Origin: Acetobacteraceae bacterium
Lineage (GTDB): Bacteria > Pseudomonadota > Alphaproteobacteria > Acetobacterales > Acetobacteraceae
Assembly (NCBI GenBank): GCA_027487675.1
Contig: JAIYDD010000215.1
Coordinates: 1-38,197, forward strand
DNA length: 38,197 nucleotides
Direction of reading: 5' to 3'
Shown: positions 1 to 38,197 of the stretch, piece after piece
How positions within the stretch are numbered: the first letter of the stretch is position 1
How the letters are laid out: each line of letters opens with the position of its first letter
Position numbers and translations under genes: made by a program
The notes under the pieces: model-generated
Database searches by the model: none
What the model was told of the DNA's origin: nothing
Seen by the model: only the letters and a program-made list of their open reading frames with translations

Positions 1-250
1 CGATGGCCGTGCCGCCGCCACGCCCATCCCCGAAGAAATGCGTCGTGCCGCCGGGCCCGATGGCCGTGCCGCCGCCGCGCCCATCCCCGAAGAAATGCGT
101 CGTGCCGCCGGGCCCGATGGCCGTGCCGCCGCCACGCCCATCCCCGAAGAGATGCGTCGTGCCGCCGGGCCCGATCGAGGTGACGGGCTGCGCCCGCGCG
201 GCCGGCGCGAGCGGAAGCAGCAGGACGGCAGTCAGCAGCAGGGCACGCAT
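1..250 (-). CDS. Secreted glycine-rich tandem-repeat protein, 3' end outside window
   Basis: The gene starts at the ATG at 250-248, preceded by a strong ribosome binding site (GAGGAGGT, about 254-261 on the minus strand), and stays open to the window edge, so only about 83 codons are visible. Residues 1-20 form a clear signal peptide (MRALLLTAVLLLPLAPAARA) followed by Gln-Pro. From residue 27 the protein is a perfect 19-residue repeat, GPGGTTHxFGDGRGGGTAI, present three times and still continuing at the edge. The repeat is rich in Gly and Thr with one His and two acidic/basic residues per unit. This suggests an exported, probably unstructured or surface-associated protein. I do not recognise a family and propose no function. 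It lies about 100 bp downstream of the phosphatase gene on the same strand. Confidence 0.72.
   Translation of the reverse strand, partial: MRALLLTAVLLLPLAPAARAQPVTSIGPGGTTHLFGDGRGGGTAIGPGGTTHFFGDGRGGGTAIGPGGTTHFFGDGRGGGTAI
2..172. repeat. 57-bp tandem repeat, three copies
   Basis: Three adjacent 57-bp units begin at 2, 59 and 116. They differ only at single bases (for example CCACG versus CCGCG, and GAAGAA versus GAAGAG). The unit is a multiple of three and encodes the 19-residue repeat of the minus-strand secreted protein. The array may continue beyond the left edge. Confidence 0.95.
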
Positions 251-347
251 CGGCGACCTCCTCGAAAGGCGGGCCGTTCCGGAATACGCACAAGACCATC
301 GGCCCGCCAAGTCCGGGCGGGCGCACCGGTGGGCGCCGCCCGAACGA

Positions 348-908
348 TCAGTGGTGCTTCCAGATCACCTCGGCCGGCGGCGGCTCCGTCGGGTCGCAGG
401 GCAGCCACGCGCCATTCGCCACGCTCTTGCCGGTCATCGAGAGAATAAAACCCCAGTGGCTGACCACCACGGTGTGGGCCCAGTCGTCGAGCGACGCCAT
501 CTCGCCGCGGAAGCGCGTGGCGCGCGCGATCACCTGCTCGGCGGGTTCCTCCACCTGCGGCCACCACACCTCCTCGATATGGTGCAGCGCGACGCCGGGC
601 CATTCGGCGCGCAGCCGCGTGGCCGGCGTGCCGATGTCGCAGGCGAAGGCGTAGCGTTCGCGCACCACCGGGTTGACCAGCACCGGCAGGCCCAGCCGGC
701 GGGCCAGCGGCGCGGCGGTCTGCAGGGCGCGGGTGTAGGGGGAGGCGATGATGCGCCGGATCTCCTGCGCGCCGGCCAGCGTCTCCGCCGCCGCCTCGGC
801 CTGGGCATGGCCGAGGGGGGTCAGCTTCGGGTCCTGGATGCCGGGGTCCCGGCGCGTCTGGGTGAAGAGCAGGTTGAACTCGCTCTGGCCGTGGCGAAGC
901 AGGATCAT
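348..908 (-). CDS. Histidine phosphatase family protein (phosphoglycerate mutase-like)
   Basis: A 186-residue member of the histidine phosphatase superfamily, predicted cytoplasmic. The start at 908 places the catalytic RHG motif at once after the N-terminus (MILLRHGQSEFN), as usual for the family. The acid residue region (RERYAFACD) and the second catalytic histidine (VVSHWGF) are present, so the active site looks complete. The substrate cannot be told from sequence; such proteins hydrolyse phosphate esters through a phosphohistidine intermediate. No strong Shine-Dalgarno is visible. An upstream extension in the same frame exists but is low-complexity Arg/Gly/Pro, so the shorter start was chosen. 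It is divergent from the Tim44-like gene. Confidence 0.88.
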   Translation of the reverse strand: MILLRHGQSEFNLLFTQTRRDPGIQDPKLTPLGHAQAEAAAETLAGAQEIRRIIASPYTRALQTAAPLARRLGLPVLVNPVVRERYAFACDIGTPATRLRAEWPGVALHHIEEVWWPQVEEPAEQVIARATRFRGEMASLDDWAHTVVVSHWGFILSMTGKSVANGAWLPCDPTEPPPAEVIWKHH

Positions 909-1040
909 CGCTGGGTCCCGGAAAAGCCTCTGCGACAGGGCAGGTCGCCGAAGGGCCGGACGGGTTGTAGGCGGCGACCCGCTCGGCGGACAATAGAGCC
1001 CGGCGGGGTGGCCCGCGGCTCCGGCCCGGCGCGCCGCCGT

Positions 1041-1109
1041 GGCCGCCCGCGCCCGGACTTCGGGGCCGCCCGCGCCCGGACTTCGGGGCCGCCCGCGCCC
1101 GGACTTCCG
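1041..1109. repeat. 23-bp tandem repeat, three copies, intergenic
   Basis: Three copies of a 23-bp unit (GGCCGCCCGCGCCCGGACTT followed by CGG or CCG) begin at 1041, 1064 and 1087. They sit in the divergent gap between the phosphatase and Tim44-like genes. The unit length is not a multiple of three, consistent with non-coding DNA. Confidence 0.85.
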
Positions 1110-1183
1110 GGCCGCCGCGTCAAGCCGGGCGTTGCGGGCAGGCACCACGCCCCCTAAGTGAGAGGGCGCATGAGGAGTTGGCA

Positions 1184-1867
1184 ATGTCCGGCGGCTTCCC
1201 GGTCGATCTGATCCTGTTCGCGATGATCGCGGCCTTCCTGGTGCTGCGGCTTCGCAGCGTGCTGGGTCGCCGCACCGGCTTCGAGCGCCCGCGGCGCGAG
1301 GGCAACGGCGCCTATGACCCGCAGGCGCCGCGGCCGGCCTCGGCCGACCTGCCGCCGGAACTGCCCGCCCCGCAGGCGCAGGCCGGCGCCGCGCGGCGCG
1401 TCGTGCCCGATCCGCGCAGCCCGGCGGGCCAGGCCATCCAGCGCATCCGCGGCGTGGACCAGGGCTTCGACCCGCACGGCTTCCTCGCCGGCGCGGAGGG
1501 CGCCTTCAGGATGATCGTGGACGCCTTCGCCAAGGGCGACCGCCAGACGCTGCGCGCCCTGCTGTCCGACGACACCTATGCCGGCTTCGAAGGCGAGATC
1601 ACCCGCCGCGAGCAGGCCGGGGAGACCCAGCTCAGCGAGGTGCGCGCGGTGCAGGAGATGGCGCTGGACGCCGCCGACCTTCGCGGCACGGTCGCCGATG
1701 TGACCGTGCGCTTCGTCTCGGACCAGGTGAACCTGACCACCGCGAAGGACGGCAGCGTCGTCGCGGGGGCCGAGGCGGTGACCGAGCTGACCGACATCTG
1801 GACCTTCCAGCGCGACCTGCGCACCGAGGACCCGACCTGGCGCCTGGTGGCGACCCGCTCGGCCTGA
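1184..1867 (+). CDS. Tim44/TimA-like domain protein, membrane-anchored
   Basis: A 227-residue protein with one N-terminal membrane segment (residues about 5-22, VDLILFAMIAAFLVLRL), a Pro/Ala-rich linker to about residue 90 and a C-terminal Tim44-like domain (from about FLAGAEGAFRMIVDAFAKGD). In alphaproteobacteria this family is an inner-membrane protein related to the mitochondrial import factor Tim44. It is usually encoded beside mltA and secB. Start: ATG at 1184 with GAGGAG six bases upstream; an in-frame TTG at 1178 is less likely. mltA follows 29 bp downstream on the same strand, suggesting a shared transcript. The role in envelope biogenesis is inferred from family and context only. Confidence 0.85.
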   Translation: MSGGFPVDLILFAMIAAFLVLRLRSVLGRRTGFERPRREGNGAYDPQAPRPASADLPPELPAPQAQAGAARRVVPDPRSPAGQAIQRIRGVDQGFDPHGFLAGAEGAFRMIVDAFAKGDRQTLRALLSDDTYAGFEGEITRREQAGETQLSEVRAVQEMALDAADLRGTVADVTVRFVSDQVNLTTAKDGSVVAGAEAVTELTDIWTFQRDLRTEDPTWRLVATRSA

Positions 1868-1896
1868 GGCGACGCGCGGCGCGCAGGGCGGTTTCC

Positions 1897-3180
1897 TTGC
1901 GGCCGGGTGGGGCGCGGCCCCGCTCGCGCCCCGCCGGGGCGACCCGGCGCACCCGGCGCACCCGGCGCACCCGGCGCACCCGGCGCACCCGGCGCACCCG
2001 GCGCACCCGGCGCCCTGCGGGCCGGTCCGGCGGCGGCGGCTCGCGGCTGGGGCTGGGCGCGGCGCTGGGCGCCTGCCTGCTGCTGCTCCTGGCCGCCTGC
2101 ACGGCGCCTGCCACCTTCCCGCGCGACATCGGCTTCCACGAGATCGAAGGCTGGGCGGCCGACCGCCACGCGGACGCCATCCCCGCCTTCCTGGCCGGCT
2201 GCGCCCGCATCACGGCCCTGCCACCCGACCGGCCGCTCGGGGGGGGCGGGGCGCTGGCGGTCACGGCCGGCGACCTCTCGCCCGCCTGCGCCGAGGCCGC
2301 CACGCTGCCCGCCGGCGACCATGCCGCGGCCCGCGCCTTCCTCGAACGCCGCTTCCGCGCTGTGGCGGTCGGCCGCGGCACGCTGACCGGCTATTTCGAG
2401 CCAGAGCTGCGCGGCAGCATGACGCGCGATGCCCGCCACGCCACGCCGCTGCACGCCCGCCCGCCGGAGCTGGTGGAGGTGGAGCTGGGCGCCTTCGCCC
2501 CCGACCTCGCCGGCCGCCGCACCGCCGGGCAGGTGCGCGACGGGCGGCTGCAGCCCTTCCCCGACCGCGCCGCCATCATGGCCGGCGCGCTGTCCGGGCG
2601 GGGGCTGGAGCTGCTCTGGGTGGACGACCCGGTCGATGCCTTCTTCCTGCACATCCAGGGCTCCGGCCGGGTGGTGCTGCCGGATGGCCGCGTGCTGCGG
2701 GTCGGCTATGCCGGCCAGAACGGGCGCGCCTATGTCGCGGTCGGCCGCGCCCTGGTGGAAAGCGGCGCCCTGACGCGGGAGGAGGTCTCGATGCAGGCCA
2801 TCCGCGCCTGGATGGCCGCGGCAGGGCCCGCTGAGGCCGCGTCGCTGATGGCCCGCAACCCGAGCTACGTCTTCTTCCGCGCACTGCCCGGCCTGCCGGC
2901 GGAGGCCGGGCCGATCGGCACGCTGGGCGCGTCGCTGACCCCGATGCGCTCGATCGCGGTGGACCGCGCCGCGACGGCGCTCGGCCTGCCGGTCTGGGTG
3001 GATGGGCGCGATCCGCTGGCCGGCGCGCCGCTGCGCCGGCTGACGGTGGCGCAGGACACCGGCGGCGCCATCCGCGGCGCCGCGCGGGCCGACCTGTTCA
3101 CCGGCTGGGGCGCCGAGGCCGCCGAGCGGGCCGGCCGGATGCGGGAGGAAGCGGGGCTGGTGGTGCTGGTGCCGCGATAG
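1897..3180 (+). CDS. mltA: Membrane-bound lytic murein transglycosylase A
   Basis: An outer-membrane lipoprotein that cleaves peptidoglycan glycan strands, forming 1,6-anhydro-muramyl ends. The lipobox is LAAC with the lipidated Cys at residue 68. The MltA domain covers about residues 165-330, including the conserved segment FFLHIQGSGR, and the C-terminal 3D domain carries QDTGGAIRG and RADLF near residues 386-401, holding the expected catalytic aspartates. The only in-frame start upstream of the lipobox is TTG at 1897 (weak AGGGCGG upstream). This gives an unusual signal peptide n-region of about 50 residues containing eight Thr-Arg-Arg repeats. The enzymatic domain is complete and of normal length. 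It follows the Tim44-like gene in the same direction. Confidence 0.9.
   Translation: MRPGGARPRSRPAGATRRTRRTRRTRRTRRTRRTRRTRRPAGRSGGGGSRLGLGAALGACLLLLLAACTAPATFPRDIGFHEIEGWAADRHADAIPAFLAGCARITALPPDRPLGGGGALAVTAGDLSPACAEAATLPAGDHAAARAFLERRFRAVAVGRGTLTGYFEPELRGSMTRDARHATPLHARPPELVEVELGAFAPDLAGRRTAGQVRDGRLQPFPDRAAIMAGALSGRGLELLWVDDPVDAFFLHIQGSGRVVLPDGRVLRVGYAGQNGRAYVAVGRALVESGALTREEVSMQAIRAWMAAAGPAEAASLMARNPSYVFFRALPGLPAEAGPIGTLGASLTPMRSIAVDRAATALGLPVWVDGRDPLAGAPLRRLTVAQDTGGAIRGAARADLFTGWGAEAAERAGRMREEAGLVVLVPR
1942..2013. repeat. 9-bp microsatellite-like repeat, eight perfect copies, inside mltA signal sequence
   Basis: Eight perfect copies of ACCCGGCGC occupy 1942-2013. In the mltA frame they encode (Thr-Arg-Arg)8. 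In another frame and on the opposite strand the same DNA reads as collagen-like Gly-Ala-Pro repeats, which are shadows. Copy-number change would lengthen or shorten the lipoprotein n-region without shifting the frame. Confidence 0.95.
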
Positions 3181-3378
3181 CGCGCGATCGCCGAAGGGCG
3201 GAACGCTCGCAGGCGTGGACCGCGGCGCAGGGCAATGGGCTGGACCATGACAGGCGAGCCAAGCCTCGCCGGTGATCGCCTGGCGCCGGCCGCGCCGCAA
3301 CGCGGGACCGGCGCCCGGTTGCGGAAGAGCCGGACGCATGGACCGCGCCGGGCGGGCGCCGCGGCGACGGCCGGGGCG

Positions 3379-3909
3379 TCAGCCGGCGCCGCCCCTGGCC
3401 TGGCCGGCGGCCGGCGCGCGGCCGGGACCGAAGAGCAGCAGCACGCGTTCCGCCAGGCCGAGCCGGTCCCAGGCGGCGGGCAGGTCGTCGTGCTCGCCGC
3501 GGCGGGCGAAGGCGCGTTCGGCGCGGGCGCGCTCGGCGGGCGCCAGCTCGGCCCAGAAGCCCGCGATCCAGGGGTTCTCGCGGAGCAGGAAGCGGGTTCG
3601 TCGCGCGGGATCGGGTGGCGGGGCTGGCTCGGGCGCGGCCGCTGTCCCCGGCAGCGGCGGGGGCGGTTCCTCGGCCGGCGGCGGCGTCGGCACGTACCAG
3701 CCGAGCGGCAGGCCGGTCACTGGGTCGCGCGCCGGCGGGGCGGGCGCGAGGACCTCGGCCAGCGGCTCCACCCGCAGCTCGGCCGCCGGGGCAACGGCCG
3801 GCGGCGCCGGTGCGGGCCGGGGCGCCGGGGCGGCGCAGGCCCCGAGCAGGGAAACGGCCAGCAGCATCGCGGGCTGCCGCGCCTGGCGTGTCGAGCAGCG
3901 GTCGCGCAT
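3379..3909 (-). CDS. Proline-rich putative lipoprotein
   Basis: A 176-residue protein with a lipoprotein signal ending in LLGAC (lipidated Cys at about residue 25 from the 3909 start). The middle segment of about 80 residues is rich in Pro and Ala (residues 26-105), and the acidic/basic C-terminal part (about 105-165) is predicted helical (RFLLRENPWIAGFWAELAPAERARAERAF). An inner ATG at 3867 would give a signal with no positive charges, so the longer start was preferred, though no clear Shine-Dalgarno is seen. No family was recognised. It is convergent with mltA. The long open frame on the opposite strand looks like a codon-bias shadow. Confidence 0.6.
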   Translation of the reverse strand: MRDRCSTRQARQPAMLLAVSLLGACAAPAPRPAPAPPAVAPAAELRVEPLAEVLAPAPPARDPVTGLPLGWYVPTPPPAEEPPPPLPGTAAAPEPAPPPDPARRTRFLLRENPWIAGFWAELAPAERARAERAFARRGEHDDLPAAWDRLGLAERVLLLFGPGRAPAAGQARGGAG

Positions 3910-4115
3910 GCCCGCTCAACGGCAGAGCAGGCCCAGGGATCCAGGGCGGTGCGTGCCGAGCTTCGCGGCGCGGCGTCGCCCACCATCCGGGGGTGCGGGC
4001 CGGGCGCCCGACCCATCCACCGCGGAGGCGCCGGACCGCCGCGGCCGCATCGTCAGCCGGCGGGATCGCGGTGTCGGCCGGTGCAACCGCCCCTGCCGGC
4101 GCTGCGATGCCGGGG

Positions 4116-4742
4116 TCAGCCCTCCAGCACCCCGTGCTGGCGCAGGAAGGCCAGCAGGCTGACCAGGGGCAGGCCGAGGATGGTGCTGTGCTCGCCCTCC
4201 ACCCGCGCCATCAGGTGCACGCCGAGCCCTTCCAGCCGATAGGCGCCGACGGTGGCACACAGCGCCTCGCCCTCCGCCGCCAGGTAGTCTTCCAGGAAGG
4301 CATCGGAGAAGTCGCGCATGGTCAGCCGCGCCGTGGAGGCGTGCTGCCACACCCGCGCGCCGCCGCGCCAGGCGACGATGCCGTTCACCAGCTCGTGACG
4401 CCGCCCGCGCAGCGCCCGCAGATGCGCCCGCGCGCCGTCCAGCCCGACCGGCTTGTCGAACCAGCGCAGCGTGCCGTCCGGCATCGGGCAGACCAGCAGC
4501 TGGTCGCAGCCGATCACCAGCGCGTCGGGGTCGCGGCGGGCGATGCGCTCGGCCTTGGCCTCGGCCAGGATGATCGCGGCCTCGGCGGGGGAGATGCCCT
4601 CGGCCTGGGCGGCTTCCTTGATCGCCGCCTCGTCCACCGCGGCCGGCCGCGCCTCGAAGGACAGGCCCGCCTGGTCGAGCAGCGCCCGGCGGGAGGCGGA
4701 GGCGGAGGCGAGGACCAGACGCGGCTCCGGCCGCTGGCGCAT
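4116..4742 (-). CDS. maf: Maf family nucleotide pyrophosphatase
   Basis: A 208-residue Maf/HAM1-type protein, predicted to hydrolyse non-canonical or modified nucleoside triphosphates to monophosphates in the cytosol. The N-terminal phosphate-binding motif LVLASASASRRALL is at residues 8-21. Downstream are the family's acidic residues (IGCDQLL) and the conserved FDKP. The C-terminal YRLEGLGVHLMARVEGEHS segment matches the Maf fold, and the length is typical. The ATG overlaps the TGA of ppsR (TGATG), so it is likely translationally coupled to it. The maf gene next to ppsR and across the gap from hemE is a conserved alphaproteobacterial arrangement. Confidence 0.9.
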   Translation of the reverse strand: MRQRPEPRLVLASASASRRALLDQAGLSFEARPAAVDEAAIKEAAQAEGISPAEAAIILAEAKAERIARRDPDALVIGCDQLLVCPMPDGTLRWFDKPVGLDGARAHLRALRGRRHELVNGIVAWRGGARVWQHASTARLTMRDFSDAFLEDYLAAEGEALCATVGAYRLEGLGVHLMARVEGEHSTILGLPLVSLLAFLRQHGVLEG

Positions 4743-5623
4743 CAGGTGGCGTCCCGCAGCGCGCCGGCGGCCGGATCCTCCGGCATCGGCACGGCGGGGC
4801 GGTGTTGGCGGCGGGCGTGCCAGGCCTCCATCAGCTGCAGGACGGTGGCCGCCGTCTCCTCGATCGAGCGGCGCGTCACGTCGATCACCGGCCACCCGCG
4901 GGAGGTGCAGAGCCGGCGCGCGGCCTGGATCTCGGTCTTCACCGATTCCGGGTCCACGTAGTCGTTGGTGTCCTGCCGCACCCCGCCGGCGCCGATCAGC
5001 CGCAGGCGGTGGCGGCGGATCTCGATCAGGGCCGAGGCCTCGATGTGCAGCCCGACCACCGGGCAGGGCGGGTTCGCCAGCTCCTCCGGCAGGGCGGCGC
5101 CGGGCACGATCGGCACGTTGGCCGCCTTGATGCCGCGGTTCGCCAGGTAGAAGCAGGTCGGCGTCTTGGAGGAGCGGGAGACGCCGACGAGACACACATC
5201 CGCCTCGTGGATGCCCGCCACCCCCTGGCCGTCGTCATGCGCCAGCACGTAGTGCATGGCGTCGATCCGTCGGAAATAGTCGGCGTCCATCACGTGCTGG
5301 GCGCCGCGCTTTTCCCGCGCGCGTTCGCCGATGCTGGTCTGCAGCAGCTCCACCACCGGATCGAGCGGCGACTGGCAGGCGAGGCCGAGGCGCGCGCAAT
5401 GCTCCTCGAGCGCGTGGCGCAGGCTGCGGTCGACCAGGGTGAACAGCACCGGGCCGGGCTCGTGCTCGATCCCTTCCAGCACCCGGTCGAGCTGCAGGCG
5501 GGAGCGGATCAGCGACCAGCGGTGCTGCACCACATGCGGCTCGTCGAAGCGCGAGAGGGTGGCGCGCGCGATGGAGTTCAGCGTCTCCCCGGTGCTGTCG
5601 GACACCAGGTGCAGGTTCGTCAT
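4742..5623 (-). CDS. ppsR: Pyruvate phosphate dikinase / PEP synthase regulatory protein (DUF299)
   Basis: A bifunctional kinase/pyrophosphorylase family protein, 293 residues. It uses ADP to inactivate and phosphate to reactivate pyruvate,phosphate dikinase or PEP synthase, controlling the pyruvate-PEP switch. The N-terminus [12 protein letters not shown] and the P-loop-like [10 protein letters not shown] segment are diagnostic. The C-terminal part [17 protein letters not shown] and [12 protein letters not shown] is also typical. An in-frame ATG at 5650 would add nine residues; neither start has a good Shine-Dalgarno, and 5623 fits the family N-terminus better. It is divergent from hemE across the putative replication origin, as in Caulobacter and Rickettsia. 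Confidence 0.9.
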
Positions 5624-6020
5624 GCGATGCGGCACGGCGGGGATCGGCATGCGGGGGCCCGTTCGCGACCAGAGGGTGTTGCGGCGAAAGCCGGGGATGG
5701 CGGGGAAAACCCCCCGGGGTCAAGCGCCGCATCGGGGTGAGCGGGGAGAACCGGGGGTTTGCCGACAACGCGGGACGAAAGCGGGGGGCATCGGCACGCA
5801 ACCCGGGACGAGGCCGGAATCGCGTTGCCGGTCAAACCCCTGGCGCCCGGCCTGCATGTGGGCCAGCCTGTGGATGGATGCGGGATGGAGCGCATCCCCC
5901 TTGTCCACAGGCATCAAACATAACCCCTCTCTTCAAGGATTCCTTTTTCTCTTTGAAGATGGGACGCCCAGGCCACGGAGCGGCGCGTTGACCCTCGAGA
6001 CCGACAAGACGACGACCCGG
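5624..6020. other. oriC: Putative chromosomal replication origin (oriC) between ppsR and hemE
   Basis: This 397-bp gap lies between the divergent ppsR and hemE genes, the position of Cori in Caulobacter and of the Rickettsia origin (established). Seen here: TTGTCCACA at 5901-5909 (plus strand) and CCATCCACA at 5869-5877 (minus strand), near matches to the DnaA box TTATCCACA in inverted orientation. They are the arms of a hairpin, CTGTGGA (5868-5874)/TCCACAG (5904-5910), with an inner GGATGCG (5876-5882)/CGCATCC (5891-5897) stem. Directly beside lies an unusually AT-rich, pyrimidine-rich tract at about 5911-5962 that could be the unwinding element. GANTC sites occur at 5817 and 5938. The origin assignment is inference from synteny plus these motifs. 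The gap must also hold the ppsR and hemE promoters. Confidence 0.68.
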
Positions 6021-7076
6021 ATGACGATGCCCTCGGAACCCACCGCCAAGCCGCTGCTGCGCGCCCTGGGGGGGGAGGCGGTGTGGCCCCCGCCGATGTG
6101 GCTGATGCGCCAGGCCGGACGCTACCTGCCGGAATACCGGGCGGTGCGCGAACAGGCGGGCGGCTTCATCGCGCTCTGCACCACGCCGGACCTCGCGGCC
6201 GAGGTCACCCTCCAGCCGATCCGCCGCTACGGCATGGACGGGGCGATCCTGTTCTCCGACATCCTGATGGTGCCCTGGGCGCTGGGGCAGCCCTTGCGCT
6301 TCGCCGAGGGCGAGGGCCCGGTGCTGGAGCCGATCCGCGACGCCGCCGGCGTGGCCGGGCTGCGGCTCGACCAGGTGCGGGAGCGCGCGGCGCCGATCTT
6401 CGAGACGGTGCGCCTGACCCGCGCGCTGCTGGCGGTGCAGCACCAGCGCACCGCGCTGATCGGCTTCGCCGGCAGCCCGTGGACGGTCGCGGCCTATATG
6501 GTGGAAGGCCATGGCTCGCGCGACTTCCACGTGACGCGGGAGCTGGCCTTCCAGGACCCGGCGCTGTTCGGGCGGCTGATCCGCACGCTGGTGGACGCCA
6601 CAACCGACTACCTGCTGGCCCAGATCGAGGCGCGGGCGGAGGCGGTGATGCTGTTCGACAGCTGGGCGGGGATGCTGCCCCCCAGCCAGTTCCGGCGCTG
6701 GGTGATCGAGCCCTCGGTCGCCATCGTGCGCAACGTGAAGCGGCTGCACCCCGGGATCCCGGTGATCGGCTTCCCGCGGCTGGCGGGGCCGCTGATCGGC
6801 GAATATGCGCAGCGCACGGGGGTGAACGCGGTGGCGATGGACACCGCGATGGACCCGCGCTTCGCCGCTTCCGCCGTGCCGGCGGGGGTGGCGCTGCAGG
6901 GCAACCTCGACCCGCTGTCGCTGATCGCCGGCGGCGCGGCGCTGGAGGCGGAGGCGCGGGCGGTGCTAGCCGCCATGCGCGGCCGCCCCTTCGTGTTCAA
7001 CCTGGGCCACGGCATCGAGAAGACGACCCCGCCGGAGCATGTCGCGCAGCTGGTGCGGATCGTCCGCGGCGGATGA
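6021..7076 (+). CDS. hemE: Uroporphyrinogen decarboxylase
   Basis: A 351-residue cytosolic enzyme of tetrapyrrole synthesis that decarboxylates the four acetate side chains of uroporphyrinogen III to give coproporphyrinogen III. The signature WLMRQAGRYLPEYR lies at residues 27-40. The conserved FSDIL (catalytic Asp), YMVEGHGS, LFDSWAG and FNLGHGI segments are all present, and the length is typical. Two in-frame ATGs lie at 6021 and 6027; the first was used, and no good Shine-Dalgarno is visible for either. The stop overlaps the start of the next gene (ATGA), so hemE heads a coupled three-gene operon. It also marks the right edge of the putative oriC. Confidence 0.95.
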   Translation: MTMPSEPTAKPLLRALGGEAVWPPPMWLMRQAGRYLPEYRAVREQAGGFIALCTTPDLAAEVTLQPIRRYGMDGAILFSDILMVPWALGQPLRFAEGEGPVLEPIRDAAGVAGLRLDQVRERAAPIFETVRLTRALLAVQHQRTALIGFAGSPWTVAAYMVEGHGSRDFHVTRELAFQDPALFGRLIRTLVDATTDYLLAQIEARAEAVMLFDSWAGMLPPSQFRRWVIEPSVAIVRNVKRLHPGIPVIGFPRLAGPLIGEYAQRTGVNAVAMDTAMDPRFAASAVPAGVALQGNLDPLSLIAGGAALEAEARAVLAAMRGRPFVFNLGHGIEKTTPPEHVAQLVRIVRGG

Positions 7077-7519
7077 GCGGCATCGCGCTGACGGTCGAGG
7101 ACGCGCCCGACCCCGCGGCGCGGGAGGCGATCCTGGCGCCGCTGCTGGCCTTCAACGAGGCGCAGGCGGGCCCGGGCGGGTCTCGGCCGCTGGCGGTGCT
7201 GCTGCGCGACGGCGGGGCGGTGGTGGGCGGGCTGTGGGGCGAGACGTCGCGCGCCTGGCTGTTCGTCGAACTGGTCTTCGTGCCGGAGGCGCTGCGCGGC
7301 CGGGACACCGGCACCGCCCTGCTGGCCGCGGCGGAGGCCGAGGCGCGCCGGCGCGGCTGCATCGGCGCCTGGCTCGACACCTTCAGCTTCCAGGCGCGCG
7401 GCTTCTACGAGAAGCAGGGCTATGCCGTGGTCGGCCGGATCGAGGACTACCCGCCCGGCCATGACCGCTTCTTCCTCGCCAAGCGCTTCGCGCCCGACGA
7501 CAAGGAAACGCCGCCATGA
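7073..7519 (+). CDS. GNAT family N-acetyltransferase
   Basis: A 148-residue protein with the GNAT fold. The acetyl-CoA loop is VFVPEALRGRDTGTALL (motif A), followed by EAEARRRGCIGAWLDTFSFQARGFYEKQGY, the motif B region with the typical FYEKxGY. The substrate is unknown. The start ATG overlaps the hemE stop by four bases (ATGA), and its own stop overlaps the next start in the same way, so translation of the three genes is probably coupled. No functional link to haem synthesis can be stated from sequence. A tight family of such hypothetical acetyltransferases exists in proteobacteria, but its substrate is not something I can name. Confidence 0.85.
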   Translation: MSGIALTVEDAPDPAAREAILAPLLAFNEAQAGPGGSRPLAVLLRDGGAVVGGLWGETSRAWLFVELVFVPEALRGRDTGTALLAAAEAEARRRGCIGAWLDTFSFQARGFYEKQGYAVVGRIEDYPPGHDRFFLAKRFAPDDKETPP

Positions 7520-7827
7520 TCCATGTGCTCGCCATCATCACCGCGAAACCCGGCATGCGGGAGGCGGTGCTGACGGAGTTCCGCGCCAACATGCCCGCCG
7601 TCCACGCCGAGGAAGGCTGCATCGAATACGCGCCCGCGGTGGATGCGGAAGGGGTGGGGCCGTTCCAGGCGCCGCTCGGTCCCGACAGCTTCGTGGTGAT
7701 CGAGAAGTGGTCCAGCCTCGAGACGCTGCGCGCCCACGCCGCCGCACCGCACATGGCCGCCTATGCGGCGCGGACGCGGGAGATGATCGCGAGCCGGGTC
7801 ATCCATGTGCTGACGCCGGCGGGGTAG
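7516..7827 (+). CDS. Antibiotic biosynthesis monooxygenase (ABM) domain protein, putative quinol monooxygenase
   Basis: A 103-residue single ABM-domain protein of the YgiN-like type: MIHVLAIITAKPGMREAVL, then EEGCIEYAP and FVVIEKWSSLETLRAHAAAPHM with the conserved His. Family members form dimers with a ferredoxin-like fold, and some oxidise quinols or degrade haem. Being third in an operon with hemE makes a redox or tetrapyrrole-linked role conceivable, but that is speculation. The start overlaps the GNAT stop (ATGA). It ends about 200 bp from the convergent aminotransferase. Confidence 0.85.
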   Translation: MIHVLAIITAKPGMREAVLTEFRANMPAVHAEEGCIEYAPAVDAEGVGPFQAPLGPDSFVVIEKWSSLETLRAHAAAPHMAAYAARTREMIASRVIHVLTPAG

Positions 7828-8025
7828 CGCACTTCGCGGGCATCGCCCCCGCGCCGCGTCAGGCGCGGCAGGCCTGCCGGTCCGCCGCGCCCGGCGGGGA
7901 TGGACCGGCCCGGATGCGCCAGGATCGCGGGAAGCTCCGCGCCCGCGGCCCGCCCGGGGCCGCGTGCGTCGGCCGGATGTGCGGCGTGCCGCGCGCGCCG
8001 CCGGAGCCGCCGAAGGCCTTCGCCT

Positions 8026-9354
8026 TCAGGCCGGCACCGCCCGGATCGCCTCCGACAGCGTGTCGAAGATCCGGTCCACATGGTGGTTCTCGATGATCAG
8101 CGGCGGCGACAGCGCCACGATGTCGCCGGTCACCCGCACCAGCACCCCGTGGTCGAAGCACCAGCGGAACACTTCCATGGCGCGCGCGGTGGGCGCGCCC
8201 TTGCGCGGTTCCAGCTCGATGCCGGCGATCAGCCCCATGTCGCGCACGTCGATCACGCCGGGGATGTCGCGCATCGCATGCGCCGCGTCCTGCCAGTAGG
8301 GCTCGATCGCGCGCGCGCGGCCCGGCAGATCCTCCGCCCGGTGCAGGTCGAGGGTGGCGATCGCCGCGGCCGAGGCCAGCGGGTGGCCCGAATAGGTGTA
8401 GCCGTGGAACAGCTCGATCCCCGCCGGCACGCCGTTCACGATGGTCTCGTAGACATCGTTCGACGTCGCCACGGCGCCCATCGGCACCGCGGCGTTGGTT
8501 AGCCCCTTGGCCATGGTCATGATGTCGGGCGTGACACCCAGCCGTTCCGCGCCGAAATTCGTCCCGATGCGGCCGAAGCCGGTGATGACCTCGTCATAGA
8601 TCAGCAGGATGCCGTGCCTGGTGCAGATCTCGCGCAGCTTCTGCAGGTAGCCGCGCGGCGGCACCAGCACGCCGGTGGAGCCGGCCACGGGTTCGACCAT
8701 CACCGCCGCGATGGTGTCGCCATGCAGCGCCACCAGGTTCTCCAGGACCTCGGCCAGATGCGCGCCGTGTTCCGGCTGGCCGCGGCTGAAGGCGTTCTGC
8801 GCCGGCAGGTGGGTGTGCGGCAGGTGGTCCACGTAGGGCAGGTGGGCGCCGAACTGCTTGCGGTTGCCGCCGATGCCGCCGACCGACATGCCCCCGAAGC
8901 CGACGCCGTGATAGCCGCGTTCCCGCCCCACCAGCCGCACCCGCTGCGACTGCCCGCGGGCGCGGTGATAGGCGAGCGCGATCTTCAGCGCCGTGTCGGC
9001 GGCTTCCGAGCCGGAGTTGACGAAGAACACCCGGTCCAGCCCGTCCGGCGTCATGTCGGCGACGCGGGAGGCCGCCTCGAAGGCGATCGGGTGGCCCAGC
9101 TGGAAGGTCGGCGCGAAGTCCATGATCGCCGCCTGCTTCTGGATCGCCTCGGTGATCTCCCGCCGGCCATGGCCGGCATTGCAGCACCAGAGGCCCGCCG
9201 TGCCGTCCAGGATCTCCTGCCCCTCGGCGGTCCAGTAGTGCATGCCCTCGGCGCGGGCGAGCAGCCGCGGCGTGCCCTTGAAATACTTGTTGTCCGTGTA
9301 GGGCATCCAGAAGGCGTCGAGGTTGTTCGGCCGGGGGATCCGGATCTCGTTCAT
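8026..9354 (-). CDS. Class III PLP-dependent omega-aminotransferase (beta-alanine/omega-amino acid:pyruvate type)
   Basis: A 442-residue cytosolic fold-type I aminotransferase. Visible motifs are FVNSGSEAADTALKIA (cofactor phosphate binding), RGYHGVGFGG, YDEVITGFGR (Asp contacting the pyridine nitrogen), and MTMAKGLTNAAVPMGAV with the Schiff-base lysine. The N-terminus FWMPYTDNKYFKGTPRL and the overall pattern resemble omega-amino acid:pyruvate aminotransferases used for beta-alanine, taurine or similar amines. The exact donor is unresolved. Start: ATG at 9354 with GAGAGG upstream (CATGGAGAGGGCGCG). The gene stands alone between a convergent ABM gene and the divergent tsaB. Confidence 0.9.
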   Translation of the reverse strand: MNEIRIPRPNNLDAFWMPYTDNKYFKGTPRLLARAEGMHYWTAEGQEILDGTAGLWCCNAGHGRREITEAIQKQAAIMDFAPTFQLGHPIAFEAASRVADMTPDGLDRVFFVNSGSEAADTALKIALAYHRARGQSQRVRLVGRERGYHGVGFGGMSVGGIGGNRKQFGAHLPYVDHLPHTHLPAQNAFSRGQPEHGAHLAEVLENLVALHGDTIAAVMVEPVAGSTGVLVPPRGYLQKLREICTRHGILLIYDEVITGFGRIGTNFGAERLGVTPDIMTMAKGLTNAAVPMGAVATSNDVYETIVNGVPAGIELFHGYTYSGHPLASAAAIATLDLHRAEDLPGRARAIEPYWQDAAHAMRDIPGVIDVRDMGLIAGIELEPRKGAPTARAMEVFRWCFDHGVLVRVTGDIVALSPPLIIENHHVDRIFDTLSEAIRAVPA

Positions 9355-9470
9355 CGCGCCCTCTCCATGCGGCAAGCGGTGGTCGTTGTGCAGCGTGGGG
9401 CACAGAACCGCAACGCGGCGCGCGGGGCAAGCGCATGGACGCGGCGGGGCGGCGATCCTATGCAGCATCG

Positions 9471-10121
9471 ATGCGTCTTCTCGCCCTCGATGGTGCCCTC
9501 GCCGGCGCCTCCGCCGCCCTGTGGTCGGAGGGGGAGGTGGTGGCGCGGCTGGCCGAGGCGGGGGACCGCCTGCAGCCGACCATCCTGCCCGTGCTGGCGC
9601 AACGCCTGCTGGCCGAGGGCGGCGCGGTGGATGCGGTGGCGGTGGTGGTCGGCCCCGGCGGCTTCACCGGGCTGCGCACCGCGATCGCGCTGGCCGAGGG
9701 CATCGCGCTCGGCCTGTCCGTGCCGGTGGTCGGCGTCACGACCGGGGAGGCCCTGGCCGCCGCCCTGCCCGACGATGTGCGGGCGGCGCGGGAGGTCTGG
9801 GCCGCGGTGGACACGAAGCGCGGCCGCATGGCGCTGGAACGCATCGGCCCCGGCAGCCTGGCGGCCTCGGCGCCGCCGGTGGTGCTGGCCGAGCGCGACC
9901 TGCCTCGCCCCGCCGGCCCGGTGGCGGCCGCCGGCGATGCCGCGCCGCTGGTCGCCGCCCGGCTGCTGGCGCGCGGCGCCGATGCGATGCTGACCGGCGC
10001 GCGCCTGCCCGATGCCGGCGCCGCCGCGCTGGTCGCGGCGCTGCGGCTTTCGGGCCGCCTGCCGCCGCGCGACGCCGCGCCGCTCTATGCCGAGCCGCCG
10101 GCGGTGCGCCGGCCCGGATGA
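9471..10121 (+). CDS. tsaB: tRNA threonylcarbamoyladenosine biosynthesis protein TsaB
   Basis: A 216-residue ASKHA-fold protein that partners TsaD and TsaE in making t6A37 of ANN-decoding tRNAs. Seen: N-terminal MRLLALDGALAGASAALW, the family signature VVGPGGFTGLRTAIALAEGIALG (residues about 59-81) and the variable C-terminal half typical of TsaB. In-frame upstream sequence to 9435 gives a poorer N-terminus, so ATG 9471 was chosen. The stop overlaps the rimI start (ATGA), an arrangement conserved in many proteobacteria. Translation is likely coupled. Confidence 0.9.
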   Translation: MRLLALDGALAGASAALWSEGEVVARLAEAGDRLQPTILPVLAQRLLAEGGAVDAVAVVVGPGGFTGLRTAIALAEGIALGLSVPVVGVTTGEALAAALPDDVRAAREVWAAVDTKRGRMALERIGPGSLAASAPPVVLAERDLPRPAGPVAAAGDAAPLVAARLLARGADAMLTGARLPDAGAAALVAALRLSGRLPPRDAAPLYAEPPAVRRPG

Positions 10122-10549
10122 TCCCTGCGGCGCCCGCGGACGCGCCGGCGCTGGCCGCCCTGCACGCGGCTGCCTTCCCGTCCGCCGAGGCCTGGGGCCC
10201 CGACGCGCTGCGCCTGATGCTGGAGATGCCGGGCGCCTTCGGCCTGCACGCGCCGGGGCAGGGCTTCGCCCTGGCCCGCGTCGCGGCGGACGAGGCGGAG
10301 GTGCTGACGCTCGCCGTCGCCCCGGCGCTGCGCCGGCGCGGCCTGGGCGGCGCGCTGCTGGCCACCGCCATGGCGGGCGCGGTGGCGCGCGGCGCGGCGG
10401 CGATGTTCCTGGAAGTCTCGGCCGGCAACGCGGCGGCCCGCGCGCTCTATGCCGGCGCGGGATTCATCGAGGTCGGGCGGCGGCGGCGCTACTACCCGGA
10501 CGGCGCGGACGCGCTGGTGCTGCGGCGCGGCCTCATTGCTTCTTCCTGA
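10118..10549 (+). CDS. rimI: Ribosomal protein S18-alanine N-acetyltransferase RimI
   Basis: A 143-residue GNAT protein. Motif A is LTLAVAPALRRRGLGGALL and motif B is MFLEVSAGNAAARALYAGAGF, followed by EVGRRRRYYPDGADALVL, the LEVxxxNxxAxxLYxxxGFxxxGxRxxYY pattern characteristic of RimI. It is expected to acetylate the N-terminal alanine of ribosomal protein S18. It is coupled to tsaB through an ATGA overlap. The 3' end overlaps the convergent TusA-like gene by 17 bases. Confidence 0.87.
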   Translation: MIPAAPADAPALAALHAAAFPSAEAWGPDALRLMLEMPGAFGLHAPGQGFALARVAADEAEVLTLAVAPALRRRGLGGALLATAMAGAVARGAAAMFLEVSAGNAAARALYAGAGFIEVGRRRRYYPDGADALVLRRGLIASS

Positions 10550-10790
10550 TCCACAGCAGGTCGGTGCCGTCGGGCTGGGCGTCGTGGCGCAGCACCGCAT
10601 GGCCCTGCTCGGCGGCGGTGCGGGGGACGTTGCGGCGCGGCTCCTCGCCCTTCAGCCGCAGGCGCAGCACCTGGCCGGCCTGCATGCGGTCCAGCGCCAG
10701 GCGGGTGCGGACGAAGGTCATCGGGCAAGTCTCCGCGGTGATGTCGAGGTCACGGTCATGCGGCTCTATTTCCGCGGGCGAGGAATTCAT
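10533..10790 (-). CDS. TusA/SirA family sulfur-carrier-like protein
   Basis: An 85-residue single-domain protein with the TusA signature DITAETCPMTFVRTRLALDRMQAG: the Cys-Pro of the CPxP-like motif is present, with Met in place of the second fixed position. TusA proteins carry persulfide sulfur for tRNA thiolation or other sulfur relay. The Cys that would carry sulfur lies at residue 22. Start: ATG at 10790. It faces rimI tail to tail, with the last 17 bases overlapping, and is divergent from mucR. Whether it works in tRNA modification or in another sulfur relay cannot be told. Confidence 0.85.
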   Translation of the reverse strand: MNSSPAEIEPHDRDLDITAETCPMTFVRTRLALDRMQAGQVLRLRLKGEEPRRNVPRTAAEQGHAVLRHDAQPDGTDLLWIRKKQ

Positions 10791-10822
10791 CGATCAACCC
10801 CCTGCGTGCGCCAAGACGCGAG

Positions 10823-10852
10823 TTGCGAAACGGTGACGAAGTCCAATATGGT
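10823..10852 (+). promoter_or_regulatory. Candidate sigma-70-type promoter of mucR
   Basis: TTGCGA (10823-10828) and TATGGT (10847-10852) are separated by 18 bp, each matching the -35/-10 consensus at four of six positions. They lie in the tusA-like/mucR divergent gap about 90 bp before the mucR start. The gap is less GC-rich than its surroundings. This is inference from motif likeness only. Confidence 0.35.
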
Positions 10853-10942
10853 GCGTCGAGCCGCTGTCGAAGCCGGTCGGGACCGTGCGGCGTGGCGGAT
10901 CGAAGCTGTCGAACCTCCGGATTCACCGGGCGGGAAAAAGCA

Positions 10943-11416
10943 ATGGAAACGCAGGCCATGGCCGACACGTCGGTTAACCAGGATCTCCTCGGGCTGACGG
11001 CGGAAATCGTCTCGGCCCACGTCTCCAACAACCCGGTTTCGATCTCCGATCTTCCATCCCTCATCCAGGAGGTCTACCGGACCCTTTCCACCATGGGCGC
11101 CCCCGTGCCGGTGGCGGCCGACAAGCCCCAGCCGGCGGTGCCCGTCAAGAAGTCCATCACGCCGGAGTATCTGGTGTGCCTGGAGGACGGCAAGAAGCTG
11201 AAGATGCTGAAGCGCCACCTCAAGACCGCCTTCAACCTGACGCCCGAACAGTACCGGGAGAAGTGGGGCCTGCCGTCCGACTACCCGATGGTGGCGCCGA
11301 ACTACACCAAGCACCGCTCCTCGCTGGCAAAGCGGATCGGCCTCGGCACCAAGCCGCGCGGCCGCCCGCCCGGCCGCGGTCGGGCCGGCACCCCGCCGCC
11401 GGCGCGCGACGCCTGA
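10943..11416 (+). CDS. mucR: MucR/Ros family zinc-finger transcriptional regulator
   Basis: A 157-residue regulator of the alphaproteobacterial Ros/MucR family, H-NS-like DNA binders that control exopolysaccharide, motility and cell-cycle genes. Seen: LLGLTAEIVSAHVSNNPV in the N-terminal oligomerisation region, and YLVCLEDGKKLKMLKRHLKTAFNLTPEQYREKWGL, the C2H2-like zinc finger core (Cys near residue 75, His near residue 89). A Lys/Arg/Pro-rich tail GTKPRGRPPGRGR resembles an AT-hook. The first Cys of the classic CxxC pair appears replaced (VCLEDG), as in several MucR proteins. ATG 10943 was chosen; ATG 10958 is equally possible and gives the family-like MADTS start. MucR genes are often autoregulated. 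Confidence 0.9.
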   Translation: METQAMADTSVNQDLLGLTAEIVSAHVSNNPVSISDLPSLIQEVYRTLSTMGAPVPVAADKPQPAVPVKKSITPEYLVCLEDGKKLKMLKRHLKTAFNLTPEQYREKWGLPSDYPMVAPNYTKHRSSLAKRIGLGTKPRGRPPGRGRAGTPPPARDA

Positions 11417-11435
11417 GGCGCAGGCGAGCCCGGCC

Positions 11436-11643
11436 CGGGTCGCGTCGTCCGCGGCGCGCCGGTGACCGTGGGGCCGGCGGGTTCGCGGGCCTGGACCGGG
11501 TCGCGCCGTCCGCGGCGCGCCAATGACCGTGGGGCCGGCGCGGGTTCGCGGTCCTGGACCGGGTCGCGCCGTCCGCGGCGCACGGGTGACCGCAGGGCCG
11601 GTTGGACCGCAGGCCGGCTCGGGTCGCGCCCGGCCGCGGCGTG
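11436..11643. repeat. 60-63-bp tandem repeat with internal hairpins, about 3.4 copies, between mucR and fur
   Basis: Units begin with CGGGTCGCG at 11436, 11497, 11560 and 11620 (lengths 61, 63, 60 and a partial copy). Most contain the near-perfect stem CGCGCCG-TCCG-CGGCGCG. The repeat covers most of the 327-bp mucR-fur gap. No open frame is conserved across units, because their lengths are not all multiples of three. It could act as a transcription terminator for mucR or be a selfish minisatellite. Confidence 0.85.
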
Positions 11644-11743
11644 CCGAAGCGGGGCTGTGGTGGCGCGCGGCATCCGGGTCTATTGATGGCCGCCCGGCGG
11701 CGGGGCCCCGCCGCCTGGAGGAGCGCGAGACCGCATCGCCCGC

Positions 11744-12226
11744 ATGGACACTCCGCACGCCTCCCATCACCCGCGCGGCGCCGGGCCCGATCCCTCCCGG
11801 ATCGAGAGGCTCTGCGTCGAGCGCGGGCTGAAGATGACCGGCCAGCGCCGGCTGATCGCCCGCGTGCTGTCCGAGGCGCAGGACCACCCGGACGTCGAGG
11901 AACTCTACCGCCGCGCCAGCGCACTCGACGCACGCATCTCGGTCGCGACCGTCTACCGCACCGTGCGCCTGCTGGAGGAGAAGGGCATCGTCGAGCGCCG
12001 CGATTTCGGCGGCGGTCGCGCCCGCTTCGACCCCACCGACCGCGGCCACCATCACCACCTGATCGACGTGGACACCGGCAAGGTCATCGAATTCGAGGAC
12101 CCGGCGCACGAAGCCCTGGCGCGGGAGATCGCGGCGCGGCTCGGCTTCGTGCTGGTCGGCCAGCGGCTCGAGCTGTTCGGCCGCCGCGCGGAGGCCGAGC
12201 TGCCCCCGCGCAAGGGCCGCAAGTGA
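11744..12226 (+). CDS. Fur family transcriptional regulator (Fur/Mur/Irr-like)
   Basis: A 160-residue metal- or haem-responsive repressor. The winged-helix part spans about residues 25-100 (GLKMTGQRRLIARVL, HPDVEELYRRA, ISVATVYRTVRLLEEKGIV). The dimerisation domain carries GHHHHLIDVDTGKVIEFEDP, the Fur signature, with HHHH for the usual HHDH and with the structural-zinc CxxC replaced (VDTG). Loss of the CxxC is common in alphaproteobacterial Fur/Mur and Irr proteins, which sense manganese, iron or haem. Which of these it senses cannot be settled here. A GGAGGAG lies at 11717-11723, rather far from the ATG. It sits between mucR and olsB, a context conserved in alphaproteobacteria. Confidence 0.85.
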   Translation: MDTPHASHHPRGAGPDPSRIERLCVERGLKMTGQRRLIARVLSEAQDHPDVEELYRRASALDARISVATVYRTVRLLEEKGIVERRDFGGGRARFDPTDRGHHHHLIDVDTGKVIEFEDPAHEALAREIAARLGFVLVGQRLELFGRRAEAELPPRKGRK

Positions 12227-12234
12227 TCCGTGTC

Positions 12235-12284
12235 GCCGGACGCCGGCGATGAGCGTTGTTGCCGGAGGCAGGCGATGAGTGTCG
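12235..12284. repeat. 26-bp imperfect tandem duplication across the olsB start site
   Basis: GCCGGACGCCGGCGATGAGC (12235-12254 and on) is repeated 26 bp later as GCCGGAGGCAGGCGATGAGT (12261-12280). Both copies contain an ATG. The first (12249) opens a nine-codon frame whose TGA (12276-12278) overlaps the olsB ATG at 12275. Only the second copy has a good Shine-Dalgarno (GGAGG, 12264-12268). Confidence 0.7.
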
Positions 12285-13132
12285 ACGGTCCCCTTGCGCC
12301 CGAGCCCCTGCTGCCCCGGCCCGAGCCCCCGCCCGGCCCCTTCGAGGAGCTGCGCGCCGGCAATCTCGGGCTGCGCCTGGCCGAAAGCCCCGCCGAGATC
12401 GATGCCGCCCAGGCGCTGCGCTACCAGGTCTTCTACGCCGAGATGGGCGCGCGCGCCGATGCCGCCACCGCCGGCGCGCGCCGCGACGTGGACGAGTTCG
12501 ACGCGGTGGCCGACCACCTGCTGGTGCTGGACCATGACCGCGGCGATGGCGCGGAGGCGGTGGTCGGCACCTACCGGCTGATCCGCCGCCCCGGCGCGCA
12601 GCGGCTCGGCCGCTTCTATTCGGAAAGCGAGTACGACGTGGCGCCGCTGCTGGCCTTCCCGGGCGAGGTGATGGAGCTCGGCCGGTCCTGCGTCGCGGCG
12701 CCCTATCGCACGCGCGGCACGCTGCAGCTGCTGTGGCGGGGCATCGCGGCCTATGTCTTCCGCCACCGGATCGACCTGATGTTCGGTTGCGCCTCCCTGC
12801 CCGGGACGGACCTGGACGCGCTGGCGCCGCAGCTTTCCTACCTGCATGCGAACCACCTGGCGCCGCCGGCGCTGCGGCCGCGCGCGCTGCCGGGGCGCTT
12901 CGTCGCCATGGACCGGCTGCCGATCGCGCGGCTGGACATGAAGGCCGCACTGGTGGACCTGCCGCCGCTGATCAAGGGCTATCTGCGCCTGGGTGGCTTC
13001 GTCGGCGACGGCGCGGTGATCGACGCGCAGTTCAACACCACCGATGTCTGCATCGTGGTGAAGACCGACCTGGTCACCGACAAGTACTATCGTCACTACG
13101 AGCGCACCGCGGGATCGCCGCGGGAGGAGTAG
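12275..13132 (+). CDS. olsB: OlsB-like ornithine-acyl-ACP N-acyltransferase (hemolysin-like GNAT)
   Basis: A 285-residue protein matching the acyltransferase that transfers a 3-hydroxyacyl chain to ornithine, the first step of ornithine lipid synthesis. Seen: LRYQVFYAEMGARADAAT, DEFDAVADHLLVLD, VVGTYRLIRR and the signature VMELGRSCVAAPYRTRGTLQLLWRG, then LMFGCASLPGTD and VIDAQFNTTDVCIVVKTDLV near the end, all typical of this family. The N-terminal 30 residues are Pro-rich. ATG 12275 has GGAGG seven bases upstream. It is probably a peripheral cytosolic enzyme of membrane lipid synthesis. It follows fur by 48 bp and may be cotranscribed. Confidence 0.85.
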   Translation: MSVDGPLAPEPLLPRPEPPPGPFEELRAGNLGLRLAESPAEIDAAQALRYQVFYAEMGARADAATAGARRDVDEFDAVADHLLVLDHDRGDGAEAVVGTYRLIRRPGAQRLGRFYSESEYDVAPLLAFPGEVMELGRSCVAAPYRTRGTLQLLWRGIAAYVFRHRIDLMFGCASLPGTDLDALAPQLSYLHANHLAPPALRPRALPGRFVAMDRLPIARLDMKAALVDLPPLIKGYLRLGGFVGDGAVIDAQFNTTDVCIVVKTDLVTDKYYRHYERTAGSPREE

Positions 13133-13139
13133 CGGGCGC

Positions 13140-13170
13140 GCCCCGGGCCGCCGCCGCGCGGGCCCGGGGC
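13140..13170 (+). terminator. Terminator-like hairpin after olsB
   Basis: A perfect 10-bp inverted repeat, GCCCCGGGCC (13140-13149) and GGCCCGGGGC (13161-13170), starts eight bases after the olsB stop. No T-run follows, as is common in GC-rich genomes, so intrinsic termination is plausible but unproven. Confidence 0.55.
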
Positions 13171-13230
13171 CGTGTCGCCGCGACGGGTAACGCTTGCGGC
13201 CGGCCGCGACTTGGGGTTGTCTTCGACGCG

Positions 13231-13782
13231 ATGCATCCAACCCTCGCTTCGGCCGCTGCCTGGCAGGCCCCGCTTCGCCACTCCGCCGCCGCGGAGGTCG
13301 GGCGCGGCCTGCTGCTCGCCGTGCTGGCGCTGTTCGAGGGGCGTGGCCGTGCCGAGGGGCGCCCCGCCCCGCCCCGCGAGGCGGGCACGGAGCCGGCCGC
13401 CCCGGTGCTGCTGGTGGATGACGTCGCCGCCAATCGCCGGCTGATGGCCGTCATGCTCGCCCGCATGGGCCGCGCGACGGAAGAGGCGGCGGACGCCACG
13501 GCCGCGCTGGCACTTCTCGGCACCGGCCGCTTCGCCGCGGTGCTGATGGATGTGGAGATGCCCGGCATGGACGGGCTGGAGGCGACGCGGCGCATCCGCG
13601 CCATGCCCGGCCCGGTCGCCGGCGTGCCGGTCTTCGCGGTGACGGCCCATGACGGGGCGGAGGAGCGCCAGGCCGCGGCCGCCGCGGGCTTCGACGGCTA
13701 CCTGGTGAAGCCCGTCTCGATGGCGGACCTGTCCGCCGCGCTCGCCGCCGCCGCGCGCAGGGAGCCGGCCGAGACGGCGTGA
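13231..13782 (+). CDS. Single-domain response regulator (receiver domain)
   Basis: A 183-residue protein. Residues 1-55 are Ala/Arg-rich with no recognised domain. From about residue 56 there is a complete CheY-like receiver: [14 protein letters not shown] (acidic pocket), [12 protein letters not shown] (phospho-acceptor Asp), VFAVTAHD (Thr switch) and [12 protein letters not shown] (Lys). No DNA-binding or enzymatic output follows. The sequence looks more like the receiver of a hybrid histidine kinase than a classical CheY, so it may be a detached phosphorelay receiver. No kinase lies in the window. The ATG is weakly placed, with no good ribosome binding site. Confidence 0.8.
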
Positions 13783-13803
13783 CCCCGGGTGGCAGGCCTG
13801 CCG

Positions 13804-13818
13804 CGTTACCATATAACG
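13804..13818. promoter_or_regulatory. Candidate Zur operator upstream of the COG0523 operon
   Basis: CGTTACCATATAACG is an AT-rich inverted repeat (arms CGTTA/TAACG) in otherwise about 70% GC DNA, 39 bp before the COG0523 start. It is close to the alphaproteobacterial zinc-uptake regulator pattern GTTAT-N3-ATAAC, with one mismatch. The downstream gene family is often under Zur control, which is why zinc is proposed rather than another metal. Confidence 0.6.
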
Positions 13819-13856
13819 CCGGCAGCCCTGCCCTATCGCCCGGAGGCCCGCGCCCC

Positions 13857-14840
13857 ATGGCCGACACCGACACCACCGCCCAGGTCCCCGTCACCGTGCT
13901 CACCGGCTATCTCGGCGCCGGCAAGACCACGCTGCTGAACCGCATCCTGTCCGAGAACCACGGCCGCCGCTTCGCCGTGGTGATCAACGAGTTCGGCGAA
14001 CTCGGCGTGGACAACGACCTCGTCGTCGATGCCGACGAGGAAGTGTTCGAGATGAACAACGGCTGCATCTGCTGCACCGTCCGCGGCGACCTGATCCGCA
14101 TCATCGGCGGGCTGATGCGCCGCAAGGGCCGCTTCGACGGCATCATCGTGGAGACCACGGGCCTGGCGGACCCCGCCCCCGTCGCGCAGACCTTCTTCGT
14201 GGACGAGGACGTGAAGCGCGCCACCAGGCTCGACGCCATCGTCACCGTCGTGGACGCCAAGCACCTGCCCGCGCGGCTGAAGGACAGCAGCGAGGCGCAG
14301 GAGCAGATCGCGTTTGCCGACATCATCGTGCTGAACAAGATGGACCTGGTCGCGCCGGCGGAGGCCGACGAGGTCGAGCGGATGATCAAGGCGATCAACC
14401 CCTATGCCGAGATCCGCCGCAGCACGAAGTCCGACGTGCCGCTCGATGCCGTGATCGGCCGCGACGCCTTCAACCTGGCCCGCATCCTGGAGCGCGAGCC
14501 GGAGTTCCTGTCGGGCGAGGACCACCACGAGCACGACAGCGAAGTGAACAGCGTCTCCTTCGAGGTGTCGCGCCCGATCGACGCGGAACGCTTCAACGCC
14601 TGGATCTCCCGCCTGCTGCAGGAGAAGGGCCAGGACCTGCTGCGCACCAAGGGCATCCTGCACTATGCCGGCGACAGGCGCCGCTTCGCCTTCCAGGCCG
14701 TGCACATGATCGCGGACGGCGACTACATCGGCGAGGCGAAGGAAGGCGATCCGCGCCGCTCCAAGATCGTCTTCATCGGCCGCGACCTGAACCGCCCGCA
14801 ACTGCGCCGCGGCTTCGAGGCCTGCCAGGTGGACGCCTGA
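13857..14840 (+). CDS. COG0523 (CobW/ZigA-type) metallochaperone GTPase
   Basis: A 327-residue G3E-family GTPase. The P-loop is GYLGAGKTT at residues 17-25, the metal-binding GCICC motif at 69-73, [10 protein letters not shown] follows as the switch segment, and the base-recognition motif LNKMD lies near residue 162. A His/Glu cluster (EDHHEHDSE, about 222-230) precedes the CobW C-terminal domain. Such proteins deliver zinc or other metals to client enzymes when metal is scarce. Start: ATG 13857; the upstream in-frame sequence includes the operator-like palindrome and is not coding. The TGA overlaps the WD40 gene start (TGATG). Confidence 0.9.
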
Positions 14841-15862
14841 TGGCGGCGGTCTCGGAGGCCGATTTCCTCCTCGCCTCCCGCGGGGTTGCGAAGGAACTCG
14901 GCGCCTGGGTGGCGGGCGCGGTGTTCGACCGCGCCGGGCGGCTGGCCTTCGCGCTGGCCGACGGCACGCTGCACCGCCACGCGGAGGAAGGCGACTGGCC
15001 GGTGGCGGTGGCGCATGAAGGCGGGCTGCTCTCGGCCTGCGCGGATGCGAAGGATGGCTGGCTTTCCGGCGGCGACGATGGCCGCCTGGTGCGCGTGGCG
15101 CCCGACGGCATGGTGACGCAGATCGCCGACTACCGCGGCAAATGGGTCGATCACGTCGCGGCGCATGAGGCCGGGGTGCGGGCGGCGGCTGTCGGCAAGG
15201 CGGTGCATGTGCTGGGCGTGGCGGGGGCCGCGCTGAAATCGCTGGCGCATCCGTCCTCCCCCGGCGGGATCTGCTTCGACGCCAAGGGCAAGCGCGTCGC
15301 CGTCAGCCACTACAACGGCGCATCGCTGTGGTTCGTGGGCGCGAAGGAGGACAAGCCGCGGCTGCTGGAATGGAAGGGCAGCCACCACGCCATCGCCTTC
15401 TCCCCCGACGGGACGCATGTGGTCACCGCGATGCAGGAACCATCGCTGCATGGCTGGCGTCTGGCCGACGGGCAGCACATGCGGATGTCGGGCTATCCCA
15501 CCAAGACCAAGTCGCTGGCCTTCACCGCGCGCGGCCGGTGGCTGGCGACGTCGGGGGCGGAATCCGTCGTGCTCTGGCCCTTCTTCGGCGGCGGGCCGAT
15601 GGGCAAGGCGCCGACCGAACTCGCCGGCGGGGACGAGGTGATGTGCAGCGCGGTGGCCTGCCACCCGCAGCACGAGGTGGTGGCGGCGGGCTTCGGCGAC
15701 GGGCTGGTGCTGATCACCGAGGTCGCGTCCGGCAAGGTGGTGCCGGTGGCGCCGCCGCGCGGCAGCGCGGTCTCGGCGCTCGCTTGGGATGCCGCCGGCG
15801 CGCGGCTCGCCTTCGGGACGGAGGCGGGCTTCGCCGGCTTCGTCGATCTGTCGCGACGCTGA
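14840..15862 (+). CDS. WD40 repeat beta-propeller protein
   Basis: A 340-residue protein with several degenerate WD40 blades (AVFDRAGRLAFALADGTLHR, GICFDAKGKRVAVSHYNGASLW, HAIAFSPDGTHVVTAMQE, SLAFTARGRWLATSGAESVVLW, SALAWDAAGARLAFGTEAGF). No signal peptide or membrane segment is seen, so it is probably cytosolic. The start overlaps the COG0523 stop (TGATG), meaning tight translational coupling. Pairing of a COG0523 GTPase with a WD40 protein is found in zinc-responsive loci of alphaproteobacteria, so a role as scaffold or client-recognition partner in metal delivery is inferred. The exact function is unknown. Confidence 0.8.
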   Translation: MAAVSEADFLLASRGVAKELGAWVAGAVFDRAGRLAFALADGTLHRHAEEGDWPVAVAHEGGLLSACADAKDGWLSGGDDGRLVRVAPDGMVTQIADYRGKWVDHVAAHEAGVRAAAVGKAVHVLGVAGAALKSLAHPSSPGGICFDAKGKRVAVSHYNGASLWFVGAKEDKPRLLEWKGSHHAIAFSPDGTHVVTAMQEPSLHGWRLADGQHMRMSGYPTKTKSLAFTARGRWLATSGAESVVLWPFFGGGPMGKAPTELAGGDEVMCSAVACHPQHEVVAAGFGDGLVLITEVASGKVVPVAPPRGSAVSALAWDAAGARLAFGTEAGFAGFVDLSRR

Positions 15863-15876
15863 AGGACGCAGCATCC

Positions 15877-16707
15877 ATGGATATGCCGGTGATCGAGACG
15901 CGAACGGGGATGCGCATGCCGCGCATCGGGCTCGGCACCTGGCCGATGCGGGGCGCGGAGTGCGCGCGGGCCGTCGAGGGCGCGATCGGCCTCGGCTACC
16001 GCCACATCGACACCGCCGAGATGTACGGCAACGAGGACGCGGTGGGCGAGGGCATCCGCGCCGCCGGCCTGCCGCGCGGCGAGATCTTCCTGACCACCAA
16101 GGTCTGGTACGACAAGCCCGACGGCGCCGCGATCCGCCGCGCCTTCGACGACTGCCTGAAGCGCCTGGCCACGCCCCATGTCGACCTGCTGCTGATCCAC
16201 TGGCCGAGCCCGGAGCTGAAGCTTTCGGACGCGCTGAAGGGCCTGGCTGCGATCCGCGCGGAGGGTCGCGCCAGGTTCATCGGCGTCTCCAACTTCCCGC
16301 CCTTGCTGCTGCGGCGCGCGATCGGCGAGGGCGTGGAGCTGTCCTGCCTGCAGGTGGAGAACCACGTCCACCTGGACCAGTCGAAGCTGCGCGGCATCTG
16401 CCGGGAGGCGGGGATGGCGCTGACCTCCTACACGCCGCTCGGCAAGGGCGCGCTGGGCGATGATCCCGTCCTGGCGCGGATCGCGGCCAAGCACGGCGCG
16501 ACGGGCGCGCAGGTGGCGCTGGCCTGGCTGCTGGCGCAGGAGGGCGTGGCAATGGTGCCCAAGGCGGCCTCCCCCGCCCGGCAGGCGGAGAACCTGGGCG
16601 CGCTCAAGGTCCGGCTGGACGAGGGCGACCTGGCGGCGCTGGCGGCGCTGCCGAAGGGGCGGCGCTTCGTCGATCCCTCCTTCGCGCCGGACTGGGCGAA
16701 CGGATAG
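15877..16707 (+). CDS. Aldo/keto reductase
   Basis: A 276-residue NADPH-dependent (alpha/beta)8 barrel reductase. The catalytic tetrad is visible as D45, Y50, K75 and H108 (HIDTAEMYGNE, TTKVWYDK, LLLIHWPSP). The cofactor segment MVPKAASPARQAENLGAL is near the C-terminus. It resembles the 2,5-diketo-gluconate reductase/YafB-type branch; the substrate is unknown. ATG 15877 has GAAGGA upstream at 15861-15866. It lies 14 bp after the WD40 stop and may share its transcript. The stop codon TAG (16705-16707) is the first three bases of the left inverted repeat of the downstream element, so the native C-terminus may have been altered by insertion. Confidence 0.9.
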   Translation: MDMPVIETRTGMRMPRIGLGTWPMRGAECARAVEGAIGLGYRHIDTAEMYGNEDAVGEGIRAAGLPRGEIFLTTKVWYDKPDGAAIRRAFDDCLKRLATPHVDLLLIHWPSPELKLSDALKGLAAIRAEGRARFIGVSNFPPLLLRRAIGEGVELSCLQVENHVHLDQSKLRGICREAGMALTSYTPLGKGALGDDPVLARIAAKHGATGAQVALAWLLAQEGVAMVPKAASPARQAENLGALKVRLDEGDLAALAALPKGRRFVDPSFAPDWANG

Positions 16708-16930
16708 CAGGCTGCGGAAATTCGCCTCGGGAAGCAAAGGGAAAGGTCGAGGGGCTCCGCCCCTCGAGCACCCCGGCAGGAACCTGATGTTCCTGCACCT
16801 CCCCTAAATTATTGATATATCCCGTTAAAATTGGGGAAGGTCCAGGAAACTCAGTTCCCTGGCGGGTGGGTGCGGGAGGGCAGCGCCCTCCCGCTGCATT
16901 CGGCCGCCGCCGAATTTCCGCAGCCTGCTA
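16705..16930. mobile_element. 226-bp MITE-like element with 20-bp perfect terminal inverted repeats
   Basis: TAGCAGGCTGCGGAAATTCG (16705-16724) and its exact reverse complement (16911-16930) bound a 226-bp segment with no coding capacity. Inside are hairpins CGAGGGGC/GCCCCTCG (about 16748-16766), GCAGGAAC/GTTCCTGC (about 16781-16797), an imperfect CCAGGAAAC/GTTCCCTGG stem (about 16842-16862), GGGAGGGC/GCCCTCCC (about 16875-16893) and an AT-rich core (about 16804-16833). The outermost TA at both ends fits a TA target duplication as made by Tc1/mariner-IS630-type transposases, but only inferentially. It could also be a REP-like intergenic repeat doubling as terminator for the aldo/keto reductase. 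Confidence 0.75.
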
Positions 16931-16985
16931 GAGCTGGTTTGGCCTGAGTGGGGTCAGGCCAACCCAGCTGCGGCCGGCGGGGCGC

Positions 16986-17213
16986 TCAGGTCCAGCGCAG
17001 CCGTGGCCTCGCGGTGCCCGGCAGGACGGGACAGGCGAGCACGGCGCGGCGGAAGGGCGGCGGCTGTAACTCCGCCGCTGCGGGGCTCGGCAGGGCGGCG
17101 GGCAGCAGGGCGGGGGCCGCGCAGCCGCTGGCCTGGGGCAATCGGTTGATGGGCGCCTCGGCGGCTGCCACGGGCCCTGGCAGCAGGGCGGAGAGCAGCA
17201 GGGCAAGCCGCAT
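16986..17213 (-). CDS. Small putative secreted protein
   Basis: A 75-residue frame beginning MRLALLLSALLPGPVAAAEA, a plausible cleavable signal peptide, followed by a Pro/Ala-rich region with two Cys. No family was recognised and no Shine-Dalgarno is visible. An in-frame GTG start at 17300 would add 29 residues. It is kept because of the signal peptide, but it may be spurious. Its opposite strand is also open. Confidence 0.35.
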   Translation of the reverse strand: MRLALLLSALLPGPVAAAEAPINRLPQASGCAAPALLPAALPSPAAAELQPPPFRRAVLACPVLPGTARPRLRWT

Positions 17214-17364
17214 GGGCCGTGTCACGGGTCGTGCTCCTGCCTCGGGGGCGCCAGGGCAACGCGCCCCGGCGGCGGCCGTTGCGATGCGGGTTTTTTTCAC
17301 CGCGTGGTGGAACCGCGCAGGCGGCTTCGCCTATGGGGAGAGGGCCAGCCAAAGGGGGTGCGCC

Positions 17365-17787
17365 ATGTCCGGCTTCCCGGATGACGAAGAGGTCGATCTC
17401 GGCATCAGCCTCGCGACCGTGGCGACGGTGGTCGACCACGTCCGTGCGCTGCAGGGCAAGGAGGAGACCGAGCCCGAGCAGGTGGACGAGGACGCGAACA
17501 GCGAGGCGGCGCTGCTGCAGGAAACCCCCGACGACATGACGGAGGCGACGCTGCGGGTGTTCATCGGCGAGCTGAACGAGGACGAGCAGGCCAGCCTGAT
17601 CGCGCTCGCCTGGGTCGGCCGCGGCGACCACGGGCCGGAGGAGTGGGAGGAGGCGCTGGCACTCGCCGCGGAGCGCAACGAGGCGCGCGACGTGGCGGAC
17701 TACCTGCTGGCGATGGACAATCTCGGCGACCTGCTGGCCGAAGGTGTGGCGGCCTTCGGGCTGTCGATCGAGGATGTGGAGCGGTAG
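17365..17787 (+). CDS. DUF3775 domain-containing protein
   Basis: A 140-residue acidic cytosolic protein. It matches the DUF3775 pattern known in Rhodospirillales and relatives: LGISLATVATVVDHVRALQGKE at the N-terminus and LRVFIGELNEDEQASLIALAWVGRGDH with EEWEEALALAAE in the middle. The C-terminal YLLAMDNLGDLLAEGVAAFG is predicted helical. The function is unknown. Start: ATG 17365 with AAAGGGGG (17351-17358) upstream. It is monocistronic and convergent with glf. Confidence 0.8.
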   Translation: MSGFPDDEEVDLGISLATVATVVDHVRALQGKEETEPEQVDEDANSEAALLQETPDDMTEATLRVFIGELNEDEQASLIALAWVGRGDHGPEEWEEALALAAERNEARDVADYLLAMDNLGDLLAEGVAAFGLSIEDVER

Positions 17788-17885
17788 GCGGCGGTCTGGT
17801 GTCCCCCGGCGCCGCGAGCCGCGCCATGCCGCCGCCGGGTGGGCCGGCCGCGCCCGGGCGGCACGCAAAAAAGGAATGCGCCAGC

Positions 17886-17925
17886 GAAGGGGTGGTCATC
17901 GGTAGCTTCGCCCTGCCACCCCTTC
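17886..17925. repeat. 10-bp inverted repeat in DUF3775/glf intergenic region
   Basis: GAAGGGGTGG (17886-17895) and CCACCCCTTC (17916-17925) are exact complements with a 20-bp loop. The surrounding 276-bp convergent gap also has A-rich and T-rich tracts unlike nearby coding DNA. It may be part of a dispersed intergenic repeat. Confidence 0.65.
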
Positions 17926-17985
17926 TGCCGATTTTCCGTTCTGCTGATGCCGGTCCAGGGCGGCAGCCCTGCTGGTGGGGGGTAC

Positions 17986-18009
17986 GGGGGTGAGGCGAAG
18001 CCTCCCCCC
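17986..18009. terminator. Strong terminator-like hairpin between convergent genes
   Basis: GGGGG-T-GAGGC (17986-17996) pairs with GCCTC-CCCCC (18000-18009) around a GAA loop, a 10-bp stem with one bulge. It sits between the 3' ends of the DUF3775 gene and glf and could stop transcription from both sides. Confidence 0.55.
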
Positions 18010-18063
18010 GGGCCATTTGGCGCCGCGTCGCGCCAACGACGCGAAGCGCGAAGCTCCCCCCGC

Positions 18064-19230
18064 TCAGTCCCCCGCCGCCGCCCGCTTCAGCCGCGCATCG
18101 TCGTTCGCTGCCGCCGGCATCGACTTCTGGATGCGCTCGAAGGTCGTCAGCGCCTGGCCCACCACCTGGTCCATGTTGTAGTAGCGGTAGGTCGCCAGCC
18201 GCCCGACGAACCAGGTGCCCGGCGTCGCATCCGCCAGCGCCTCGTAGCGCTTGTAGAGCGCGGCGTTCTCCGGGCGGGGGATCGGGTAGTAGGGGTCGCC
18301 CTCCGCGCTCGGGTATTCGTAGGTCACGCTGGTCTTCGGGTGGCTCTGCCCGGTGATCCACTTGTATTCGGAGACGCGGGTGAAGGGCGTCGCCTCGGCC
18401 GGGTGGTTCACCGTGCCGGTGGGCAGCGCCCATTCGCGGCCCAGCGTCTCGTGCCGGAAGTGCAGCGACCGGTAGGGCAGCTTGCCGAAGCGGAAGCCGA
18501 AATACTCGTCCACCGGCCCGGTCCAGACCAGGTTGCGGAAGGCGAAGCGGTGGCGCGCCTCGGCGAAGTCCATGCCCGTGCGGACGGTGATCCGCGGGTG
18601 GTCCAGCATGCGGCGGAACATCGCCGTGTAGCCGTCGCGCGGCATCGCCTGGAAGCGGTCGGTGAAGTAGCGGTCGTCGCGGTTCGTGCGGGTCGGCACG
18701 CGGGCCGTCACGCTCTTGTCCAGCTCGCTCGGGTCGAGCGCCCATTGCTTGCGCGTGTAGCCGCGGAAGAACAGCTCGTAGAGCTCGCGCCCGACCTTGG
18801 AGACGACGACGTCCTCGCTGCTGCGGATCTCCGCCACGGGTTCGGCGCGCGCGGCGAGCCAGCCTTCCACCTCGGCTTCCGTCAGCGAAAGGCCGTAGAG
18901 GCGGTTGATGGTGTCGAGGTTGATCGGCATGGGCACCTGCACCGTCTTGCCGGTGGTCGGGCTCGTCACCTCGGCCAGCACGCGGTGCTCGTAGGGCCGC
19001 CATTCGGTGAAGCGCGACAGGTGGGCGAAGACCGCCTCGCTGTTGGTGTGGAAGATGTGCGGGCCGTAGCGATGGATCAGCACGCCCGCCTCGTCCAGGT
19101 GGTCGAAGGCGTTGCCGGCGATGTGGTCGCGCCGGTCGATGACCAGCACGCGGTCCCCGCGCACCGAGGCGAGGCGTTCGGCCAGCACGGATCCCGCGAA
19201 GCCGGCGCCGACGACGAGCCAGTCAAACAT
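18064..19230 (-). CDS. glf: UDP-galactopyranose mutase
   Basis: A 388-residue flavoenzyme that interconverts UDP-galactopyranose and UDP-galactofuranose, supplying Galf for envelope polysaccharides. The FAD-binding N-terminus is WLVVGAGFAGSVLAERLA. The family segments GPHIFHTNSEAV, RGYTRKQWALDPSEL, EYKWITGQSHPKTSVTYEYP, and VGRLATYRYYNMDQVVGQAL near the end, are all present. ATG 19230 overlaps the upstream glycosyltransferase by eight bases, so the two are coupled. Family length is about 370-390. The frame upstream of 19230 belongs to the neighbouring gene. Confidence 0.93.
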   Translation of the reverse strand: MFDWLVVGAGFAGSVLAERLASVRGDRVLVIDRRDHIAGNAFDHLDEAGVLIHRYGPHIFHTNSEAVFAHLSRFTEWRPYEHRVLAEVTSPTTGKTVQVPMPINLDTINRLYGLSLTEAEVEGWLAARAEPVAEIRSSEDVVVSKVGRELYELFFRGYTRKQWALDPSELDKSVTARVPTRTNRDDRYFTDRFQAMPRDGYTAMFRRMLDHPRITVRTGMDFAEARHRFAFRNLVWTGPVDEYFGFRFGKLPYRSLHFRHETLGREWALPTGTVNHPAEATPFTRVSEYKWITGQSHPKTSVTYEYPSAEGDPYYPIPRPENAALYKRYEALADATPGTWFVGRLATYRYYNMDQVVGQALTTFERIQKSMPAAANDDARLKRAAAGD

Positions 19231-20449
19231 GCTGCGCCCCCGCCACCCGTGCCGAGGCCGCCCGCGTCGCACCCGCACCCGGCGCGCGCGCAGCGCGCCG
19301 GCGCTGCCGTGCCTCCCGGATCAGGGCGTCCATGCGCGCCCAGGTGCTGTCCCAGGACCCGGCGGCGAGCCGCGCATCCACGCGCTCCAGCCAGGGCCCG
19401 GCGTGGCGCGCCAGCAGCCCTTCCAGCGCGGCGGCCATGCCGGGCGCGTCGCGCGCGATCTCGACGAACCCCGGATCGCCGCCCTGGGGACCATAGTCGC
19501 GCACCACGTCGGTGACGGGGGTGGAGACCAGCGGCAGGCCGGCGGCCAGGAATTCCGGCGTCTTGGTCGGGCTGATGAAGCGCGTGCTCTCGTTCATCGC
19601 GAAGGGCATGAAGCCGGCATCCCAATGCGCGAGATGCGCCGGCAGGTCGCGATAGTCGCGCGCGCCCAGCCAATGGATGTTGCCCGCGCGGGGCAGGCCG
19701 GCCGGGTCGATCTTCACGACCGGGCCGATCATCACGAAGGACCAGTCGGGCCGCAGCCCTGCCAGCGCGCCGACCAGGTCGAGGTCCATCCGTTCGTCCA
19801 CCACGCCGAAGAAGCCGATGCGCGGGCGCGGGATGCCGCGCATCGCCTCCGGCTCCGGCAGGCCCTGGCGCGCCTGGCCGAAATGCCTGGCGTCGATCGA
19901 GGAGGGCAGGCAGTGCACGTCGCGGTGCCGGTCGCGCTTCGCCTCGTAGAGGCTGCGGCCGCCGGTGAAGACCAGGTCGGCGCGGGACAGCAGCTCGCGC
20001 TCCAGCGCCAGCATGGCGGGCGGCGCGCCGCGGAAGGCGGAGAGCTCGTCCATGCAGTCGTAGACCACCGCCTCGGCCGGCAGGTTGCCGGCATAGGGCA
20101 GCGCCATCGGCGTGTAGAACCAGGTCACCAGCGGCCGGCCGGCGCGCGGCGCCACCAGCCCGCGCAGCAGGCCCGACAGCGCCATCGCCTGCGCCTCCTC
20201 CCGCAGCCCGTGCGGCAGCACGGGGCGGGCGAGGCAGATGCCCGCCGCCCGCTCGGAGAGATCGAGGCGCGGGGTCGCGCCGTCCTCGAAGACCGGCTCC
20301 TCGAAGAACAGCACGTCATGGTCGGCGGCGGCGCGCGTCATCAGGTGCTGCGGGCGCTGGAAGACGAAGTCCCAGCGCAGATGCGACAGCACAAGAAGCA
20401 CGGGCCGGCCCTCGCGTGCCGTGCCTGGACGCGGCGGCGCCTCGTTCAT
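19223..20449 (-). CDS. Glycosyltransferase, Glf-associated
   Basis: A 408-residue GT-B-type glycosyltransferase. The N-terminus has the marked LSHLRWDFVFQRPQHLMTR segment common to glycosyltransferases linked to glf. The C-terminal donor site includes FMPFAMNESTRFISPTKTPEFLAAGLPLVSTPV, a conserved family-1/4 motif with the E-x7-E-like region. It has no signal peptide and is cytosolic or peripheral. Start: ATG 20449 with GAGGAG upstream (CACGAGGAGAGTGGTG). The 3' end overlaps glf. The pair probably makes and transfers a galactofuranose or related sugar; acceptor and polymer are unknown. Confidence 0.85.
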   Translation of the reverse strand: MNEAPPRPGTAREGRPVLLVLSHLRWDFVFQRPQHLMTRAAADHDVLFFEEPVFEDGATPRLDLSERAAGICLARPVLPHGLREEAQAMALSGLLRGLVAPRAGRPLVTWFYTPMALPYAGNLPAEAVVYDCMDELSAFRGAPPAMLALERELLSRADLVFTGGRSLYEAKRDRHRDVHCLPSSIDARHFGQARQGLPEPEAMRGIPRPRIGFFGVVDERMDLDLVGALAGLRPDWSFVMIGPVVKIDPAGLPRAGNIHWLGARDYRDLPAHLAHWDAGFMPFAMNESTRFISPTKTPEFLAAGLPLVSTPVTDVVRDYGPQGGDPGFVEIARDAPGMAAALEGLLARHAGPWLERVDARLAAGSWDSTWARMDALIREARQRRRAARAPGAGATRAASARVAGAQHV

Positions 20450-20705
20450 CACCACTCTCCTCGTGTCACATGTCCTGGCGGAGGGGCGCGCGAGCGAAAC
20501 CGCGCCGGGAGGTGCCTCCCGCTGCCCCAAAACGCCCGAACGCCCTGGATGCATGCTCAACGCGGTAAGGCGCGCCGCGGTTCCGGGCAGCGATGGAACC
20601 GTGCCGGTTCGGATCGGATGCTTGCCGCGGATGCTGAAAAACCAAGGGTCCGGCGCGACCGGGCCGGCCGGGTCGCGTTGTGCGGCGACATGGAGGAGGC
20701 ATCCC

Positions 20706-20993
20706 ATGGCCAGGTCGGGCAACCCGGGTAATTTCGCCAACGACAAGACCCGCGCGGCGGAAGCCGGACGCTTGGGCGGTCAGCGCCAGGGCGCGCACAA
20801 CAACAAGGCGAACTTCGCGCATGACAAGGGCCGCGCGGCGGAGGCCGGCAGGCTGGGCGGCCAGCGGCAGGGCGCGCACAACAACAAGGCCAATTTCGCG
20901 AACGACCGCGCCAAGGCGGTGCAGGCCGGGCGGCTCGGCGGACAGCAAAGCCAGGGCGGTCGCGCGACGCCGGAGGGCGAGGAGGCGGGCTGA
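20706..20993 (+). CDS. KGG (con-10-like) repeat stress protein
   Basis: A 95-residue hydrophilic protein built of three units of about 27 residues, NFANDKTRAAEAGRLGGQ followed by RQGAHNNKA, twice nearly exact (DNA period 81 bp) and a third degenerate copy. The AGRLGGQ core matches the KGG/con-10 family of small stress-induced proteins found across bacteria and fungi. The function is not established; proteins of this kind are often induced in stationary phase or general stress. Start: ATG 20706 with an excellent GGAGGAGG (20692-20699). It is monocistronic and convergent with nth. Confidence 0.85.
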   Translation: MARSGNPGNFANDKTRAAEAGRLGGQRQGAHNNKANFAHDKGRAAEAGRLGGQRQGAHNNKANFANDRAKAVQAGRLGGQQSQGGRATPEGEEAG

Positions 20994-21054
20994 CGCCGCG
21001 CGCCGGGCGCGACTGGCAGCTTCCCTGCGGCGCCGGCGGCAGGCCCGGCGCCCG

Positions 21055-21945
21055 TCAGCCCGGCGGCGCGAGCACCTTCGCCTTGAAGTTGCACTGCGCG
21101 ATGGCCGGGCAGCGCCAGCATTCCGGGGCGCGCGCCTTGCAGACATAGCGCCCGTGCAGGATCAGCCAGTGATGCGCGTCCCGCAGCATGTCGGGCGGGC
21201 AGCGCTTCACCAGCCCGTCCTCGACCGCCCGCGGGGTGCGGCCCGGCGCCAGGCCGGTGCGGTTGCCCAGGCGGAAGATGTGCGTGTCGACCGCCATGGT
21301 CTCCTGCCCGAAGGCCACGTTCAGCACGACGTTGGCGGTCTTGCGGCCGACGCCGGGCAGCGCCTCCAGCGCCTCGCGCTCGGGGGGCACCTGGCCGCCA
21401 TGCTTCTCGATCAGCTGGCGGGCCAGGGCGGCGACGTTGCGCGCCTTAGCCTGCCAGAGCCCGATGCGGCGGATATGCGGGGCGATGCCCGCCTCGCCCA
21501 GCGCGGCCATGGCGGCGGGGTCGGGGGCGGCCTCGAAGAGGGTGGCGGTTGCCTTGTTCACCGCGACGTCGGTGGTCTGGGCGGAAAGCACGACGGCGAC
21601 GAGCAGGGTGAAGGCGTCGCGGTAATGCAGTTCGGTCTCCGGCGCGGGGTTCGCGGCCGCCAGGGCGCGGAGGAAGGCGTCGGCCTGCGCCAGGTTCATC
21701 CGCCGCGCCGCGGCATGCTTGGCCGGCCGCGCCGCGATGCGCGTTGTCGGCCGCTCCGCGGCGTGCGCCGTTGGCCGCTCCGCGGCGTCCGCCGTTGGCC
21801 GCTCCGCGGCGTGCTTCGTCGGCCGCTTCGCGGCGTGCGTTGTCGGCCGCTTCGCGGCGGGGCCGCGGTCGGGGCGCGGCGAACCGGGCTGCGGGTCCGG
21901 GGCGGGATCGGCGGAGGGGGCGGCGCTTCGCGGGCGGGGGGGCAT
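21055..21945 (-). CDS. nth: Endonuclease III (DNA glycosylase/AP lyase)
   Basis: A 296-residue base-excision-repair enzyme. It removes oxidised pyrimidines and cleaves abasic sites. Catalytic domain from about residue 83: LSAQTTD, the HhH motif with LPGVGRKTANVVL (catalytic Lys), VDTHIFRLGNR (catalytic Asp), and the 4Fe-4S ligands CKARAPECWRCPAIAQC (spacing 6-2-5). The first 82 residues are an extra Ala/Arg/Pro/Thr-rich basic tail with six 8-residue repeats. An inner ATG at 21699 gives the normal size (about 214 residues), and either start may be used. The ATG at 21945 is divergent from DUF2244 with a 35-bp gap. Confidence 0.9.
   Translation of the reverse strand: MPPRPRSAAPSADPAPDPQPGSPRPDRGPAAKRPTTHAAKRPTKHAAERPTADAAERPTAHAAERPTTRIAARPAKHAAARRMNLAQADAFLRALAAANPAPETELHYRDAFTLLVAVVLSAQTTDVAVNKATATLFEAAPDPAAMAALGEAGIAPHIRRIGLWQAKARNVAALARQLIEKHGGQVPPEREALEALPGVGRKTANVVLNVAFGQETMAVDTHIFRLGNRTGLAPGRTPRAVEDGLVKRCPPDMLRDAHHWLILHGRYVCKARAPECWRCPAIAQCNFKAKVLAPPG
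21715..21858. repeat. 24-bp tandem repeat in the 5' part of nth, about six copies
   Basis: Six consecutive 24-bp units around TCCGCGGCG encode AAKRPTTH, AAKRPTKH, AAERPTAD, AAERPTAH, AAERPTTR and IAARPAKH on the minus strand. The copies diverge from each other. The unit is a multiple of three, so copy number changes keep the nth frame. Confidence 0.85.
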
Positions 21946-21980
21946 GGCGGAACCGCACGCCTACCCCATACTGTGGCCTG

Positions 21981-22499
21981 ATGTCAGCCCAGGCCGATCC
22001 GATCCTGTTCGAGGCCGTCAGCCATCCGCCCGCCGGGCTGTCGCGCGGGGGGCTGCGGATGCTCTGCATGCTGGTGGCGCTGGCTGCCGCGATCCCGGCG
22101 GTGCTGTTCGCCCTGCTCGGCGCCTGGCCGATCCTGGGCTTCCTGGGGCTGGAGGTGGCGCTGGTGCTCGGCCTGGTCTGCCTGCACCGGCGCTGGAGCG
22201 CGGCGGCGCGGGAGACGGTGATGCTGACCGAGGCGCGGCTGGTGGTACGCCGCGCCGATGGCCGCGGCGGCCAGGAGATGCACGAGCTCGAGCCGTTCTG
22301 GGCGCGGCTGTCCGTGGAGGAACGGCCGGGGACGGTGCCGACCCTGCGTCTGACCAGCCGCGGGCGGCAGGTGGAGATCGGCCGCTTCCTGTCCGAGGAC
22401 GAGCGGCGGGACCTGGCGCGGGCGCTGGAGGCGGCGCTGCGGCGCTACCGCGACCCGGTCTTCGACAACCCGCAGCTGCGGGCGGGGGGCGGCGACTGA
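21981..22499 (+). CDS. DUF2244 membrane protein
   Basis: A 172-residue protein with two closely spaced membrane segments (about residues 29-51 and 52-72; MLCMLVALAAAIPAVLFALL and LGFLGLEVALVLGLVCL), followed by a cytosolic beta-rich domain (ETVMLTEARLVVRRADGRG, FWARLSVEER, TSRGRQVEIGRFLSEDERRDLARALEAAL). This matches the DUF2244 family of alphaproteobacterial integral membrane proteins, whose function is unknown. The C-terminal helix DERRDLARALEAALRRY is amphipathic. Start: ATG 21981, 35 bp from divergent nth, so both genes share a very short promoter region. It is convergent with the XRE regulator, 19 bp away. Confidence 0.8.
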   Translation: MSAQADPILFEAVSHPPAGLSRGGLRMLCMLVALAAAIPAVLFALLGAWPILGFLGLEVALVLGLVCLHRRWSAAARETVMLTEARLVVRRADGRGGQEMHELEPFWARLSVEERPGTVPTLRLTSRGRQVEIGRFLSEDERRDLARALEAALRRYRDPVFDNPQLRAGGGD

Positions 22500-22518
22500 G
22501 CCGGTGGCGCGGCCGCGG

Positions 22519-22965
22519 TCACTCGCTCGGGGCGAGGCTCTTGATCAGGTCGAAGACGCGCTTGCGGACCGAGGGGTCGTTGATGCGGTAGTAGGCGCGC
22601 ACCAGTTCCAGCGTCTCGCGGCGATGGAGGGTGTCGTCCTCGAAGCCGTCCTGGGTTTCCTGGAAGCCGCCGTAGCGCCGCATCTTCTCCCCGCCCATCT
22701 CGGCCGGCATGTCGTCGAAGAAGAAGCCGATCGGCACGTCGAGGACGCGGGAGAGATCGAACAGGCGGCTGGCGCCGATGCGGTTCACGCCGCGCTCGTA
22801 TTTCTGCACCTGCTGGAAGGTGAGGCCGAGCGCCTCGCCCAGCTTCTCCTGGCTCATGCCGAGCAGGGTGCGGCGCAGGCGCACGCGGCTGCCCACGTGA
22901 ACGTCGATCGGGCTCGGACGGTGTTCGCGCTCCGTCCTGTCCACGACCTCGTCGCTTGCCATCAT
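22519..22965 (-). CDS. XRE family regulator (PraR-like)
   Basis: A 148-residue regulator. The N-terminal HTH (about residues 20-75) reads IDVHVGSRVRLRRTLLGMSQEKLGEALGL and TFQQVQKYERGVNRIGASRLFDLSRVLDV, then PIGFFFDDMPAE, with a helical C-terminal region of about 60 residues (LELVRAYYRINDPSVRKRVFDLIKSLA). This pattern is shared with PraR-type regulators encoded beside lnt and metK in Rhizobiales and other alphaproteobacteria. ATG 22965 has GGAGGGG upstream, preferred over the longer frame. It has its own promoter and an operator-like palindrome in the gap after lnt, suggesting autoregulation. Confidence 0.85.
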   Translation of the reverse strand: MMASDEVVDRTEREHRPSPIDVHVGSRVRLRRTLLGMSQEKLGEALGLTFQQVQKYERGVNRIGASRLFDLSRVLDVPIGFFFDDMPAEMGGEKMRRYGGFQETQDGFEDDTLHRRETLELVRAYYRINDPSVRKRVFDLIKSLAPSE

Positions 22966-23078
22966 GACCCCTCCGAACGCCATCCCGAGACCCTGATCCT
23001 CCGTACGCCCTGGGACGGCCATCCTGGCCTGGGCACGGTCCCGCTCGGCCCTGCGGCCGCCCTTGCGGGTCTTCGCGA

Positions 23079-23108
23079 GTGATAGGCGGCCCGGTGACCA
23101 TTTGTCAA
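23079..23108 (-). promoter_or_regulatory. Promoter of the XRE regulator
   Basis: On the minus strand, TTGACA (23108-23103, perfect consensus) and TATCAC (23084-23079) are separated by 18 bp. This is the best sigma-70-type promoter seen in the window. It leaves a leader of about 105 bases before the XRE start at 22965. The region is much more AT-rich than the flanking genes. Confidence 0.65.
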
Positions 23109-23113
23109 CTCTT

Positions 23114-23127
23114 TTGAGAAATCTCAA
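23114..23127. promoter_or_regulatory. Operator-like palindrome TTGAGA-AA-TCTCAA
   Basis: A perfect 14-bp palindrome (arms TTGAGA/TCTCAA) lies five bases upstream of the -35 box of the XRE promoter. A site at this position could serve autoregulation by the XRE protein or control by another factor. It also lies 34 bp upstream on the DNA from the lnt stop. Confidence 0.5.
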
Positions 23128-23160
23128 TAAGTAGGCGACGCCCAGGTTGTGGCGGAAGAA

Positions 23161-24759
23161 TCAGACCATCTCGCGACGCGGTAATCGTGTCTCCCTGTGC
23201 GTGACGATCCCGGACAGCAGGCCGGACAGGCCGACCAGCAGCAGCGGGATCGCGAGCCCGAGGCGCGCAAAGGGTGTGGGCGGCGCGGCCTTCGGCAGCG
23301 GCGCGAGCACCACGCCGGTCTCCGCAAGTCCCAGCCGCGCCACCTGCCGGCCGCGGGCATCGAACACCGCCGAGATGCCGGTCTGGGCGGCGCGCAGCAT
23401 CGGCAGGCCTTCCTCCACCGCGCGCAGCCGGGCGCTGGCCAGGTGCTGGTGCGGGCCGGCCGAGACCCCGAACCAGGCATCGTTGGTGATGTTCACCAGG
23501 AAGCCCGGCCGATCGGGTCCTACAACCTTGCCGGGAAAGATCACCTCGTAGCAGATCAGGGCCGAGAAGGCCGGGAGGCCCGGAAGCGCGAGGCTGCGCA
23601 GGCCAGGCCCGGCGCTGAAGTCCAGCGCGCCATGCACCAGCCGCACCGGCAGCAGGCCGCGCAGCGGCATGTACTCGCCGAAGGGAACGAGATGGGCCTT
23701 GTCGTAGGCGTCCAGCACGCGGCCCGAGGGCTCCAGCACCGCCAGGCTGTTCCAGACCCGGGTGGCGCGTCCGTCGGCGCCGAAGACGGCGCGGACGGTG
23801 CCGGCCAGCAGCAGCCCCTCGGGCGGCAGGGCGGCGCCGGCGATACGCGCCGCCTCCGCGTCGCTGGCCAGCAGGAAGGGGCTGGCGGTCTCCGGCCACA
23901 CCGCCAGCACGCGGTGGCCGGGCGCTTCCGCGGCGGCGAGCCGGGCGCCCTCGGCGGTCATCTCCACGTAGCGGCGGAAGATCGGCCAGCGGCTGTCCTC
24001 CCGCCACTTCGCCTCCTGCGCCACGTTGCCCTGGACGAGGACGACGGCGACCGGCTCGGGCTCCGGCTCCGCGGGCCAGAGCCGCGCAAGGCCGAGCAGC
24101 GCGAAGCCCGCCATCGCCGCGGCGGCGCCGGCCCAGCCGCGGCGGCCGGCGAGCGGGGCGAGCGCCAGCAGCACGGTGGCCAGCGACAGCCCGTGCACCC
24201 CGATCCAGGCCGCGGCCTGGATGGGCAGGCTGGCGAAGGCCCAGACCGTGCCGAGCAGGTTCCAGGGGAAGCCGGTGAACAGCACGCCGCGCAGCAGCTC
24301 GGCCGCGACCCAGGCCGAAGCGAAGGCCAGCGCGCGCGGCCAGCCCGGCGCGGCGAGGCGCATCAGCAGCACGGGGATGAGGGTGAAGGCGGCCAGCGGC
24401 ACCGCCAGCGCCGGCACGGCGATGGGCACCAGCCACCAGAAGCGCTCGACCTCGGTCAGGATGGCGTTCGTCAGCCAGTGCAGCCCGGCGACGTGGAAGC
24501 CCCAGCCCCAGGCGAGGCCGATCCAGGCGGCGCGGCGCGCCGTGGGCGCCTCCGACGCCATGACGAACAGGCCGGGCAGCGCGACCAGGAGGGCCGGCAG
24601 CAGGTGCACCGGCGGCAGGGCGAGCGCCGCGACGGCGCCAAGCCCGAAGGCCAGCGCCAGCGCTCGCCAGAAGCCGGGTCCGGCGAGGTGGCGCGTCAGC
24701 CGGCCCCGGAAGGCGCCGCCCCGCAGCAGGCCGGCCAGGCCGCGCCGCCTGTCCGGCAT
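23161..24759 (-). CDS. lnt: Apolipoprotein N-acyltransferase
   Basis: A 532-residue inner-membrane enzyme that adds the third acyl chain to the N-terminal Cys of lipoproteins. The N-terminal half has several membrane segments (LALAFGLGAVAALALPPVHLL, ALAVPLAAFTLIPVLLM and others), and the C-terminal half is the periplasmic nitrilase domain. The catalytic triad is visible: Glu in VWPETASPF, Lys in DKAHLVPFGEYMPL and Cys in LICYEVIFPG. A last membrane helix (LGLAIPLLLVGLSGLLSGIV) follows. MltA and the proline-rich lipoprotein in this window are likely substrates. ATG 24759; the longer frame is Arg/Ala-rich and less likely. It is 32 bp downstream of secB. Confidence 0.93.
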   Translation of the reverse strand: MPDRRRGLAGLLRGGAFRGRLTRHLAGPGFWRALALAFGLGAVAALALPPVHLLPALLVALPGLFVMASEAPTARRAAWIGLAWGWGFHVAGLHWLTNAILTEVERFWWLVPIAVPALAVPLAAFTLIPVLLMRLAAPGWPRALAFASAWVAAELLRGVLFTGFPWNLLGTVWAFASLPIQAAAWIGVHGLSLATVLLALAPLAGRRGWAGAAAAMAGFALLGLARLWPAEPEPEPVAVVLVQGNVAQEAKWREDSRWPIFRRYVEMTAEGARLAAAEAPGHRVLAVWPETASPFLLASDAEAARIAGAALPPEGLLLAGTVRAVFGADGRATRVWNSLAVLEPSGRVLDAYDKAHLVPFGEYMPLRGLLPVRLVHGALDFSAGPGLRSLALPGLPAFSALICYEVIFPGKVVGPDRPGFLVNITNDAWFGVSAGPHQHLASARLRAVEEGLPMLRAAQTGISAVFDARGRQVARLGLAETGVVLAPLPKAAPPTPFARLGLAIPLLLVGLSGLLSGIVTHRETRLPRREMV

Positions 24760-24791
24760 GTGCCCGCCGTCGCCGCGTGCGGCGGGGCTGC

Positions 24792-25283
24792 TCAGGCGTT
24801 GCCGACCGGCGGGGACCCGGCCTGCGCGCGGCGGGACTGCCAGAGCGCCACGAAGTCGATGGGCGCCAGCATCACCGGCGGGAAGCCGCCGTCGCGCGTG
24901 ATGTCGGCCAGGATGTTGCGGGCGAAGGGGAAGAGCAGCCGCGGGCATTCGACCAGCAGCACCGGCTCGAGATGTTCCTGTGGCACGTTCACCGTGAAGA
25001 CGCCGCAATAGCTGAGTTCGGCGATGAAGCAGGGGCGGTCGGCGGCCTTGGCGTCGGCGCGGATCTGCAACTCCACCTCGTAGATGTTCGGCCCGCCGGG
25101 GACGGGCCGCGCCTGCACGTCGAGCGAGAGATCGACCCGCGGCTGCTCGCGCAGCGTCACATAGATGTCGGGCGCGCCCGGGACCTCAAAGGACAGGTCC
25201 TTGGTGTACTGGATGTTGAGCTGCAGCGGCGCCGCCGGCTGGCCGTTCGGGATGGGAGAGGACGGGGCGGGCTGGTCGGACAT
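24792..25283 (-). CDS. secB: Protein-export chaperone SecB
   Basis: A 163-residue tetrameric cytosolic chaperone that holds precursor proteins unfolded for SecA. Seen: LQLNIQYTKDLSFEVPGAPDI, a family hallmark, then LDVQARPVPGGPNIYEVELQI, CGVFTVNVPQEHLEPVLLVECPRLLFPFARNI and GGFPPVMLAPIDFVALW, all typical. ATG 25283 has AGAGG upstream. In relatives secB lies between dnaQ and the Tim44-like gene close to ppsR-maf; here it is beside lnt instead. It is probably cotranscribed with lnt. Confidence 0.93.
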   Translation of the reverse strand: MSDQPAPSSPIPNGQPAAPLQLNIQYTKDLSFEVPGAPDIYVTLREQPRVDLSLDVQARPVPGGPNIYEVELQIRADAKAADRPCFIAELSYCGVFTVNVPQEHLEPVLLVECPRLLFPFARNILADITRDGGFPPVMLAPIDFVALWQSRRAQAGSPPVGNA

Positions 25284-25384
25284 GGCCTCTGGGTTCCGGA
25301 CGACGAAGGTGGGACGGGGGTAGCACGCGCCGGGCGTCCGGGCCAGCGCAGGCGGGGGGGCCGGCACGCTGCCTTCATGCAACC

Positions 25385-25429
25385 GCCATGGAATCCTTGA
25401 AGCCGGGGCGTGGATTGCGGTTCCATGGC
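25385..25429. repeat. 9-bp inverted repeat upstream of DUF1194
   Basis: GCCATGGAA (25385-25393) and TTCCATGGC (25421-25429) are exact complements with 27 bases between, lying 26 bases before the DUF1194 ATG and just before its Shine-Dalgarno. It could form a hairpin in the leader or act as an operator. No known motif was recognised. Confidence 0.5.
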
Positions 25430-25454
25430 TTCTCTTGCCCGGAAGGAGGCGTCG

Positions 25455-26186
25455 ATGCGCCGCAGGAGCCTGCTCGCCGCTGCCGGTGTCGCGGCCGCCT
25501 GGCCGGGATCGCGCCCGGCCCGGGCCGAGGAGCCGGTGGACGTGGCGCTGGTGCTCGCCGTCGATGTGAGCCGATCGATCGACGAGGACGAGGCGCGGCT
25601 GCAGCGCGAGGGGTATCGCGGCGCGGTCAGCGACCCGCGGGTGGTGGAGGCGATCCGCGGCGGCATGCTCGGCTCGGTGGCCATCGCCTATGTCGAATGG
25701 GCGGGCATCGAGTACCAGCGGCTGGTGATACCCTGGACCCGGATCGGGACGCAGGCGCAGGCGGATGGCTGGGCGCAGGCGCTGGAGCAGGCGCCGCGCG
25801 CCTCGCTCTCCTGGACCTCGGTCTCCGGGGCGATCGAATTCTCCCGCAGGACCCTCGGCGACTGCCCGCATGAGGCGACGCGGCGCGTGATCGACGTCTC
25901 GGGCGACGGCGTGAACAATTCCGGGCCGCCGGCCGAGCAGGCGCGCGACCGCGCGGTGGCCGAGGGGATCACCATCAACGGCCTGCCCATCCTGAACGAT
26001 CGCCCGACCTTCGGCCGTCCGCCGCCCATGCCGCTCGACCAATACTACCGGGAAAGCGTGGTGGGCGGCCTCGGCGCCTTCGTCATCGCCGCGGAGGATT
26101 TCGAGGCCTTCGGCCAGGCGGTGCGCCGCAAGCTGATCCGGGAGATCGCGGGGCTGGGCGGGCCGGCGGTGGAGCGCTGGGGATAG
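25455..26186 (+). CDS. DUF1194 (von Willebrand factor A-like) exported protein
   Basis: A 243-residue protein with an N-terminal export signal including a twin-Arg-like stretch (MRRRSLLAAAGVAAAWPGSR then PARA). From residue 25 a VWA-like domain follows: VDVALVLAVDVSRSIDEDE with the MIDAS DxSxS, WTSVSGAIEFSRRTL, RVIDVSGDGVNNSG and GITINGLPILND. This is DUF1194, widespread in alphaproteobacteria. The function is unknown; the metal-ion-dependent adhesion site suggests protein binding. Start: ATG 25455 with GAAGGAGG (25442-25449). It is convergent with parB. Confidence 0.85.
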   Translation: MRRRSLLAAAGVAAAWPGSRPARAEEPVDVALVLAVDVSRSIDEDEARLQREGYRGAVSDPRVVEAIRGGMLGSVAIAYVEWAGIEYQRLVIPWTRIGTQAQADGWAQALEQAPRASLSWTSVSGAIEFSRRTLGDCPHEATRRVIDVSGDGVNNSGPPAEQARDRAVAEGITINGLPILNDRPTFGRPPPMPLDQYYRESVVGGLGAFVIAAEDFEAFGQAVRRKLIREIAGLGGPAVERWG

Positions 26187-26365
26187 CGGGCCGGTCCCGC
26201 GGTTCGGCAAGCCGGGCGGTCGGCGAGGGGCGATGGGCCCGGGTGGCCGGCCTGGCGGAGTTTCTTCAAGTTATTGAAATGACGATGTTCTTCTGCGGCC
26301 ATCACTTGGGGGGCCGGCCAGCCGATGCACGGGCCCGCGCGCGGCCCCTTGGCGATGCCAGGCGC

Positions 26366-27235
26366 TCAGCCGTGGCCGGTCAGCAGCCGCACCAGGCCGT
26401 CGAGCTGGTCGAGGTCGCGATAGCGGATCACAACCTCGCCACCCCTGCCGCGCGGCTTCACCGACGTGGCAAGGCCCAGGCGCTCGGTGATTTCGCGCTC
26501 GAGGGCCGTGGTCTCCGTGTCGCGCGGCGGGGTGTCCGGCGCCTCGGCACGGGCACGGGGCTTGGACGAGGCGAGCGCCTCGGTCTGCCGGACGTTCAGC
26601 CCGCGGGCGACGACCTGGGCGGCGAGACGGCCCGGATCGGGGGCGCCGAGCAGCGCCCGCGCATGGCCTGCCGAGAGGATGCCCTGGCGCACCAGGTCAC
26701 GCACCTCGTTCGGCAGGGCGAGCAGGCGCATGGTGTTGGCGACGTGGCTGCGGCTTTTCCCCACCGCCTGGCCGAGGCCTTCCTGGGTGAGGCCGAATTC
26801 CTCGAGCAGGCGGCGGTAGCCATCCGCCTCCTCCATCGCGTTCAGGTCCTGGCGCTGGAGGTTCTCGACCAGGCCGGCGGCCATCGCCTCGCGGTCGCCG
26901 AGGTCGCGGATGACGACGGGAACCTCGTGCAGCTGGGCCAGCTGGGCGGCGCGCCAGCGGCGCTCCCCGCCGATGATCTGGTAGGCACCGGGCGTGTCGG
27001 GGCGTGGGCGGACCAGGATGGGTTGGAGGATGCCGTGTTCGCGGATGGAGGCGGCCAGTTCCTCGATGCTCGCGCGGTCCATGCCGCCGCGCGGCTGGAA
27101 GGGGCCGGGCTCGAGCGTCTCGATCGGAACGGTGCGGAGCGCGCCGGCTTCCGCGGTGGCGGGCCCATCGGGGATGAGCGCGGAGAGGCCGCGGCCGAGG
27201 CGGGGCGGGGCCGGCTTGCGTGTGCTGGTGCTCAT
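26366..27235 (-). CDS. parB: Chromosome-partitioning protein ParB
   Basis: A 289-residue DNA-binding CTPase that spreads from parS and links origins to ParA. Seen: N-terminal LGRGLSALIPD, the PFQPR region, the CTP-binding box GERRWRAAQLA, the ENLQRQDLNAMEEA box, the HTH LTQEGLGQAVGKSRSHVANTMRLL, and SAGHARALLG. The C-terminal dimerisation region ends RYRDLDQLDGLVRLL. ATG 27235 overlaps the parA TGA by four bases (ATGA). Two parS sites lie 1.4 and 4.7 kb upstream of the gene start. It is last in the leftward cluster. Confidence 0.95.
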   Translation of the reverse strand: MSTSTRKPAPPRLGRGLSALIPDGPATAEAGALRTVPIETLEPGPFQPRGGMDRASIEELAASIREHGILQPILVRPRPDTPGAYQIIGGERRWRAAQLAQLHEVPVVIRDLGDREAMAAGLVENLQRQDLNAMEEADGYRRLLEEFGLTQEGLGQAVGKSRSHVANTMRLLALPNEVRDLVRQGILSAGHARALLGAPDPGRLAAQVVARGLNVRQTEALASSKPRARAEAPDTPPRDTETTALEREITERLGLATSVKPRGRGGEVVIRYRDLDQLDGLVRLLTGHG

Positions 27236-28047
27236 GGGGCGCGGGTCGGCGCATTCTCCCGTTTGAGAAACTCGGCGGCCAGGCGGATATAGGCCTGCGC
27301 GCCGGGCGAGCGGACATCGTAGAGCAGGACGGGAAGGCCGTGGGAAGGCGCTTCGCTGATCCGCACGTTGCGGGGGATCACCGTCTCGAACACCTTGTCG
27401 CGGAAGAAGCCGCGGACATCGGTGGCGACGAGCTCGGAGAGGTTGTTCCGGCGATCGGCCATGGTCAGCACGATGCCGTGCAGGACGAGGCGCGGGTTGA
27501 GGGCGCGGCGAATGCGCTCGATGGTCCGGGTGAGCTGGCTGATGCCTTCGAGGGCGAAGAACTCCGTCTGCAGCGGCACCAGCACGCCGTCGGCTGCGAC
27601 CAGCGCGTTGACGGTGATCAGGCCGAGCGAGGGCGGGCAATCGAGGAAGATATGGTCGTAGCCGGCGAGCGGCTCGGCGGCGCCGGTCAGGGCGTCGGCG
27701 AGGCGATGTTCCCGCCTGTCCAGGGCGACGAGCTCGACCTCTGCGCCGGCCAGATCGGGATCGGCCGGCAGGATGGCCAGGTTCGGGATGCGGGTGGGGC
27801 GTATGAGCTGCTCGATCGGGCGGTTCTCGACCAGGAGGGCATAGGTTCCGGCGGCGCGGTCGGCGCGCGCGATGCCAAGGCCGGTCGACGCATTGCCCTG
27901 TGGGTCGAGGTCGATGAGCAGCACCCTGCGATCGGTGGCGAGCGCGGTGGCGAGGTTGATCGCCGTCGTCGTTTTCCCAACTCCGCCCTTCTGGTTGGCG
28001 AAGGCCAGGATGCGATGGGGCGCGCGCTCAGGCGGCAAGGCCGGCAC
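27232..28047 (-). CDS. parA: Chromosome-partitioning ATPase ParA
   Basis: A 271-residue deviant-Walker ATPase that segregates replicated origins. Seen: FANQKGGVGKTTTAINLATAL (Walker A with signature Lys), LLIDLDPQGNASTGLG (Walker A'), FLDCPPSLGLITVNALVAAD (Walker B) and VLVPLQTEFFALEGISQL. The start is GTG at 28047, which lies inside the end of rsmG (20-bp overlap); no ATG exists before the Walker A, so GTG is almost forced. The cytosolic partner is ParB immediately downstream. Confidence 0.95.
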   Translation of the reverse strand: MPALPPERAPHRILAFANQKGGVGKTTTAINLATALATDRRVLLIDLDPQGNASTGLGIARADRAAGTYALLVENRPIEQLIRPTRIPNLAILPADPDLAGAEVELVALDRREHRLADALTGAAEPLAGYDHIFLDCPPSLGLITVNALVAADGVLVPLQTEFFALEGISQLTRTIERIRRALNPRLVLHGIVLTMADRRNNLSELVATDVRGFFRDKVFETVIPRNVRISEAPSHGLPVLLYDVRSPGAQAYIRLAAEFLKRENAPTRAP

Positions 28048-28684
28048 GTCGGATCTCGCTGAGCCTGAAGATGGTGGATTGCGGGTCTGTGCGGCTGGCG
28101 TACCGCTCGACTGCCATTGTCCAGTCGGGGGCGGCCGCGGTCAACTCGGCTTCCGCGGTTCGACCCTTCGGGAAGATGGCGACGCCGCGGGGGGCGAGGA
28201 GCCGCGCGGCGTGGGGCAGGAGCTCGGCGAGAGGCGCCAGGGCCCGCGCGGTGAGTGCGGCGAGTGGCGGCAGGCGGGCGACGTCGATGCGCTCGGCATG
28301 CACGCGGACATGGCCGAGGCCAAGTCGCGCCGCGGCGTCCGTCAGGAAGGCGGCCTTGCGGCGATCCGACTCGACCACGTGCATCGGCCGGGCTTGGACG
28401 ATCGCAAGGACGAGGCCGGGCAGGCCGCCACCGGATCCGAGATCGGCGATCGGGTCTTCGCCTGGAGGCAGCAGCGGCGCGAGTTGCAGGCAATCCGCGA
28501 TGTGGCGTTCGCGCACCAGCTCGGGATCCGGGGTGCCGGCAAGCAGGTTGATGCGCGTATTCCAGCGCAGAAGCAGGTCGAGATAGGCGTCCAGGCGCTG
28601 TCGGGCCTCGGGGCCAGGCTTGCATTCAGGCGGCGGGTGGTGGGGCGGCATGATGTCCGCCGCGGAGTGTTTCACGTGAAACAC
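28028..28684 (-). CDS. rsmG: 16S rRNA (guanine(527)-N7)-methyltransferase RsmG
   Basis: A SAM-dependent enzyme modifying G527 of 16S rRNA. Seen: WNTRINLLAGTPDPELVRERHIADCLQL, the SAM-binding IADLGSGGGLPGLVLAI and VVESDRRKAAFL, followed by LTARALAPLAELL. The upstream GTG at 28684 lies within the parS site, so the protein would begin with the parS-encoded MFHVKHS; an ATG at 28651 gives a shorter form of 207 residues. The 3' end overlaps the parA start. It is placed between mnmG and parA as in other alphaproteobacteria. Confidence 0.93.
   Translation of the reverse strand: MFHVKHSAADIMPPHHPPPECKPGPEARQRLDAYLDLLLRWNTRINLLAGTPDPELVRERHIADCLQLAPLLPPGEDPIADLGSGGGLPGLVLAIVQARPMHVVESDRRKAAFLTDAAARLGLGHVRVHAERIDVARLPPLAALTARALAPLAELLPHAARLLAPRGVAIFPKGRTAEAELTAAAPDWTMAVERYASRTDPQSTIFRLSEIRRAGLAA
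28668..28683. promoter_or_regulatory. parS: parS centromere site 1
   Basis: TGTTTCACGTGAAACA, a perfect 16-bp match to the widely conserved parS consensus and a perfect palindrome (extends to AGTGTTTCACGTGAAACACT). It lies at the mnmG/rsmG junction and overlaps the GTG start option of rsmG. The ParB-binding assignment rests on the near-universal consensus. Confidence 0.95.
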
Positions 28685-30553
28685 TCAGCCTTGCGCCGCA
28701 CGTCGCAGATGCACCGCCAGCGCCGCGATGGCGGCCGGCGTGATGCCCGGCAGGCGGCCGGCGCTGCCGAGGCTGCCAGGGCGCGCGCGCGCGAGCCGCT
28801 GCTGCATCTCCGCGGACAGTCCGGGGATCGCGGCGAAGTCGAGGTCGGAGGGGATCGCCAGCGCTTCTTCGCGCTCCAGCATGCGGCGTTCGGCATCCTG
28901 CCGCCGGAGATACGGCGCGTAGAGGGCTTCGGCTTCCAGCTGCGCGGCCACACCGGCCGGTAGATCGGCGAGCCATGGAAAGGCCGAAGCGGCCAGGGCC
29001 GGCGTGACATCCGGGAGAGCCAGGACATCGAGCGCCGAACGGCGGCGCCCGTCCTGGCGGATCGGAAGGCCCGCCGCGATGAGATCGCCGGCGGTCGCGG
29101 TGGAGGTGGCGGCGCGGGCCAGTGCATCGCGTACCGCCGCCGCAAAGGCCGCGTGTCGCCGGGCCCGCTCGGGGCCGATGCACCCCCAGGCCGCGCCGCG
29201 ATCCGTCAGGCGCAAGCCGGCATTGTCGGCCCGAAGCGTCAGCCGATGCTCGGCGCGCGCGGTCAGCATCCGGTAGGGTTCGGTGACGCCGTGCAGCACC
29301 AGATCGTCGACCAACACGCCCAGGTAGGCATCGCCGCGGTTCAGGACCCGGTCGGGCTTGCCTCCACCGGCGCGGGCGGCCGCGTTCAGCCCTGCCATCA
29401 GCCCCTGGGCGGCGGCTTCCTCATAGCCGGTGGTGCCATTGATCTGCCCGGCCAGGAACAGCCCCGGGACCGCACGCAGTTCGAGGGTGGGATGAAGTGC
29501 CCGCGGATCGACATGGTCGTATTCGATCGCGTAGCCCGGCCGCAGGATTCGCGCGCGCTCCAAGCCCGGGATGCTCGCGATCACCGCCGCCTGGATGTCG
29601 GGTGGAAGGCTGGTCGAAATGCCGTTCGGGTAGATGGTCGGGTCGTTCAGCCCCTCGGGCTCCAGGAAGATCTGGTGTCGCTCACGCTCGGCGAAGCGGA
29701 CGACCTTGTCCTCGATCGAGGGGCAGTAGCGAGGCCCGACGCCCTGTATGCGCCCGCCATAGATCGCCGTCCTGTGCAGGTTCGCGCGGATCAACGCGTG
29801 GGTGGTCGGCGTGGTCCAGGTGATGCGGCATTCGACCTGCGGGTTGGTGATCCGGTCCGTCAGCCAGGACAGCGGCTCCGGCGGATCGTCCCCGGGCTGC
29901 GCTTCCAGGGAAACCCAGTCGATGCTGCGTCCGTCGAGGCGCGGCGGGGTGCCGGTCTTCAACCGCGCCATCGGCAGGTTCAGCCGCTCAAGCGCGACCG
30001 CCAGCCCGATGGAGGGGACATCCCCGCGCCGTCCGGCCGGGATTCGCTCTTCCCCGATATGGATTTCGCCGCGGAGGAAGGTGCCGGTCGTGATGATGGC
30101 AGCGCCGCATCGGATCTGTGCGCCGGCATCCGTGACGATTGCCGCCAGCGCACCGGAGGCATCGAGGACAAGATCCTCCACCGCTGCCGAGCGGATCGAC
30201 AGATTGGGTGTCCCGGCAAGCAGTTCCTGCATCGCACGACGGTAGAGCGCCCGGTCGGCCTGGGCTCGCGGTCCGCGGACGGCGGGACCCTTGCTGCGGT
30301 TCAATTGCTTGACATGGATCGCCGCGGCATCGGCCGCGCGCGCCATCACCCCGTCCAGCGCATCGATCTCCCGCACCAGGTGGCCCTTCCCGATGCCCCC
30401 GATCGCGGGGTTGCAGGACATCTCGCCGATCGTGTCGATCCGGTGGGTCAGCAGCAGCGTGCGCGCACCACAGCGCGCCGCGGCGGCCGCGGCTTCGCAG
30501 CCCGCATGCCCGCCGCCCACCACGACGACGTCGTACTGCGCTGCTCCGCTCAT
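28685..30553 (-). CDS. mnmG: tRNA uridine-5-carboxymethylaminomethyl modification enzyme MnmG (GidA)
   Basis: A 622-residue FAD enzyme that works with MnmE to place cmnm5/nm5 groups on U34 of certain tRNAs. Seen: [22 protein letters not shown] (FAD), [42 protein letters not shown], and the C-terminal region [29 protein letters not shown] 30553 has AAGG upstream. It lies 18 bp after mnmE and ends next to parS site 1, so it is part of the leftward operon mnmE-mnmG-rsmG-parA-parB. Confidence 0.95.
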
Positions 30554-30571
30554 GCCGGCCTTATAGTGCCC

Positions 30572-31894
30572 CTACTTGCCGATGCAGAAGTCGCGGAAGA
30601 TGGAATCAAGCACGTCATCCACCTCGACACGACCTGTGAGGCGCCCGAGCGCTCTCAGCGCGCTGCGGTAGCCCTCGGCCGCCAGTTCCGGCAGCGGCGC
30701 ATGCAGGGCCTCAGTGAGCCGGGTGGCGGCTTCCTCGAGCGCCGCCCGGTGGCGCAGCCGCGTCCATCCAGGCGCGTCGCCGGATCCGGCACGGCTTGCG
30801 GCCTCGCGGGCCAGGAGCGCTCGCAGCTCAGCCACGCCCTCTCCCGTCGTGGCGCTGGTCGCGACAACGACTGCGGGAACGGCGAAGCCGCACGTGGCCG
30901 CGCGCAGGTCCGACTTGCTGCCGATGGCAATGGCGTCGGGGCGCCGCTCCAGGATGGCCAAGGTGTCTGCATCCGGTGGGGAGTCGCTGGCAAAAACGGC
31001 CACCACGATGTCGGACTCCTCTGCCCGACGGCGACTGCGCCGGACGCCCTCCTGTTCGATCTCGTCATCCGAGGCGCGCAGACCTGCCGTGTCGGCGAGC
31101 GTTGCCGGCACGCCCTGCAGGTCGACACGGCAGTCGACCACATCCCGCGTGGTGCCAGGGCGCGCCGATACAATGGCCGCATCCTTCCCCGCGATCGCAT
31201 TCAGCAGCGACGATTTTCCGGCATTCGGAGCGCCGACAAGCGCGATCGTCACTCCTTCCCGCAGCCGGACGCCGCGGCCGCCATCCGCCAGATGCGCCGC
31301 GATCTCCGCGATCAGGGTGCCGGCTTGGACACGCGCCTGGTCCGTCAGGTCGGATGGGATGTCGTCGAACTCGAATTCGATGGCGGCTTCCTGGTGCGCC
31401 AGGACGCGCGTCGCCCGCGCCGTCCATCCGTCGTACAGGCGAGACAGCGCGCCATCCGCTTGTCGCAGCGCCTGTCGCCGCTGCAACTCGGTCTCGGCGG
31501 CGATCAGGTCAGCGATTCCCTCGGCCTGAACGAGATCCAGCCGGCCATGCAGCACCGCGCGCCGCGTGAACTCTCCCGGCTCCGCCGCCCTGCAGCCAAG
31601 GGCGACGAGAGCGGCCAGGACAGCCGCCAGCACGGCGCCACTGCCATGCAGATGCAGTTCCGCTGCATCCTCCCCGGTGTAGCTCGCAGGTCCCGGGAAC
31701 CAGATCACCAGCGCGTCGTCCAGCACCTCGCCACCGTCAGGCGAGCGCAGCTTCCGCCGGCTCGCGACGCGCGGAGCCGGACACTGCCCGGCCAGCAGCG
31801 CCAGCACGTCCGCGGTGCGCGGGCCCGAAAGCCGCACCACCGCAATCGCTGCCTGCCCGGCTCCTGACGCCCGCGCGAAAATGGTGTCGGACAT
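30572..31894 (-). CDS. mnmE: tRNA modification GTPase MnmE (TrmE)
   Basis: A 440-residue GTPase. N-terminal tetrahydrofolate-binding domain from MSDTIFARASGAGQAAIAVVRLSG; central helical domain; inserted G domain with GAPNAGKSSLLNAI (P-loop) and DTAGLR (G3); C-terminal FCIGK with the essential Cys. It acts as a dimer with MnmG. ATG 31894 gives the family-like MSDTIFA start; the extension to 31975 crosses the parS site. It is the first of the tRNA/segregation genes in the leftward cluster. Confidence 0.95.
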   Translation of the reverse strand: MSDTIFARASGAGQAAIAVVRLSGPRTADVLALLAGQCPAPRVASRRKLRSPDGGEVLDDALVIWFPGPASYTGEDAAELHLHGSGAVLAAVLAALVALGCRAAEPGEFTRRAVLHGRLDLVQAEGIADLIAAETELQRRQALRQADGALSRLYDGWTARATRVLAHQEAAIEFEFDDIPSDLTDQARVQAGTLIAEIAAHLADGGRGVRLREGVTIALVGAPNAGKSSLLNAIAGKDAAIVSARPGTTRDVVDCRVDLQGVPATLADTAGLRASDDEIEQEGVRRSRRRAEESDIVVAVFASDSPPDADTLAILERRPDAIAIGSKSDLRAATCGFAVPAVVVATSATTGEGVAELRALLAREAASRAGSGDAPGWTRLRHRAALEEAATRLTEALHAPLPELAAEGYRSALRALGRLTGRVEVDDVLDSIFRDFCIGK

Positions 31895-31921
31895 CCCTGT
31901 CACCGGCAGCCGAACGGCCGG

Positions 31922-31937
31922 TGTTTCACGTGAAACA
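31922..31937. promoter_or_regulatory. parS: parS centromere site 2
   Basis: A second perfect TGTTTCACGTGAAACA lies in the 58-bp gap between mnmE and the ferredoxin gene. The two sites are 3.25 kb apart, both upstream of parAB. Confidence 0.95.
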
Positions 31938-31952
31938 CTGGCCGCGCCGCCC

Positions 31953-32336
31953 TCATTCCTTGGCCGCGGGAACATCCCGGTCGGTCAGCATCAGCCGGTG
32001 CGCCCGGCCGCCGGCGACCAGGTGGGCTGCCAGGATCTCATCGACGTCCGCGCGGCTCTGCGGGCTGTACCAGACGCCCTCGGGATAGATCACGAGCGTC
32101 GGCCCGAACTCGCATCGGTCGAGGCACCCGGCCAAGTTCACCCGAACCCCGGACAGCCCGAGTTCCTTGGCACGGACCTTCATGTAGTCCCGTAGCTCCT
32201 CGCTGCCCCGGGCGGCGCAGGAGCCACGGCGGTGTCCGTCCGGCCGGCGGTTGCAGCACACGAAAACATGCGCCTGGAAGTGAAGCGGCGGATCCGTGCG
32301 TCCGTCGACAGGCGGAAAAGCGGCGGCGTCGGTCAC
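31953..32336 (-). CDS. Thioredoxin-like [2Fe-2S] ferredoxin family protein
   Basis: A 127-residue protein of the Shethna-like thioredoxin-fold [2Fe-2S] group. Cluster ligands appear as FVCCNRRPDGHRRGSCAARG (first pair) and LAGCLDRCEFGPTLVIYPEG (second pair). Start: GTG 32336 with GGAG six bases upstream; the frame extends to 32390 with another GTG. It is a likely electron carrier or sensor, partner unknown. It lies 58 bp upstream of mnmE on the same strand and diverges from ogt, possibly the first gene of the leftward transcription unit. Confidence 0.85.
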   Translation of the reverse strand: MTDAAAFPPVDGRTDPPLHFQAHVFVCCNRRPDGHRRGSCAARGSEELRDYMKVRAKELGLSGVRVNLAGCLDRCEFGPTLVIYPEGVWYSPQSRADVDEILAAHLVAGGRAHRLMLTDRDVPAAKE

Positions 32337-32485
32337 GGCGTGCTCCGATGGCAGAAGGCGCTTGGGAAAGGCCGGATGTAGCGAGCGCACTCAGGCGCCG
32401 CCAGGGCGACCGCTGCACCGGAAGCGCACCCCCGCTTGACGGCAGCCGCCCGATTGTGGCGCATGACCCTCCCCGGGTGAGAGCC

Positions 32486-32989
32486 ATGCCCCAGCTGTCC
32501 TGCCTCAGCCCCCTCGGCGACATCACCATCTCGGAGGAGGGCGGCGCCATCGTCGCCCTCGACTGGGGCCGTGGCCGCGACCAGCACCGCAACGCCTTGC
32601 TGGCGCAGGCCGTGACGCAACTCCAGGACTATCTCGACGGCCAGCGAACGGCCTTCGACCTGCCGCTCGCCCCTTCCGGCACGGCCTTCCAGCGACGCGT
32701 CTGGGCAGCGCTGGTGGCGATCCCGCATGGCGAGACGCGCGGCTATGGTGACCTCGCGCGCCTGCTCGGCAGTTCCGCCCGCGCCGTCGGACAGGCCAGC
32801 GGCGCCAATCCCATCCCGATCTTCATCCCGTGCCACCGCGTCCTTGGTGCCAACGGAGCGTTGGGGGGCTATTCGGCAGGCGACGGGCCTGTCACGAAGC
32901 GCCTTCTTCTGGATCTTGAACGCCGGGCGAGCGCGGGCCGCGAACCCGGGATGAGACAGCCCCCCCTCCAAGGGACCCTCCTCCCATGA
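32486..32989 (+). CDS. ogt: Methylated-DNA-protein-cysteine methyltransferase (Ogt/MGMT)
   Basis: A 167-residue suicide repair protein that removes alkyl groups from O6-guanine. The acceptor site IPCHRVLGANGALGGYSAG with its Cys and the DNA-binding wing (RAVGQASGANPIPIFIPCHR region) are complete. The N-terminal part, PQLSCLSPLGDITISEEGG, is the RNase-H-like domain. ATG 32486 follows GTGAGAGCC; the longer frame from 32348 is unlikely. The stop overlaps the next start (ATGA). Confidence 0.92.
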   Translation: MPQLSCLSPLGDITISEEGGAIVALDWGRGRDQHRNALLAQAVTQLQDYLDGQRTAFDLPLAPSGTAFQRRVWAALVAIPHGETRGYGDLARLLGSSARAVGQASGANPIPIFIPCHRVLGANGALGGYSAGDGPVTKRLLLDLERRASAGREPGMRQPPLQGTLLP

Positions 32990-33960
32990 ACCATGCGATC
33001 CGCGTTCACGAGTATGGCGGTCCCGAAAAGCTGGTGTGGGAGGAGATCCCGCTGCCGGCCCCCAAGCCGGGCGAGGCCCTGGTCCGCCATCAGGCGGTCG
33101 GCCTGAACTACATCGACGTCTATTTCCGGACGGGCCTCTACAAGGCGCCCGCGTTGCCGGCGACCATCGGGATGGAGGCGTCCGGCATCGTCGAGGCGGT
33201 CGGAGAGGGCGTGACTGCCGTCGCCCCGGGCGACCGCGTCGCCTATGCCACCGCCCCGATCGGCGCCTATGCCGAGGCCCGCACCATCAAGGCGGACCGC
33301 CTCGTCCGCCTGCCGGACGCGATCCCCTTCGAGAGCGCGGCCGCCATGATGCTGCAAGGCATGACTGCCTGCTTCCTGCTGACCCGGACCTACGCCGTGC
33401 GGCCTGGCCAGACGATCCTGGTCCATGCGGCGGCGGGCGGCGTCGGCCTCATCATGGTGCAATGGGCGAAGGCGCTCGGCTGCACCGTCATCGGCAGCGT
33501 CAGCACCGAGGAGAAGGCGGAACTCGCCCGCGCGCACGGTGCCGACCATATCGTCGTCGGCCTGGAGACGCTGCCCGCCCGGGTGAAGGAGATCACCGCC
33601 GGCGCGATGCTGCCCGTCGTCTATGACAGCGTCGGCCGTGATTCCTTCGTGCCCTCGCTGGACTGCCTGGCCCCCTACGGCATGATGGTGTCCTACGGCA
33701 ACGCCTCGGGCCCGGTCGCGATACCCGACATCGGCATCCTGGCCGCGAAAGGCTCGCTCTACCTCACGCGGCCGACGCTCGCGACCTACACGGCGAAGCG
33801 CGAGGACCTCGAAGCCTGTGCAAAAGGTCTCTTCGAGGTCGTGTCGAAGGGCGCGGTGCAGATCCGTGTCAACCAGAGCTTTGCCCTGAAGGACGCCGCG
33901 GAGGCGCACCGGGCTCTCGAAGGCCGCCGGACAACCGGGAGCACCGTGCTGCTGCCTTGA
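32986..33960 (+). CDS. qor: NADPH quinone oxidoreductase, zinc-free MDR family
   Basis: A 324-residue cytosolic medium-chain dehydrogenase/reductase family member. N-terminal catalytic domain (IRVHEYGGPEKLVWEEI, VGLNYIDVYFRTGLY), then the Rossmann motif ILVHAAAGGVGLIMVQWAKALG and SVSTEEKAELARAHGADHIV. No zinc-ligand cysteines are seen at the usual places, as expected for QOR. It reduces quinones to semiquinones with NADPH. ATG overlaps the ogt stop (ATGA), so the two are coupled. A conserved QOR-like C-terminus (HRALEGRRTTGSTVLLP) is present. Confidence 0.9.
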   Translation: MNHAIRVHEYGGPEKLVWEEIPLPAPKPGEALVRHQAVGLNYIDVYFRTGLYKAPALPATIGMEASGIVEAVGEGVTAVAPGDRVAYATAPIGAYAEARTIKADRLVRLPDAIPFESAAAMMLQGMTACFLLTRTYAVRPGQTILVHAAAGGVGLIMVQWAKALGCTVIGSVSTEEKAELARAHGADHIVVGLETLPARVKEITAGAMLPVVYDSVGRDSFVPSLDCLAPYGMMVSYGNASGPVAIPDIGILAAKGSLYLTRPTLATYTAKREDLEACAKGLFEVVSKGAVQIRVNQSFALKDAAEAHRALEGRRTTGSTVLLP

Positions 33961-34504
33961 TTGCGGCTCCTCCCGCGCCGCGCGCGGAACGCCCCGCCTT
34001 GTCGTCGCTCCGCACCGATCGACAATGACGCAGCGTCGACCCATCAGGACGCCGCCGGCCATTCCCAGTGGCGATCGGCCTTCGTGGCGCGCCTCGGCAC
34101 CTGTCCTTACGCGAGGCGACCTGCACCCGGCAGGCGGATCGGCATCGCGCGCCCGCCGCGGGCCCGCACCCGTGCCGGAGCACGATCGGCGCGCAAGCCA
34201 GCTCGGCGGCGCGGCCGGGACGGCGCCGTGTCTCTCCGGACCCTGGCAGGGCGGCGCGGCGGGCGCGCGGGCAGGGCACGCCCCCGGCACGAAAGCGCCG
34301 GCCAGGCCCCTGGCCTCCGAACAGCGCGACGCCGGGCGGGCAAGCCGGGTCGATGGCTCGGGCAAGGAGCTTCCGGCGCTGTCCTGACGCCCTCGGGAAC
34401 GCCGGCAGCCCCGCCTCGCCTGCGCCGGCATCCGCTCGCAAGCTTTCGCTCCGCACTGCTTCAGTCTATCCAGGCTCGCCTCCAGGCGGAGAAGAGGGTC
34501 GGGC
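33961..34504. other. Gene-poor gap, 544 bp
   Basis: No open frame here has a recognisable domain or ribosome binding site. The several long frames on both strands are Arg/Ala/Pro-rich low-complexity shadows. A short inverted repeat TTGTCG/CGACAA (33999-34004/34020-34025) and an AGAAGAGGG before the GT61 start are the only features I can point to. Promoters for the GT61 gene should be in the last 100 bp, but none is convincing. Confidence 0.6.
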
Positions 34505-35842
34505 GTGACCAGCAAACTGGCTATCCCATCCGTGCCGAGACGGCATGAGCGGCGGGACCTGATGAGGCTGGTGCGCAATCCGGCCTCGTCGCCCTCGGAA
34601 ATTCTGAATGCGTTTCTGGCTTTCGAGGGCCGGCTAGCCGCGAACATGCACCGCGCCGTCAGCGAACGCCTGAAGACGATTGCCGCGGAAGCCGGCCTCG
34701 CGGCGCACCCGCCGCTGTCGGCCGGCGGCGCCGTGCACCCGGCCCTGCTGGAGCGCTATGCCAGCCAGGAGGCCGGCGGCTTCCTCGTCCCCGACAATGC
34801 CCTGGAGGAGACGGTCCTCATCGAGGGCGGGCCCAACGAACTCTGGGAACCGAGAATCGGCCATGACTTCCGCGCCGCCGGAGGGCTGTCCATCGGGGCG
34901 AGCCTCGGGGCAAGGACGCGCCCTCCCTACGTCCTGCTCGAGCGCGAATTCGCCGATGTCGTGATCATTCACGAGGGCTACGCAACGATTTCCGCGGTCG
35001 AGCCGACCTATGTGCCCAGCCTGTCCATGCGGAGCTTCCCGATCTGCATGTTGCCGCATGACGTGGACGAACTCGACGGGCCGCTCGTCATCTGCCGGGA
35101 CCTGCAATCGAGCGCGAACTTCGCGCATTTCCTGTTCGACAACCTGCCACGCATGCTGATGTTCCTGCGGGCCCGTCCGGAGCTCGTGCGCAAGGCGTGG
35201 TTCCTCTTCGGCAGTCCTCGGCGGCCGATCCACGACCTGCTGCTGAACCCGCTCGCCCGAATGCACGGCATCGACGAGCGGAAGCTCCTCTTCCTCGACG
35301 GGCGCAAGCGGCTCAGGCCGAATGGCGCCGTCTTCGGCTTCTCCGACCAGGTGCGCAAGCGGGCGCACCCGATGAACATCGGCCACGCGACATTGCTGGG
35401 GGTGACGCGGGACTTCCTGGCCAAGCTCAACCTGCCGACCGAGGGCGACGGGCTGCGCCTCTACATCAGCCGCCGCGACGCCAGGTCGCGGCGCGTGGCG
35501 AACGAGGCGGCGCTCGAGCCGGTGCTCGCCTCGCACGGCTTCAGGACCGTGGCCATGGGCGAGCTCCCGCTGGAGACGCAGATCGGGCTCGTCCGCGGCT
35601 CCGATGTCGTGATGGGGCCGCACGGCATGGGGTTCTCCCACATCCTCTTCCACCCCGGCCGCCAGACGGTGCTGGAACTGTGCCATCCATCCGCTGGCAC
35701 CATGGCGTATCGCTGCATCGCGCGGGCGGCCGGGTCGCACCATGCCTACCTCGTCGGCACGCCCAGCGATGGCGGCCGGCTCGATTACGCCATCCCGCCC
35801 GAGGATCTCGCCGCCTTCCTCGAGGCGCAGCTCCGCGCCTGA
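34505..35842 (+). CDS. Glycosyltransferase family 61 (DUF563) protein
   Basis: A 445-residue protein. The GT61 domain covers about residues 195-440: LVICRDLQSSANFAHFLFDNLPRMLMFL, LYISRRDARSRRVANE, GFRTVAMGELPLETQIGLVRGSDVVMGPHGMGFSHILFHPGRQTVLEL, the last being the family donor-site signature. The N-terminal 180 residues match no domain I know. The enzyme probably adds a pentose or hexose to an envelope or exopolysaccharide; acceptor unknown. The GTG start at 34505 has AGAAGAGGG upstream; ATG 34562 is an alternative. It stands alone, flanked by two gene-poor gaps, which may hint at acquisition. Confidence 0.82.
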   Translation: MTSKLAIPSVPRRHERRDLMRLVRNPASSPSEILNAFLAFEGRLAANMHRAVSERLKTIAAEAGLAAHPPLSAGGAVHPALLERYASQEAGGFLVPDNALEETVLIEGGPNELWEPRIGHDFRAAGGLSIGASLGARTRPPYVLLEREFADVVIIHEGYATISAVEPTYVPSLSMRSFPICMLPHDVDELDGPLVICRDLQSSANFAHFLFDNLPRMLMFLRARPELVRKAWFLFGSPRRPIHDLLLNPLARMHGIDERKLLFLDGRKRLRPNGAVFGFSDQVRKRAHPMNIGHATLLGVTRDFLAKLNLPTEGDGLRLYISRRDARSRRVANEAALEPVLASHGFRTVAMGELPLETQIGLVRGSDVVMGPHGMGFSHILFHPGRQTVLELCHPSAGTMAYRCIARAAGSHHAYLVGTPSDGGRLDYAIPPEDLAAFLEAQLRA

Positions 35843-36240
35843 CGGTGCCGCCGGTCCCGTCTCCGCGCGCGCGCCTGGGCCTGGGCGGAGACCGGGCGGT
35901 GGCGCCAGCCCCCGGCGACCCAGCCGGCATGGCCCCGCTGGCGCTGACGCGATCCGCCCGCTGGTGCGTGCCCATGATACCCGCCCGGCGCGGGCGCCGC
36001 ATCGCGGCGCGACGGGCCGGGTCGGACAGGTCGGCGCCCGGCCATGCCCCGGGGCGGCCCGGCGGAATGCTTGTCGTCCTGTTGCCCGGATGCTGCGCGC
36101 GGGGCAGTCCCCGGCGCGGCCGGCACCTGGCCGGCCGCCCGGGATCCGTCCGTCCGGCCCAGATTGACAACCCGCGGCGATGATGGGAGAGGCGCGCGGC
36201 CGCCAGGACCCTCCGGCATGTCCGGACCGAGGAAGATGCC
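35843..36240. other. Gene-poor gap, 398 bp
   Basis: Extremely GC-rich and without a supported gene. Frames on both strands are low-complexity shadows. Only the Shine-Dalgarno GAGGAAG (about 36228-36234) of the next gene is recognisable. Confidence 0.6.
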
Positions 36241-36702
36241 ATGGGCACGCTCCACCGTCGGCAGGCAGGCGTGGCGCTCCTCGCCCTGAGCCTCGCCCTG
36301 CTGCCGGATCGACCCCTCCTGTCCCAGCCGGCCTTCGGTCCCGTCGCCTGGGACACCGATCCGAACGGCGAGACCATCCGCGCCGCGCGCAGCGCGTTGG
36401 TGGCGGAGAATGCGGAGGCCCGTCGCGCCGGCCAGCCGGAGCTGCTGTTCCGCGCGGCGCGTGTCGACCTGAACGGCGACCGTCGGCCCGAGCTCTTCGT
36501 GCTGCTCGATCCCGACCAGGCCTGCGGCACGCGTGGCTGCAACCTGCGCCTCTACCGGCCTGAGGGCAGTCGCTTCGTGTTGCTGAACACCTGGGACGCG
36601 ACCTCTGCCACGGTGCTGCAGAGCCGCATCGGCGGCTGGCAGGACATCCGCCTCGACACCGGCCAGATCTATCGCTGGACCGGCCGGCTCTACGCCCCGT
36701 GA
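36241..36702 (+). CDS. Putative secreted protein with EF-hand/FG-GAP-like loop
   Basis: A 153-residue protein with a signal peptide (MGTLHRRQAGVALLALSLAL then LPDRPLLSQP). A short DLNGDRRPELFVLLD segment resembles a calcium-binding or FG-GAP-type loop, and two Cys (CGTRGC) may form a disulfide. The C-terminal sequence ends in LDTGQIYRWTGRLYAP. No family was recognised. Such small proteins are often annotated as hypothetical exported proteins. Start: ATG 36241 with GAGGAAG six bases upstream. Confidence 0.65.
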   Translation: MGTLHRRQAGVALLALSLALLPDRPLLSQPAFGPVAWDTDPNGETIRAARSALVAENAEARRAGQPELLFRAARVDLNGDRRPELFVLLDPDQACGTRGCNLRLYRPEGSRFVLLNTWDATSATVLQSRIGGWQDIRLDTGQIYRWTGRLYAP

Positions 36703-36707
36703 CCGGC

Positions 36708-36730
36708 GGGCCGGGCCCGCGCCCGGGCCC
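36708..36730. terminator. Terminator-like hairpin between convergent genes
   Basis: GGGCCGGGC (36708-36716) pairs with GCCCGGGCCC (36721-36730) with a one-base bulge. It is placed just after the secreted-protein stop and before the 3' end of the Bug-type gene. Confidence 0.45.
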
Positions 36731-36783
36731 ACGGACGCATCGCGGCGCGCCCGAGGCCGGCCGGGCATGATCGCGCGGGGCGG

Positions 36784-37773
36784 TCAGTCCGCCGTGATGC
36801 CGCCGGCCTGCACGACGCGCCGCCAGCGGGCGATTTCGGCCTCCTGGAAGGCGGCGAAATCCGTGGGGCTGTTGCCCACCACGTCGAAGCCGGCCTCGAC
36901 CAGGCGGGGGGCGACGGCGTCGCTCCGCAGCGCCGTCACGATCGCCTCGTGCACCTGGCGCAGCAGCTCGGCCGGCATGCCCGGCGGGCCGCCATAGGCC
37001 TGCCAGGAATAGACGACGAAGTCCCCGAGTCCCGCCTCCAGCGCCGTCGGCACGTCCCGCAGCACCGGTGGGCGGGCATCCGCCGTGGTCATGATGGCCC
37101 GCAGCCGGCCGGACTGGATGTGCCCGATCACCGCGCCGAGGTTCTGGAAGGACAGCTGCGTGGTGGCGGAGATCACGCTGGTCATCGCCGGCCCGCCGCC
37201 TGAATAGGGGATGTGCTGCATCTCGGTCCCGGTGGCCTGCTTGAACATCTCCGCCGTCAGGTGGTCGGAGGAGCCGATCCCGCTTGATGCGTAGGCGGCG
37301 GTGCGCCCGTTGCGCCGCAGCCATTCGATCAGCCCCGCCGGATCGGTCGCCGGCACGGCCTGCGGATGGACCACCAGCACATTGGGCGTGCGCACCGTCT
37401 GGGTGATGCGCGTCAGCTCGGTGAGCGGGTTGTAGCCCAGGGTGGTGGGCTTGAGCGCGACGTTGATCGCCCAGGTGCTGATCGGCGCATGCATCAGCGT
37501 GTGTCCGTCGGGCGCCGAGCGGATCACCTGGCGGGCGCCGACCTCCCCCGTTGCGCCGGGGCGATTCTCCACGACGAAGGGGCGCCCGAGCGCCTGCTGC
37601 ATCTGCTGCGCCGTGAGCCGGCCGATGATGTCCGAGGGGCCGCCGGTGGCGAAGGGCACGACGATGGTGACGTTCCGCGCCGGCCAGCCGCCCTGCGCCC
37701 GCGCGCCGCGGGGGCGGAGCACCCCCGGGGAAGCAAGCAGGCCGCTGCCGGCCAGGAGGACGCGGCGCTTCAT
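36784..37773 (-). CDS. Bug-family tripartite tricarboxylate transporter-type periplasmic binding protein
   Basis: A 329-residue exported protein. Signal MKRRVLLAGSGLLASPGVLR followed by PRGARAQG, probably cleaved after ARAQ. The family hallmarks are NVTIVVPFATGGPSDIIGRLTAQ, VENRPGATGEVGARQV, HIPYSGGGPAMTSVISATTQLSF, RLRAIMTTADARPPVLRDVPT and AYGGPPGMPAELLRQVHEAI. It binds small carboxylates or related solutes. No TctA/TctB membrane partners occur in the window, as is common for the many orphan Bug proteins in these bacteria. ATG 37773 has AAGGA upstream. Confidence 0.9.
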   Translation of the reverse strand: MKRRVLLAGSGLLASPGVLRPRGARAQGGWPARNVTIVVPFATGGPSDIIGRLTAQQMQQALGRPFVVENRPGATGEVGARQVIRSAPDGHTLMHAPISTWAINVALKPTTLGYNPLTELTRITQTVRTPNVLVVHPQAVPATDPAGLIEWLRRNGRTAAYASSGIGSSDHLTAEMFKQATGTEMQHIPYSGGGPAMTSVISATTQLSFQNLGAVIGHIQSGRLRAIMTTADARPPVLRDVPTALEAGLGDFVVYSWQAYGGPPGMPAELLRQVHEAIVTALRSDAVAPRLVEAGFDVVGNSPTDFAAFQEAEIARWRRVVQAGGITAD

Positions 37774-38197
37774 CGGTTGTTTCCTTGCCCTCGGCCGGCC
37801 GGCCCGGAAGGCGCGACACGTTCCGGGCCCGACGCTATCCGCCCGGGGCCCATGCCGCAACCGGTCGGGCGTGCTGGCCGACGGCGCAGGCTTCGCCTGG
37901 TCCGCCGAGGATCGGCGAACCGGCACCGGCCGCCGCACGGCTCAGCACGGCGCCATCCGGCCAGGACGCCGCCCCGCGCAGCCGCCGCCGTGCCGCGTCG
38001 AGCCTGCCGGTCACCTCCGCCCGGCTGGCGAGGCCGCGGCATCCGCCGAGCCGCCGGCGGGCGCAAGACCGCTCCTCGGGCGTGGTTTGGGCGGGCGGCT
38101 GGCCGCAGGCGCCGTCGCCGCCGGACGGGGGGACATGTGGCGTCATGAGGGCCCGCGCGCGCAGCACCGCGACCGCCGGGCCCGAAGCCGGGCGGAA
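37774..38197. other. Gene-poor right edge, 424 bp
   Basis: No gene is supported. Minus-strand frames such as 37835-38146 (about 103 codons from an ATG) lack a Shine-Dalgarno and any recognised domain. The region should contain the promoter of the Bug-type gene, but no convincing motif is seen. Confidence 0.5.

Follow-up and report, generated by a model that had tools for sequence, protein, structure and literature searches.

A candidate chromosomal replication origin between ppsR and hemE in Roseomonas-type Acetobacteraceae

Where does replication of the chromosome begin in Roseomonas-type Acetobacteraceae? The question is raised by the gap between two divergent genes, ppsR and hemE, in the window analyzed here, a stretch of 38,197 nucleotides from a draft genome (G000) of 5.18 Mb in 288 contigs. 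We take COG1806 to be the PpsR family. The origins of Caulobacter and Rickettsia lie between hemE and COG1806 (PMC1914354), and in Hyphomonas a replication peak occurs near hemE, with parAB about 7 kb away (PMC6650430; these and the other papers cited are drawn on through parts of their text). An earlier note on this DNA had proposed a chromosomal oriC between ppsR and hemE. That proposal gains support from the conserved gene order, the enrichment of DnaA-type box cores in relatives, the single occurrence of a convergent box pair in the genome itself, and two closed relatives whose GC skew reaches its minimum at the start of hemE. Sequence comparison indicates that the gap is very probably the DnaA-dependent chromosomal oriC of a Falsiroseomonas-like member of the Acetobacteraceae.

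Gene order and DnaA-type boxes

The features of the locus are collected in Table 1. The ppsR start codon may be at 5650, 5635 or 5623, so the left edge of 5624 drawn in the earlier note is possible, and the ATG of hemE is at 6021 or 6027. The hemE loci used for comparison were the best 80 of 582 matches, mostly from Roseomonas-type Acetobacteraceae. In 73 of these 80 named relatives ppsR is divergent from hemE and the gap is kept; in the other seven loci (L068, L069, L071, L078, L080, L082 and L083) ppsR was not found. In four family genomes (G027, G036, G039 and G043) maf directly adjoins hemE, and their searched stretches gave no ppsR match. The 73 relatives and the window make up a set of 74 gaps, reduced to 63 non-redundant ones by dropping those with a similarity ratio of at least 0.85. 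A tRNA scan of the window was empty.

Table 1. Coordinates of the candidate origin, its elements and its surroundings in the window
Feature	Position	Strand	Basis or comment
ppsR (pyruvate phosphate dikinase / PEP synthase regulator family)	4742..5650	-	left flank; NCBIfam PRK05339, 304 bits
Candidate chromosomal oriC, ppsR-hemE intergenic gap	~5624..6020		synteny in relatives and DnaA-type core enrichment
Left pair of weak DnaA-type boxes CGGGGATGG, CGGGGAAAA, 9 bp apart	5692..5709	-	such pairs in 42 of 63 gaps
Further weak DnaA-type site CGGGGAGAA	5742..5750	-	looser core; aligned GGGGA block; not counted by stricter core
GANTC site	5817..5821		motif scan
DnaA box TGTGGATGG (read on plus strand), 2 mismatches	5869..5877	-	consensus scan; CTGTGGA in 64 of 74 gaps
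Weak DnaA-type box GCATCCCCC, directly ahead of the 5901 box	5892..5900	+	looser core; 9-bp plus-strand pairs in 38 of 63 gaps
Best DnaA box TTGTCCACA, 1 mismatch	5901..5909	+	consensus TTATCCACA
AT-rich tract, putative duplex unwinding element	5911..5962		60% AT, 62% pyrimidine
GANTC site inside putative unwinding element	5938..5942		motif scan
hemE (uroporphyrinogen decarboxylase)	6027..7076	+	right flank; TIGR01464, 371 bits
parB, parA, rsmG, mnmG, mnmE cluster	26366..31975 (~26.4-32.0 kb)	-	transcribed toward candidate origin
parS, perfect palindrome	28668..28683		exact-site scan
parS, perfect palindrome	31922..31937		exact-site scan

Judged from the window alone, the DnaA boxes are few, weak and only mildly more frequent than chance. 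Among 300 simulated gaps, 8 held two or more boxes with at most two mismatches, as did 23 of 757 stretches of gap length taken from the window, and the whole 38 kb has just two sites within one mismatch of TTATCCACA, at 5901 and 10547. Both inverted near-consensus boxes pointed out earlier are present, with two mismatches (5869, minus strand) and one (5901, plus strand). Strict cores in 5651-6026 fall at 5692, 5701 and 5869 on the minus strand and at 5903 on the plus strand, and one more lies outside that range at 5638; looser cores (G[GT]GGA or TCC[AC]C) fall at 5693, 5702, 5743 and 5870 (minus) and in the boxes at 5892 and 5901. The earlier note pictured a compact origin with few strong boxes; by one motif or another the gap has four to six DnaA-type sites, most of them weak. 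The tandem box at 5892-5900, the minus cores at 5693, 5702 and 5743 and the GANTC sites at 5817 and 5938 go beyond the earlier note.

Conserved DnaA-like boxes in relatives, proposed in that note as a check, are found. The 63 gaps contain 255 copies of the minus core [CT]G[GT]GGA[TAC], a mean of 4.05 per gap, where the reversed motif has 0.19 and the background 0.18 per 300 bp; the plus core [GAT]TCC[AC]C[AG] has 98 copies (1.56 per gap; reversed 0.29, background 0.19). In both orientations the commonest spacing of cores is 9 bp. The word TCCACAGG stands on the plus strand of 51 of the 74 gaps, compared with 0.003 per 300 bp on both strands outside the gaps, and with at most one mismatch in 67 of the 74. 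Two alignments (one of 13 sequences, one of a chosen subset of 31) and an anchored list covering all 74 gaps share a conserved right end: a weak box, a strong box, G/C, a C/A-rich stretch and the AT-rich tract. Several DnaA boxes, conserved and above chance, are a property of the gap across relatives.

The convergent pair CTGTGGA-N20-40-CCACAGGC was sought in 35 genomes, of which 16 match and 19 have none. It lies just upstream of hemE in 12 genomes (in opposite orientation in G017); six sites lie elsewhere, and the reversed control gave seven. The sole site in the genome under study is 5866-5912, within the gap. The 19-mer of the left pair has one exact place in this genome and one more with two mismatches. 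The right tandem pair alone (TCCMC-N4-TCCACAGG, one mismatch) was rejected as a marker: among the matches listed, it fell below the reversed control in 34 of the 35 genomes.

The AT-rich tract and strand opening

The AT- and pyrimidine-rich tract beside the boxes, described earlier as exceptional in the window, is real: the 52-mer starting at 5909 has the second-lowest GC among non-overlapping 52-mers of the window, the lowest starting at 16805. Mean AT is 0.386 in the gaps and 0.307 in the loci, and an AT-rich element adjoins the boxes, as in an origin. The most AT-rich 52-mer of the window, 16805-16856 with a GC of 0.35, lies away from the candidate origin.

After the last box, relatives tend to have an A at every third base (z 5.4 at lag 3 and 3.1 at lag 6, for 60 segments with shuffling inside each segment). 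The published three-trio rule, coded here as at least three trios with the central T on this strand and a start 0-16 bp after the box, is satisfied in 12 of the 63 family gaps and not in that of the window. Of 20 outgroups from the class, 11 have a (C[TAC]A)x3 run upstream of hemE, compared with 0.9 on average after shuffling and 4 for the reversed control. Among the 63 family gaps 7 have such a run, which does not exceed the 6 of the reversed control. DnaA-trios are plausible for the class. For the window's family the evidence is suggestive, with a periodicity beside a rule that most gaps do not satisfy. Read by eye, several of the regions upstream of hemE in these 20 other alphaproteobacteria (L261-L280) have box-like pairs, CTA/CAA-type triplets and an AT tract. 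The trio pattern is clearer in several of them than in the window's family, and is absent from, for example, L264, L276, L278 and L279.

These elements suggest how the origin may work. DnaA would first hold the better boxes at 5901 and 5869 and would then spread onto the weak ones, including the left pair at 5692-5709 and the box at 5892. The right tandem pair is directed at the AT-rich tract, where the strands would open and helicase would be loaded, and forks would depart in both directions. We infer all three parts of this scheme: DnaA binding at the boxes, opening in the AT tract, and activity in the species itself.

GC skew, parS and alternative readings

GC skew, a check proposed in the earlier note, backs an origin at hemE within the family and not within the window's own genus. 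In the closed genome G027 the cumulative minimum over 571-651 kb is at 611590, 0.4 kb inside hemE (from 611160). Ten stretches there have negative skew to one side of hemE and positive skew to the other, with the caveat that it stays near zero for about 17 kb past hemE and only then becomes clearly positive. The closed genome G043 has a sharp minimum at 1025535, less than 0.1 kb from where hemE starts (1025610, minus strand). Both genomes carry at hemE a box array similar to that of the window's family. Both also have maf, not ppsR, beside hemE, so the tie between skew and the ppsR-hemE gap runs via hemE, and for this reason we hold the origin reading a shade less firmly than we otherwise would.

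All five sampled genomes with the ppsR-hemE arrangement (G009, G099, G100, G070 and G085) lack a skew minimum at hemE; among them is G009, of the same genus as the window, with a 1.78-Mb contig. Since three high-GC Roseomonas-type genomes (G009, G099 and G100) have no usable skew at the origin, the box array is a useful handle. Among the genomes with maf beside hemE, G036 shows only a small local change of skew, and in G039 the minimum lies at 1844035, some 1.5 kb outside mnmE and 30 kb from hemE. In the 225 kb of G039 examined there is no box with at most one mismatch between 1810920 and 1849684, and no cluster at the skew minimum. A rearrangement adjoining the origin is possible in this genome. 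At about 1842-1845 kb of its contig C1 (L160-L161), the skew switches beside the parAB cluster, on its mnmE side. Cumulative skew in the window itself climbs between about 4 and 30 kb and then falls.

The perfect parS sites that the earlier note placed 23-26 kb from the gap were confirmed at 28668 and 31922. They are the only exact sites in the genome; sites with one or two mismatches lie on four other contigs. In the window and in G009 the par-mnm cluster lies beyond hemE as seen from the gap; in G006 it lies beyond ppsR. In all three, parB is its end nearer the gap. Inversions around an origin in the gap would leave such a side-swapped cluster with parB nearer, an expectation set against three genomes only. 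In G039 mnmE is nearer hemE than parB is, and the cluster runs away from hemE. In ten relatives parS sites occur to either side of hemE at distances of roughly 12 to 100 kb, with a few one-mismatch sites farther away. An ogt-like gene (32348-32989, plus strand) lies near mnmE (minus strand) with a possible 145-aa reading frame between them (region 30572-32989), and an ogt-like gene adjoins mnmE in G039 too. parAB is near the origin in almost all alphaproteobacterial genomes surveyed, with exceptions in Rhodospirillales, according to the part of that survey drawn on (PMC8116508).

An origin next to dnaA was considered and rejected, as dnaA is far from hemE or on another contig in eleven genomes: it is on a different contig in G000, G007 and G009, and in the other eight its distance from hemE ranges from about 77 kb (G003) to 1.7 Mb (G100). 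The oriC of Acetobacter pasteurianus 386B was placed near dnaA by Ori-Finder (PMC3751514, seen in part).

The true origin could instead lie at the mnmE-mnmG-rsmG-parA-parB cluster (about 26-32 kb, with parS), leaving the hemE gap as some other DnaA-binding element. The G039 minimum just outside mnmE fits this placement, and near 30 kb the cumulative skew of the window also changes direction, but the opposite way. Against it, the window lacks any box with at most two mismatches between 30615 and 33817, the stretch of G039 free of boxes within one mismatch spans its skew minimum, the position of parS varies among the ten relatives while the box array stays with hemE, and the minima of G027 and G043 are at hemE; we consider an origin on the mnmE side improbable.

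The divergence of hemE and ppsR would also suit a shared control region, in which DnaA, and perhaps CcrM, acts on transcription of these genes and not on replication, and alphaproteobacteria are known to have an excess of GANTC between their genes (PMC3973325, in part). Against such a region stand the two closed relatives with their skew minimum at hemE and the AT tract adjoining the tandem box, and the same neighborhood is an origin in Caulobacter and Rickettsia (PMC1914354) and a replication peak in Hyphomonas (PMC6650430), so we judge pure transcription control very unlikely. The working part could, finally, be the hairpin at about 5866-5912, as an RNA structure, a terminator or an extruded cruciform. 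The nested hairpin with box arms noticed earlier does fold as single-stranded DNA (z -3.5; 1 of 200 shuffles as good), but its 7-bp inner stem is kept in just 2 of 13 genus gaps, no Rfam family reached the gathering score in the window, and it is the two DnaA boxes that make up the outer arms. A functional hairpin seems extremely unlikely to us, and we retain the reading of the gap as a DnaA-dependent origin.

GANTC sites and comparison with known origins

The gaps are rich in GANTC, the CcrM-type site. The 63 gaps hold 259 such sites, or 4.11 per gap. Their density is 15.6 times that of the flanking sequence, most of it coding, and 3.8 times that after shuffling of the gaps, which gives 68 sites on average and at most 93. 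By the same comparison with flanking density, seven control words of the same form gave 0.7 to 2.9 times, GATC 0.6 and CTAG 3.4. Among 53 loci of at least 12 kb, 38 have their densest 300-bp stretch for GANTC (ties counted) in the gap, when up to 100 bp ahead of it are included, and only 4 of the 63 gaps are free of the site. Gaps of the window's genus have 2 to 6. Enrichment is weak in 20 class outgroups (20 of 27), with 56 sites against a shuffled mean of 32.9 and a maximum of 48. The RAMA domain, which we take to be linked to CcrM, was found in 24 of 25 genomes searched, including that of the window and not G014, and among 14 control genomes in Caulobacter only.

The site also has a preferred place. 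Of 60 anchored gaps, 48 have a GANTC no more than 60 bp past the last, right box; shuffling gives 10.8 such gaps on average and 21 at most, and the best control word reaches 21. In 41 of the 60 the site is at an offset of 26-29 after the box, as counted from the rows. By eye, the AT tracts of G036 and G039 have no GANTC. Because GANTC is over-represented between genes in alphaproteobacteria (PMC3973325, in part), some of the enrichment in the gaps is expected; the fixed place is harder to account for in this way. In the literature covered, which leaves out most subscription journals and was seen in part, we found no mention of a GANTC site conserved within the unwinding element of such origins. 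With a fixed GANTC in the putative unwinding element of a GANTC-rich origin, it is tempting to speculate that CcrM controls origin opening in this family, an idea that we find doubtful enough to put forward only tentatively. If true, strand opening or re-initiation would depend on full or hemi-methylation at GANTC, and this would parallel, in alphaproteobacteria, the Dam/SeqA control of E. coli oriC, through another enzyme and another site. In both cases a methyltransferase site stands in the AT-rich region of opening, which is putative here: GANTC in these gaps and the Dam site GATC in E. coli. The 13-mers of E. coli oriC contain GATC.

None of the 63 gaps has TTAA-N6-8-TTAA, which we take to be a form of the CtrA-type pair, whereas Caulobacter Cori has five CtrA sites. 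By this test the gap is not a CtrA-controlled Cori, and GANTC in the putative unwinding element is a lead on the timing of origins that have no CtrA-type pairs. The gap also shares features with Cori. Both have few, weak DnaA sites (the G- and W-boxes of Cori; PMC4468827), both lie between hemE and COG1806, as does the Rickettsia origin (PMC1914354), and parS is nearby, although 23-26 kb away here and within 8 kb in Caulobacter (PMC4468827).

The basal unwinding system consists of DnaA boxes, a spacer and DnaA-trios. Tandem boxes directed at the unwinding tract are found here too, the boxes at 5892-5900 and 5901-5909 being 9 bp apart and next to the AT tract, with a few G/C bases following them; the three-trio rule (PMC8287927, in part) is the feature that the window and most family gaps do not share. 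The predicted oriC of Sphingopyxis lies in the same neighborhood near hemE, with conserved DnaA boxes and a putative unwinding element (PMC4741004). Its gene order is different, and we liken the two by layout, not by box sequence. The candidate locus is a further member of the alphaproteobacterial hemE-type origins, as far as these are described in the parts of the papers drawn on (PMC1914354, PMC6650430, PMC4741004), and with it the origin of Roseomonas-type Acetobacteraceae has very probably been placed.
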